From Thermomonospora catenispora (GTDB taxonomy: Bacteria; Actinomycetota; Actinomycetes; Streptosporangiales; Streptosporangiaceae): a stretch of 37,648 nucleotides of DNA. Where the stretch lies: positions 1 to 37,648 of the forward strand of contig NZ_RRYT01000015.1 of the NCBI RefSeq assembly GCF_006363815.1, written 5' to 3'. The notes beneath the pieces are model-generated. The model was not told the origin of the DNA. It did not search any database and saw only the letters and a program-made list of their open reading frames with translations. Numbering within the stretch: the stretch's first letter is position 1; each line of letters opens with the position of its first letter. Below are positions 1 to 37,648 of the stretch, one piece after another. The position numbers and the translations under genes are program-made.

Positions 1-1
1 C

Positions 2-1126
2 CCGGGAGCCTTCGGGCAGCCGCCGCCAGGACCGGCCCCGAGCGGACCGGACGCCCACGCCCCGGGCGGCACGCCCGCCGAACCGGCCCCAGAACGCTTC
101 CCCCACATCCCCCCGCCGCCCCCGCCCGGCGGCGACGCCCGCCCCGACCCATGGGGGGCGGGTCCGGGCGAGGCCGCTCCACCGGCGTTCCCCGACGGCC
201 CGCCGGCACCGCCGGCCGAACCCGCCGCCGGCCCGGCGCAGCCGGCGGAGGCGACGGTGGTGGAACAGCCTCCCTCCCTCCCGGCCGCCCAGGCCCCGCC
301 CGCCCCGCAACCGGCGGTCATCGAGGGCGCACGGATCGCCGAGGCCTACGGCATCCGCTTCCTGTGCGGCGAGGAGAACATCGAACGGCTGCTGTCGGAG
401 GTCCGCCGCCGCGGCAAGTGGGCGCAGCGGCTGCGCGGCCAAGAGGTCTCCAGCGCCTCCATGCCGGCGCTGCTGCTGGTCGGCGAACCCTCCACCGGGC
501 AGCGGCGGCTGGGACGCATGGTCGCCAAGGCGCTCGCCGAGGTCGAGGCCTCCAGCGGCCGGCTGCACAGCCTGCACGCCGACGAGCTCCGCGACCGCGG
601 CCCCGACGGGCTGCGCGCCGCCCTCGCCGAGCACGCCGGGCACACCCTGCTGCTGGAGGGCCTGGACGACCTGCTCCTGGACGATGCGGCCGGCCCCGCC
701 TACGCCACCGCCCTGTACCGGGCCCGCGCCGAAGGCAGCAACGACGCCGCCCTGCTGGCCACCTGCGCCCCCGGCCGCCGCGAGGACCTGGCGGCGGCCG
801 CCCCGGAGGTCGTCACCGACCTGCGGACGGTGCGGATGCCGGACCTGAGCGACCCGACGCTGCGGCGGGCGCTGCTGGCGCTGCTGGCCGACGAACGCCG
901 CCTGGTGCTCACCCCCGACGCCTGGCGGATCGTCGATCAGGACCTGCCCGCCCTGCGCGGCCGCGGCCGACTGGTCAACGCCCGGCTGATCGAGGCCTAC
1001 CTCGATCACGCCTGCAACCGCAACCTCGGCCGCGCCGTCGCCACCCAGGCGATCGGCAGCGCCGGGGCGCTGGAGCTGACCGCCGCCGACTTCGAGGGAC
1101 TGGCCGCCGAGCTGTCCGGCCCCTGA
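2..1126 (+). CDS. Degenerate AAA+ ATPase with Pro-rich N-terminus, 5' truncated
   Basis: The frame is open from the first bases of the window, so the start lies upstream. A GTG at 257 is only an internal candidate. The first ~85 visible residues are almost entirely Pro, Ala and Gly, a disordered linker. After them comes a compact domain resembling the CbbX/EccA class of AAA+ ATPases. The Walker A position reads GEPSTGQRRL and lacks the usual GK[ST], so nucleotide binding may be lost. A Walker-B-like segment (TLLLEGLDDLLLD) follows, then a sensor-like ALLATCAP and a lid-like stretch (GRGRLVNARLIEAYLDHA). In type VII secretion and Rubisco activation this class remodels partner proteins. The partner here is unknown because the upstream genes are outside the window. 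Coding is well supported by the frame and composition; the function is inferred. Confidence 0.65.
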   Translation, partial: PGAFGQPPPGPAPSGPDAHAPGGTPAEPAPERFPHIPPPPPPGGDARPDPWGAGPGEAAPPAFPDGPPAPPAEPAAGPAQPAEATVVEQPPSLPAAQAPPAPQPAVIEGARIAEAYGIRFLCGEENIERLLSEVRRRGKWAQRLRGQEVSSASMPALLLVGEPSTGQRRLGRMVAKALAEVEASSGRLHSLHADELRDRGPDGLRAALAEHAGHTLLLEGLDDLLLDDAAGPAYATALYRARAEGSNDAALLATCAPGRREDLAAAAPEVVTDLRTVRMPDLSDPTLRRALLALLADERRLVLTPDAWRIVDQDLPALRGRGRLVNARLIEAYLDHACNRNLGRAVATQAIGSAGALELTAADFEGLAAELSGP

Positions 1127-1238
1127 GACCGCGGGACCGCCCGGTGGACGCGGAGGCGTGGGCCCGGTGCGGCCGGCCCGCGCCTCCCCCAGACCCCTCC
1201 GCCGCGCCCGCGGGCCGCAAAAGCCCGTACGCCGCCGG

Positions 1239-1772
1239 TCAGCGGCGGGCGGGCAGGGAGGCCGCGGCGGGCCGCACCGGCCCCGACCGCAGCGGCAGCC
1301 CGAACCACACCACCTTGCCGTGCCCGTTCACCCGGACGCCATGCTCCTCGGCCAACGCCGCCACCAGCATCAACCCGCGGCCGCTCTCCGCCCAGTCGGA
1401 GCGCTCCCCCGGGGACCGGGGACGCGGCAGGCGCGGGCTGCCGTCGGCGACCTCGCCGACCAGCCGCCGCCCCTCCAGCCGCAGCCGCAGCCGCACCTCC
1501 CCCGTGCCGTGCAGGATCGCGTTGGTGACCAGCTCGTCCACCAGCAGCACCGCGCCCTCGACGTCGGCCGGGTCGCTCACCCGCCACCGCGGCAGAGTGC
1601 GCCGCACCAGCGCCCGCGCCCGCGCCGCCGCGGTGACCTCACCGCCCAGCTCCCACGACGCCTCCCGGATCGCCGCCGCGCCGGCCTCCCTCGCCGTCCG
1701 CCCGAGGGTCGATCCTCCGGCGCGCCCGCCGTGCGGGGACCGCCCGTCGGCCCCGAGCCGCCTGATCGTCAC
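1239..1772 (-). CDS. RsbW-like ATP-binding protein (HATPase_c_2)
   Basis: Histidine-kinase-like ATPase of the anti-sigma/SpoIIAB-RsbW type common in actinomycetes. The N box DELVTNAILHG and the C-terminal SGRGLMLVAALAEEHG...GKVVWFGLPL are the family's ATP-binding signatures. Such proteins bind or phosphorylate anti-anti-sigma partners, or act as signalling ATPases. No sigma or STAS gene lies next to it, so the partner is unknown. The GTG at 1772 is chosen because AGGAG lies about 8 nt before it and the product (177 aa) is close to family length. In-frame alternatives are ATG 1913 and GTG 1991, and a -10-like TTTTAT (minus strand, 1995-2000) sits just upstream of the latter. The N-terminal ~30 residues before the domain are not conserved-looking. 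Confidence 0.8.
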   Translation of the reverse strand: MTIRRLGADGRSPHGGRAGGSTLGRTAREAGAAAIREASWELGGEVTAAARARALVRRTLPRWRVSDPADVEGAVLLVDELVTNAILHGTGEVRLRLRLEGRRLVGEVADGSPRLPRPRSPGERSDWAESGRGLMLVAALAEEHGVRVNGHGKVVWFGLPLRSGPVRPAAASLPARR

Positions 1773-2297
1773 TCCCTGCTCCTCATCCTCGCCTCGGCGC
1801 CGCCGGACACGGCTCCACCCCGCTGTGTTCCCGGCACGGACCCGCCGATGAGGCACGACGGACAGATCTGGCCGCCAGGGAAGATCAACGTTCCATTCAC
1901 GGAAGGTGACCATGTCTGCACCGTCCGCTACGCGCCGCCGGTCCGGCCCGCCCACCCGATCGGACGCCCCCGGCGCATCGACGGTGCACACCCGATAAAA
2001 CGAACGAACCCGGCGACCACCCCGCTCTCACCCGCCGGTGAGCCCCGCCGACACGGCAGGTCGACGGACCGGGCACCGGCCCGATGCCGTTAAGGTAGGA
2101 CGAGCCGGTGTGGCATGTGTCCCCCGGGCCGCACCCTTTGCCTTCGTGGAATACCGCGGCCGCACGGCCGGGCAGGAGCCACGTTGTGCCATTCGCCGCG
2201 AGGCGACCACCACACCGGCCCACAACGTCGACGCCCCGGCGGGAAGCGCTTCCCGCCGGGGCGTCACCGTGCCGAGGCGCGCTCACGCGGGGCGACC
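1773..2297. other. Gene-poor interval upstream of the RsbW-like gene
   Basis: Open frames here are Arg/Pro/Gly-rich, cross a strong palindrome and have no ribosome binding site, so none is called. The interval holds a minus-strand TTTTAT (1995-2000) that could be the -10 of the RsbW-like gene. It also has a plus-strand TAAGGTAGGAC (2091-2101) with no credible gene after it, and the perfect palindrome at 2230-2265. Confidence 0.5.
2230..2265. terminator. Perfect 36-bp palindrome downstream of the DUF3040 gene
   Basis: GACGCCCCGGCGGGAAGC is followed immediately by its exact reverse complement, giving an 18-bp dyad with no spacer. It lies 32 nt beyond the stop of the DUF3040 gene and is most simply a GC-only terminator without a U tract. 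The central GGGAAGCGCTTCCC also looks like a symmetric operator of the LacI-family type, so a binding site is possible. Confidence 0.6.
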
Positions 2298-2486
2298 CTA
2301 GGCCACCACCGCGATCAACACCGCGACCAGCACCGGCACCGACACCGCCACCGCGACCGTGCGTATCCGCCGCCGACGCCGCAGCCGAGGCAACGCCGCC
2401 AACCGCGCGGCCAGCTTCGGGTCGTCATGTGCCAGATGCGACTCGATCTGGGCGAGGATCCGCTGCTCCTCCATCGACAGCGCCAT
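2298..2486 (-). CDS. DUF3040 small membrane protein
   Basis: A 62-residue protein. The opening MALSMEEQRILAQIESHL and the following DDPKLAARL are the DUF3040 signature found throughout actinomycetes. A basic patch (RLRRRRRIR) precedes one hydrophobic segment (about residues 43-61), so the protein is probably a single-pass membrane protein with a cytoplasmic N-terminus. GGAGG sits about 8 nt before the ATG. The family's role is unknown. A strong palindrome lies just downstream. The gene is monocistronic here and unrelated in orientation context to the lipoprotein gene that ends 83 nt upstream of it. Confidence 0.85.
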   Translation of the reverse strand: MALSMEEQRILAQIESHLAHDDPKLAARLAALPRLRRRRRIRTVAVAVSVPVLVAVLIAVVA

Positions 2487-2568
2487 GCCAGAACCTCCGG
2501 GGGGTGCGCAGGTGCTGTGATATCTCCCCCACCATCAAGATCATTAGCCGTGGACGGGCCACCGGAGA

Positions 2569-4170
2569 TCATCGTCCTTCGGCGGCGGTCACCGTCGCGC
2601 CCCGCGCCGGACCGCTCTCATGGTGCAGCCGGTCCAATGCCGTCACGTAGTAGGTGTAGGTGACGCCGGGCTTGGCGGTGCGGTCGACGATCGACGCGCC
2701 CCGCACGGTCGTCAGCAGCCGCGTCGGATCGACCGGAGCGCACGGCCTCCCCGCGCCCTCCACCCGGTACACCGCATAGGAGACGGCCCGCCTGCTCGGC
2801 GACAGATGCCACGACACCCTCACCCCCTCGCCGGTGGCGACGGCCCTGACCGACCCGGCCGGCCGGGGGGCCTTGCCGCCCTCGACGGCCGGAGGGATCG
2901 CCGCGGTCCGGTAATGGTCCTTGCGCAGCCGGGACGTCTGCCCGCCCTTGTCCCCGAGCAGATCCTTGGCGCTGAAGTACACATCCCCCCGGATCCGGGG
3001 CAGCCCGGCGTTGACCGACAGATGCCGCGACAGCTCCGCCGGATCGCGCCACGCCCCCGGCCCCCCGCCGCGATAGGAGGCCTGCCCGATCGTCAGCTGC
3101 ACATCGGTGCCCTCGACCTGATCGGCCCACCAGCGCGCCAGCGTCCGATAGTCGGCGGCCGGATTGCCGATCTCCCAGTACAGCTGCGGGGCGATGTAGT
3201 CGACCCACCCCTCCTTCACCCACTTGCGGGTGTCGGCGTAGATGTCGTCATAGCTCTGCAGCGCCCGCGTCGCCGACCCGTTCGGGTCGCTGGTGCGGTT
3301 GCGCCACACCCCGAACGGGCTGATCCCGAACTGCACGTGCGGCTTGGCCTCATGGATCTTCTTGTGCAGCTCCCGCACCAAGGCGTCGACGTTGCGGCGC
3401 CGCCACTCGTCCTTGCGCAGCCCCCCGCCGTACTTCCTGTAGGTGTCGGCGTCGGGGAAGTCCTTGCCCCCCACCGGATAGGGATAGAAGTAATCGTCGA
3501 AGTGGACGGCGTCGATGTCGTACTTGTTCACCACGTCCAGCACGACCTTGGTGGTCAGCTCCCGCACCTGCGGGATCCCCGGGTCGTACCACAGGCCGTC
3601 GCCGTAGGCGCGCACCCACGAGGGGTTCTTCCGAGCCGGATTGTCCGGATGCAGCTTGGACCGGTCGGTGCCGCGCGCCACCCGATAGGGGTTGAACCAG
3701 GCGTGGAACTCCAGATCCCGGGCGTGCGCCTCCTCCACGAAGAACTTCAGCACATCGAACCCGGGGTCCTTGCCCTGCGTGCCGGTGATCCACTGCGACC
3801 ACGGCTCGTACGGGGAGTCGTAGAAGGCGTCGGCGGTCGGACGGATCTGCACGAACACCGCGTTCATCCCCAGCGCCCTGGCCCGATCGAGCATCGCCCG
3901 GTAGTCGGCCTTCTTCCGCTCGGCCGAGTGCGCCGGGTCACGCGGCCAGTCGATGCCCGACACCGTCGCGATCCACATGCCCCGCAGCTGCCGATGCCGC
4001 GAGTCGCCGGGCGCCTTCACGCCCGGGCACTCGGCGTCCCCCCGCGCCACGGGCGCATCCACGCGGCGGTCGTCCCCACCGGCGGCCGAGGTGCAGCCGG
4101 CCAACAGCCCGGCGGCCGCCAGCGCGACGATCGCCTTTGCGCCTGCTTGATTCCCCGTTAGCCATGCCAT
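2569..4170 (-). CDS. Glycoside hydrolase-like (GHL10) lipoprotein with C-terminal FN3 domain
   Basis: Predicted secreted lipoprotein of 533 aa. The N-terminus has a hydrophobic signal and a lipobox LLAGC with the lipidated Cys at residue 26. The central domain (about 55-350) is the GHL10 glycosyl-hydrolase-like TIM barrel, opening with the typical QLRGMWIATVSGIDWP and continuing with HAWFNPYR, DAVHFDDYFYPYP and YIAPQLYWEIG. The last ~100 residues (APRPAGSVRAV...VTYTYYVTALD) are a fibronectin type III fold, usual as a spacer or carbohydrate contact in actinomycete hydrolases. Family members are thought to act on cell-wall or glucan substrates, but the substrate here cannot be read. ATG 4170 is used because it gives a complete signal peptide, although the ribosome binding site is weak. 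Confidence 0.88.
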   Translation of the reverse strand: MAWLTGNQAGAKAIVALAAAGLLAGCTSAAGGDDRRVDAPVARGDAECPGVKAPGDSRHRQLRGMWIATVSGIDWPRDPAHSAERKKADYRAMLDRARALGMNAVFVQIRPTADAFYDSPYEPWSQWITGTQGKDPGFDVLKFFVEEAHARDLEFHAWFNPYRVARGTDRSKLHPDNPARKNPSWVRAYGDGLWYDPGIPQVRELTTKVVLDVVNKYDIDAVHFDDYFYPYPVGGKDFPDADTYRKYGGGLRKDEWRRRNVDALVRELHKKIHEAKPHVQFGISPFGVWRNRTSDPNGSATRALQSYDDIYADTRKWVKEGWVDYIAPQLYWEIGNPAADYRTLARWWADQVEGTDVQLTIGQASYRGGGPGAWRDPAELSRHLSVNAGLPRIRGDVYFSAKDLLGDKGGQTSRLRKDHYRTAAIPPAVEGGKAPRPAGSVRAVATGEGVRVSWHLSPSRRAVSYAVYRVEGAGRPCAPVDPTRLLTTVRGASIVDRTAKPGVTYTYYVTALDRLHHESGPARGATVTAAEGR

Positions 4171-4327
4171 AGCCCACGATTCTTACGGAAAGGCAACAGT
4201 GCCATGTACAGATCGTTCCGATCATTGCGACGAGCGTGACGTGTGAGCCGAAATTTTGCCAAACTCGAACAGGCGTTCGGCGGCTGACGCGGCGCGCGAA
4301 CACCGCGGACGCCCGCGCCCCGCCCGC

Positions 4328-4333
4328 TACCCT
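4328..4333 (+). promoter_or_regulatory. -10-like TACCCT before the SpeE-like gene
   Basis: TACCCT ends 8 nt before ATG 4342, and there is no Shine-Dalgarno sequence between them. This is the spacing expected for a leaderless transcript. No good -35 is visible, so the call is tentative. Confidence 0.35.
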
Positions 4334-4341
4334 GACCCCCC

Positions 4342-5028
4342 ATGGACGCCGCACACGAAACGATCACCGTCGACCGGGTCCACGGCACCGCCGGAGAGCT
4401 CGTCCTCCGCCGCACCGGCCCCCACCACGAGATCATCAGCAACGGCGTCTTCCTCATGGACACCCGCGACGGCGCCTCCGAACGCCTCCTCGTCACCGCC
4501 GCCCTCGACCACCACACCCCGCCCGCCGCCGTCCTCATCGGCGGCCTCGGCGTCGGCTTCACCCTCCACGCCGCCGCCCGCCACCCCGCCGCGGGCACCA
4601 TCACCGTCATCGAACGCGAACCCGCCGTCATCACCTGGAACCGCACCCACCTGCGCCGCCACAACCACGGCGCCCTCGACGACCCCCGCGTCCGCGTCCA
4701 CCAGGCCGACCTGCACACCTGGCTGCGCACCACCACCGACACCTACGACGTCATCTGCATCGACACCGACAACGGACCCGACTGGACCGTCACCGACGAC
4801 AACGCCCGCCTCTACCGCACCCCCGGCCTCTCCCTCGCCGCCGCCCGCCTCACCCCCCACGGCACCCTCGCCGTCTGGAGCGCCGCCCCCTCACCCGCCT
4901 TCCACCGGCGCCTCCAGGACCGCTTCGCCCACGTCACCACCCGCACCGTCCCCACCCGCCACGGCCCGCCCGACGTCATCTACCTGGCCCGCCACCCCGT
5001 GGCCCACACCACACCCCACAACTTTTGA
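4342..5028 (+). CDS. Spermidine-synthase-like methyltransferase-fold protein
   Basis: A 228-aa protein with the Rossmann fold of spermidine synthase/SAM methyltransferases. The nucleotide-binding loop is VLIGGLGVGFTL (about residues 64-75), an acidic VIEREPAVI follows at the end of strand 2, and YDVICIDTDNG takes the place of the aminopropyltransferase DxxD loop. It is shorter than true spermidine synthases (about 280-300 aa) and lacks most of their N-terminal strand domain. The substrate is therefore uncertain: aminopropyl transfer, methyl transfer or none. The stop codon lies within the probable promoter of the next gene. Leu codons are mostly CTC and Val mostly GTC, unlike the rest of the window. 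The start has no ribosome binding site and may be leaderless. Confidence 0.8.
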   Translation: MDAAHETITVDRVHGTAGELVLRRTGPHHEIISNGVFLMDTRDGASERLLVTAALDHHTPPAAVLIGGLGVGFTLHAAARHPAAGTITVIEREPAVITWNRTHLRRHNHGALDDPRVRVHQADLHTWLRTTTDTYDVICIDTDNGPDWTVTDDNARLYRTPGLSLAAARLTPHGTLAVWSAAPSPAFHRRLQDRFAHVTTRTVPTRHGPPDVIYLARHPVAHTTPHNF

Positions 5029-5052
5029 ACGGGTTCAACTCTCCCGTACAGT
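5025..5052 (+). promoter_or_regulatory. Promoter of the isochorismate synthase gene, with overlapping dyad
   Basis: TTGAAC (5025-5030), a 16-nt spacer and TACAGT (5047-5052) form a good -35/-10 pair. The predicted transcription start falls at about 5059-5060, which is the GTG start codon itself. The -35 is also the left arm of a short dyad, TTGAAC-gg-GTTCAA (5025-5038), which could be an operator. Confidence 0.6.
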
Positions 5053-5059
5053 GGACCCC

Positions 5060-6307
5060 GTGAAACCCGCAGTGGACTCCCCCGCACCACTGACCGTCCG
5101 CACCACCCCGGTCCCCGACCCCGGCACCCTGCCCACCCGCCTCCCCACCCCCGACGCCCTCGCCTGGATCCACCACGGCGAAGGCATCGTCGCCTGGGGA
5201 CAAGCCGCCCGCATCACCATCCCCGGCGGCCCCGACCGCTTCACCCGAGCCCGCGCCTGGCTCGACGACCTCTTCACCACCGCCCACATCGACGATCCCC
5301 TCGACCTCCCCGGCACCGGCCCCGTCGCCTTCGGCAGCTTCACCTTCGACCCCGCCGCCCCCGGCTCGGTCCTCATCGTCCCCCGCCACATCCTCGGCCG
5401 CCGCAACGGCCAAGCCTGGCTCACCACCATCGGCGAACCCGCCGACGACCCCCTCACCCTCGCCCACCCCCTCACACCCCCCACCGGCCTGCGCTGGAGC
5501 GACGGCACCCTCAGCGCCCCCGCCTGGCAGAACGCCGTCGCCACCGCCGTCCAACGCATCCGCCACGGCCGCCTCGGCAAAACCGTCCTCGCCCGCGACC
5601 TCACCGTCCACGCCGCCGGTCCCATCGACCCCCGCCCCCTCCTCGACCGCCTGGCCGCCCGCTACCCCGCCTGCTTCACCTTCGCCGTCGACGGCCTCAT
5701 CGGCGCCACCCCCGAACTCCTCATCCGCCGCACCGGCGACCGCATCGACTCCCTCGTCCTCGCCGGCACCCTCCCCCGCGGCGCCACCCCCGCCGACGAC
5801 CACGCCCGCGCCCAGCGCCTCCTGAACTCCCCCAAAGACCGTCGCGAACACGCCTACGCCGCCGACATGGTCCGCGACGCCCTCACCCCCCTCTGCGCCG
5901 ACCTCCACGTCCCCCACCGCCCCCAGATCCTCACCCTCCCCAACGTCATCCACCTCGCCACCCCCGTCCACGGAACCCTCGACAAAGAACGCTCCGTCCT
6001 CGACGTCCTCGCCGCCCTCCACCCCACCCCGGCCGTCTGCGGCACCCCCACCGGCCCCGCCCTCGACCTCATCCGCGAACTCGAGGTCATGGACCGCGGA
6101 CGCTACGCCGGCCCCGTCGGCTGGATCGACGCCACCGGCGACGGCGAATGGGGCATCGCACTGCGCTGCGCCGAACTCGACCCCGCCGACCCCACTCGCG
6201 CCCGCCTCTTCGCCGGCTGCGGCATCGTCGCCGACTCCGACCCCGCCGCCGAACTCGCCGAAGCCCAGGCCAAATTCCGCCCCATGCAAGAGGCCTTCCA
6301 AGGCTGA
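5060..6307 (+). CDS. menF: Isochorismate synthase
   Basis: Chorismate-utilising enzyme (415 aa) that converts chorismate to isochorismate, the first step of menaquinone or catechol-siderophore synthesis. The chorismate-binding domain covers the C-terminal ~270 residues. Its motifs include GKTVLARDL (about 173), FTFAVDGLIGATPE, LAGTLPRG, the dehydratase-type GTPTGPALDLIRELE (about 328) and YAGPVGWID. The GTG start at 5060 is chosen because a promoter lies immediately upstream and family similarity fades before it. The frame remains open upstream only as a shadow of the preceding gene. With menB, menC, menD and menE a few kilobases away, a menaquinone role (MenF) is more likely than a siderophore role. 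The codon pattern is strongly C-ending. I am sure of the family and fairly sure of the pathway. Confidence 0.9.
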   Translation: MKPAVDSPAPLTVRTTPVPDPGTLPTRLPTPDALAWIHHGEGIVAWGQAARITIPGGPDRFTRARAWLDDLFTTAHIDDPLDLPGTGPVAFGSFTFDPAAPGSVLIVPRHILGRRNGQAWLTTIGEPADDPLTLAHPLTPPTGLRWSDGTLSAPAWQNAVATAVQRIRHGRLGKTVLARDLTVHAAGPIDPRPLLDRLAARYPACFTFAVDGLIGATPELLIRRTGDRIDSLVLAGTLPRGATPADDHARAQRLLNSPKDRREHAYAADMVRDALTPLCADLHVPHRPQILTLPNVIHLATPVHGTLDKERSVLDVLAALHPTPAVCGTPTGPALDLIRELEVMDRGRYAGPVGWIDATGDGEWGIALRCAELDPADPTRARLFAGCGIVADSDPAAELAEAQAKFRPMQEAFQG

Positions 6308-6353
6308 CCACCCGACCCCCTCACCGGCCGCCCCACCGGCGATGATCGAGGAC

Positions 6354-7400
6354 ATGGCACTGCGCGTCGCACTCATCGGCTACGGCACCGGCGGAGCGAT
6401 CTTCCACGCCCCCCTCATCCGAGCCGTCCCCGACCTCACCCTCGCCGCCATCGTCACCGGCGACCCCCAACGGCAACAAGCCGCCCGCACCCGCCACCCC
6501 GACGCCCGGATCATCCCCACCCCCCAGCGGCTCTGGGACGACGCCGACGCCTACGACATCGCCGTCATCACCACCCCCAACCGCCACCACGCCCCCCTCG
6601 CCCGCGCCGCCCTCGACGCCGGCCTGCACGTCGTCATCGACAAACCCGTCGCCGTCACCGCCGCCCAGGCCCGCGACATCGCCGACCTCGCCGCCCGCCG
6701 CGGCCTGGCCGCCATCCCCTACCACAACCGACGCTGGGACGGCGACTTCCGCACCCTCCGCCGCCTCATCGCCGACGGCGCCCTCGGCCACGTCCAACGC
6801 CTCGAATCCCGCTTCGAACGCTGGCGCCCCACCGTCAAACCCGGCTGGAAGGAAAGCGCCGACCCCGCCGACGCCGGCGGCATCCTCTACGACCTGGGAA
6901 CCCACCTCATCGACCAGGCCATCGTCCTGTTCGGCCGCCCCACCCGCGTCTACGCCGAACTCGACGTCCGCCGCCCCGACGCCCTCGCCCACGACGACGC
7001 GTTCGTCGCCCTGCATCACCCCGGCGGCACCCGCACCCACCTGTGGATGAGCGCCACCGCCGCCGACCTCGGCCCCCGCTTCCGCGCCCTGGGCGACCGC
7101 GCCTCCTACGTCGTCCACGGCATGGACGGCCAGGAAGAAGCGCTCCGCGCCGGCCGAACCCCCCTCGACGAAGACTGGGGAACGACCCCGCCGTCCCGCC
7201 ACGGCCGCCTCGGCACCCCCGGACGAACCCGCGCCGTCCCCACAGCACAAGGCGCCTACCAGGACTTTTACGCGGCCACGGCACGAGCCGTGCGCGGAGA
7301 GGCAGCCCCGCCGGTCACCATGGCCGACGCCGTCGCCGGTCTCGAGGTCATCGAGGCGGCTCTTCGTTCCGCCGAGTGCGCTCGTGTCGTTGGTCTGTGA
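6354..7400 (+). CDS. Gfo/Idh/MocA-family NAD(P)-dependent oxidoreductase
   Basis: A 348-aa dehydrogenase. The N-terminal Rossmann domain starts with VALIGYGTGG, followed by the usual VITTPNRHHAPLARAALDAG and the catalytic-region DKPVAVT (the EKP position). The C-terminal mixed-sheet domain contains GGILYDLGTHLIDQA, where the conserved Asp and His of the YdgJ/inositol-dehydrogenase-like subgroup fall. The probable substrate is a sugar or polyol, but nothing specifies it. ATG 6354 puts the Rossmann motif at the expected distance; ATG 6342, four codons earlier, is possible. The gene begins 46 nt after the isochorismate synthase stop and could be co-transcribed. It shares the CTC/GTC/CCC codon preference of the two genes before it. 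Confidence 0.87.
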   Translation: MALRVALIGYGTGGAIFHAPLIRAVPDLTLAAIVTGDPQRQQAARTRHPDARIIPTPQRLWDDADAYDIAVITTPNRHHAPLARAALDAGLHVVIDKPVAVTAAQARDIADLAARRGLAAIPYHNRRWDGDFRTLRRLIADGALGHVQRLESRFERWRPTVKPGWKESADPADAGGILYDLGTHLIDQAIVLFGRPTRVYAELDVRRPDALAHDDAFVALHHPGGTRTHLWMSATAADLGPRFRALGDRASYVVHGMDGQEEALRAGRTPLDEDWGTTPPSRHGRLGTPGRTRAVPTAQGAYQDFYAATARAVRGEAAPPVTMADAVAGLEVIEAALRSAECARVVGL

Positions 7401-7416
7401 CCACCCATCACGTGCC

Positions 7417-7431
7417 TTGACGTTGTAGATC
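7417..7431. promoter_or_regulatory. TTGAC-N3-GTAGATC dyad
   Basis: One of four similar intergenic sequences of form TTKAC-N3-GTARRT/C in this window; the others are at 9222, 14479 and 31543. The inner TAC/GTA-type symmetry suggests a dimeric repressor site. It lies 16 nt after the oxidoreductase stop. Confidence 0.3.
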
Positions 7432-7726
7432 AGACACCGCCGCCGTCGAGACGGGACACAAGAGCCGGCCGTTCGAGGGCCGGCCGGGCCCTCTCGCGCA
7501 CAACGACGAACCGCCGAGGAGGGCCGAAAGCATCCGGCAGGGCGTCACCGGACGCCCCGCGGCGTCGGCGGACCCCGCCGCGCATCGAATGAGAGGCGGC
7601 GACCGCCCTCGCGCCGGGACGGCGGACCCGTCCCGAAGCCGGCGCCGCGCTCGGCGCCGTGCGTTTCGACGCGTTCCCGGGTGACCGTGGGGTTGTCCGA
7701 GGGGGTTTTCCACAAGTCGTATTCGC

Positions 7727-7742
7727 TGTGAGCAGAGTCACA
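7727..7742. promoter_or_regulatory. CRP/FNR-type palindrome
   Basis: TGTGA-gcagag-TCACA is a perfect match to the actinobacterial CRP consensus TGTGA-N6-TCACA. It lies about 195 nt before the phosphatase start and in no gene. Binding is inferred from the match only. Confidence 0.5.
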
Positions 7743-7922
7743 AATTCCGTGCTCGACGGCGTGGCCACCGCATTCGAGCAGCGAAGAACATCGCACGGTC
7801 ATCCCCGTCACCCCCGAAAAGGACACGCCGCCCCCTCCCCGCGCCCTGACCGGTAATCCTCGACTCCCTGCCCGGAACGGAAGGTTTTCCGCACCCCGCC
7901 AGAAATTGCGATAGATGAGGCT

Positions 7923-7928
7923 TATAAG
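7923..7928 (+). promoter_or_regulatory. -10-like TATAAG of the phosphatase gene
   Basis: TATAAG ends 10 nt before ATG 7939. It lies downstream of the alternative ATG at 7915, which argues for 7939 as the true start. No clear -35 is seen. Confidence 0.45.
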
Positions 7929-7938
7929 GTTTCGGGTG

Positions 7939-8742
7939 ATGAGCACCTACTCCCGGTGGATCGAGCTGGAAGGCGCGGTCAATGTCCGTGACCTCGGCGG
8001 ACTGACCACGATCGACGGGCGGACGACTCGGTTCGGCCGAGTCCTGCGCTCGGACAACCTGCAAGCACTCACCCACAGCGACGTGCGGACGCTGCTCGGC
8101 GACTACGGGCTCACCGACGTCATCGACCTGCGCAGCGGACCCGAGGTGCAGCTGGAAGGCCCAGGACCGCTGAACCGGGTGCTGGCGGTGACCATCCACC
8201 ATCTGTCGCTGTTCTCCGAAGACGGCGAGAACACCGGCGCGGCCGCCGGCTCGCCGACGGTGGACGTGGACAAGGCGCTCCCCTGGCAGCTCCGGTCCCG
8301 TGACGGTGACGAGCACGACCGTTCCCTCCGCCTCTACCTGAGCTACCTCGAAGAACGCGCGGACTCGGTGGTGACGGCGCTGCGAGTGATGTCCCGCACC
8401 CGCGGTGCGGCGCTGGTGCACTGCGCGGCGGGCAAGGACCGCACCGGCGTGGTGTGCGCGCTCGCGCTGGAGACCGTCGGAGTGCGCCGCGAGGAGATCA
8501 TCGCCGACTACGTGCAGACCGGCGAACGGCTGGAGGCGATCCTGGCCCGGCTGCGAGCCAGCGACACCTACTCCGCCGACCTGGACTCCCGACCGGCCGA
8601 CACCCACCTGCCGGACCCGGCGATCATGGAGAAGTTCCTGGCCGCCGTGGACGAACAGCACGGCGGAGTGCTCGGCTGGCTGACCGAGCACGGCTGGGAC
8701 GAGGACGACACGCGGGCGCTGCGGGCCCGCTTCCTCGACTGA
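7939..8742 (+). CDS. Tyrosine phosphatase (Y_phosphatase3 family)
   Basis: A 267-aa protein-tyrosine/phosphoinositide-phosphatase-like enzyme. The catalytic P-loop is HCAAGKDRTG with the nucleophile Cys at residue 162 and the phosphate-binding Arg at 168. The N-terminal NVRDLGGL...RFGRVLRSDNL is the other hallmark of this family, which includes mycobacterial PtpB-type enzymes. No signal peptide is seen, so it acts in the cytoplasm unless secreted by another route. It stands alone between two gene-poor stretches. The natural substrate is unknown, and dual-specificity or lipid phosphatase activity is known for relatives. The start was chosen over ATG 7915 because of the -10 box position and because EGAVNVRDLGG normally begins near the N-terminus. 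Confidence 0.92.
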   Translation: MSTYSRWIELEGAVNVRDLGGLTTIDGRTTRFGRVLRSDNLQALTHSDVRTLLGDYGLTDVIDLRSGPEVQLEGPGPLNRVLAVTIHHLSLFSEDGENTGAAAGSPTVDVDKALPWQLRSRDGDEHDRSLRLYLSYLEERADSVVTALRVMSRTRGAALVHCAAGKDRTGVVCALALETVGVRREEIIADYVQTGERLEAILARLRASDTYSADLDSRPADTHLPDPAIMEKFLAAVDEQHGGVLGWLTEHGWDEDDTRALRARFLD

Positions 8743-8848
8743 CCACCGGCCCCGCCGAAGCCGTGACCGGGACGCGGCCGGTCTCGCGGTGCCGCTCGGC
8801 GACCTCCCCGATCCGCCGAACGACACCGCGGCCGGAGGCGGAAGCACA

Positions 8849-8866
8849 CCGCACGGAACCGTGCGG
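8849..8866. terminator. Short perfect hairpin after the phosphatase gene
   Basis: CCGCACGG-aa-CCGTGCGG is an 8-bp perfect inverted repeat 107 nt past the phosphatase stop. It could be a transcription terminator, but it is far from the stop and the loop is small. Confidence 0.35.
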
Positions 8867-9221
8867 AGACCCGAGACCGAGCAGCAGACCACATGCGCCG
8901 TCCTCCCGATCCGCGCCTCACAGAACTCCAGGCCGCCCCTCGACCGGTGATGACGGCGACGCGGCGGATCCGGCGCACACGGCCCCCGTGCGGGAATTCC
9001 ACGGCGTCGGCCCGGCCGGCCCCGGCCGGAACGCCGAACAGGCCGCAGGGAATCGCCCCGCCGGGCCCTGAGGGCGCGTCCGCAGAGATCAGGCCGTCTC
9101 GATGAGATCGCGAACCGAAGGCGCCTTGCACGGCCGATCCGGTCCCTCGTCGCCTCGTCGGTCGTTGTTCGGGTGCGTGTCGTGGAGCGGTGTTGTGGGA
9201 GTGCGCTCTTATGCACAGCCC

Positions 9222-9247
9222 TTTACATTGTAGATCGCTAAGCGATC
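9222..9247. promoter_or_regulatory. TTTAC-N3-GTAGATC dyad fused to GATCGCT-A-AGCGATC repeat
   Basis: TTTAC-att-GTAGATC (9222-9236) resembles the sites at 7417, 14479 and 31543. It overlaps a second, perfect inverted repeat GATCGCT-a-AGCGATC (9233-9247). The pair sits 29 nt after the menD stop, so a role in ending menD transcription is an alternative. Confidence 0.3.
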
Positions 9248-9275
9248 CCGGAGAGGAACGACCGAGGACCGGCGA

Positions 9276-10949
9276 TCACCGAGAGGCCAACACGGCGCGG
9301 ACCGCGTCCTGGGCCGCCTGCCGCATCCGGGCGTGCAGCTCGGCGTTGGCCTCCCGGTCGGTGCGCGCCTCCACGATCCGCAGGCCCTGCCCGGAGATCG
9401 CCTTCGGCAGATCCCCCGCCGACTCCAGCAGCGTGTAGGGGATCCGGTGCGCCGCCGCCACATACGCCAGGTCCACCTCGTGCGGAGTCCCGAAGACCCG
9501 CTCGAACGGCTCCTCCAGCGCCGCCTGCGGCAGCAGCGAGAAGATCCCGCCGCCGCGGTTGTTGATCACCACGATTGCCAGATCCGGACGCGGCTCGTGC
9601 GGCCCGAGGATCAGGCCGTTCTGGTCGTGCAGGAACGACAGATCCCCCAGCAGCGCATACGAGCGGCCCCCGTGCGCCAACGCCGCCCCCATCGCCGTGG
9701 ACACCAGCCCGTCGATGCCGCTGGCGCCCCGGTTGGTCAGGATCCGGACGCCGCGCCGCGGCCGCATCGTCTGATCCAGGTCCCGGATCGGCATGCTGGC
9801 CGCGCAGAACAGCAGCGACCCGCTGGGGATCGACGCCGCCAGATCCCGCGCCAGCCGCGGCTCGGTCACCTCGTCGCTGGCGTCCAGCACTGCGTCGACG
9901 GCGCGGGTGGCGGCCAGATCCGCGGTCCGCCACGACCGCAGCCAGCCGTCGTCCCCGGACATCACCGGGATCTCCACCTCCTGGGCGACCTGAGTGGCCG
10001 ACCGGACCGGATCCGGCCAACGGCTCAGGTCCGAGGAGACCACGATGTGCTCCTCGGCGCGCCGCAACAGCGACAGCAACGGCCGCGACAACCCCGGCTT
10101 GCCGAGCGTGACCACCACCTCCGGGCGGTGCCGCTCCACGAACTCCGGCATCCCCAGCAGGAAGTGGTGCGAGGACAGGGCGTGGTCGCCGTACCGGGCG
10201 TTGCCGTTCGGTTCGGCCAGCACCGGCCAGCCCGCCATCGACGCCGCCGCCACATACCGCTTGACGTTGACCGCGCCGTCTCCCACCACCAGCACGCCGC
10301 GCCGGGCCGGCGGCACGTGCAGCACCGATCCGGGCGTGGAGGCCCGCACCCGGGTCCACGCGCCGGTGGCGTCGCCGTCCAGCGGCTCGCACCAGGTCTC
10401 GTCGCCGTCGGGGATCAACGGCTCGCGGAACGCGGCGTTCAGGTGCACCGGCCCCGGCGAGGGGGCCAGCGCCAGCCCCCAGGCCCGGCTGACCAGCGAC
10501 CGCCAGTAGGCCACCATCCCGGGCCGCTCCTCGGGCACCCCGATCTCACAGCTCCACCGGACCGCGGTGCCGTACAGCCGCATCTGGTCGATGGTCTGGT
10601 TGGCGCCGGTGTCGCGCAGCTCCGGCGGCCGGTCGGCGGTCAGCACGATCAGCGGCACCCGCGCCTCGTGCGCCTCGATCACCGCCGGATGGAAGTTGGC
10701 CGCCGCCGTGCCGGAGGTGCACACCACCGCCACCGGCCGGCCCGACCGCTTGGCCAGCCCCAACGCCAGGAACGACGCCGACCGCTCATCGATCCGCACA
10801 TGCAGCCGCAGCCGCCCGGTCCTGGCCACCGCCTCCAGCGCCAACGCCAACGGCGCCGAACGGGACCCCGGGGCCAGCACCGCATCGGTCATCCCGCACC
10901 GCAGCAGCTCATCGACCAGCACCGTGGCCAGGGCGGTCGCCGGGTTCAT
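9276..10949 (-). CDS. menD: 2-succinyl-5-enolpyruvyl-6-hydroxy-3-cyclohexene-1-carboxylate synthase (MenD)
   Basis: Thiamine-diphosphate enzyme (557 aa) that joins isochorismate and 2-oxoglutarate in menaquinone synthesis. The N-terminal pyrimidine-binding domain has APGSRSAPL (26-34) and the catalytic Glu in RIDERSASFLALGLAK at residue 55, the position used in characterised MenD enzymes. The diphosphate/Mg domain contains GDLSFLHDQNGL (about residue 436) followed by INNRGGGIFSLLPQ. Length matches the family. The ATG at 10949 overlaps the menC stop by 4 nt (ATGA), so the two are translationally coupled. Its substrate comes from the isochorismate synthase encoded near 5 kb. All expected motifs are present. 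Confidence 0.97.
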   Translation of the reverse strand: MNPATALATVLVDELLRCGMTDAVLAPGSRSAPLALALEAVARTGRLRLHVRIDERSASFLALGLAKRSGRPVAVVCTSGTAAANFHPAVIEAHEARVPLIVLTADRPPELRDTGANQTIDQMRLYGTAVRWSCEIGVPEERPGMVAYWRSLVSRAWGLALAPSPGPVHLNAAFREPLIPDGDETWCEPLDGDATGAWTRVRASTPGSVLHVPPARRGVLVVGDGAVNVKRYVAAASMAGWPVLAEPNGNARYGDHALSSHHFLLGMPEFVERHRPEVVVTLGKPGLSRPLLSLLRRAEEHIVVSSDLSRWPDPVRSATQVAQEVEIPVMSGDDGWLRSWRTADLAATRAVDAVLDASDEVTEPRLARDLAASIPSGSLLFCAASMPIRDLDQTMRPRRGVRILTNRGASGIDGLVSTAMGAALAHGGRSYALLGDLSFLHDQNGLILGPHEPRPDLAIVVINNRGGGIFSLLPQAALEEPFERVFGTPHEVDLAYVAAAHRIPYTLLESAGDLPKAISGQGLRIVEARTDREANAELHARMRQAAQDAVRAVLASR

Positions 10950-11905
10950 CGGATCACCCCGATCACCGGCGGCGCGTCCATCAGGGCCTGAGCGTCGGCC
11001 ACCCGGCGCCGCCAGGCGGCGGCCGTCGCCGCGTCGGCCTCGTGCCGCTCCAGCTCCGCCGGGTCCGGCTCGGGGCGGCGCACCGGGATCACACCGTCCA
11101 CCGGCACCAGCGGCTCGGCGGTCACATCCCCCTCCAGCAGCGACATCGTGGCCAGCCCGCACGCGTACGGCAGCTCCGGCAACGCGGCCGCCAGCGCCAG
11201 CCCGGCCGCCAACCCCACCGAGGTCTCCACCGCGCTGGACACCACCACCGGCAGACCCGCCTGCTCGGCCACCCGCAACGCGGCCCGCACCCCGCCCAGC
11301 GGCTGGACCTTCAGCACGACGATGTCGGCGGCCCCGCCGGCCCGGACCTTCAGCGGATCCTCGGCGCGGCGGATCGACTCATCGGCGGCGATCGGCACGT
11401 CCACCAGCCGCCGCACCCGGGCCAGCTCCTCCAGCGTCGCGCACGGCTGCTCGACGTACTCCAGGTCGAACCGGTCCAACGTCCGGATCATCCGGGCCGC
11501 ATGGTCGACCTCCCAGGCCCCGTTGACGTCGACGCGGATCCGCCCGCCCGGGCCGAGCGCGTCACGGACGGCCTCGACCCGGGCGATGTCGTCGGCGTCG
11601 GTCTGCCCCCGTTCGGCGACCTTGACCTTGGCGGTGCGGCACCCGGAGGCGCGGGCCAGCTCGGCGGCCCGCTCCGGACCGACCGCGGGGATCGTCGCGT
11701 TCACCGGGATCGCCTCGCGCACCGGCTCGGGCCAGCCGTCGTAGGCTGCCTCCCGGGCCGCCGCCAGCCAACGGGCGCACTCGCGGGGACCGTACTCGGC
11801 GAACGGGGAGAACTCTCCCCACCCTGCGGGACCGCAGATGAGCACGCCCTCCCGGCGCGTGATGCCGCGAAACCGCGTCCGCATCGGGATGGAGTAGACC
11901 CGCAC
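10946..11905 (-). CDS. menC: o-Succinylbenzoate synthase (MenC)
   Basis: Enolase-superfamily dehydratase (319 aa) that makes o-succinylbenzoate from the SHCHC intermediate. The catalytic K-x-K pair is TAKVKV (Lys93 and Lys95). The metal ligands are Asp126 in RIRVDVNGAW, Glu152 in EYVEQP and Asp175 in AADES, and the opposing base Lys199 is in VLKVQPLGG. The fold is complete and the length is normal. The GTG at 11905 is used because it gives family length. The gene overlaps menD by 4 nt and starts 63 nt after menB ends on the same strand. A pair of CGTACCG direct repeats lies in that gap. Confidence 0.96.
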   Translation of the reverse strand: MRVYSIPMRTRFRGITRREGVLICGPAGWGEFSPFAEYGPRECARWLAAAREAAYDGWPEPVREAIPVNATIPAVGPERAAELARASGCRTAKVKVAERGQTDADDIARVEAVRDALGPGGRIRVDVNGAWEVDHAARMIRTLDRFDLEYVEQPCATLEELARVRRLVDVPIAADESIRRAEDPLKVRAGGAADIVVLKVQPLGGVRAALRVAEQAGLPVVVSSAVETSVGLAAGLALAAALPELPYACGLATMSLLEGDVTAEPLVPVDGVIPVRRPEPDPAELERHEADAATAAAWRRRVADAQALMDAPPVIGVIR

Positions 11906-11947
11906 CCGCTGACCCCCGCTCCTGTGCAGTATTGCCTCTTACCGGGA

Positions 11948-11964
11948 CGTACCGAACCGTACCG
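11948..11964. repeat. CGTACCG direct repeat upstream of menC
   Basis: CGTACCG occurs twice with a 3-nt spacer (10-bp period) in the 63-nt gap between menB and menC. Repeats on one face of the helix suggest a regulator site, but the evidence is slight. Confidence 0.3.
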
Positions 11965-11968
11965 GCCT

Positions 11969-12868
11969 TTAGTAGTACCAGGGGAATCGTGACCAGTCGG
12001 GGTCGCGCTTCTCCAGGAACGAGTCCCGGCCCTCGGCCGCCTCATCGGTCATGTAGGCCAGCCGGGTGGCCTCGCCGGCGAACACCTGCTGGCCGACCAG
12101 ACCGTCGTCGATCAGGTTGAAGGCGAACTTCAGCATCCGCTGCGCGGTCGGGCTCTTGCCGTTGATCTTACGAGCCCACTCCAGCGCCGTGCGCTCCAGC
12201 TCCGCGTGCGGCACCACCGCGTTCACCATGCCCATCCGGTGCGCGGTCTCGGCGTCGTAGGTCTCGCCGAGGAAGAAGATCTCCCGGGCGAACTTCTGCC
12301 CCACCTGCCGGGCCAGGTACGCCGACCCGAACCCGCCGTCGAAGCTGGCCACGTCCGCGTCGGTCTGCTTGAACCGGGCGTGCTCCCGGCTGGCGAGGGT
12401 CAGATCGCACACCACGTGCAGGCTGTGCCCGCCGCCGGCGGCCCAGCCGGGCACCACGCAGATCACGACCTTGGGCATGAACCGGATCAGCCGCTGCACC
12501 TCCAGGATGTGCAGCCGCCCCGCCCGGGCCGGATCGATCGTGTCGGCGGTCTCCCCCTCGGCGTACTTGTAGCCGTCCCGCCCGCGGATCCGCTGGTCGC
12601 CCCCGGAGCAGAACGCCCAGCCTCCGTCGCGCGGGGAGGGGCCGTTGCCGGTCAGCAGCACGCACCCCACGTCGGGGGTCTGCCGGGCGTGGTCCAGCGC
12701 CCGGTACAGCTCGTCCACGGTGTGCGGCCGGAACGCGTTCCGCACCTCCGGCCGGTTGAACGCGATCCGCACGGTGCCCTGGTCGACGGCGCGGTGGTAG
12801 GTGATGTCGGTGAAGTCGAACCCCTCGACTTCCTTCCACGCCGCCGGATCGAACAGCTCCGAAACCAT
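11969..12868 (-). CDS. menB: 1,4-Dihydroxy-2-naphthoyl-CoA synthase (MenB)
   Basis: Crotonase-fold ring-closing enzyme (299 aa) of menaquinone synthesis. The oxyanion-hole segments are FCSGGDQ (87-92) and AAGGGHSLHVVCDLTLAS (143-160). The family-specific QTDADVASFDGGFGSAY (168-184) carries an Asp and a Ser of the MenB active site. The C-terminus DWSRFPWYY is typical of actinobacterial MenB. GGAAGG lies 5 nt before ATG 12868; the reading frame stays open further upstream but without any family similarity. It is divergent from menE, with a minus-strand TACGGT (12934-12939) as a possible -10. No residue is missing. Confidence 0.97.
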   Translation of the reverse strand: MVSELFDPAAWKEVEGFDFTDITYHRAVDQGTVRIAFNRPEVRNAFRPHTVDELYRALDHARQTPDVGCVLLTGNGPSPRDGGWAFCSGGDQRIRGRDGYKYAEGETADTIDPARAGRLHILEVQRLIRFMPKVVICVVPGWAAGGGHSLHVVCDLTLASREHARFKQTDADVASFDGGFGSAYLARQVGQKFAREIFFLGETYDAETAHRMGMVNAVVPHAELERTALEWARKINGKSPTAQRMLKFAFNLIDDGLVGQQVFAGEATRLAYMTDEAAEGRDSFLEKRDPDWSRFPWYY

Positions 12869-13051
12869 GTGTCCCTTCCCTTGGCCGGCGCCGCTCGCCG
12901 GCCGGGTCCATTCAACCCTCGTCGACTGGTGGGACCGTACTCGGGCGTCCGGGCGGGGCGATCGGGCGGGTCGGTGCGGCGGAGGGGCGACGAGGCCGCG
13001 CCGCCGCACCGGGCATGCCGGCGGGGCGGCACCGGACCCTCCGGGGTCCTC

Positions 13052-13057
13052 TAGGCT
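13052..13057 (+). promoter_or_regulatory. -10-like TAGGCT before menE
   Basis: TAGGCT ends 10 nt before ATG 13068. There is no Shine-Dalgarno sequence, so translation may begin on a leader of only a few nucleotides. Confidence 0.35.
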
Positions 13058-13067
13058 GGGCCGCGCC

Positions 13068-14219
13068 ATGGAACGCCCGTTGCACGCTCTTCTCCTGCCG
13101 CCCGGGCCCCGGCTGCTGCAGGCCCTGGCCGAGGCGCTGGACGGCACCGGGCCGGCGATCTGCCCGCTGGACCCCGGCCTGCCCGCCCCGGCCCTGCGGA
13201 CCATGCTGGACGCCCTCGCCCCGCAGGCCGTCGAGACCCCGGAGGGGATCCGGCCGCACGAGGGAGGCGAGCCGGTCGCACCGGACGTCGCGGTGCTGAT
13301 CGCCACCTCCGGTTCCACGGGAGCCCCCAAGTTCGTGGAGCTGACGGCCGCCGCGCTGCGGCACTCGGCGTCGGCCACGCTGGAGCGGATCGCCGCCGCG
13401 GAGGGGGACCGGTGGGTGTGCTGCCTGCCCACCCACCACATCGCCGGGCTGCAGGTGCTGGTGCGCTCCCTGATCGCCGGAACCGACCCGGTGATCGTGC
13501 CGCGTTTCTCCCCCGCCGCGGTGGGCGAGGCCGACGCCCGGCACCTGTCGGTGGTGCCCACGCAGCTTCACCGCCTGCTGGATGCGGGAACGGACCTGTC
13601 CCGGTTCGGGACGATCCTGCTGGGCGGCGCGGCCGCCGCGCCCGACCTGGTGCGGCGGGCACGGGCGCGAGGCGGGCGGATCGTCGCCACCTACGGGATG
13701 AGCGAGACCAGCGGCGGCTGCGTCTACGACGGCGTCCCCCTCGACGGGGTGCGCGTGAAGATCGGTGAAGACGGGCGGATCCGCCTGGCGGGCCCGATGC
13801 TGTTCTCCGGATACCGGCGGCGGCCCGACGCCACCGCCGAGGCGAGGGACGGGGACTGGTTCCGCACCCAGGACCTCGGCGCGTTCGAAGGCGGCCGGCT
13901 GCGGGTGCTGGGGCGGGTGGACGACGTCATCAACACCGGCGGCGAGAAGGTCCTGGCCACCGAGGTCGCGGACGTCATCGCAGGGCATCCCCGGGTCAGG
14001 GAGGTGGTCGTGGTGGGCCGCCCGGACCCCCACTGGGGCGAGCGGGTCACCGCCGTGATCGTGCCCGAGGGCGCCCCGCCCACCCTCGAGGAGCTGCGCG
14101 ACCTGGTGCGCGCGCGGTTGCCGGTCTACGCCGCCCCCCGCGAGCTGGACGTGCGGGAGGCGATTCCGCTGCTGCCCTCCGGCAAGCCCGACCGCCGGGC
14201 CCTCCGCCTGCCCCGCTGA
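13068..14219 (+). CDS. menE: o-Succinylbenzoate--CoA ligase (MenE)
   Basis: Adenylate-forming ligase (383 aa) that activates o-succinylbenzoate to its CoA thioester, the substrate of MenB. The ATP loop is IATSGSTGAPK (78-88). YGMSETSGG (about 210), RTQDLG (about 265), GRVDDVINTGGEKV and the C-terminal catalytic Lys in PSGKPDRRAL follow in the canonical order. The enzyme is shorter than typical acyl-CoA synthetases, as actinobacterial MenE usually is. ATG 13068 is preferred because a -10-like box precedes it and the upstream in-frame sequence is unlike the family. The gene is divergent from menB across a 199-nt intergenic region. Pathway assignment is strengthened by the surrounding men genes. 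Confidence 0.93.
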   Translation: MERPLHALLLPPGPRLLQALAEALDGTGPAICPLDPGLPAPALRTMLDALAPQAVETPEGIRPHEGGEPVAPDVAVLIATSGSTGAPKFVELTAAALRHSASATLERIAAAEGDRWVCCLPTHHIAGLQVLVRSLIAGTDPVIVPRFSPAAVGEADARHLSVVPTQLHRLLDAGTDLSRFGTILLGGAAAAPDLVRRARARGGRIVATYGMSETSGGCVYDGVPLDGVRVKIGEDGRIRLAGPMLFSGYRRRPDATAEARDGDWFRTQDLGAFEGGRLRVLGRVDDVINTGGEKVLATEVADVIAGHPRVREVVVVGRPDPHWGERVTAVIVPEGAPPTLEELRDLVRARLPVYAAPRELDVREAIPLLPSGKPDRRALRLPR

Positions 14220-14220
14220 C

Positions 14221-14267
14221 CGCCGCGGCGATCCGCCGGGACGCCGCACGGTCTCCTCGCCGCGGCG
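14221..14267 (+). terminator. menE terminator candidate
   Basis: CGCCGCGGCGA (14221-14231) and its exact complement (14257-14267) can form an 11-bp stem directly after the menE stop. The loop is long (25 nt), and the arms are themselves partly palindromic. Confidence 0.4.
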
Positions 14268-14478
14268 CCCTCCCCGCCGCCCGGCCGGCCGCGAGAGCCT
14301 CAGCGTCGCCGCCGGGCGCCGTTCCGACCGACCCCTCCTCGGTCCGTGTTCACCGGTCCGTTCGCCGGCCCGGGACGAGCGCTCCGCATCTCGGGAAAGA
14401 GGGCGTCCCTATTCTCGTGGCCGCCCTTTTCCGTCGGTCGGCTGAGGGCTGGTGGGCTTCTTCTCCCGACCCACTGCC

Positions 14479-14493
14479 TTGACAAAGTAAGGT
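14479..14493. promoter_or_regulatory. TTGAC-N3-GTAAGGT dyad upstream of the sigma gene
   Basis: Within GCCTTGACAAAGTAAGGT the arms CCTTgAC and GTAAGG are nearly symmetric. The sequence closely matches the site in front of the tetR gene at 31543-31557. TTGACA could also serve as a -35, but no -10 lies 16-18 nt downstream. Confidence 0.35.
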
Positions 14494-14521
14494 CCGTTCA
14501 GGGCGGCCGATTCGCCCGGTC

Positions 14522-14549
14522 GGGAACAACTTCGGCGGTCGAGGGCGTT
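14522..14549 (+). promoter_or_regulatory. SigR-type (thiol-stress ECF) promoter of the sigma gene
   Basis: GGGAAC (14522-14527), 19 nt, then GTT (14547-14549) matches the actinomycete SigR/SigH consensus GGAAT-N18/19-GTT with one mismatch. SigR control of a principal-type sigma gene is established for Streptomyces hrdB, so the location is sensible. Binding here is inferred. Confidence 0.5.
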
Positions 14550-14656
14550 CCGACTAGTGCGCACAGCCGCACAATCCACCGCTCATGAACGCATCCGCCC
14601 GCAGGTGAGGTATGCGTCGATCACCCACGTCGCAACGAAGGGAGGGGGGTGTCCCC

Positions 14657-15997
14657 ATGCCGCGCACCGCCGCCGTGCCCACCCCGCGCCGGGAGACGCC
14701 GTCCGGGCTGCTCGAGGACCTCCTGGAGCGCGGCCGGGCCCAGGGCCACCTCTCTCTCAGCGAGGTCCGCAAGGCCTTCGAGAACGCCGGGATCAGCCCG
14801 AGGCAGGGCCGTTCGCTGCTGCGGAAGATCACCGAGGCCGGCGTGGACCTGGCCACCGAGGACGAGCTCTCCACCCCCGCCCGACGCCGCCGCGCCGGGA
14901 CGGCCGGCACCGCCTCCGAGGGCGCCGAGAGCGCCGGCGCCGCCGGGCGCACCCGCAAGGCCGCCGAGACCGGCCCCACGGCGGTGCCGGACGCGCCGAC
15001 GCCCGAGGAGGACGAGGCGTTCCAGATCGAGGCCGTCGAGACCGAGAAGGACGAGGCCGCCGACGCCGACCTGGACGACGTCTCCAGCGCCATGGGCGAC
15101 TCGGTGCACACCTACCTGAAGTCGATCGGCCGCCGTCAGCTGCTGACCGCCGAGCAGGAGGTCGAGCTGGCCAAGCGGATCGAGGCCGGGCTGTACGCCG
15201 AGTACAAGCTGGAGAACGAGCCCGACCTGTCGCCCCAGGAGCGCGAGGAGCTGGAATGGGTGGCCGAGGACGGCCGCCGCGCCAAGGCCCACATGCTGGA
15301 GGCCAACCTGCGGCTGGTGGTGTCGGTCGCCAAGAAGTACTCCGACCGCGGCCTGTCGCTGCTGGACGTGGTGCAGGAGGGCAACCTGGGCCTGATCCGC
15401 GCGGTGGAGAAGTTCGACTACACCAAGGGCTTCAAGTTCTCCACCTACGCCATGTGGTGGATCCGGCAGGCCATCCAGCGCGGGTTCGCCGACTCGGCCC
15501 GCACCATCCGGCTGCCGGTGCACGTGCTGGAGATGCTCAGCAAGCTGAGCCGCGTCGAGCGGGACATGCACCAGCGGCTGGGCCGCGAGCCCACCCCCGA
15601 GGAGCTGGCCGCCGAACTGGACAAGAGCCCGGAGCAGGTGCGCGAGCTGCTGCGCACCAGCCGGCAGCCGATCAGCCTGGACTCCACCATCGGCGAGGAC
15701 GGGGAGACCCGGATCGGCGACCTGATCGAGGACATCGACAGCCCCGAGGCGTCGGAGATGGTCGACCGGCAGCTGATGGCCGACCAGCTGCGCCGCACGC
15801 TGTCCATCCTCTCCCCGCGGGAGGAGATGATCATGTCGATGCGGTTCGGGCTGTACGACGGCACCCCGCACACCCTCGACGAGATCGGCAAGCACCTGGG
15901 GCTGACCCGCGAGCGGATCCGCCAGCTGGAGAAGGAGTCGCTGTCGAAGCTGCGGCACCCCAGCAACGCGACGCCGCTGCTGGACTTCGCGGTCTGA
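14657..15997 (+). CDS. Sigma-70 family RNA polymerase sigma factor (RpoD/HrdB-like)
   Basis: A 446-aa sigma factor. The N-terminal region (about 15-70) resembles the region 1.1 helical domain of HrdB-type factors. An acidic/Ala linker follows, then region 1.2, region 2 ([18 protein letters not shown], about 213), region 3 and region 4.2 ([20 protein letters not shown], about 416). The presence of a region 1.1-like domain suggests a primary or primary-like factor. Region 2.4, however, differs from the nearly invariant principal-sigma sequence: YAMWW instead of YATWW, and [11 protein letters not shown] where principal factors have RQAITRxxADQ. It may therefore be a group 2 factor. GGGAGGGGG precedes ATG 14657 by 7 nt. 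I leave the symbol empty because the choice between primary and alternative is open. Confidence 0.92.
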
Positions 15998-16030
15998 GCC
16001 GCCGGGCCCGGCCGGGCCCTTCCACGGCAC

Positions 16031-16067
16031 GGCGGGGCCGCCGGATCGGTGATCCGGCGGCCCCGCC
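16031..16067. terminator. Bidirectional terminator, 17-bp perfect stem
   Basis: GGCGGGGCCGCCGGATC (16031-16047), loop ggt, then the exact complement (16051-16067). It lies between the convergent sigma and ABC permease genes, 33 nt and 27 nt from their stops. It has no U tract, as is common in high-GC actinomycetes. Confidence 0.75.
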
Positions 16068-16094
16068 TCGCATCGGCCCGCCCCGGCGCGCCGC

Positions 16095-16964
16095 TCAGTC
16101 GCCCCGGCGGAACTGGGCGATCGCCCCGGCCATCAGGACCAGGCCGGTCAGCACGACCAGCACGACCTCCAGCCACACCGGCACCAGCCACCCGTTCCAG
16201 GTCACCCCGGGATCGAACGCCCGCCGCAGCTCGGGCGAGACCTCCAGATGGGAGAACACCGTGTGGCGCAGCGGATCCACCGCATAGGTCAGCGGATTGA
16301 ACCGGGTCAGCACGCTCAGCCACGCCGGCAGGTCGTTCAGCGGGTACAGCGCGCCCGACAGGAACATCATCGGCATGATGCCCACCTGCATGATCCCGAA
16401 GAAGGACTGCATGCTGGCGATCCGCGCCGCCAGCAGCATCCCGAACGCCGCCAGCGAGAACGCCGTCAGGAACATCAGCCCCAGCAGCTCGGCCAGCAGG
16501 ACCGGGTCGTAGGGCACCCCCACCAACCCGGCCAGCGCCAGGACCAGCACGCTCTGCACGGTGGCGACCACGGCGCCGCCCAGGCACTTGCCGACCACGA
16601 TGGCGGTCCGGCTGACCGGTGCGACCAGCATCTCCCGCAGGAACCCGAACTCGCGGTCCCACACGATCGACCCGGCCGAGAACAGCGCCGTGAACATCAC
16701 CGACGTGGCGCACACGCCCGGGAAGATGAACGTCTTCAGGTCCACCTCGCCCGCCGGGCCCGGCCCGGACGTCATCAGAGTGGACAGGCCCGTGCCCATG
16801 ACCAGCAGCCACAGCAGCGGCTGCAGCAGATTGGCCACCAACCGCATCCGGTCCCGCCAGAACCAGATGAGCTCCCGGTGCAGGACGATCTTCACCGCCC
16901 GCAGGTCGTGCCGGACGCTGCGCTCGGGCACCCGCACCGCCTGAGGCGCCACCGCGACGCCCAT
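16095..16964 (-). CDS. ABC-2 type transporter permease (DrrB-like)
   Basis: Integral membrane protein (289 aa) of the ABC-2 family, partner of the ATPase encoded directly upstream. About six hydrophobic segments are visible: LLQPLLWLLVMGTG, the FPGVCATSVMFTAL region, VVATVQSVLVLALAGLVG, LLGLMFLTAFSLAAFG, IMQVGIMPMMFLSG and VWLEVVLVVLTGLVLMAG. The signature-like WDREFGFLREMLVAPVSR after the second segment is typical of daunorubicin-resistance-type exporters. GAGGAGGTGAC precedes ATG 16964. The start is 2 nt after the ATPase stop, so the two are co-translated. The substrate is unknown; drug or lipid export is the usual role. The divergent MarR gene suggests inducible control. Confidence 0.92.
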   Translation of the reverse strand: MGVAVAPQAVRVPERSVRHDLRAVKIVLHRELIWFWRDRMRLVANLLQPLLWLLVMGTGLSTLMTSGPGPAGEVDLKTFIFPGVCATSVMFTALFSAGSIVWDREFGFLREMLVAPVSRTAIVVGKCLGGAVVATVQSVLVLALAGLVGVPYDPVLLAELLGLMFLTAFSLAAFGMLLAARIASMQSFFGIMQVGIMPMMFLSGALYPLNDLPAWLSVLTRFNPLTYAVDPLRHTVFSHLEVSPELRRAFDPGVTWNGWLVPVWLEVVLVVLTGLVLMAGAIAQFRRGD

Positions 16965-16966
16965 CG

Positions 16967-17947
16967 TCACCTCCTCCCCCGCGCGACCATGCGCATCCAG
17001 TCGGCCCCGGACGCCTCGGCGTCGCGGATCGTCTTGCCCGTGAACGACATGAACACATCGTCCAGCGACGGCCGTGACACGCTCACCGACCGGATCGGCA
17101 CGCCCAGCTCGGCGAACAGCCGCGGCACGAACGCCTCGCCCGACGCCACCGCGAACGTCACCGCGCCCTCGGCGACCGCCGCCTCCACATCGAACCGCTC
17201 CTTCAACGCCGCGATCGCCGCCTCGTCGTCGTCGGTGCGGATCTGCACCCGGTCCTTGCCCACGCCCGCCTTGAGCGCCTCGGGCGTGTCCAGCGCCACG
17301 ATCCGACCCGCATCCATGATCGCGATGCGGTCGCAGTGCTCCGCCTCGTCCATGTAGTGGGTCGTCAGGAAGATCGTGATCTGCTCGGCGTCGCGCAACC
17401 GGCGGATGTAGTCCCAGATCGACGAGCGGGTCTGCGGATCCAGCCCGACCGTCGGCTCGTCGAGGAACAGCACCCGCGGCGAGTGCAGCAGCCCGCGGGC
17501 GATCTCCAGGCGGCGTTTCATGCCGCCCGAGTACGTCTGCACCAGGTCGCCGCGCCGGTCCCACAGCCCGACCATCTCCAGCACCTGCCGCATCCGCTCG
17601 CGCGTCGCCGAGCGCGGCATCCCGTACAGCTCGGCGTGGAAGCGCAGGTTCTGCTCGCCGCTCAGATACCCGTCCAGGGTCGGGTCCTGGAACACCAGGC
17701 CGATGTTGCGGCGCACCCGGTCGCGCTCGGACACCACGTCGTGCCCGGCGACCCGCGCCGTGCCCGCGGTGGGGCGCAGCAGGGTGCACAGCATGCTGAT
17801 GGTGGTGGACTTGCCGGCGCCGTTCGGGCCGAGGAACCCGAAGATCTCTCCGGGCTGGACGGCGAACTCGATCCCCCGCACGGCCTCGACGTCACCGAAC
17901 CGCTTGACCAAGCCGTCGACCTCGACGGCAGGTTCTCCGCTCGGCAT
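16967..17947 (-). CDS. ABC transporter ATP-binding protein (DrrA-like)
   Basis: Cytoplasmic ATPase (326 aa) energising the adjacent ABC-2 permease. Walker A is GPNGAGKST (40-48), the Q loop is VFQDPTLDG (85-93), the signature YSGGMKRRLEIARGL starts near 139, and Walker B with the catalytic Glu is RVLFLDEPTVGLDP (158-171). The C-terminal ~80 residues form the DrrA-type extension ending near SRPSLDDVFMSFTGK. ATG 17947 has GGGAGG 5 nt upstream and gives the family length. A promoter and an operator-like inverted repeat shared with the divergent MarR gene lie directly before it, which points to MarR control. Drug resistance is the family's classic role, but the substrate cannot be read. Confidence 0.94.
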   Translation of the reverse strand: MPSGEPAVEVDGLVKRFGDVEAVRGIEFAVQPGEIFGFLGPNGAGKSTTISMLCTLLRPTAGTARVAGHDVVSERDRVRRNIGLVFQDPTLDGYLSGEQNLRFHAELYGMPRSATRERMRQVLEMVGLWDRRGDLVQTYSGGMKRRLEIARGLLHSPRVLFLDEPTVGLDPQTRSSIWDYIRRLRDAEQITIFLTTHYMDEAEHCDRIAIMDAGRIVALDTPEALKAGVGKDRVQIRTDDDEAAIAALKERFDVEAAVAEGAVTFAVASGEAFVPRLFAELGVPIRSVSVSRPSLDDVFMSFTGKTIRDAEASGADWMRMVARGRR

Positions 17948-17969
17948 GCGGGCCTCCCTTGACTCCTTC

Positions 17970-18002
17970 GATTGGACTGCCCAACCATAGGAACGTCCAA
18001 TC
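17970..18002. promoter_or_regulatory. Operator-like inverted repeat between the ABC and MarR genes
   Basis: GATTGGAC (17970-17977) and GTCCAATC (17995-18002) are exact 8-bp arms 17 nt apart. A second, smaller dyad TTGG-N5-CCAA starts in the left arm (17972-17984). The site overlaps the -10 of the ABC operon and probably blocks both divergent promoters. Confidence 0.6.
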
Positions 18003-18013
18003 TTTTCCGTCAA
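17984..18013 (-). promoter_or_regulatory. Promoter of the ABC transporter operon
   Basis: On the minus strand TTGACG (18013-18008), an 18-nt spacer and TATGGT (17989-17984) form a -35/-10 pair. The predicted start lies about 30 nt before ATG 17947, and the inverted repeat at 17970-18002 overlaps it. Confidence 0.55.
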
Positions 18014-18027
18014 GAGAATTGTCGGAC

Positions 18028-18615
18028 ATGCCGGAGGAGCCCGCCGTGGCGCGTCCAGGACCAGCGGAGCGGCGAGACCACGCCTGCACCGCGCACACGC
18101 CGCCCGAACCCCTGCTGCGCGTTCCCACCTATCTGGTCGCCGAGCTGATGAAGCTGATCCGCCGCGAGTCGGCCCGCGAATCGGCCAACGCCCCGCCGAC
18201 CGGGGACCCCGCCGACTGCCTGCCCGTCCCGGCCGTGCTCGTGCTGGCGTGCGTGGCCGCCGAAGGTCCGATGTCGCAGCGGCAGGTCAGCGAGCGCCTG
18301 CGCATGGACCCCGCCGACGTGGTCGGCCTCGTCGACATGCTGGAAGGGCACGGATACGTCCGGCGCCGCCGCGACCCCGCCGACCGCCGCCGCTACGCCC
18401 TGGACGTCACCGAGGACGGACGGCTGTTCCTGAGCCGCCGCCGCGAGGCCGGGCTGCGCTTCAACCGGCGGCTGTTCGCCCCGCTGTCGGAGGAGGAACT
18501 GCGCCAGTTCACCGACATGATCATGCGGGTCCTCGCCCACCACGACCCCCGCTTCGCCGATCCCGACGCCCCTTGTCGTCCGCCCGGCCCCCACCGCCCC
18601 GATGCGGCCTCCTGA
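18028..18615 (+). CDS. MarR-family transcriptional regulator
   Basis: A 195-aa winged-helix dimeric regulator. The helix-turn-helix covers MSQRQVSERLRMDPADVVGLVDMLEGHGYV and the wing is RRRRDPADRRRYALDVTEDG, the textbook MarR arrangement. The C-terminal helices end in a Pro/Asp-rich tail. MarR proteins usually repress a divergent transporter or enzyme and release DNA on binding a phenolic ligand or on oxidation. Here the divergent neighbour is the ABC exporter, with an inverted repeat in the shared 80-nt region. ATG 18028 has AGAATT 7 nt before it, so a leaderless start is possible. The ligand is unknown. Confidence 0.92.
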   Translation: MPEEPAVARPGPAERRDHACTAHTPPEPLLRVPTYLVAELMKLIRRESARESANAPPTGDPADCLPVPAVLVLACVAAEGPMSQRQVSERLRMDPADVVGLVDMLEGHGYVRRRRDPADRRRYALDVTEDGRLFLSRRREAGLRFNRRLFAPLSEEELRQFTDMIMRVLAHHDPRFADPDAPCRPPGPHRPDAAS

Positions 18616-18625
18616 ACCGCCTCCC

Positions 18626-18645
18626 GGCATCGCGCCGGCGATGCC
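18626..18645. terminator. Hairpin between convergent marR and chelatase genes
   Basis: GGCATCGC-gccg-GCGATGCC forms a perfect 8-bp stem with a 4-nt loop, 10 nt after the MarR stop. It can serve both strands. Confidence 0.55.
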
Positions 18646-18701
18646 CTCTCCGCGGCCCCGGGGCCCGAGCCGCCGGCCGGCCCCGGCCCCGTACGAGCGG
18701 C

Positions 18702-19406
18702 TCAGGCGACGGGGACGGCGCCGAGGAGGCGCACACGCGCCTCGTCGTAGCGGTGCAGCACCAGACGCGCCACGGCCTCGTGGGCGCCGAGCGGCGCGGA
18801 CACCCGGTCGGCGCCCGAGGCCGCCATCCGGTCATGAAAGAACCCCGGCGCCAGCAGGTAGGAGGCCACCACCACCCGAGCGGCGCCCCGAGCGCGCCGC
18901 TCGGCCACCACATCGCCCAGAGCCGGACCGCCCGCGGCCACGAAGCCGCAGGGCACCGGCCTGCGCAGCCGCCGCGCCAGCAGACGGGCCGCCGTCCGCA
19001 CATCGTGCACGCCCGCCGGGTCGGACGAACCCGCGGCGCCCAGCACCACCGCGTCCCCTCCGGTCGGCGCCGCCTCCTCCAGCCGCGCCGCCAGCGTGGC
19101 GGCGAGCATGCGGTGCGGTCCCAGCGGGCGCGCCATCACCGCGTCCGGGCGGGCTCGCTCCGCCCTTCCGGGGAGGTCGACCAGCGCGTGGTAGCCGCGG
19201 GCCAGCAGCAGCGGCACCACCACCACCGGCCCGCGGGCGGCGCGGACCGCCTCCTCCAGGGCGGGCTCGGCGAGCTCGGCGTACGCCTCGGCGACCGGCA
19301 GCCGGGGCCGCAACGCGCGGACCCGGTCCAGCAGCGCCCGCACGGTGGCGGGGCCAGCCGGGTCGCGGGTGCCGTGCGCCACCGCGACCAGTGCGGGGAC
19401 GCTCAT
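18702..19406 (-). CDS. Sirohydrochlorin chelatase, CbiX/SirB family
   Basis: A 234-aa chelatase-fold protein with two tandem CbiX-type halves. The first opens with VAVAHGTRDPAG, containing the metal-binding His; the second contains VASYLLAPGFFHDRM with a second conserved His. These enzymes insert Fe2+ into sirohydrochlorin to give sirohaem, or Co2+ on the way to cobalamin. Its place as last gene of the nirB-nirD-nnaR unit favours iron and supply of sirohaem for NirB. The ATG at 19406 overlaps the upstream stop by 4 nt (ATGA). I do not assign a symbol because the metal cannot be decided from sequence. Confidence 0.9.
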   Translation of the reverse strand: MSVPALVAVAHGTRDPAGPATVRALLDRVRALRPRLPVAEAYAELAEPALEEAVRAARGPVVVVPLLLARGYHALVDLPGRAERARPDAVMARPLGPHRMLAATLAARLEEAAPTGGDAVVLGAAGSSDPAGVHDVRTAARLLARRLRRPVPCGFVAAGGPALGDVVAERRARGAARVVVASYLLAPGFFHDRMAASGADRVSAPLGAHEAVARLVLHRYDEARVRLLGAVPVA

Positions 19407-20590
19407 CGCGGCGCCTCCACCCGCACCGGATCGCACGCCAGCCGGTAGCCGCGTTTGACCACGGTCTCCACGATCCCGGGCCGGCCCAGGCCGCGCCGCA
19501 GCCGCGCCACCGCCATCTCCACCGCGTGCTCGTCGGCCTGCGGCCGGCCGTCACGGGCGAGCGCCGCGCCGTTGCCGTTGCCCACCATCCGGCTGGGCAG
19601 CACCGTGCACAGCTCGGCCCGGGAGACCACATGGCCGGGGCGGCGGGCCAGCGCCCGCAGGATCGCCATCGGGGCCGGGGCGATCGGGCGGAGCTGCCCG
19701 TCCAGCACCACCGCGTGGCCGCGCAGCTCCAGCGCGTGGCCGCGCACGTTGACCAGCCGGGAGCGGCGCCGCGGCAGGTCGGAGACGATCGCGCGGACCA
19801 GCGCGCCGATCCGGGCGCGTTCGGGCTGCACGGTCGGCACCCCGCGGCTGGTCAGCGGCTCGGCCGTCACCGGTCCCACGCAGGCGGCGACCGCGTGGGT
19901 GCGCAGCGCCTGCAGCAGCGCCTCCTCCAGACCGTCCTCGGCGGCCACCGCCAGCGTCGCGGTGACCGCCGGGGCGCTGGTGAAGGCGATCGCGTCGATC
20001 GTGCCGGCCACCACCTGCCCCACCAGCCGGCGCAGCGGCGAGGGGTCCTCGATGCGCGACCAGCGGTACACCGGAACCTCGATCACCTCGGCGCCGGCCG
20101 CGCGCAGCGCCTCGGCGAAGTCCGGTTGCGGCTGCCCGTACAGCTGCACCGCGATCCGGGCGCCGACCAGATCCCGGGCCAGCAGGTGCTGCAGCACCTC
20201 CTCGCAGCTCTCGGACTCCGGCGACCACTGCTCGGTCAGCCCGGCGGAGCGGATCGCGCCGCGCGCCTTGGGACCGCGGGCCAGGATCGGCACCCGGCGC
20301 AGACGTTCGATCAGCTCGTCGCGCAGGCCCCAGCCGTCCGCGGTCTCCAGCCAGGCGCGAAAGCCGATGCCGGTGGTGACCACCACATAGTCCAGTCGCC
20401 CGTCGATGCAGGCCGTGGTGGCGTGCATCAGCTCCTCGTCGTCGGCCAGCGGCACCAGCCGGATGGCGGGGGCGTGCACCACCCGCGCCCCGCGTCGTTC
20501 CAGCAGCGCCGCCAGCTCCTCGTGCCGGCGGGCCGCGGTCACTCCGATGGCGAACCCCGCCAGCGGCCCGCCGTCAGTGCTCATGGCCAC
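19403..20590 (-). CDS. nnaR: HemD-like/winged-helix regulator of nitrate assimilation (NnaR type)
   Basis: A 395-aa two-domain protein. Residues about 10-270 have the uroporphyrinogen-III synthase fold, with TTGIGFRAWLE and the hinge-type FTSAPAVTATLAVA. Residues about 290-385 are an OmpR/PhoB-type winged helix (PAPMAILRALARRPGHVVSRAEL...VEMAVARLRRGLG...VKRGYRLA). The same fusion in Streptomyces, NnaR, works with GlnR to activate nitrate/nitrite genes. The position between nirD and a sirohaem chelatase, 30 nt after nirD, fits that role. Whether the HemD half is still catalytic or only senses a tetrapyrrole cannot be read. The GTG at 20590 has GGAAGG 9 nt upstream; ATG 20584 is an alternative. 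Confidence 0.9.
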   Translation of the reverse strand: MAMSTDGGPLAGFAIGVTAARRHEELAALLERRGARVVHAPAIRLVPLADDEELMHATTACIDGRLDYVVVTTGIGFRAWLETADGWGLRDELIERLRRVPILARGPKARGAIRSAGLTEQWSPESESCEEVLQHLLARDLVGARIAVQLYGQPQPDFAEALRAAGAEVIEVPVYRWSRIEDPSPLRRLVGQVVAGTIDAIAFTSAPAVTATLAVAAEDGLEEALLQALRTHAVAACVGPVTAEPLTSRGVPTVQPERARIGALVRAIVSDLPRRRSRLVNVRGHALELRGHAVVLDGQLRPIAPAPMAILRALARRPGHVVSRAELCTVLPSRMVGNGNGAALARDGRPQADEHAVEMAVARLRRGLGRPGIVETVVKRGYRLACDPVRVEAPR

Positions 20591-20620
20591 CGCGGTCCGC
20601 CTTCCGATCGGTGGCAGCGT

Positions 20621-21001
20621 TCACGCCGACGCCACCTCCACCCGATCCTGCGGCGTCCGGCGGATCCGGAACGTGGGCAGGGCGACCCGGGGGTCGTCCA
20701 GGCACCGCCCGGTGCGCAGGTCGAACACCTGCTTGTACATCGGGGACGCCACGGTCGGGACGTCGCCGCGGGTGCCCAGGATGCCGCGGGAGATCACATA
20801 GGCGCCGCTGAAGGGATCGAAATTGGACAATGCATACAGTTCGCCGTCGAACGTCCGGAAGATCGCCACCTGGACGTCCTCGATCAGCGCCGCGACGCCC
20901 CGTTCGGGCAGCAGGTCGGAGTAGGCGCACACGTCGTGCCAGCGGATCGTCGACCGCTGCCCGACAGCGGTCGACGGTCGCGTCTGCACGTCTGCGGTCA
21001 T
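20621..21001 (-). CDS. nirD: Nitrite reductase (NADH) small subunit NirD
   Basis: A 126-aa subunit of cytoplasmic assimilatory nitrite reductase. It has the Rieske-type fold without the iron-sulphur ligands: the usual CPxH position reads SPMYKQVFDLRTGRCLDDP. That loss is normal for NirD, which serves a structural or regulatory role beside NirB. The segment YALSNFDPFSGAYVISRGI is a strong family match. The ATG at 21001 overlaps the nirB stop by 4 nt (ATGA), so the subunits are translationally coupled. Length is normal. Confidence 0.95.
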   Translation of the reverse strand: MTADVQTRPSTAVGQRSTIRWHDVCAYSDLLPERGVAALIEDVQVAIFRTFDGELYALSNFDPFSGAYVISRGILGTRGDVPTVASPMYKQVFDLRTGRCLDDPRVALPTFRIRRTPQDRVEVASA

Positions 21002-23538
21002 CGGCTCAGCACCTCCCGTTGGGGTCCGGTCCTCAGTACCGGCTTGATCTGGTCGCGTTCGGTCTCGAAGACGATGCTGGGATCGGGCACGTCGGGGGCG
21101 TTGACGAAGGAGACGAAGCGCCGCAGCTTGTCGGGGTCCTCCAGGGTGTCGCGCCACTCGTCGGAGTAGGACGCCACATGGCGCTCCATCGCCGCGTCCA
21201 GCTCGGCGCAGATCCCCAGCCGATCCTCGATGATCACTTCGCGCAGGTAGTCGATGCCGCCGTCCAGGCCCTCCAGCCAGCTCGCGGTGCGCTGCAGCCG
21301 GTCGGCGGTACGGATGTAGAACATCAGGAAGCGGTCGATGTAGCGGACCAGGGTCTCCTCGTCCAGGTCGGAGGCGAACAGGTCCGCGTGCCGGGGCCGC
21401 ATGCCGCCGTTGCCGGCCACGTACAGGTTCCAGCCCTTCTCGGTGGCGATGATCCCGAAGTCCTTGCTCTGCGCCTCGGCGCATTCGCGGGCACAGCCGG
21501 ACACCGCCGCCTTGAGCTTGTGCGGGGCGCGCAGGCCGCGGTAGCGCAGCTCCAGCCGGATCGCCAGGGCGACCGAGTCCTGCACGCCGTAGCGGCACCA
21601 GGTGGAGCCGACGCAGGACTTCACCGTGCGCAGCGCCTTGCCGTAGGCGTGACCGGACTCGAACCCGGCGTCCACCAGCCGCTTCCAGATCTGCGGCAGC
21701 TGCTCGACCCGGGCCCCGAACAGGTCGATCCGCTGCCCGCCGGTGATCTTGGTGTAGAGGCCGAAGTCGCGGGCCACCTCGCCGATCACGATCAGTTTCT
21801 CGGGGGTGATCTCCCCGCCGGGGATCCGCGGCACCACCGAGTAGGTGCCGTTCTTCTGCAGGTTGGCCAGGAAGTGGTCGTTGGTGTCCTGCAGCGCGGC
21901 CTGCTCCCCGTCCAGGATGTGCCCATTGCCGAGGCTGGCCAAGATCGAGGCGACCGCCGGCTTGCAGATGTCGCAGCCGCGGCCCCGCCCGTGCTCGGAG
22001 ATCAGCTGGGTGAAGGTGGTGATCCGGCGGACCCGCACGATGTCGAACAGCTCGGCGCGGCTGTGGTCGAAGTGCTCGCAGAGCGCCTTGTCGACCTCGA
22101 TGCCGGCCGCGACCAGCTCGGCGTCCAGCAGCCTCTTGACCAGGGGGACGCAGCTGCCGCAGGAGGCGCCGGCCCGGGTGCAGGATTTGACCCCGCCCAC
22201 GTCGGTGAGGCCCTCGTCGCGGATCGAGCGGCGGATGGTCTCGGCGGTGACGTTGTTGCAATTGCAGATCACGGTCGCGTCCGGCAGGTCGCCGCCGGCC
22301 GGTCCGACACCGCCGAACAGCGTCTGCCCGGGGCTGTCCGGCAGCGCGGAGCCCACGCAGGCGCGCAGCGTCGGGTAGGCGGAGGCGTCGCCGACCAGCA
22401 CGCCGCCCAGCAGGGTGCGGGCGTCGTCGCTGACGACGAGCTTGGTGTAGACGCCGTCGACCGGGTCGGTGTAGGTGACGCTGAGCGTCCCCTCCTCCCG
22501 GTCGGCGAACGGGTCGCCGAAGCTGGCCACGTCCACGCCCATCAGCTTCAGCTTGGTGGAGGTGTCGGCGCCTTCGAAGCGGGCGTTCCCGCTGCTCCCG
22601 CCCGCCTCGGCCAGCAGCTGGTCGGCGACCGCCTCGGCCATCGACAGGCACGGCCCGACCAGCCCGTAGACCCGGCCGCCGATCAGGGCGCACTCGCCGA
22701 TCGCGAACACCGCCGGGTCCGCGGTGCGGCAGGCGGCGTCGACCACGACGCCGCCGCGCTCGCCGACCGGCAGTCCGCAGCGGCGGGCCAGCTCGTCGCG
22801 GGGCCTGATGCCCGCGGAGAACACCACCACCCGGGCCTCCAGGGCCGAGCCGTCGCCGAGCCTCACCCGGGCGACCGCGCCGTCCTCGCCGGCCTCCAGG
22901 GCCGCCACGGGCGTCCCGGTGCGCACCCTCAGTCCCAGGGCCTCGATGTGGCGGCGCAGCATCGCCCCGCCGCCCTCGTCGAGCTGGCGCGGCATCAGCC
23001 AGGGGGCCACCTCGACCACGTGGGCGTCGACGCCCAGGCCCTGCAGTGCTCGGGCGGCCTCCAGGCCCAGCAGACCGCCGCCGATCACCACGCCGCCGGC
23101 GCCCGGCCGGGCGGCGCAGTGCTCGCGCAGCGCGTCCAGGTCGTCGATGGTGCGGTAGACGAACACCCCGGGCAGGTCCCGGCCCGGGACGGGGGGCACG
23201 AACGGTGATGAGCCGGTGGCCAGCACCAGTGCGTCGTAGCCGACCCGGCGCCCCGAGGCGGTGGTGACCGTGCGGGCCGTCCGGTCGATCTCGACCGCCG
23301 GATCACCGGTGTGGACGGTGACCTCGGGTCCGTGCGCGGGGAGGGCCAGATCGGCGCCCTCGGTGAGGTGGGAGGTCAGCGCCACCCTGTCGTAGGCGGG
23401 GCGCGGCTCCTCTCCGACGACGGTGATCCGCCAGGCGCCTGTGACGTCCCGCTCGCGCAGCGCTTCGACCAGGCGATGTCCGGCCGGGCCGTGACCGACC
23501 ACGACCAGCCTTTTGCGGGCTTCCCCTCCGACGTTCAT
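20998..23538 (-). CDS. nirB: Nitrite reductase (NADH) large subunit NirB
   Basis: Multidomain enzyme (846 aa) that reduces nitrite to ammonium with NADH. Order: FAD domain starting VVVGHGPAGHRLVE, NAD domain with GGVVIGGGLLGLEAA, NirB linker, BFD-type [2Fe-2S] domain (CNCNNV near 425 and CGSC near 455), nitrite/sulphite reductase ferredoxin half-domain, and the [4Fe-4S]-sirohaem domain (CVGSTWCRYG near 640, SGCARECAEAQ near 677). All four sirohaem-cluster Cys are present. It is the first gene of the nirB-nirD-nnaR-chelatase unit. A five-box, 11-bp-period element like a GlnR operator ends 22 nt before its ATG. Together with the nasA unit this completes assimilatory nitrate reduction. Confidence 0.97.
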   Translation of the reverse strand: MNVGGEARKRLVVVGHGPAGHRLVEALRERDVTGAWRITVVGEEPRPAYDRVALTSHLTEGADLALPAHGPEVTVHTGDPAVEIDRTARTVTTASGRRVGYDALVLATGSSPFVPPVPGRDLPGVFVYRTIDDLDALREHCAARPGAGGVVIGGGLLGLEAARALQGLGVDAHVVEVAPWLMPRQLDEGGGAMLRRHIEALGLRVRTGTPVAALEAGEDGAVARVRLGDGSALEARVVVFSAGIRPRDELARRCGLPVGERGGVVVDAACRTADPAVFAIGECALIGGRVYGLVGPCLSMAEAVADQLLAEAGGSSGNARFEGADTSTKLKLMGVDVASFGDPFADREEGTLSVTYTDPVDGVYTKLVVSDDARTLLGGVLVGDASAYPTLRACVGSALPDSPGQTLFGGVGPAGGDLPDATVICNCNNVTAETIRRSIRDEGLTDVGGVKSCTRAGASCGSCVPLVKRLLDAELVAAGIEVDKALCEHFDHSRAELFDIVRVRRITTFTQLISEHGRGRGCDICKPAVASILASLGNGHILDGEQAALQDTNDHFLANLQKNGTYSVVPRIPGGEITPEKLIVIGEVARDFGLYTKITGGQRIDLFGARVEQLPQIWKRLVDAGFESGHAYGKALRTVKSCVGSTWCRYGVQDSVALAIRLELRYRGLRAPHKLKAAVSGCARECAEAQSKDFGIIATEKGWNLYVAGNGGMRPRHADLFASDLDEETLVRYIDRFLMFYIRTADRLQRTASWLEGLDGGIDYLREVIIEDRLGICAELDAAMERHVASYSDEWRDTLEDPDKLRRFVSFVNAPDVPDPSIVFETERDQIKPVLRTGPQREVLSR

Positions 23539-23560
23539 GGGGCGATCCTCAGCAGGAGGC

Positions 23561-23609
23561 GTTTCGCGGCTGGGTCCCCTCTGTCACCGGCGTGTTAAAA
23601 GCCGCTCAC
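23561..23609 (-). promoter_or_regulatory. GlnR-like operator array upstream of nirB
   Basis: Read on the minus strand, five 5-bp boxes occur at exact 11-bp period: GTGAG (23605-23609), TTAAC (23594-23598), GTGAC (23583-23587), GACCC (23572-23576) and GAAAC (23561-23565). GlnR of actinomycetes binds GTnAC-n6-GAAAC units in this phasing. The same boxes in the same order precede nasA. A conserved segment continues to 23552. Confidence 0.65.
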
Positions 23610-23644
23610 CTTGAGACGTTTTCGTGGTCATCTCGTGACCTGAC

Positions 23645-23686
23645 GCGCAGACGGGACCCGCCGAGAACGGCGGGTCCCGTCTGCGC
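23645..23686. terminator. Terminator of the nasA operon, 19-bp perfect stem
   Basis: GCGCAGACGGGACCCGCCG (23645-23663), loop agaa, exact complement (23668-23686). It lies 62 nt past the stop of the flavoprotein gene and upstream of the nirB promoter, so it separates the nasA and nirB units. Confidence 0.8.
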
Positions 23687-23748
23687 GGTCGTTCGGTGTG
23701 CGGTCGTGATCGTCCGGTCGCGGCCGGCGACGTCGGGGCGCGGGCGGG

Positions 23749-25233
23749 TCAGCCGGCGGGCGCGGGCTCGGGTTCGGGCTCTTGTTCCCTCAGCCACGCC
23801 ACGAGGCCCTCCACGGTGTCCCGGCAGCCTCCGCACCCGGTGCTCGCCCGGGTGGCGCGGACGATGTCCTCGACGGTCCGGGCGCCGCGCTCCCAGCAGG
23901 CGCGGATCTGTCCCTTGGAGACGTTGCTGCAGTTGCACACCGTCGCCGCGTCCGGCATCCGCACCGGCGAGTCGCTCACCGTGGCGCCGTTGACGCCGGG
24001 GAACAGCAGGCTGAGCCGGTCCGACGGCAGCGGGGCGTTCCGGTCGTACAGCTGGGCGAGGGCCCCGGCGGTGCCGGTCTCCCCCAGCAGGATCGCCCCG
24101 ATCAGCCGGCCGTCCCTGATGACGACCTTCTTGTAGGTGCCGCGGGCGGGATCGGCGAACCGCACCACCTCCACCTCGGGGTCGTCGTCGCCGTGGTGGG
24201 TCTCCCCCATCGCCGCCAGCTCCACGCCGGTCGCCTTGAGCCGGGTGATCTGCCGCGCCCCGGTGAACCTGGCGGCGGCGTCGGCGCCGCCCAGCAGGTC
24301 GGCCAGGACCACGGCCTGCTCCCAGGCCGGCGCCACCAGCCCGTACACCGTGTCGCCGTATTGCGAGCACTCCCCGATCGCCCGGACGGCGGGGTCGGTG
24401 ACCGACCGCAGCGTCTCGTCCACCACGATGCCGCGATCGACCTCCAGCCCGGCCTCCCGCGCCAGCCGCACGTCCGGCCGCACCCCGCAGGCCATGATCA
24501 CCAGGTCGCCGGGCAGGAACTCCCCGTCGGCCAGCTCCACCCCCACCGCCCGCCGCTCCCCGTCCGGGCCGGTCTCGGTGCGCAGCGCGGTCACCGCCGC
24601 CCCCACCCGGGTGCGGACGCCCAGCCCGGCCAGCGTCCGCGCCAGCACCCGGCCGGCGTCGGGGTCGAGCTGCCGTTCCATCAGGTGCCCGGCCAGGTGC
24701 AGCACCGTCGCCTCCAGGCCGCGGCCGGCCAGCCCGCGGGCGGCCTCGATGCCCAGCAGCCCGCCGCCGACCACCACCGCACGCTCGGCCCGGTCGGCCA
24801 GCTCGACGATGCGGCGGCAGTCCTCCAGGGTCCGGAACGCCGACGCCCCGGACGGCAGCCCCTCCTCGGCGCCCGGGATCGGCGGCACGAACGCGACGCT
24901 GCCGGTGGCGAGGACCAGGGTGCCGTACTCGGTCGCGCTCCCGTCGGCGGCGTGCACCACCCGCCGCTCACGGTCGATCCCGACGACCTCCACGCCCAGC
25001 CGGGCGTCCACGTCGTTGCGCTCGTACCAGGCGGGGTCCACCAGGCCGATCTGCTCCGGCCCGACCGCTCCGGCCAGCACGCTCGACAACAGCACCCGGT
25101 TGTAGGGCTGCTGCGGTTCGGCGCCGAACACGGTCAGCGGCACCTCGCGGTCGCGGGCGCGCAGCTCGGTCACGAACCGTGACCCCGCCATGCCGTTGCC
25201 GACGACGACGATCCGGTCGCTCAGCGATGTCAC
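23749..25233 (-). CDS. nasB: NAD(P)H/FAD oxidoreductase with C-terminal BFD [2Fe-2S] domain (nitrate reductase electron-transfer subunit)
   Basis: A 494-aa flavoprotein resembling the N-terminal half of NirB. The FAD motif is VVVGNGMAGSRF, the NAD motif is AVVVGGGLLGIEAARGL, and a C-terminal BFD-like cluster site has Cys433 and Cys435 (VCNCSNV) with Cys467 and Cys470 (GCGGC). It contains no sirohaem domain. Such proteins pass electrons from NAD(P)H to the molybdenum nitrate reductase. The GTG start at 25233 overlaps the nasA stop by 4 nt (GTGA), so it is made together with NasA. The acidic tail (EQEPEPEPAPAG) is unusual but harmless. The symbol follows the Klebsiella/Bacillus-type electron-transfer subunit; naming differs between species. 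Confidence 0.87.
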   Translation of the reverse strand: MTSLSDRIVVVGNGMAGSRFVTELRARDREVPLTVFGAEPQQPYNRVLLSSVLAGAVGPEQIGLVDPAWYERNDVDARLGVEVVGIDRERRVVHAADGSATEYGTLVLATGSVAFVPPIPGAEEGLPSGASAFRTLEDCRRIVELADRAERAVVVGGGLLGIEAARGLAGRGLEATVLHLAGHLMERQLDPDAGRVLARTLAGLGVRTRVGAAVTALRTETGPDGERRAVGVELADGEFLPGDLVIMACGVRPDVRLAREAGLEVDRGIVVDETLRSVTDPAVRAIGECSQYGDTVYGLVAPAWEQAVVLADLLGGADAAARFTGARQITRLKATGVELAAMGETHHGDDDPEVEVVRFADPARGTYKKVVIRDGRLIGAILLGETGTAGALAQLYDRNAPLPSDRLSLLFPGVNGATVSDSPVRMPDAATVCNCSNVSKGQIRACWERGARTVEDIVRATRASTGCGGCRDTVEGLVAWLREQEPEPEPAPAG

Positions 25234-27356
25234 TGATCGGCTCCGCTCTGCTCGATGGGCTCGATCCGCACGGCGCACACCTTGAACTCGGGCATCCTGG
25301 ACACCGGGTCGAGCGCGGGATTGGTCAGCAGGTTGGCGCGTCCCTCCCCCGCCCAGTGGAAGGGGATGAACACGGTGTCGTGCCGGATGGACTCCACCAA
25401 CCGCGCCCGCACGACGGCGGCGCCGCGGCGGCTGCTCACCCGCACCATGGCGCCGTCGGTCACGCCGTGCCGCTCGGCCAGGTCGGGATGCAGCTCCACG
25501 AACGGCTCGGGCGCGGCCTCCACCAGCGGCGCCACCCGACGGGTCTGCGCACCGCTCTGGTACTGCGCCAGCACCCGGCCCGTCGTCAGATGGACCGGAT
25601 AGTCCTCATCGGTCCCCTCGGCCGCGCCGCCGTGCTCGACCGGGACGAACCGCGCCCGCCCGTCCGGGGTGGCGAAGCGGTCCAGGAAGGGCCGGGGCGT
25701 GCCCGGGTGGTCCGGGGAGGGGCACGGCCAGAAGACGCCGCCTTCGGCCTCGATGCGCTCGTAGGTGATGCCCGAGTAGTCGGCCGGGCCGCCGGCGCTG
25801 GCGGCCCGCAGTTCCTCGAACACCTCGGCCGGATCGTCGCTCCAGGCGCCGGGGGCACCCAGCCGCCCGGCCAGCTCGGCGATGATCTCCAGGTCGGACC
25901 TGACCCCGGGCGGCGGATCGACCGCCCGCCGGCGGCGCAGCACCCGGCCCTCCAGGTTGGTCACCGTCCCCGACTCCTCGGCCCACTGCGTCGTGGGCAG
26001 CACCACGTCGGCCCGCAGCGCGGTCTCCGACGGCACGAAGTCCGCCACCGCCAGGAACTCCAGCGCCCCGAGGCGCTCCTCGACCCGGGCGGACCGCGGG
26101 GCCGACACCACCGGGTTGGAGCCGAACAGCAGCAGCGCCTTGGGGCCGTCCTCGGTGCCCAGCGCCTCCAGCAGCTCGTACGCCGACCGGCCCGGGCCGG
26201 GGATGACGTCGGGGTCGACCCCCCAGACGGCGGCGACGTGGGCGCGCGCCGCCGGGTCGTCGATCCGGCGGTAGCCGGGGAGCTGGTCGGCCTTCTGGCC
26301 GTGTTCGCGGCCGCCCTGGCCGTTGCCCTGCCCGGTCAGGCAGCCGTACCCGGACCCCTCCCGGCCGGGCAGTCCCAGCGCCAGCGCCAGGTTGATGAAC
26401 GCGGTGACGGTGTCGGTGCCGCGGGCGTGCTGCTCGGCCCCCCGGGCGGTCAGGATCAGCGATCTGCGTCCCCGCGCCAGCAGCCGCACCGCCTCGCGCA
26501 TCTGCGGCGCCGGCACCCCGGTGATCCGCTCGACCCGGTCCGGCCAGTAGGCGTTCACCGACATCCGGACCTGCTCGAACCCGTCGGTGCGCGCGCGGAT
26601 GTAGTCCTCGTCGACCAGCCCTTCCTGGATCGCCAGGTGCAGCATCCCGTTGGCCAGCGCCAGGTCGGTGCCGGGGGTCGGCTGCAGATGCAGGTCGGCC
26701 CGCCGGGCGGTGACGGTGCGGCGCGGATCGATGACGATCAGCGCCCCGCCGCGCTCGCGCATCTCGGCCAGATGGCGCATGAACGGCGGCATGGTCTCGG
26801 CGACGTTCCCGCCCGCCACCATGATCGCGTCCGCCCGCGCCAGATCGGTGATCGGCATCGGCAGCCCGCGGTCCATCCCGAACGCCCGGTTCACCGCGGC
26901 GGCGGCCGAGGACATGCAGAACCGCCCGTTGTAGTCGATCTGCGCGGTGCGCAGCGCGATCCGGGCGAACTTGCCGAGCTGGTAGGCCTTCTCGTTGGTG
27001 AGCCCGCCGCCGCCGAACACCCCGACCGCGTCCCGGCCGTGCCGCCCCTGGAGGCGGGTCACCTCGGCGACGATCCGGTCCAGCGCCTCGTCCCAGGTGC
27101 ACGGCTCCAGCGGCGCGTCCCGGCGGGCGCGCATCAGCGGCGTGGTCAGCCGGTCGGCCGCGGTCAGCAGCTCGGCCGCCGTCCAGCCCTTGTGGCACAG
27201 CCCGCCGCGGTTGGCCGGAACGTCCTGACGCGGCGTCACCCGCACCGGGACGCCGCCCACCGTCATGCCGCACTGCAGCGCGCAGTAGGGGCAGTGGGTG
27301 GGGGCTCCGTCCGCCGCGGCCGTGTCCGGCGCGCGGGTCCGTTCACTCGCCGTCAT
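25230..27356 (-). CDS. nasA: Assimilatory nitrate reductase catalytic subunit (molybdopterin)
   Basis: A 708-aa Mo-bisMGD oxidoreductase reducing nitrate to nitrite in the cytoplasm. The N-terminal [4Fe-4S] site is Cys22, Cys25, Cys29 and Cys54 (HCPYCALQCG...GGLCHKG). Cys147 in GRFCMSSAAAA is the expected molybdenum ligand, as in NasA/NapA. The C-terminal molydopterin-dinucleotide domain starts near VHLTTGRVLAQYQSG. There is no Tat or Sec signal, which fits an assimilatory rather than periplasmic enzyme. It leads the nasA-flavoprotein unit and is preceded by a GlnR-like box array ending 24 nt before the ATG. Complete and normal in length. Confidence 0.96.
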   Translation of the reverse strand: MTASERTRAPDTAAADGAPTHCPYCALQCGMTVGGVPVRVTPRQDVPANRGGLCHKGWTAAELLTAADRLTTPLMRARRDAPLEPCTWDEALDRIVAEVTRLQGRHGRDAVGVFGGGGLTNEKAYQLGKFARIALRTAQIDYNGRFCMSSAAAAVNRAFGMDRGLPMPITDLARADAIMVAGGNVAETMPPFMRHLAEMRERGGALIVIDPRRTVTARRADLHLQPTPGTDLALANGMLHLAIQEGLVDEDYIRARTDGFEQVRMSVNAYWPDRVERITGVPAPQMREAVRLLARGRRSLILTARGAEQHARGTDTVTAFINLALALGLPGREGSGYGCLTGQGNGQGGREHGQKADQLPGYRRIDDPAARAHVAAVWGVDPDVIPGPGRSAYELLEALGTEDGPKALLLFGSNPVVSAPRSARVEERLGALEFLAVADFVPSETALRADVVLPTTQWAEESGTVTNLEGRVLRRRRAVDPPPGVRSDLEIIAELAGRLGAPGAWSDDPAEVFEELRAASAGGPADYSGITYERIEAEGGVFWPCPSPDHPGTPRPFLDRFATPDGRARFVPVEHGGAAEGTDEDYPVHLTTGRVLAQYQSGAQTRRVAPLVEAAPEPFVELHPDLAERHGVTDGAMVRVSSRRGAAVVRARLVESIRHDTVFIPFHWAGEGRANLLTNPALDPVSRMPEFKVCAVRIEPIEQSGADQ

Positions 27357-27380
27357 GGTCCCTGATCGTGTGCAGGGGGC

Positions 27381-27429
27381 GTTTCACCTCCGGGTCCCGG
27401 TCGTGTCCCGGATGTTAAAAGCGTTTCAC
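27381..27429 (-). promoter_or_regulatory. GlnR-like operator array upstream of nasA
   Basis: On the minus strand the boxes are GTGAA (27425-27429), TTAAC (27414-27418), GACAC (27403-27407), GACCC (27392-27396) and GAAAC (27381-27385), again at exact 11-bp period. Order, phasing and several spacer bases match the element before nirB. Similarity extends to 27372. Confidence 0.65.
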
Positions 27430-27660
27430 CGAGCCGCGTTCGTCGAGGTCAGCGACTTGTCCGCGATGCCGGCCGGCCCTCGCCCGGTCGACTCGGCCCG
27501 CCCCGCCGCGACCCGACCATGATCGCGTCTCCGCTGTTCTCATCGCCGGTCACGATCGCATTCGGCGCCCCGAGCCCGCGGCTCGAACGGATCGACGGCC
27601 CGTCCCCGCTCGGCGTCAGATTGCCGACGGCGGGCCCGAAGGGCGCCCGCGGGCACGCCG

Positions 27661-27666
27661 TAGCCT
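27661..27666 (+). promoter_or_regulatory. -10-like TAGCCT of the Nudix gene
   Basis: TAGCCT ends 7 nt before ATG 27674 and there is no ribosome binding site, consistent with a leaderless mRNA. The rest of the 317-nt interval from nasA to this gene holds only the GlnR-like array; no other gene is seen. Confidence 0.45.
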
Positions 27667-27673
27667 CATCTGC

Positions 27674-28183
27674 ATGCCCGACACCTCCTATTACGCCTCC
27701 TTGCCCCGTACCCGAGGCGCCGCCGCCGCCCTGCTGCTGGACGATCTCGGCCGGGTGCTGATGGTCAAGCCCACCTACAAGGAAGGATGGTTCCTGCCGG
27801 GCGGAGTGATCGAGGAGGGGGAGTCCCCGTTGGCCGCCTGCATGCGCGAATGCGAGGAGGAGCTCGGCTTCGTCCCCCGGCTCGACGGACTGGCCTGCGT
27901 GGACTGGGGGCCGCCCCGCGAGGGCGTCGACGCGGTCAACGTGTTCGTCTTCGGCGGCGGCATCACCGCCGAGCAGATCGGCGACATCAGGCTTCCCCCC
28001 GACGAGCTGTCCGATCACGCGCTGGTCGCCCCGGAGAAGATCGCCGACCTGGCCGCCCCGCACATCGCCCGGCGCATGGAGCCCAGCCTGCGCGGCATCG
28101 CCGAGGGCCGCACCGTCTATCTGGAGGACGGGTACGAGCCCGGTTTCGGCCCGGACTGGCCGCCGGAACGGCCGAGGCGGTAG
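27674..28183 (+). CDS. Nudix hydrolase
   Basis: A 169-aa hydrolase of nucleoside-diphosphate-linked compounds. The Nudix box is complete: Gly44-x5-Glu50-x7-Arg58-Glu59-x-Glu61-Glu62-x2-Gly65, in PGGVIEEGES...RECEEELGF. The catalytic and metal-binding Glu residues are all there. Nothing in the sequence identifies the substrate, and the C-terminal RTVYLEDGYEPGF is not a signature I recognise. The start is fixed by the -10-like box 7 nt upstream. It is divergent from nasA and followed 61 nt later by the Cys-rich gene on the same strand. No functional tie to nitrate assimilation is evident. Confidence 0.92.
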   Translation: MPDTSYYASLPRTRGAAAALLLDDLGRVLMVKPTYKEGWFLPGGVIEEGESPLAACMRECEEELGFVPRLDGLACVDWGPPREGVDAVNVFVFGGGITAEQIGDIRLPPDELSDHALVAPEKIADLAAPHIARRMEPSLRGIAEGRTVYLEDGYEPGFGPDWPPERPRR

Positions 28184-28244
28184 AGGCGCGTCTCCGCCGG
28201 GTAGGTGGCACGGCGTACGGCCGGCGAATCGGGGGGAGATCACC

Positions 28245-28487
28245 ATGGCCACCTGCGAGGTCTGCGGCAACGACTACGAGCTGTCCTTCGAGATCCACGC
28301 GCAGGGCGCGGTGCACACGTTCGACTCCTTCGAATGCGCCATCACCAAGATGGCCCCGATCTGCGAGCACTGCTCCTGCCGGATCCTCGGCCACGGCGTG
28401 GAGGTCGACCGGCACTGGTACTGCTGCGCCCACTGCGCCCGCGCCGAGCATCCCCAGCGGGCCGAGCTGGTCGCCGATCACGTCTGA
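28245..28487 (+). CDS. Cys-rich metallothionein-like small protein
   Basis: An 80-aa protein with nine Cys (residues 4, 7, 31, 40, 43, 45, 60, 61 and 64) and several His, arranged as MATCEVCGNDY, CEHCSCRILGHGVEV and YCCAHCARA. This resembles the prokaryotic metallothionein/zinc-ribbon proteins of actinomycetes, so zinc or other soft-metal binding is likely. GGGGGAG lies 5 nt before the ATG. It follows the Nudix gene and is followed by a strong terminator. Whether it stores metal or acts as a structural zinc protein is unknown. Confidence 0.85.
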   Translation: MATCEVCGNDYELSFEIHAQGAVHTFDSFECAITKMAPICEHCSCRILGHGVEVDRHWYCCAHCARAEHPQRAELVADHV

Positions 28488-28516
28488 GGCCGCGTCCGAG
28501 GGCGCCGCAGACGAGG

Positions 28517-28549
28517 GGCGGCGCCGGTGGGCGGTCCACCGGCGCCGCC
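28517..28549. terminator. Terminator between the Cys-rich gene and narK
   Basis: GGCGGCGCCGGTGG (28517-28530), loop gcggt, exact 14-nt complement (28536-28549). It separates convergent genes. Three copies of a TTCGCCGTCC-like decamer follow at 28550-28579. Confidence 0.75.
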
Positions 28550-28579
28550 TTCGCCGTCCTTCGCCGTCCTTCGCCGGTC
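28550..28579. repeat. TTCGCCGTCC tandem decamer, three copies
   Basis: Two exact copies and a third with a changed end (TTCGCCGGTC) stand head to tail just after the terminator stem. They lie before the narK stop and are probably slippage-derived. Confidence 0.6.
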
Positions 28580-28607
28580 TCCGCAGGACTTCGTCCCGTC
28601 CGCCCCG

Positions 28608-30011
28608 TCAGACCCCGGCCTGCGCCAGGCTCATCCGCCTCTCCCCGATGCGCACCTTCCGCAGGTAGGCCGCCCAGGTGAGGACCATGCACAGGACGTA
28701 GCACACGGTCAGCCCCACCAGCGCCGGGCCGACCCCGCCGGTCTGCTCCAGCGAGATCCGGAACGCCTGCTGGATCAGCACGCCGCCGAACGCGCCCACC
28801 GCCGAGGTGACGCCGATCACCGCCGCGGCCTTGCGGCGCGCCAGGGCCAGCGCCCGCTCCGCGGCCGGCCCGTCCGCCGGATCGACCCCCTCCATCACCG
28901 TGACCTTGAAGATCGCCGGGATCATCTTGTAGGTCGAGCCGTTGCCGATGCCGGTGGTGACGAACACGAACAGGAACGCCGCCAGGAACACCGGCCAGCT
29001 GCCGGCCCGCACCGCCAGCGCCACCGCGCCGATGCCCAGCGCCATCAGCAGGAAGTCCACCGCGGTGACCCGGGCGCCGCCGAACCGGTCGGCCAGCCAG
29101 CCGCCCAGCGGCCGGGCCAGCGACCCGGCGAACGCGCCCAGCCAGATGTAGTGGGCGCTCTCGATGTGGGGGAACTGCGTCTTGATCAGCACCCCGAACG
29201 AGAACGAGTAGCCGATGAACGACCCGAACGTGCCGATGTAGAGCACGCTCATGATGAGCGTCTGGGGCTCGCGGCTGATGGCGGCCATCTCGCGGAGGGT
29301 GTAGGGCGAGGCGACCTTGCGCAGGTTGTTCATGAACAGGTACGCGCCGGCGGCCGCCACCAGGATCAGCGGCATCCACACCCAGCCGACCGCGGCCAGC
29401 CCGAACGCCGTGATCAGCGGCGGCATCGCCAGCTGGGTGACGCTGGTGCCCAGGTTGCCGCCGGCGGCGTTCAGTCCCAGCGGCAGCCCCTGCTTGCCGG
29501 TCGGGTAGAAGTGCGTGATGTTGGCCATCGAGGAGGCGAAGTTGCCGCCGCCCAGGCCGGTGGTGGCCGCGATGAGCAGCAGCGCCCAGTACGGGATGTC
29601 GGGGTCGCCGACCGCGTACACGAACAGTCCGCACGGGACCAGGAGCAGCAGCGCGCTGACGATGGTCCAGTTGCGGCCGCCGAACCGGGCCGGCCCGAAG
29701 GTGTAGGGGATGCGCATCGCCGCGCCGACCAGGTTGGGCAGCGTGGTCAGCCAGAGGACCTGACCGACCGACAGCCGCATCCCCACCGACTCCAGGTGGA
29801 GGACGGCGATGCTCCACAGCAGCCAGACGCAGAACCCCAGGTGTTCGGTCAGGATCGACCAGACCAGGTTGCGGGCGGCCACCCGGCGGCCGGTCCGCGC
29901 CCAGAACCGCTCGTCGTCCGGCTCCCAGTGGTCGATCCAGCGGCCGCCCTTGGCGGAGAGGGACCCGGCGCCCGTGTCGTCGGCGCGCTCGGGCCTGGCC
30001 AGCACCGTCAT
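28608..30011 (-). CDS. narK: Nitrate/nitrite transporter (NarK, MFS)
   Basis: A 467-aa major-facilitator permease with about twelve hydrophobic segments. The two nitrate signatures are recognisable: GLGGGNFASSMANI in the fifth-helix region and FVTTGIGNGSTYKMIP in the eleventh. The N-terminal ~50 residues are cytoplasmic and polar (WEPDDERFWARTGRRVA). It imports nitrate or exchanges nitrate for nitrite, feeding NasA and NirBD encoded upstream in the window. GGAGG lies 7 nt before ATG 30011. Unlike nirB and nasA, I do not see a clear box array before it. Transcribed alone. Confidence 0.95.
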   Translation of the reverse strand: MTVLARPERADDTGAGSLSAKGGRWIDHWEPDDERFWARTGRRVAARNLVWSILTEHLGFCVWLLWSIAVLHLESVGMRLSVGQVLWLTTLPNLVGAAMRIPYTFGPARFGGRNWTIVSALLLLVPCGLFVYAVGDPDIPYWALLLIAATTGLGGGNFASSMANITHFYPTGKQGLPLGLNAAGGNLGTSVTQLAMPPLITAFGLAAVGWVWMPLILVAAAGAYLFMNNLRKVASPYTLREMAAISREPQTLIMSVLYIGTFGSFIGYSFSFGVLIKTQFPHIESAHYIWLGAFAGSLARPLGGWLADRFGGARVTAVDFLLMALGIGAVALAVRAGSWPVFLAAFLFVFVTTGIGNGSTYKMIPAIFKVTVMEGVDPADGPAAERALALARRKAAAVIGVTSAVGAFGGVLIQQAFRISLEQTGGVGPALVGLTVCYVLCMVLTWAAYLRKVRIGERRMSLAQAGV

Positions 30012-30172
30012 CGCTCTGCCTCCAGATGGTCGAAGGAACACCTGGAAGCTAGGGAGCGCTGATTACATCGAACGCCCGCCGATGTGCCCGAGGTGATACA
30101 TCCTCCGCACAAGAGCGGCCCTCGAGTGTGAAACGGCGGGTGGGACGACGGGCGTGAACGGCGCCGGCCCGC

Positions 30173-30835
30173 TCACCTGGCCCGCACGAAACGCCTCGGC
30201 CGCCGTGTCTCGTCGACGTCCGGCCAGTGCGGCGAGCGTCCCGACGAGCGCAGCACCGACTCCCACGGGTCGCCTCCGGCGAGCGGCAGGTGCGGCACTC
30301 CCCAATGCCAGGCGGGCACCAGGACCTCCGGGTCGCGCGGCCGGTAGTCCACGCCGACGGCCTTGGCCAGGTCCCAGGCGTGCAGGTGCCACTCCACGCA
30401 GGCCGCGCCCGTGTAGTCGCCCACGGTGTACTTGGTGCCCCGGTAGACCAGGTGGGTGCGGTCCCAGGCGTCCGGCACCAGGTCGGCGTACGCCCCGGCC
30501 GACACGGTGAACGACATGATCCGCTCCGGGCCGGACTCGGGCGGCAGCACCGCCAGCTCGGCCGCGTTCTGCCGGGCCTGCTGGCGGATCAGCACGGCCG
30601 ACGGCGCGTCCTGGGCGAACAGCTTGGCCAGCCGGCTGTCGGGTCCGTCCTGCAGGTACTCCAGCTGGTTCTCGGCCACGCAACGCAGATGCCCGGCCAG
30701 GTCCAGCGCCGTCCACTCGGTGCAGGGGGTCGGCACCGACCAGTCCTCGACCTGCGCGGCCAGCCTCCGGATCGCCCGGACCCCGTCCTGGTAGGACTCC
30801 AGCAGGCGATGCCTGTCAGGCGGCGTGCGCTCCAA
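30173..30835 (-). CDS. Maleylpyruvate-isomerase N-terminal / DinB-like protein (MDMPI family)
   Basis: A 220-aa protein of the mycothiol-dependent maleylpyruvate isomerase/DinB superfamily. WSVPTPCTEWTALDLAGHL (about residues 34-52) is the typical N-terminal signature, with the conserved His of GHL. A second histidine-rich segment is CVEWHLHAWDLAKAVG. Members are metal-dependent thiol transferases or, often, uncharacterised proteins. I choose the TTG at 30835 because GGGGAG lies 5 nt upstream and the domain normally begins about there. The frame stays open to 30973, but the added 46 residues are unlike the family. It is not in an obvious operon. Confidence 0.8.
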   Translation of the reverse strand: MERTPPDRHRLLESYQDGVRAIRRLAAQVEDWSVPTPCTEWTALDLAGHLRCVAENQLEYLQDGPDSRLAKLFAQDAPSAVLIRQQARQNAAELAVLPPESGPERIMSFTVSAGAYADLVPDAWDRTHLVYRGTKYTVGDYTGAACVEWHLHAWDLAKAVGVDYRPRDPEVLVPAWHWGVPHLPLAGGDPWESVLRSSGRSPHWPDVDETRRPRRFVRAR

Positions 30836-31000
30836 TGGATCTCCCCGTCCCCCGATGTTCGCCGGTGCGCCACCGTATTGTTCGGCCCACGGCGGCGCCG
30901 GCGCATCTCGAAACGCGTAGGTTCTCGAAAATCCGACCCGGGTGCCGTCCGACGCGTGCGCCGCCGACGGCACCCGTCCCCCGGGCCGGTCGACGCCGGC

Positions 31001-31429
31001 TCAGGCGGCCGCGCCGCGTCCGACGCGGAAGCTCAGGCGGTGCGCCTCGCGGGCGGTGCGCAGCCGGTCCACCTCATCGCTCCACGGTCGCACCTCGGGA
31101 CGGGCCTTGGCCTTGCGCCGGGCGATCTCGGCGGCGCGGCGGGCCTTGGCCGGGTCCTTGGCGTCCCGCGGGACGTAGGTCTTCGGTCCCATCGCCACCC
31201 GTTCGGCGGCCTCGGCGGCCCGCAGCGCCTCGGTCAGCGCCCGGTCCAGCTCGACCGCCAGCGTCCGCAGCTCCTCGGTCGGCCGGGCGGCGTCCCTGGC
31301 CTGCACCCGCCGGAACTCCTCCTCGGCCCGCACCGCCTCCGCCAGCCGGTCGCGGTAAGTGCCGGCCAGTTCCCGATCGGCGGCGTACCGCTCCATGACG
31401 TCCCTGGTCGTCCGGCGGCCCAGCGGCAT
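31001..31429 (-). CDS. Hypothetical charged coiled-coil protein
   Basis: I do not recognise the family. The 142 residues are rich in Arg, Glu and Ala, with long helix-forming runs (YRDRLAEAVRAEEEFRRVQAR and ELRTLAVELDRALTEALRA) and no hydrophobic segment, so a soluble, largely helical or coiled-coil protein is expected. Basic stretches such as ARRAAEIARRKAKAR could bind nucleic acid. GGAAGG lies 9 nt before ATG 31429, and codon use is normal for the window. It is divergent from the TetR gene, with 134 nt between them, so that regulator may control it. Confidence 0.65.
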   Translation of the reverse strand: MPLGRRTTRDVMERYAADRELAGTYRDRLAEAVRAEEEFRRVQARDAARPTEELRTLAVELDRALTEALRAAEAAERVAMGPKTYVPRDAKDPAKARRAAEIARRKAKARPEVRPWSDEVDRLRTAREAHRLSFRVGRGAAA

Positions 31430-31542
31430 GGCGGGGGTCCTTCCTCTCGCTGTGGTCGTTTCCGGAGGACCAGGGTACGCGCCCGGCCGCCGTCGCGGGT
31501 GCGGGGGCGCCGCATCGGGCGAGATCTTCCCCGACCCGTGCC

Positions 31543-31557
31543 TTTACGCAGTAAGGT
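31543..31557 (+). promoter_or_regulatory. TetR promoter/operator, TTTAC-N3-GTAAGGT
   Basis: TTTAC-gca-GTAAGGT contains an imperfect dyad (CCTTTAC/GTAAGG, 31541-31556) and a -10-like TAAGGT (31552-31557) ending 6 nt before the tetR ATG. Overlap of dyad and -10 suggests autorepression, and the gene is probably leaderless. A near-identical sequence is at 14479-14493. Confidence 0.5.
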
Positions 31558-31563
31558 GCAGTC

Positions 31564-32142
31564 ATGGTCAGACAGCCCAGCGTGGCGGCTCAGAACCGCC
31601 CTCCGCTCACCCGCGAACGCATCATCGAGGCGGCGCTGCACATCGTGGACGGCCAAGGGCTCGGCCGGCTCACCATGCGGCGGCTCGGCGACGCCCTGCA
31701 GGTCGAGGCGATGGCGATCTACCACCACATGCCGCGCGGCAAGGAGGAGCTGCTGGACGGGCTGGTCTCCCACGTCGCCGTGTTCCCGGCCCGGCCTCCG
31801 GCCGGCGAGGACTGGCGGAGGGCGCTGCGGGAGTGGGCGACCGCCTACCGGGCCCGGCTGACGGCGCATTCGGGGGTGCTGCCGCTGGTGGTCACCCGGC
31901 GCAACCCGGCGGCCCTGAGCGACACCGCCGCCTCCCTGCGGGAGATCCTGCGGCGGGCGGGACTGCCCGAAGGGGCGGCCGCCGACGGCGCCCACGCCCT
32001 GCTCGGCTATGTGATCGGCCAGACGGCGCTGGAGCTGCGCGGTCCCTCCCCCGGCGAGCCCCCGACGGACTGGGACGCCCGCTTCACCGCCGGGCTGGAG
32101 CTGATCCTCACCGGGCTGTCGTCGCGAGCGCGCCGGCCCTGA
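31564..32142 (+). CDS. TetR-family transcriptional regulator
   Basis: A 192-aa one-domain-plus-ligand-pocket repressor. The N-terminal helix-turn-helix is LTRERIIEAALHIVDGQGLGRLTMRRLGDALQVEAMAIYHHM, split here over residues 15-56, with the usual YHH in the recognition helix. The C-terminal helical domain is of the TetR_C type; the ligand is unknown. It is divergent from the coiled-coil gene and preceded by its own probable operator. It ends with a strong hairpin 72 nt downstream. No neighbouring enzyme or pump reveals what it controls. Confidence 0.92.
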   Translation: MVRQPSVAAQNRPPLTRERIIEAALHIVDGQGLGRLTMRRLGDALQVEAMAIYHHMPRGKEELLDGLVSHVAVFPARPPAGEDWRRALREWATAYRARLTAHSGVLPLVVTRRNPAALSDTAASLREILRRAGLPEGAAADGAHALLGYVIGQTALELRGPSPGEPPTDWDARFTAGLELILTGLSSRARRP

Positions 32143-32213
32143 CCGCGCTCCCCGTCCCCCGGCGCTCCCACCCGGCGCCGCCGGACCCGGCGGCCCGAGG
32201 CCCCGCCGGTCGT

Positions 32214-32245
32214 GCCGGGACCGGTCCAGAGGGACCGGTCCCGGC
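32214..32245 (+). terminator. tetR terminator, 14-bp perfect stem
   Basis: GCCGGGACCGGTCC (32214-32227), loop agag, exact complement (32232-32245). It lies after the tetR stop and before the promoter region of the next gene. Confidence 0.7.
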
Positions 32246-32384
32246 TAGTCCACCGGTAGGAAGGAGTCAGATCAACATCGTCCCAACGGGCTATGTCGCA
32301 GTGACCTGAACCACAGCACACTGGTGAACGTCCAAGAAGACAGTTCCGAACATCCGCACGTAGTCGAAACCCGGAGGCACACCG

Positions 32385-32588
32385 ATGTGCCCGCACCAGC
32401 CGCCCTGTCCGCCCCCCGACGCTCCCGACCGCGACGCCGCCCGCACCCTGGTCCGCCATCCCGAGCAGGGATGGAGCCTGCTGTGCAACGGCGTGGTGGT
32501 CTTCGAGGACACCGGTGAGCTGCTGCCCGACGGAGAGGCCATAGCCCCGCAGCGCCCGATCGCGAGGTCGGCCACGTCCGCGGCCTGA
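32385..32588 (+). CDS. DUF5999 small protein
   Basis: A 67-aa protein recognisable as DUF5999 from the opening MCPHQPPCPPPDAPDRDAAR and the conserved HPEQGWSLLCNGVVVFEDTG. Members are widespread in Streptomyces and relatives, with no known function; the Cys and His near the N-terminus might bind metal. GGAGG is 7 nt before the ATG. The 140 nt before it contain no other gene. Confidence 0.85.
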   Translation: MCPHQPPCPPPDAPDRDAARTLVRHPEQGWSLLCNGVVVFEDTGELLPDGEAIAPQRPIARSATSAA

Positions 32589-32657
32589 GCGGTCTCCGCG
32601 CGGGGATCGGTTCGATACGGGGCTCACCTCAGCGGTCGCTTCGAGGGCTCGGCCCTT

Positions 32658-32693
32658 CGCCGGTCCCGGTCCCGAACCGGCCCGGGACCGGCG
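32658..32693. terminator. Hairpin between the DUF5999 and hydrolase genes
   Basis: CGCCGGTCCCGG (32658-32669) and its exact complement (32682-32693) form a 12-bp stem with a 12-nt loop between convergent genes. Confidence 0.6.
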
Positions 32694-32721
32694 CACCCGG
32701 GCCCCTCCGTCCCCGTCCCGG

Positions 32722-33336
32722 TCACGGCACCCGGGCGTCGATCCGCGCCCAGCGGCGCAGCCACGGCTCCACCGCGGCGGCGACCGCGGCCGGATCCCCG
32801 CTCAGGTCGTGGCGCTCGCCCGGCAGCACCGTCACGTGCACGCCGTCGGTCGGGGCGGGGATCCCGAACGGATCCCGATCCCCGTTGACCACCAGCACCT
32901 CCGTCCCGGCCGCGCGCAGCTCCTCGGCGCGGGAGACCTCGGGCCGACGCGGCGGATGCAGCGGGAAGGCCAGCGCCACCACCCCCACGGCGCCCACGGA
33001 CCGCGCGGTGCGGCAGGCCACCCGCGCGCCGTTGCTGCGGCCGCCCTGGACGAGCGGCAGGTCGCCGATCCGGTCGCGCAGCGCGTCCAGCACCTCGACC
33101 CACGCCCGGTCCTGCCTGGCCGCCGAGCCGGGGGCGCGTCGGCCCGCCAGCCGGAACGGCTGCACGACCCGCGCCACCGCGCCGCCGAGCCCGAGCGCCG
33201 CATCGCGCACCGCCAGCAGGTCCGGGGCCTGCACTCCCCCGTTCGACCCGTGGGTCAGCGCCAGCCAGAACGCCGGGTCGCCGGCCGGCTCGTCCACGGT
33301 GACCTCGGCGGGGCCGTGCTCCGTCGTGATCCGCAT
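32722..33336 (-). CDS. Alpha/beta hydrolase, KANL3/Tex30 family
   Basis: A 204-aa alpha/beta hydrolase. The nucleophile elbow is QGGRSNGARVA with Ser101, where many relatives have GGxSxGGR. The acid is probably the Asp in VVNGDRDPFG (about 154), and the His is in GERHDLSG (about 176). The LTHGSNGGVQAPDL loop near residue 28 is the usual oxyanion-side segment of this family. The substrate is unknown. A minus-strand TACCGT (33348-33343) ends 6 nt before the ATG, so the mRNA may be leaderless. Confidence 0.87.
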   Translation of the reverse strand: MRITTEHGPAEVTVDEPAGDPAFWLALTHGSNGGVQAPDLLAVRDAALGLGGAVARVVQPFRLAGRRAPGSAARQDRAWVEVLDALRDRIGDLPLVQGGRSNGARVACRTARSVGAVGVVALAFPLHPPRRPEVSRAEELRAAGTEVLVVNGDRDPFGIPAPTDGVHVTVLPGERHDLSGDPAAVAAAVEPWLRRWARIDARVP

Positions 33337-33342
33337 GGGCCC

Positions 33343-33348
33343 ACGGTA
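33343..33348 (-). promoter_or_regulatory. -10-like TACCGT of the hydrolase gene
   Basis: TACCGT on the minus strand, 6 nt before ATG 33336, with no ribosome binding site between. The -35 is not clear. Confidence 0.4.
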
Positions 33349-33379
33349 GCGGCCCGCGGATCGGGCGCCCGACCGCCGG

Positions 33380-34498
33380 TCACCGCTCGGGCGCGTCGAG
33401 GTCGAGGGCGCGGCGGGCCCGGTCGGTGAAGCTCTCCCTCAGCAGTCCGCCCCACCGGTAGTCCTCGGGGACGCGGACGGCCTCCTCCAGCATCCGCCGC
33501 GTCTCGGCGGGGTCTCCGGCCGGCCCCTGCAGGCGGCGCAGCGCGACCAGCGCGTAGATGTGGTCGAGCGCGCCGAACACCTCGCCGGTCAGGGCGGGCA
33601 GGCTCCCGTCGGCCACCGCCGACTCCACCACGGGCTCCCACCAGGGGATCTCGGCGTCCTCGTCGCTCTCCCCGAACCCCCGGCGCAGCCGCGCCCGGAC
33701 CTGCCCGGCGACGGCGGGCCGGGCCAGGCCCTGCGCCCACACCTCGCCGGCCTCCTCGGTGCGGCCGCGCAACGGCAGCGTCCGCGCCAGCAGTTCGGTC
33801 GCCAGCGGCCCCACCTCCGGATCGGCGGCGGCCTCCTCGTCCTCCAGCACGGCGCGGAACGCCCCGATCGCCTGGTCCAGGTAGGCGATGCCGATCGCGG
33901 TGGCCAGCCGGGCGTAGGCGTAGGGAGAGGTCTCCCGGTCGATCGTCCGCAGCGCCGCGGTCAGCGCCCGCTGCGCCCGGGCCGGCTCGCCGCGTTCCAG
34001 CAGCCGTTGCGCCAGATCGTGCGCGGCGACCGGGGCGTACTGCGGATCGCCGGTCTCGATCACCCGCTCCCACCAGGCCCGGGCGCCCTCGAAGTCGCCC
34101 TCCTCGTCGGCGAGTTGCGCCAGCGCCAGCAGCGCGGGCGGCAGGTAGCCGGGATTGCCGAAGTCCACCACCGTCCGCCAGGCCCGCACGGCCTCCTCGC
34201 GCTCCCCCGCCCGCTCGTGCAGCAGCGCCAGATGGTAGGCGGCGCGCGGCCCGTACTCGGGGTCCCCGGTGCCGATGGCGATCCGGTCGGCCTCCCGGGC
34301 CCCCGCCGCATCGCCGAGGTCGTCGAGCACCACCGCCAGCCCGAGCGCGGCCCGCGCCCGGTGCGGCCCCTCCCCCATCCGCAGGACCTGATCGAACAAT
34401 CGGGCGGCGGCCTCCGGCTCACCGCCCTCGGCGAGCCGGCGGGCCCGCTCGCACAGCACCGACGGATCCGCGGTCGCCTCGTCCGGCGTCGTGCTCAT
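33380..34498 (-). CDS. Tetratricopeptide-repeat protein
   Basis: A 372-aa all-helical protein. Repeats of about 34-36 residues are visible from ~14 to ~230, such as ALGLAVVLDDLGDAAGAREAD, YHLALLHERAGEREEAVRAW and LLALAQLADEEGDFEGARAW, each in the TPR pattern. The C-terminal third is less regular. TPR proteins are scaffolds for protein-protein contacts; no enzymatic domain is attached and the partner is unknown. GGAAGG is 4 nt before ATG 34498. The frame continues upstream for nearly 3 kb, but that stretch overlaps gcvP in another phase and is not part of the protein. A minus-strand TAGGGT (34538-34533) may be its -10. Confidence 0.88.
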   Translation of the reverse strand: MSTTPDEATADPSVLCERARRLAEGGEPEAAARLFDQVLRMGEGPHRARAALGLAVVLDDLGDAAGAREADRIAIGTGDPEYGPRAAYHLALLHERAGEREEAVRAWRTVVDFGNPGYLPPALLALAQLADEEGDFEGARAWWERVIETGDPQYAPVAAHDLAQRLLERGEPARAQRALTAALRTIDRETSPYAYARLATAIGIAYLDQAIGAFRAVLEDEEAAADPEVGPLATELLARTLPLRGRTEEAGEVWAQGLARPAVAGQVRARLRRGFGESDEDAEIPWWEPVVESAVADGSLPALTGEVFGALDHIYALVALRRLQGPAGDPAETRRMLEEAVRVPEDYRWGGLLRESFTDRARRALDLDAPER

Positions 34499-34558
34499 GG
34501 TGCCTTCCAGAAGGGGCCGACGATTCCCTGAAACCCTATCCGGCGGGCCCGGGAAGGC

Positions 34559-34596
34559 CCGGTGGAACGCCGGGACGGACCCCGGCGGTCCACCGG
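34559..34596 (-). terminator. gcvP terminator
   Basis: CCGGTGGA and TCCACCGG flank an inner CGCCGGG/CCCGGCG pair with one A/G mismatch and a 6-nt loop. It begins 10 nt past the gcvP stop. Confidence 0.7.
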
Positions 34597-34605
34597 ACAA
34601 TGATC

Positions 34606-37452
<2,847 letters not shown>

Positions 37453-37499
37453 GGCTGGGGAGCCTCCTGGGCTGCGGCACGGCTGTCGCAGGTTCTTCC

Positions 37500-37524
37500 G
37501 GCCCGCGGGGCGGACCCGCCGGCC
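37500..37524 (-). promoter_or_regulatory. Hairpin downstream of the riboswitch (expression platform candidate)
   Basis: Arms GGCC-g-GCGGG and CCCGC-g-GGCC, with a 5-nt loop, form a strong hairpin between the aptamer and the gcvP ribosome binding site. It could be the switching stem, though no U tract follows, so control of translation or Rho access is as likely as termination. Confidence 0.45.
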
Positions 37525-37532
37525 GTCTCCCC

Positions 37533-37636
37533 CTCTGTCATCTGCACCTGAGAGCTTCACCCGCCGGGCGGCGGGCTTGCACCTTCGGTGAGACGCCGTT
37601 CCCCGTTCGCACCGGGAACACGCCTGCTTTCCAGAG
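37533..37636 (-). ncRNA. Glycine riboswitch aptamer
   Basis: Read on the minus strand, the aptamer opens with CTCTGGAAAGC and closes with GACAGAG, forming P1. Between them are the conserved core ACCGAAGGTGCAA (37577-37589) and GAAGCTCTCAGGTGCA (37543-37558), the signature of gcvT-type glycine aptamers. One complete aptamer is seen. Whether it is a singlet or the second of a tandem pair cannot be decided, because the window ends 12 nt upstream. It controls gcvP. Confidence 0.9.
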
Positions 37637-37648
37637 AAGCCTCTCCCG

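Follow-up and report, generated by a model that had tools for sequence, protein, structure and literature searches.

The nitrate genes in the DNA analysed here, a stretch of 37,648 nucleotides referred to as the window, are preceded at two places by five pentamers of closely similar sequence, and the question raised by this locus is which regulators the pentamers serve. A sequence-only reading had regarded them as consecutive boxes of GlnR, one more than the usual four, and had suggested co-binding, perhaps with the NnaR-type protein encoded nearby.

The nitrate gene cluster and its two arrays

The genes of the cluster that are considered in the current analysis are as follows.

28608-30041, minus strand: narK-type transporter
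25230-27356, minus strand: nasA, assimilatory nitrate reductase catalytic subunit, 708 aa (best NCBIfam model NasC, with a score under the cut-off of that model)
23749-25278, minus strand: pyridine-nucleotide/BFD-type reductase
20998-23538, minus strand: nirB, nitrite reductase large subunit, 846 aa
19403-20590, minus strand: nnaR, 395 aa, with a uroporphyrinogen-III-synthase-like and an OmpR-type DNA-binding domain (PF02602, PF00486)

The closest relatives of NirB are encoded in Thermomonospora and Actinomadura (79-88% identity), and the host of the window is, as judged from sequence, a Thermomonosporaceae-like actinomycete. The product of nnaR combines the HemD-like and the OmpR DNA-binding domains that are expected where an NnaR operator is proposed. 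The genome also encodes GlnR (L235), whose best match is 8hih_O (E-value 6.1e-93) and which matches 4o1h, an entry named GlnR, with an E-value of 1.2e-29. Two NnaR-like matches per genome (E-value of 1e-30 or lower) have been identified in 8 of 200 genomes (G018, G020, G057, G063, G094, G135, G152 and G165).

The pentamers of the two arrays are given below, with the names of the GlnR boxes assigned to them.

23605-23609, minus strand: GTGAG, box 1 of nirB, candidate half-site; as GTGAGCG it fits the quoted right half of the NnaR motif, GTGAG[CG][GA]
23594-23598, minus strand: TTAAC, predicted GlnR box a1 of nirB
23583-23587, minus strand: GTGAC, predicted GlnR box b1 of nirB
23572-23576, minus strand: GACCC, predicted GlnR box a2 of nirB, the least conserved among the four
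23561-23565, minus strand: GAAAC, predicted GlnR box b2 of nirB
27425-27429, minus strand: GTGAA, box 1 of nasA, candidate right half of an NnaR-like palindrome
27414-27418, minus strand: TTAAC, predicted GlnR box a1 of nasA
27403-27407, minus strand: GACAC, predicted GlnR box b1 of nasA
27392-27396, minus strand: GACCC, predicted GlnR box a2 of nasA
27381-27385, minus strand: GAAAC, predicted GlnR box b2 of nasA

When the box starts are read again, the five boxes stand at an exact spacing of 11 bp both before nirB (23561-23609) and before nasA (27381-27429), as had been described, except that the nirB array ends at 23561, 9 bp short of the bound of 23552 originally assigned to it. The two arrays are identical at 22 of the 25 box bases and at 33 of the 49 bases over their whole length, and each is the best match of the other within the window when both strands are compared. 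The runner-up match of the nirB array is 27, the match to nasA having a z of 6.2 against all positions; that of the nasA array is 31 and lies on its own opposite strand. The further proposal that the spacers share bases fails, because the 11 of 24 identical spacer bases (mean 7.4) are equalled by 8.9% of all window positions. All the five boxes are kept in the genome of the window and in 4 of 4 congeners, and the five-box sequence feature is real and conserved; the disappearance of boxes in near relatives that would have spoken against the sequence-only reading is not seen.

Several other features of the window were recorded. A very stable hairpin (23642-23690, minus strand) separates the nirB array from the reductase gene, the 76-nt stretch that contains it folding at -56.7 kcal/mol (z -8.0). 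It is without a run of T in the window and the congeners have T-rich sequence in its place; the hairpin probably serves as a terminator, by which the nirB promoter would be isolated. A glycine riboswitch (RF00504, 50.5 bits) is found at 37525-37644 on the minus strand and a sigma-70 family factor with regions 1.1 to 4 is encoded at 14612-15997 on the plus strand, while a search of Rfam at gathering thresholds gave no match at the array. No GlnR site is claimed for narK in the window, since the best score there (1.0, at 30099) is lower than the best score of the reversed window (1.8).

Boxes 2 to 5 and the likely -10 element

For comparison across genomes 110 nirB, 83 nasA and 21 glnA leaders were collected, and were aligned by a matrix for boxes 2 to 5 alone that had been trained on the same leaders. 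Among them, 29 nirB loci beyond that of the window and 38 nasA leaders, a second copy of nasA and an additional nirB leader were taken from part of the homologue matches. Leaders with a score below 20 were dropped (51 of the 110 nirB, many of which stand directly behind another gene, 34 of the 83 nasA and 1 of the 21 glnA) and identical duplicates were removed (4 nirB and 2 nasA), so that 55, 47 and 20 promoters were kept. Shuffled leaders, in which only the single-base content is preserved, reach a score of 8.9 at the 99.9% point. The sequences are related and the counts that follow are not independent trials.

A pattern of boxes 2 to 5, derived from the nirB, nasA and glnA sites themselves and strict enough to miss looser sites such as that of amtB, occurs with at most one mismatch at three sites of the 5.35-Mb genome, namely those three, and nowhere in the reversed control. 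Exact matches are present at the same three promoters in 4 of 4 congeneric genomes, where one mismatch adds a single match in one of the four and the reversed control yields none or one in each. The glnA site of the window's own genome reads GTAAC-GAAAC-GACAC-GAAAC, in the a-b-a-b order given for GlnR sites (PMC10704036), and this established GlnR target has the same site at the same distance to the -10 element in the 4 congeners as well. The boxes TTAAC, GTGAC/GACAC and GAAAC of nirB and nasA fit the GTnAC/GAAAC-type pentamers of GlnR, with their 11-bp spacing and the A at position 4 that is reported to be required (PMC10704036). Box a2 (GACCC) is without this A; a2 has been reported as dispensable both for S. 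coelicolor amtB (PMC5826061) and for the A. mediterranei nas operon (PMC10704036).

The nirB and nasA promoters have in common with the glnA-type GlnR cis-element, as known from Streptomyces and further actinomycetes, the four pentamers, the 11-bp spacing and the position upstream of the -10 element, whereas they differ in b1 (GTGAC/GACAC), in a2 (GACCC) and in the extra pentamer 11 bp upstream. Boxes 2 to 5 are a standard four-box GlnR site of the glnA kind, at which binding is predicted. The complex of GlnR with polymerase has been described with four DNA-binding domains arranged head to tail on a four-site promoter (Shi 2023, as cited in PMC10704036), and at a1-b1-a2-b2 four GlnR protomers would likewise bind head to tail and contact polymerase.

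The likely -10 elements of the two promoters are the following hexamers.

23545-23550, minus strand: GAGGAT, likely -10 of nirB, 10 nt after b2 and 6 nt before ATG
27365-27370, minus strand: CACGAT, likely -10 of nasA, 10 nt after b2 and 8 nt before ATG

A -10-like hexamer (nAnnnT), with A as its second and T as its sixth base, stands 10 nt after b2 in all the 122 aligned promoters. All the 20 glnA hexamers begin with T, against 9 of 55 at nirB and 0 of 47 at nasA, and a scan for consensus sigma-70 promoters over 23400-23800 gave no site. The first ATG follows the hexamer by 6-8 nt in 42 of 55 nirB and 41 of 47 nasA leaders, the start codons not having been checked singly; at this distance glnA has no ATG and a GTG in 2 of 20. 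At nirB and nasA of the window the start codon lies within the 5-8 nt or so after the -10 element that would be expected of a leaderless GlnR/NnaR promoter, and features of leaderless transcripts have been reported for mycobacterial NnaR targets (PMC6277429). The nirB and nasA transcripts probably start at or beside the ATG. A weaker -10 element would make the nitrate genes depend on activators, and GlnR, with its boxes ending 10 nt before it, would recruit RNA polymerase under nitrogen limitation.

A Shine-Dalgarno-like GGAGG has been noted inside the first nirB codons (23521-23538, minus strand), after the apparently leaderless ATG. Internal GGAGG is also seen, for example, in leaders L009-L012, L053, L089, L092-L094, L097 and L099, and in two of these, L010 and L011, another in-frame ATG comes after it; the true nirB start may vary between species.

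Box 1 and its probable inverted partner

In the promoters aligned on boxes 2 to 5 only, GTGAR is found 11 bp upstream of a1 (position -11) in 47 of 55 nirB, 20 of 47 nasA and 0 of 20 glnA promoters, and the mean information content of the pentamer at this position is 1.46 for nirB against 0.32 for glnA. A further 16 of the 47 nasA promoters have GTGAR at -20, the palindrome described below lying 9 bp further upstream. Among five genomes of the same genus, that of the window included, the -11 pentamer is GTGAG at nirB in 5 of 5 and GTGAA or GTGAG at nasA in 5 of 5, and at glnA it is CCGCA, CGGCA, GTGCA, CGACA or CGGGG. The same array layout has been identified before nirB in other families, such as those of Cellulosimicrobium, Janibacter and Phycicoccus. 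GTGAR is at neither position in 8 of 55 nirB and 11 of 47 nasA promoters, which read GTTAG, GTTGG, GGGAG (four) and others.

The NnaR motif reported for M. smegmatis is CTCAC[AC]-N16-[TG]GTGAG (23 bp), which is situated near GlnR sites with conserved spacing (PMC6277429), and the motif quoted for promoters of S. coelicolor and M. tuberculosis is CTCAC[AC][CG]-N13-16-GTGAG[CG][GA] (PMC11162112). Box 1 resembles the right half of these motifs, and an inverted left half has been located upstream of it in both arrays.

23626-23631, minus strand: ATGACC, candidate left inverted half-site of nirB, 22 bp start-to-start with GTGAG
27447-27452, minus strand: CTGACC, candidate left half-site of nasA, 23 bp start-to-start with GTGAA

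Compared by hand with the published CTCAC[AC], these agree at 4 of 6 and 5 of 6 positions respectively. ATGACC of nirB and TGACC of nasA are kept in the genome of the window and in 4 of 4 congeners. If the left half is anchored instead on the CAC of GACCACG, the gap is 14 nt, and TGACC was preferred. The left half of nirB is overlapped by a GGTCA-N5-TGACC dyad (23626-23640, minus strand); as GGTCAC-n3-ATGACC it is kept in the same genome, in 4 of 4 congeners and in L015, and is not present in all Actinomadura.

A partner of the form CT[CG]AC[AC] (at least 5 of 6 positions, G at position 3 having been allowed only after ATGACC and CTGACC were seen) is found 22 or 23 bp from GTGAR in 61 of the 83 promoters with GTGAR at -11 or -20, that is, in 30 of 47 nirB and 15 of 20 nasA promoters of the -11 register and in 16 of 16 nasA promoters of the -20 register; other distances give counts of 0-4. 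The full CTCAC[AC] occurs at 22-23 bp in 6 of 47, 0 of 20 and 11 of 16 promoters of these classes, and at other distances once at 13 bp, once at 12 bp and nowhere else. Palindromes with a width of 21-24 bp are present in 31 of 55 nirB and 32 of 47 nasA promoters, where shuffled upstream regions average 0.22 and 0.15 per set and never exceed 2; none of the 20 glnA promoters has one. In the genome of the window a composite pattern drawn from these sites finds nirB and nasA only, and among the 4 congeners nasA escapes it in 2. The restriction of the operator to nitrate and nitrite genes is less certain with regard to amtB, where a GTGAG is conserved. The palindrome is regarded as a unit separate from the GlnR boxes, since it occurs at two distances from them and keeps its own width.

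The candidate operator shares with the NnaR operators of M. smegmatis, and with those quoted for S. coelicolor and M. tuberculosis, a GTGAG half beside a GlnR site, a candidate inverted half 22-23 bp upstream, the association with nitrate and nitrite genes and a leaderless-like start. It differs from them in that the left half in the window is TGACC and not CTCAC, that the spacing at nirB is 22 and not 23 bp, and that the right half is at -20 instead of -11 in 16 of the 47 nasA promoters.

The distribution of NnaR itself was considered as a natural knock-out. One genome was usable: in G084 (350 contigs, 99% complete), where the NnaR search gave a partial match only (E-value 5e-5), the four GlnR boxes are kept before nasA and CCCGG replaces box 1. 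This argument is weak and was set aside, because G012 and G026 are without box 1 at -11 despite the presence of NnaR.

Taken together, these comparisons argue that the array is likely to be a four-box GlnR site joined by the right half of an in-phase NnaR palindrome, box 1 being that half. GlnR and NnaR, proposed as partners from the outset, are the best-supported regulators, since GlnR-type boxes are present and both proteins are encoded; the accompanying count of five GlnR boxes in a row is not the reading that fits best. Both proteins bind nirB of M. smegmatis in EMSA (PMC6277429), and NnaR is reported to bind the nirB promoter of S. coelicolor cooperatively with GlnR (Amin 2012, as cited in PMC10704036). 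In the mechanism that we infer, NnaR from the same cluster would bind the palindrome, made up of GTGAG or GTGAA downstream and of TGACC here (CTCAC[AC] elsewhere) 22-23 bp upstream, at about one helical turn from a1 and would strengthen GlnR, so that shortage of nitrogen, combined with the NnaR signal, would turn on nirB and nasA jointly. Cooperation through the DNA or through weak contacts is more likely than a stable GlnR-NnaR complex, since a weak protein-protein association only and a negative two-hybrid result have been reported for the M. smegmatis proteins (PMC6277429).

Other readings and the meaning of the arrangement

The first alternative is a true five-box array, in which box 1 would be a fifth GlnR site and GlnR would assemble beyond a tetramer. 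Box 1 is in register with the other boxes and keeps the G, the T and the A at position 4, and the amtB gene provides a further argument. At amtB of the window's genome and of 4 of 4 congeners GTGAG-n6-GAAAC-n6-GAAAC is conserved 42 bp upstream of a1 (in L118-L122, some 165 bp ahead of the matched domain). This run, headed by GTGAG in 5 of 5 genomes, resembles the a3-b3 box of S. coelicolor amtB, for which three GlnR boxes with six sites in the order a3-b3, a1-b1, a2-b2 are reported (PMC5826061), and GTGAG can therefore probably serve GlnR. The run lowers the support for the composite of GlnR and NnaR sites and raises that for five GlnR boxes and for a half-site shared by the two regulators. 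The same six sites also mean that a promoter with more than four GlnR sites would not lack a precedent. More than four GlnR-like pentamers per promoter are thus common to S. coelicolor amtB and to the arrays, but in the former all six are GlnR sites as reported, whereas here the extra pentamer is in phase and mostly accompanied by an inverted partner. In one amtB leader (L118) CTCACA is seen 19 bp upstream of GTGAG, and no site was found at the second amtB-type gene of G140 (L139).

Five GlnR boxes would also accommodate the 16 of 47 nirB and, similarly, the 5 of 20 nasA promoters that have GTGAR at -11 and no left half at 21-24 bp. The nirB leaders concerned are L009, L014, L016, L017, L019-L024, L095, L103, L106 and L108-L110, of which 10 of 16 belong to a second Actinomadura group where GTGAG is still kept. 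In the nasA promoters of the -20 register (for example L026, L028, L029, L207, L211, L217 and L222) the -11 position is again occupied by a conserved pentamer, GTTAG (8), GTTGG (7) or TTTGG (1), in 16 of 16; it fits neither regulator well by its bases, GTTGG and TTTGG being without A at position 4. Against a fifth GlnR site, GTGAR is absent from -11 not only in all the 20 glnA promoters but also at the amtB four-box site of all five genomes (which read CGGAG, CGGAG, CGGGT, GACGG and GGCGG there), the fifth base of box 1 is G or A and not C, and box 1, mostly partnered at the nitrate genes, moves with its inverted partner at a fixed distance, independent of the GlnR boxes. On account of glnA, the amtB four-box site and the moving palindrome this alternative has been ranked second and is considered unlikely.

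It is a good deal less probable that the array is mainly bound, or competed for, by a different OmpR-type regulator whose sites are almost the same (MtrA, PhoP or AfsQ1). The motifs of MtrA are reported as nearly identical to those of GlnR, and mycobacterial nirB is among its targets (PMC6277429). In S. coelicolor an interaction of AfsQ1 with both the nirB and the nasA promoter is reported (PMC10704036), and an MtrA-like protein (L237, a name assigned by eye) is encoded in the genome; but the strict four-box pattern is confined to glnA, nirB and nasA, a nitrogen set, with which competition would still be compatible. That the likeness of the arrays reflects recent copying of one promoter and not function is scarcely credible, for although they share a gene cluster and two thirds of their bases (33 of 49), the spacers are alike only to the extent reached at random positions (11 of 24, 8.9%), the boxes of each promoter are retained from genus to genus and the nirB layout extends to other families.

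The composite of a four-box GlnR site and an NnaR palindrome may be carried one step further, tentatively and with rather less expectation of being right. Box 1 could be a shared half-site at which NnaR occupies the place of the next GlnR protomer, as part of a spacing code for mixed assemblies combined with a weak -10 element. GlnR can perhaps itself use GTGAG, as at amtB, and NnaR would then nucleate, cap or compete for the end of the head-to-tail row of GlnR, the deliberately weak -10 making both regulators necessary. The palindrome is found mainly in two registers on the same face of the DNA; with 10.5 bp to the turn, -11 and -20 correspond to +17 and -34 degrees.

Co-activation of nirB by GlnR and NnaR is already published, and the arrangement described here is of a known kind, to which the two palindrome registers and the weak -10 element are modest additions. 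Among the titles listed by the literature searches none named Thermomonosporaceae or Actinomadura, from which a general absence from print is not claimed. The current analysis extends the known co-activation to Thermomonosporaceae and offers a concrete geometry that can be tested, namely the register of the palindrome, the 10 nt to the -10 element and the leaderless ATG. It also carries a caution, as the in-phase half-site of a second regulator can be misread as an extra box of the first. The register rule, if true, would help to explain how one promoter reads a nitrate-linked and a nitrogen-starvation regulator together.
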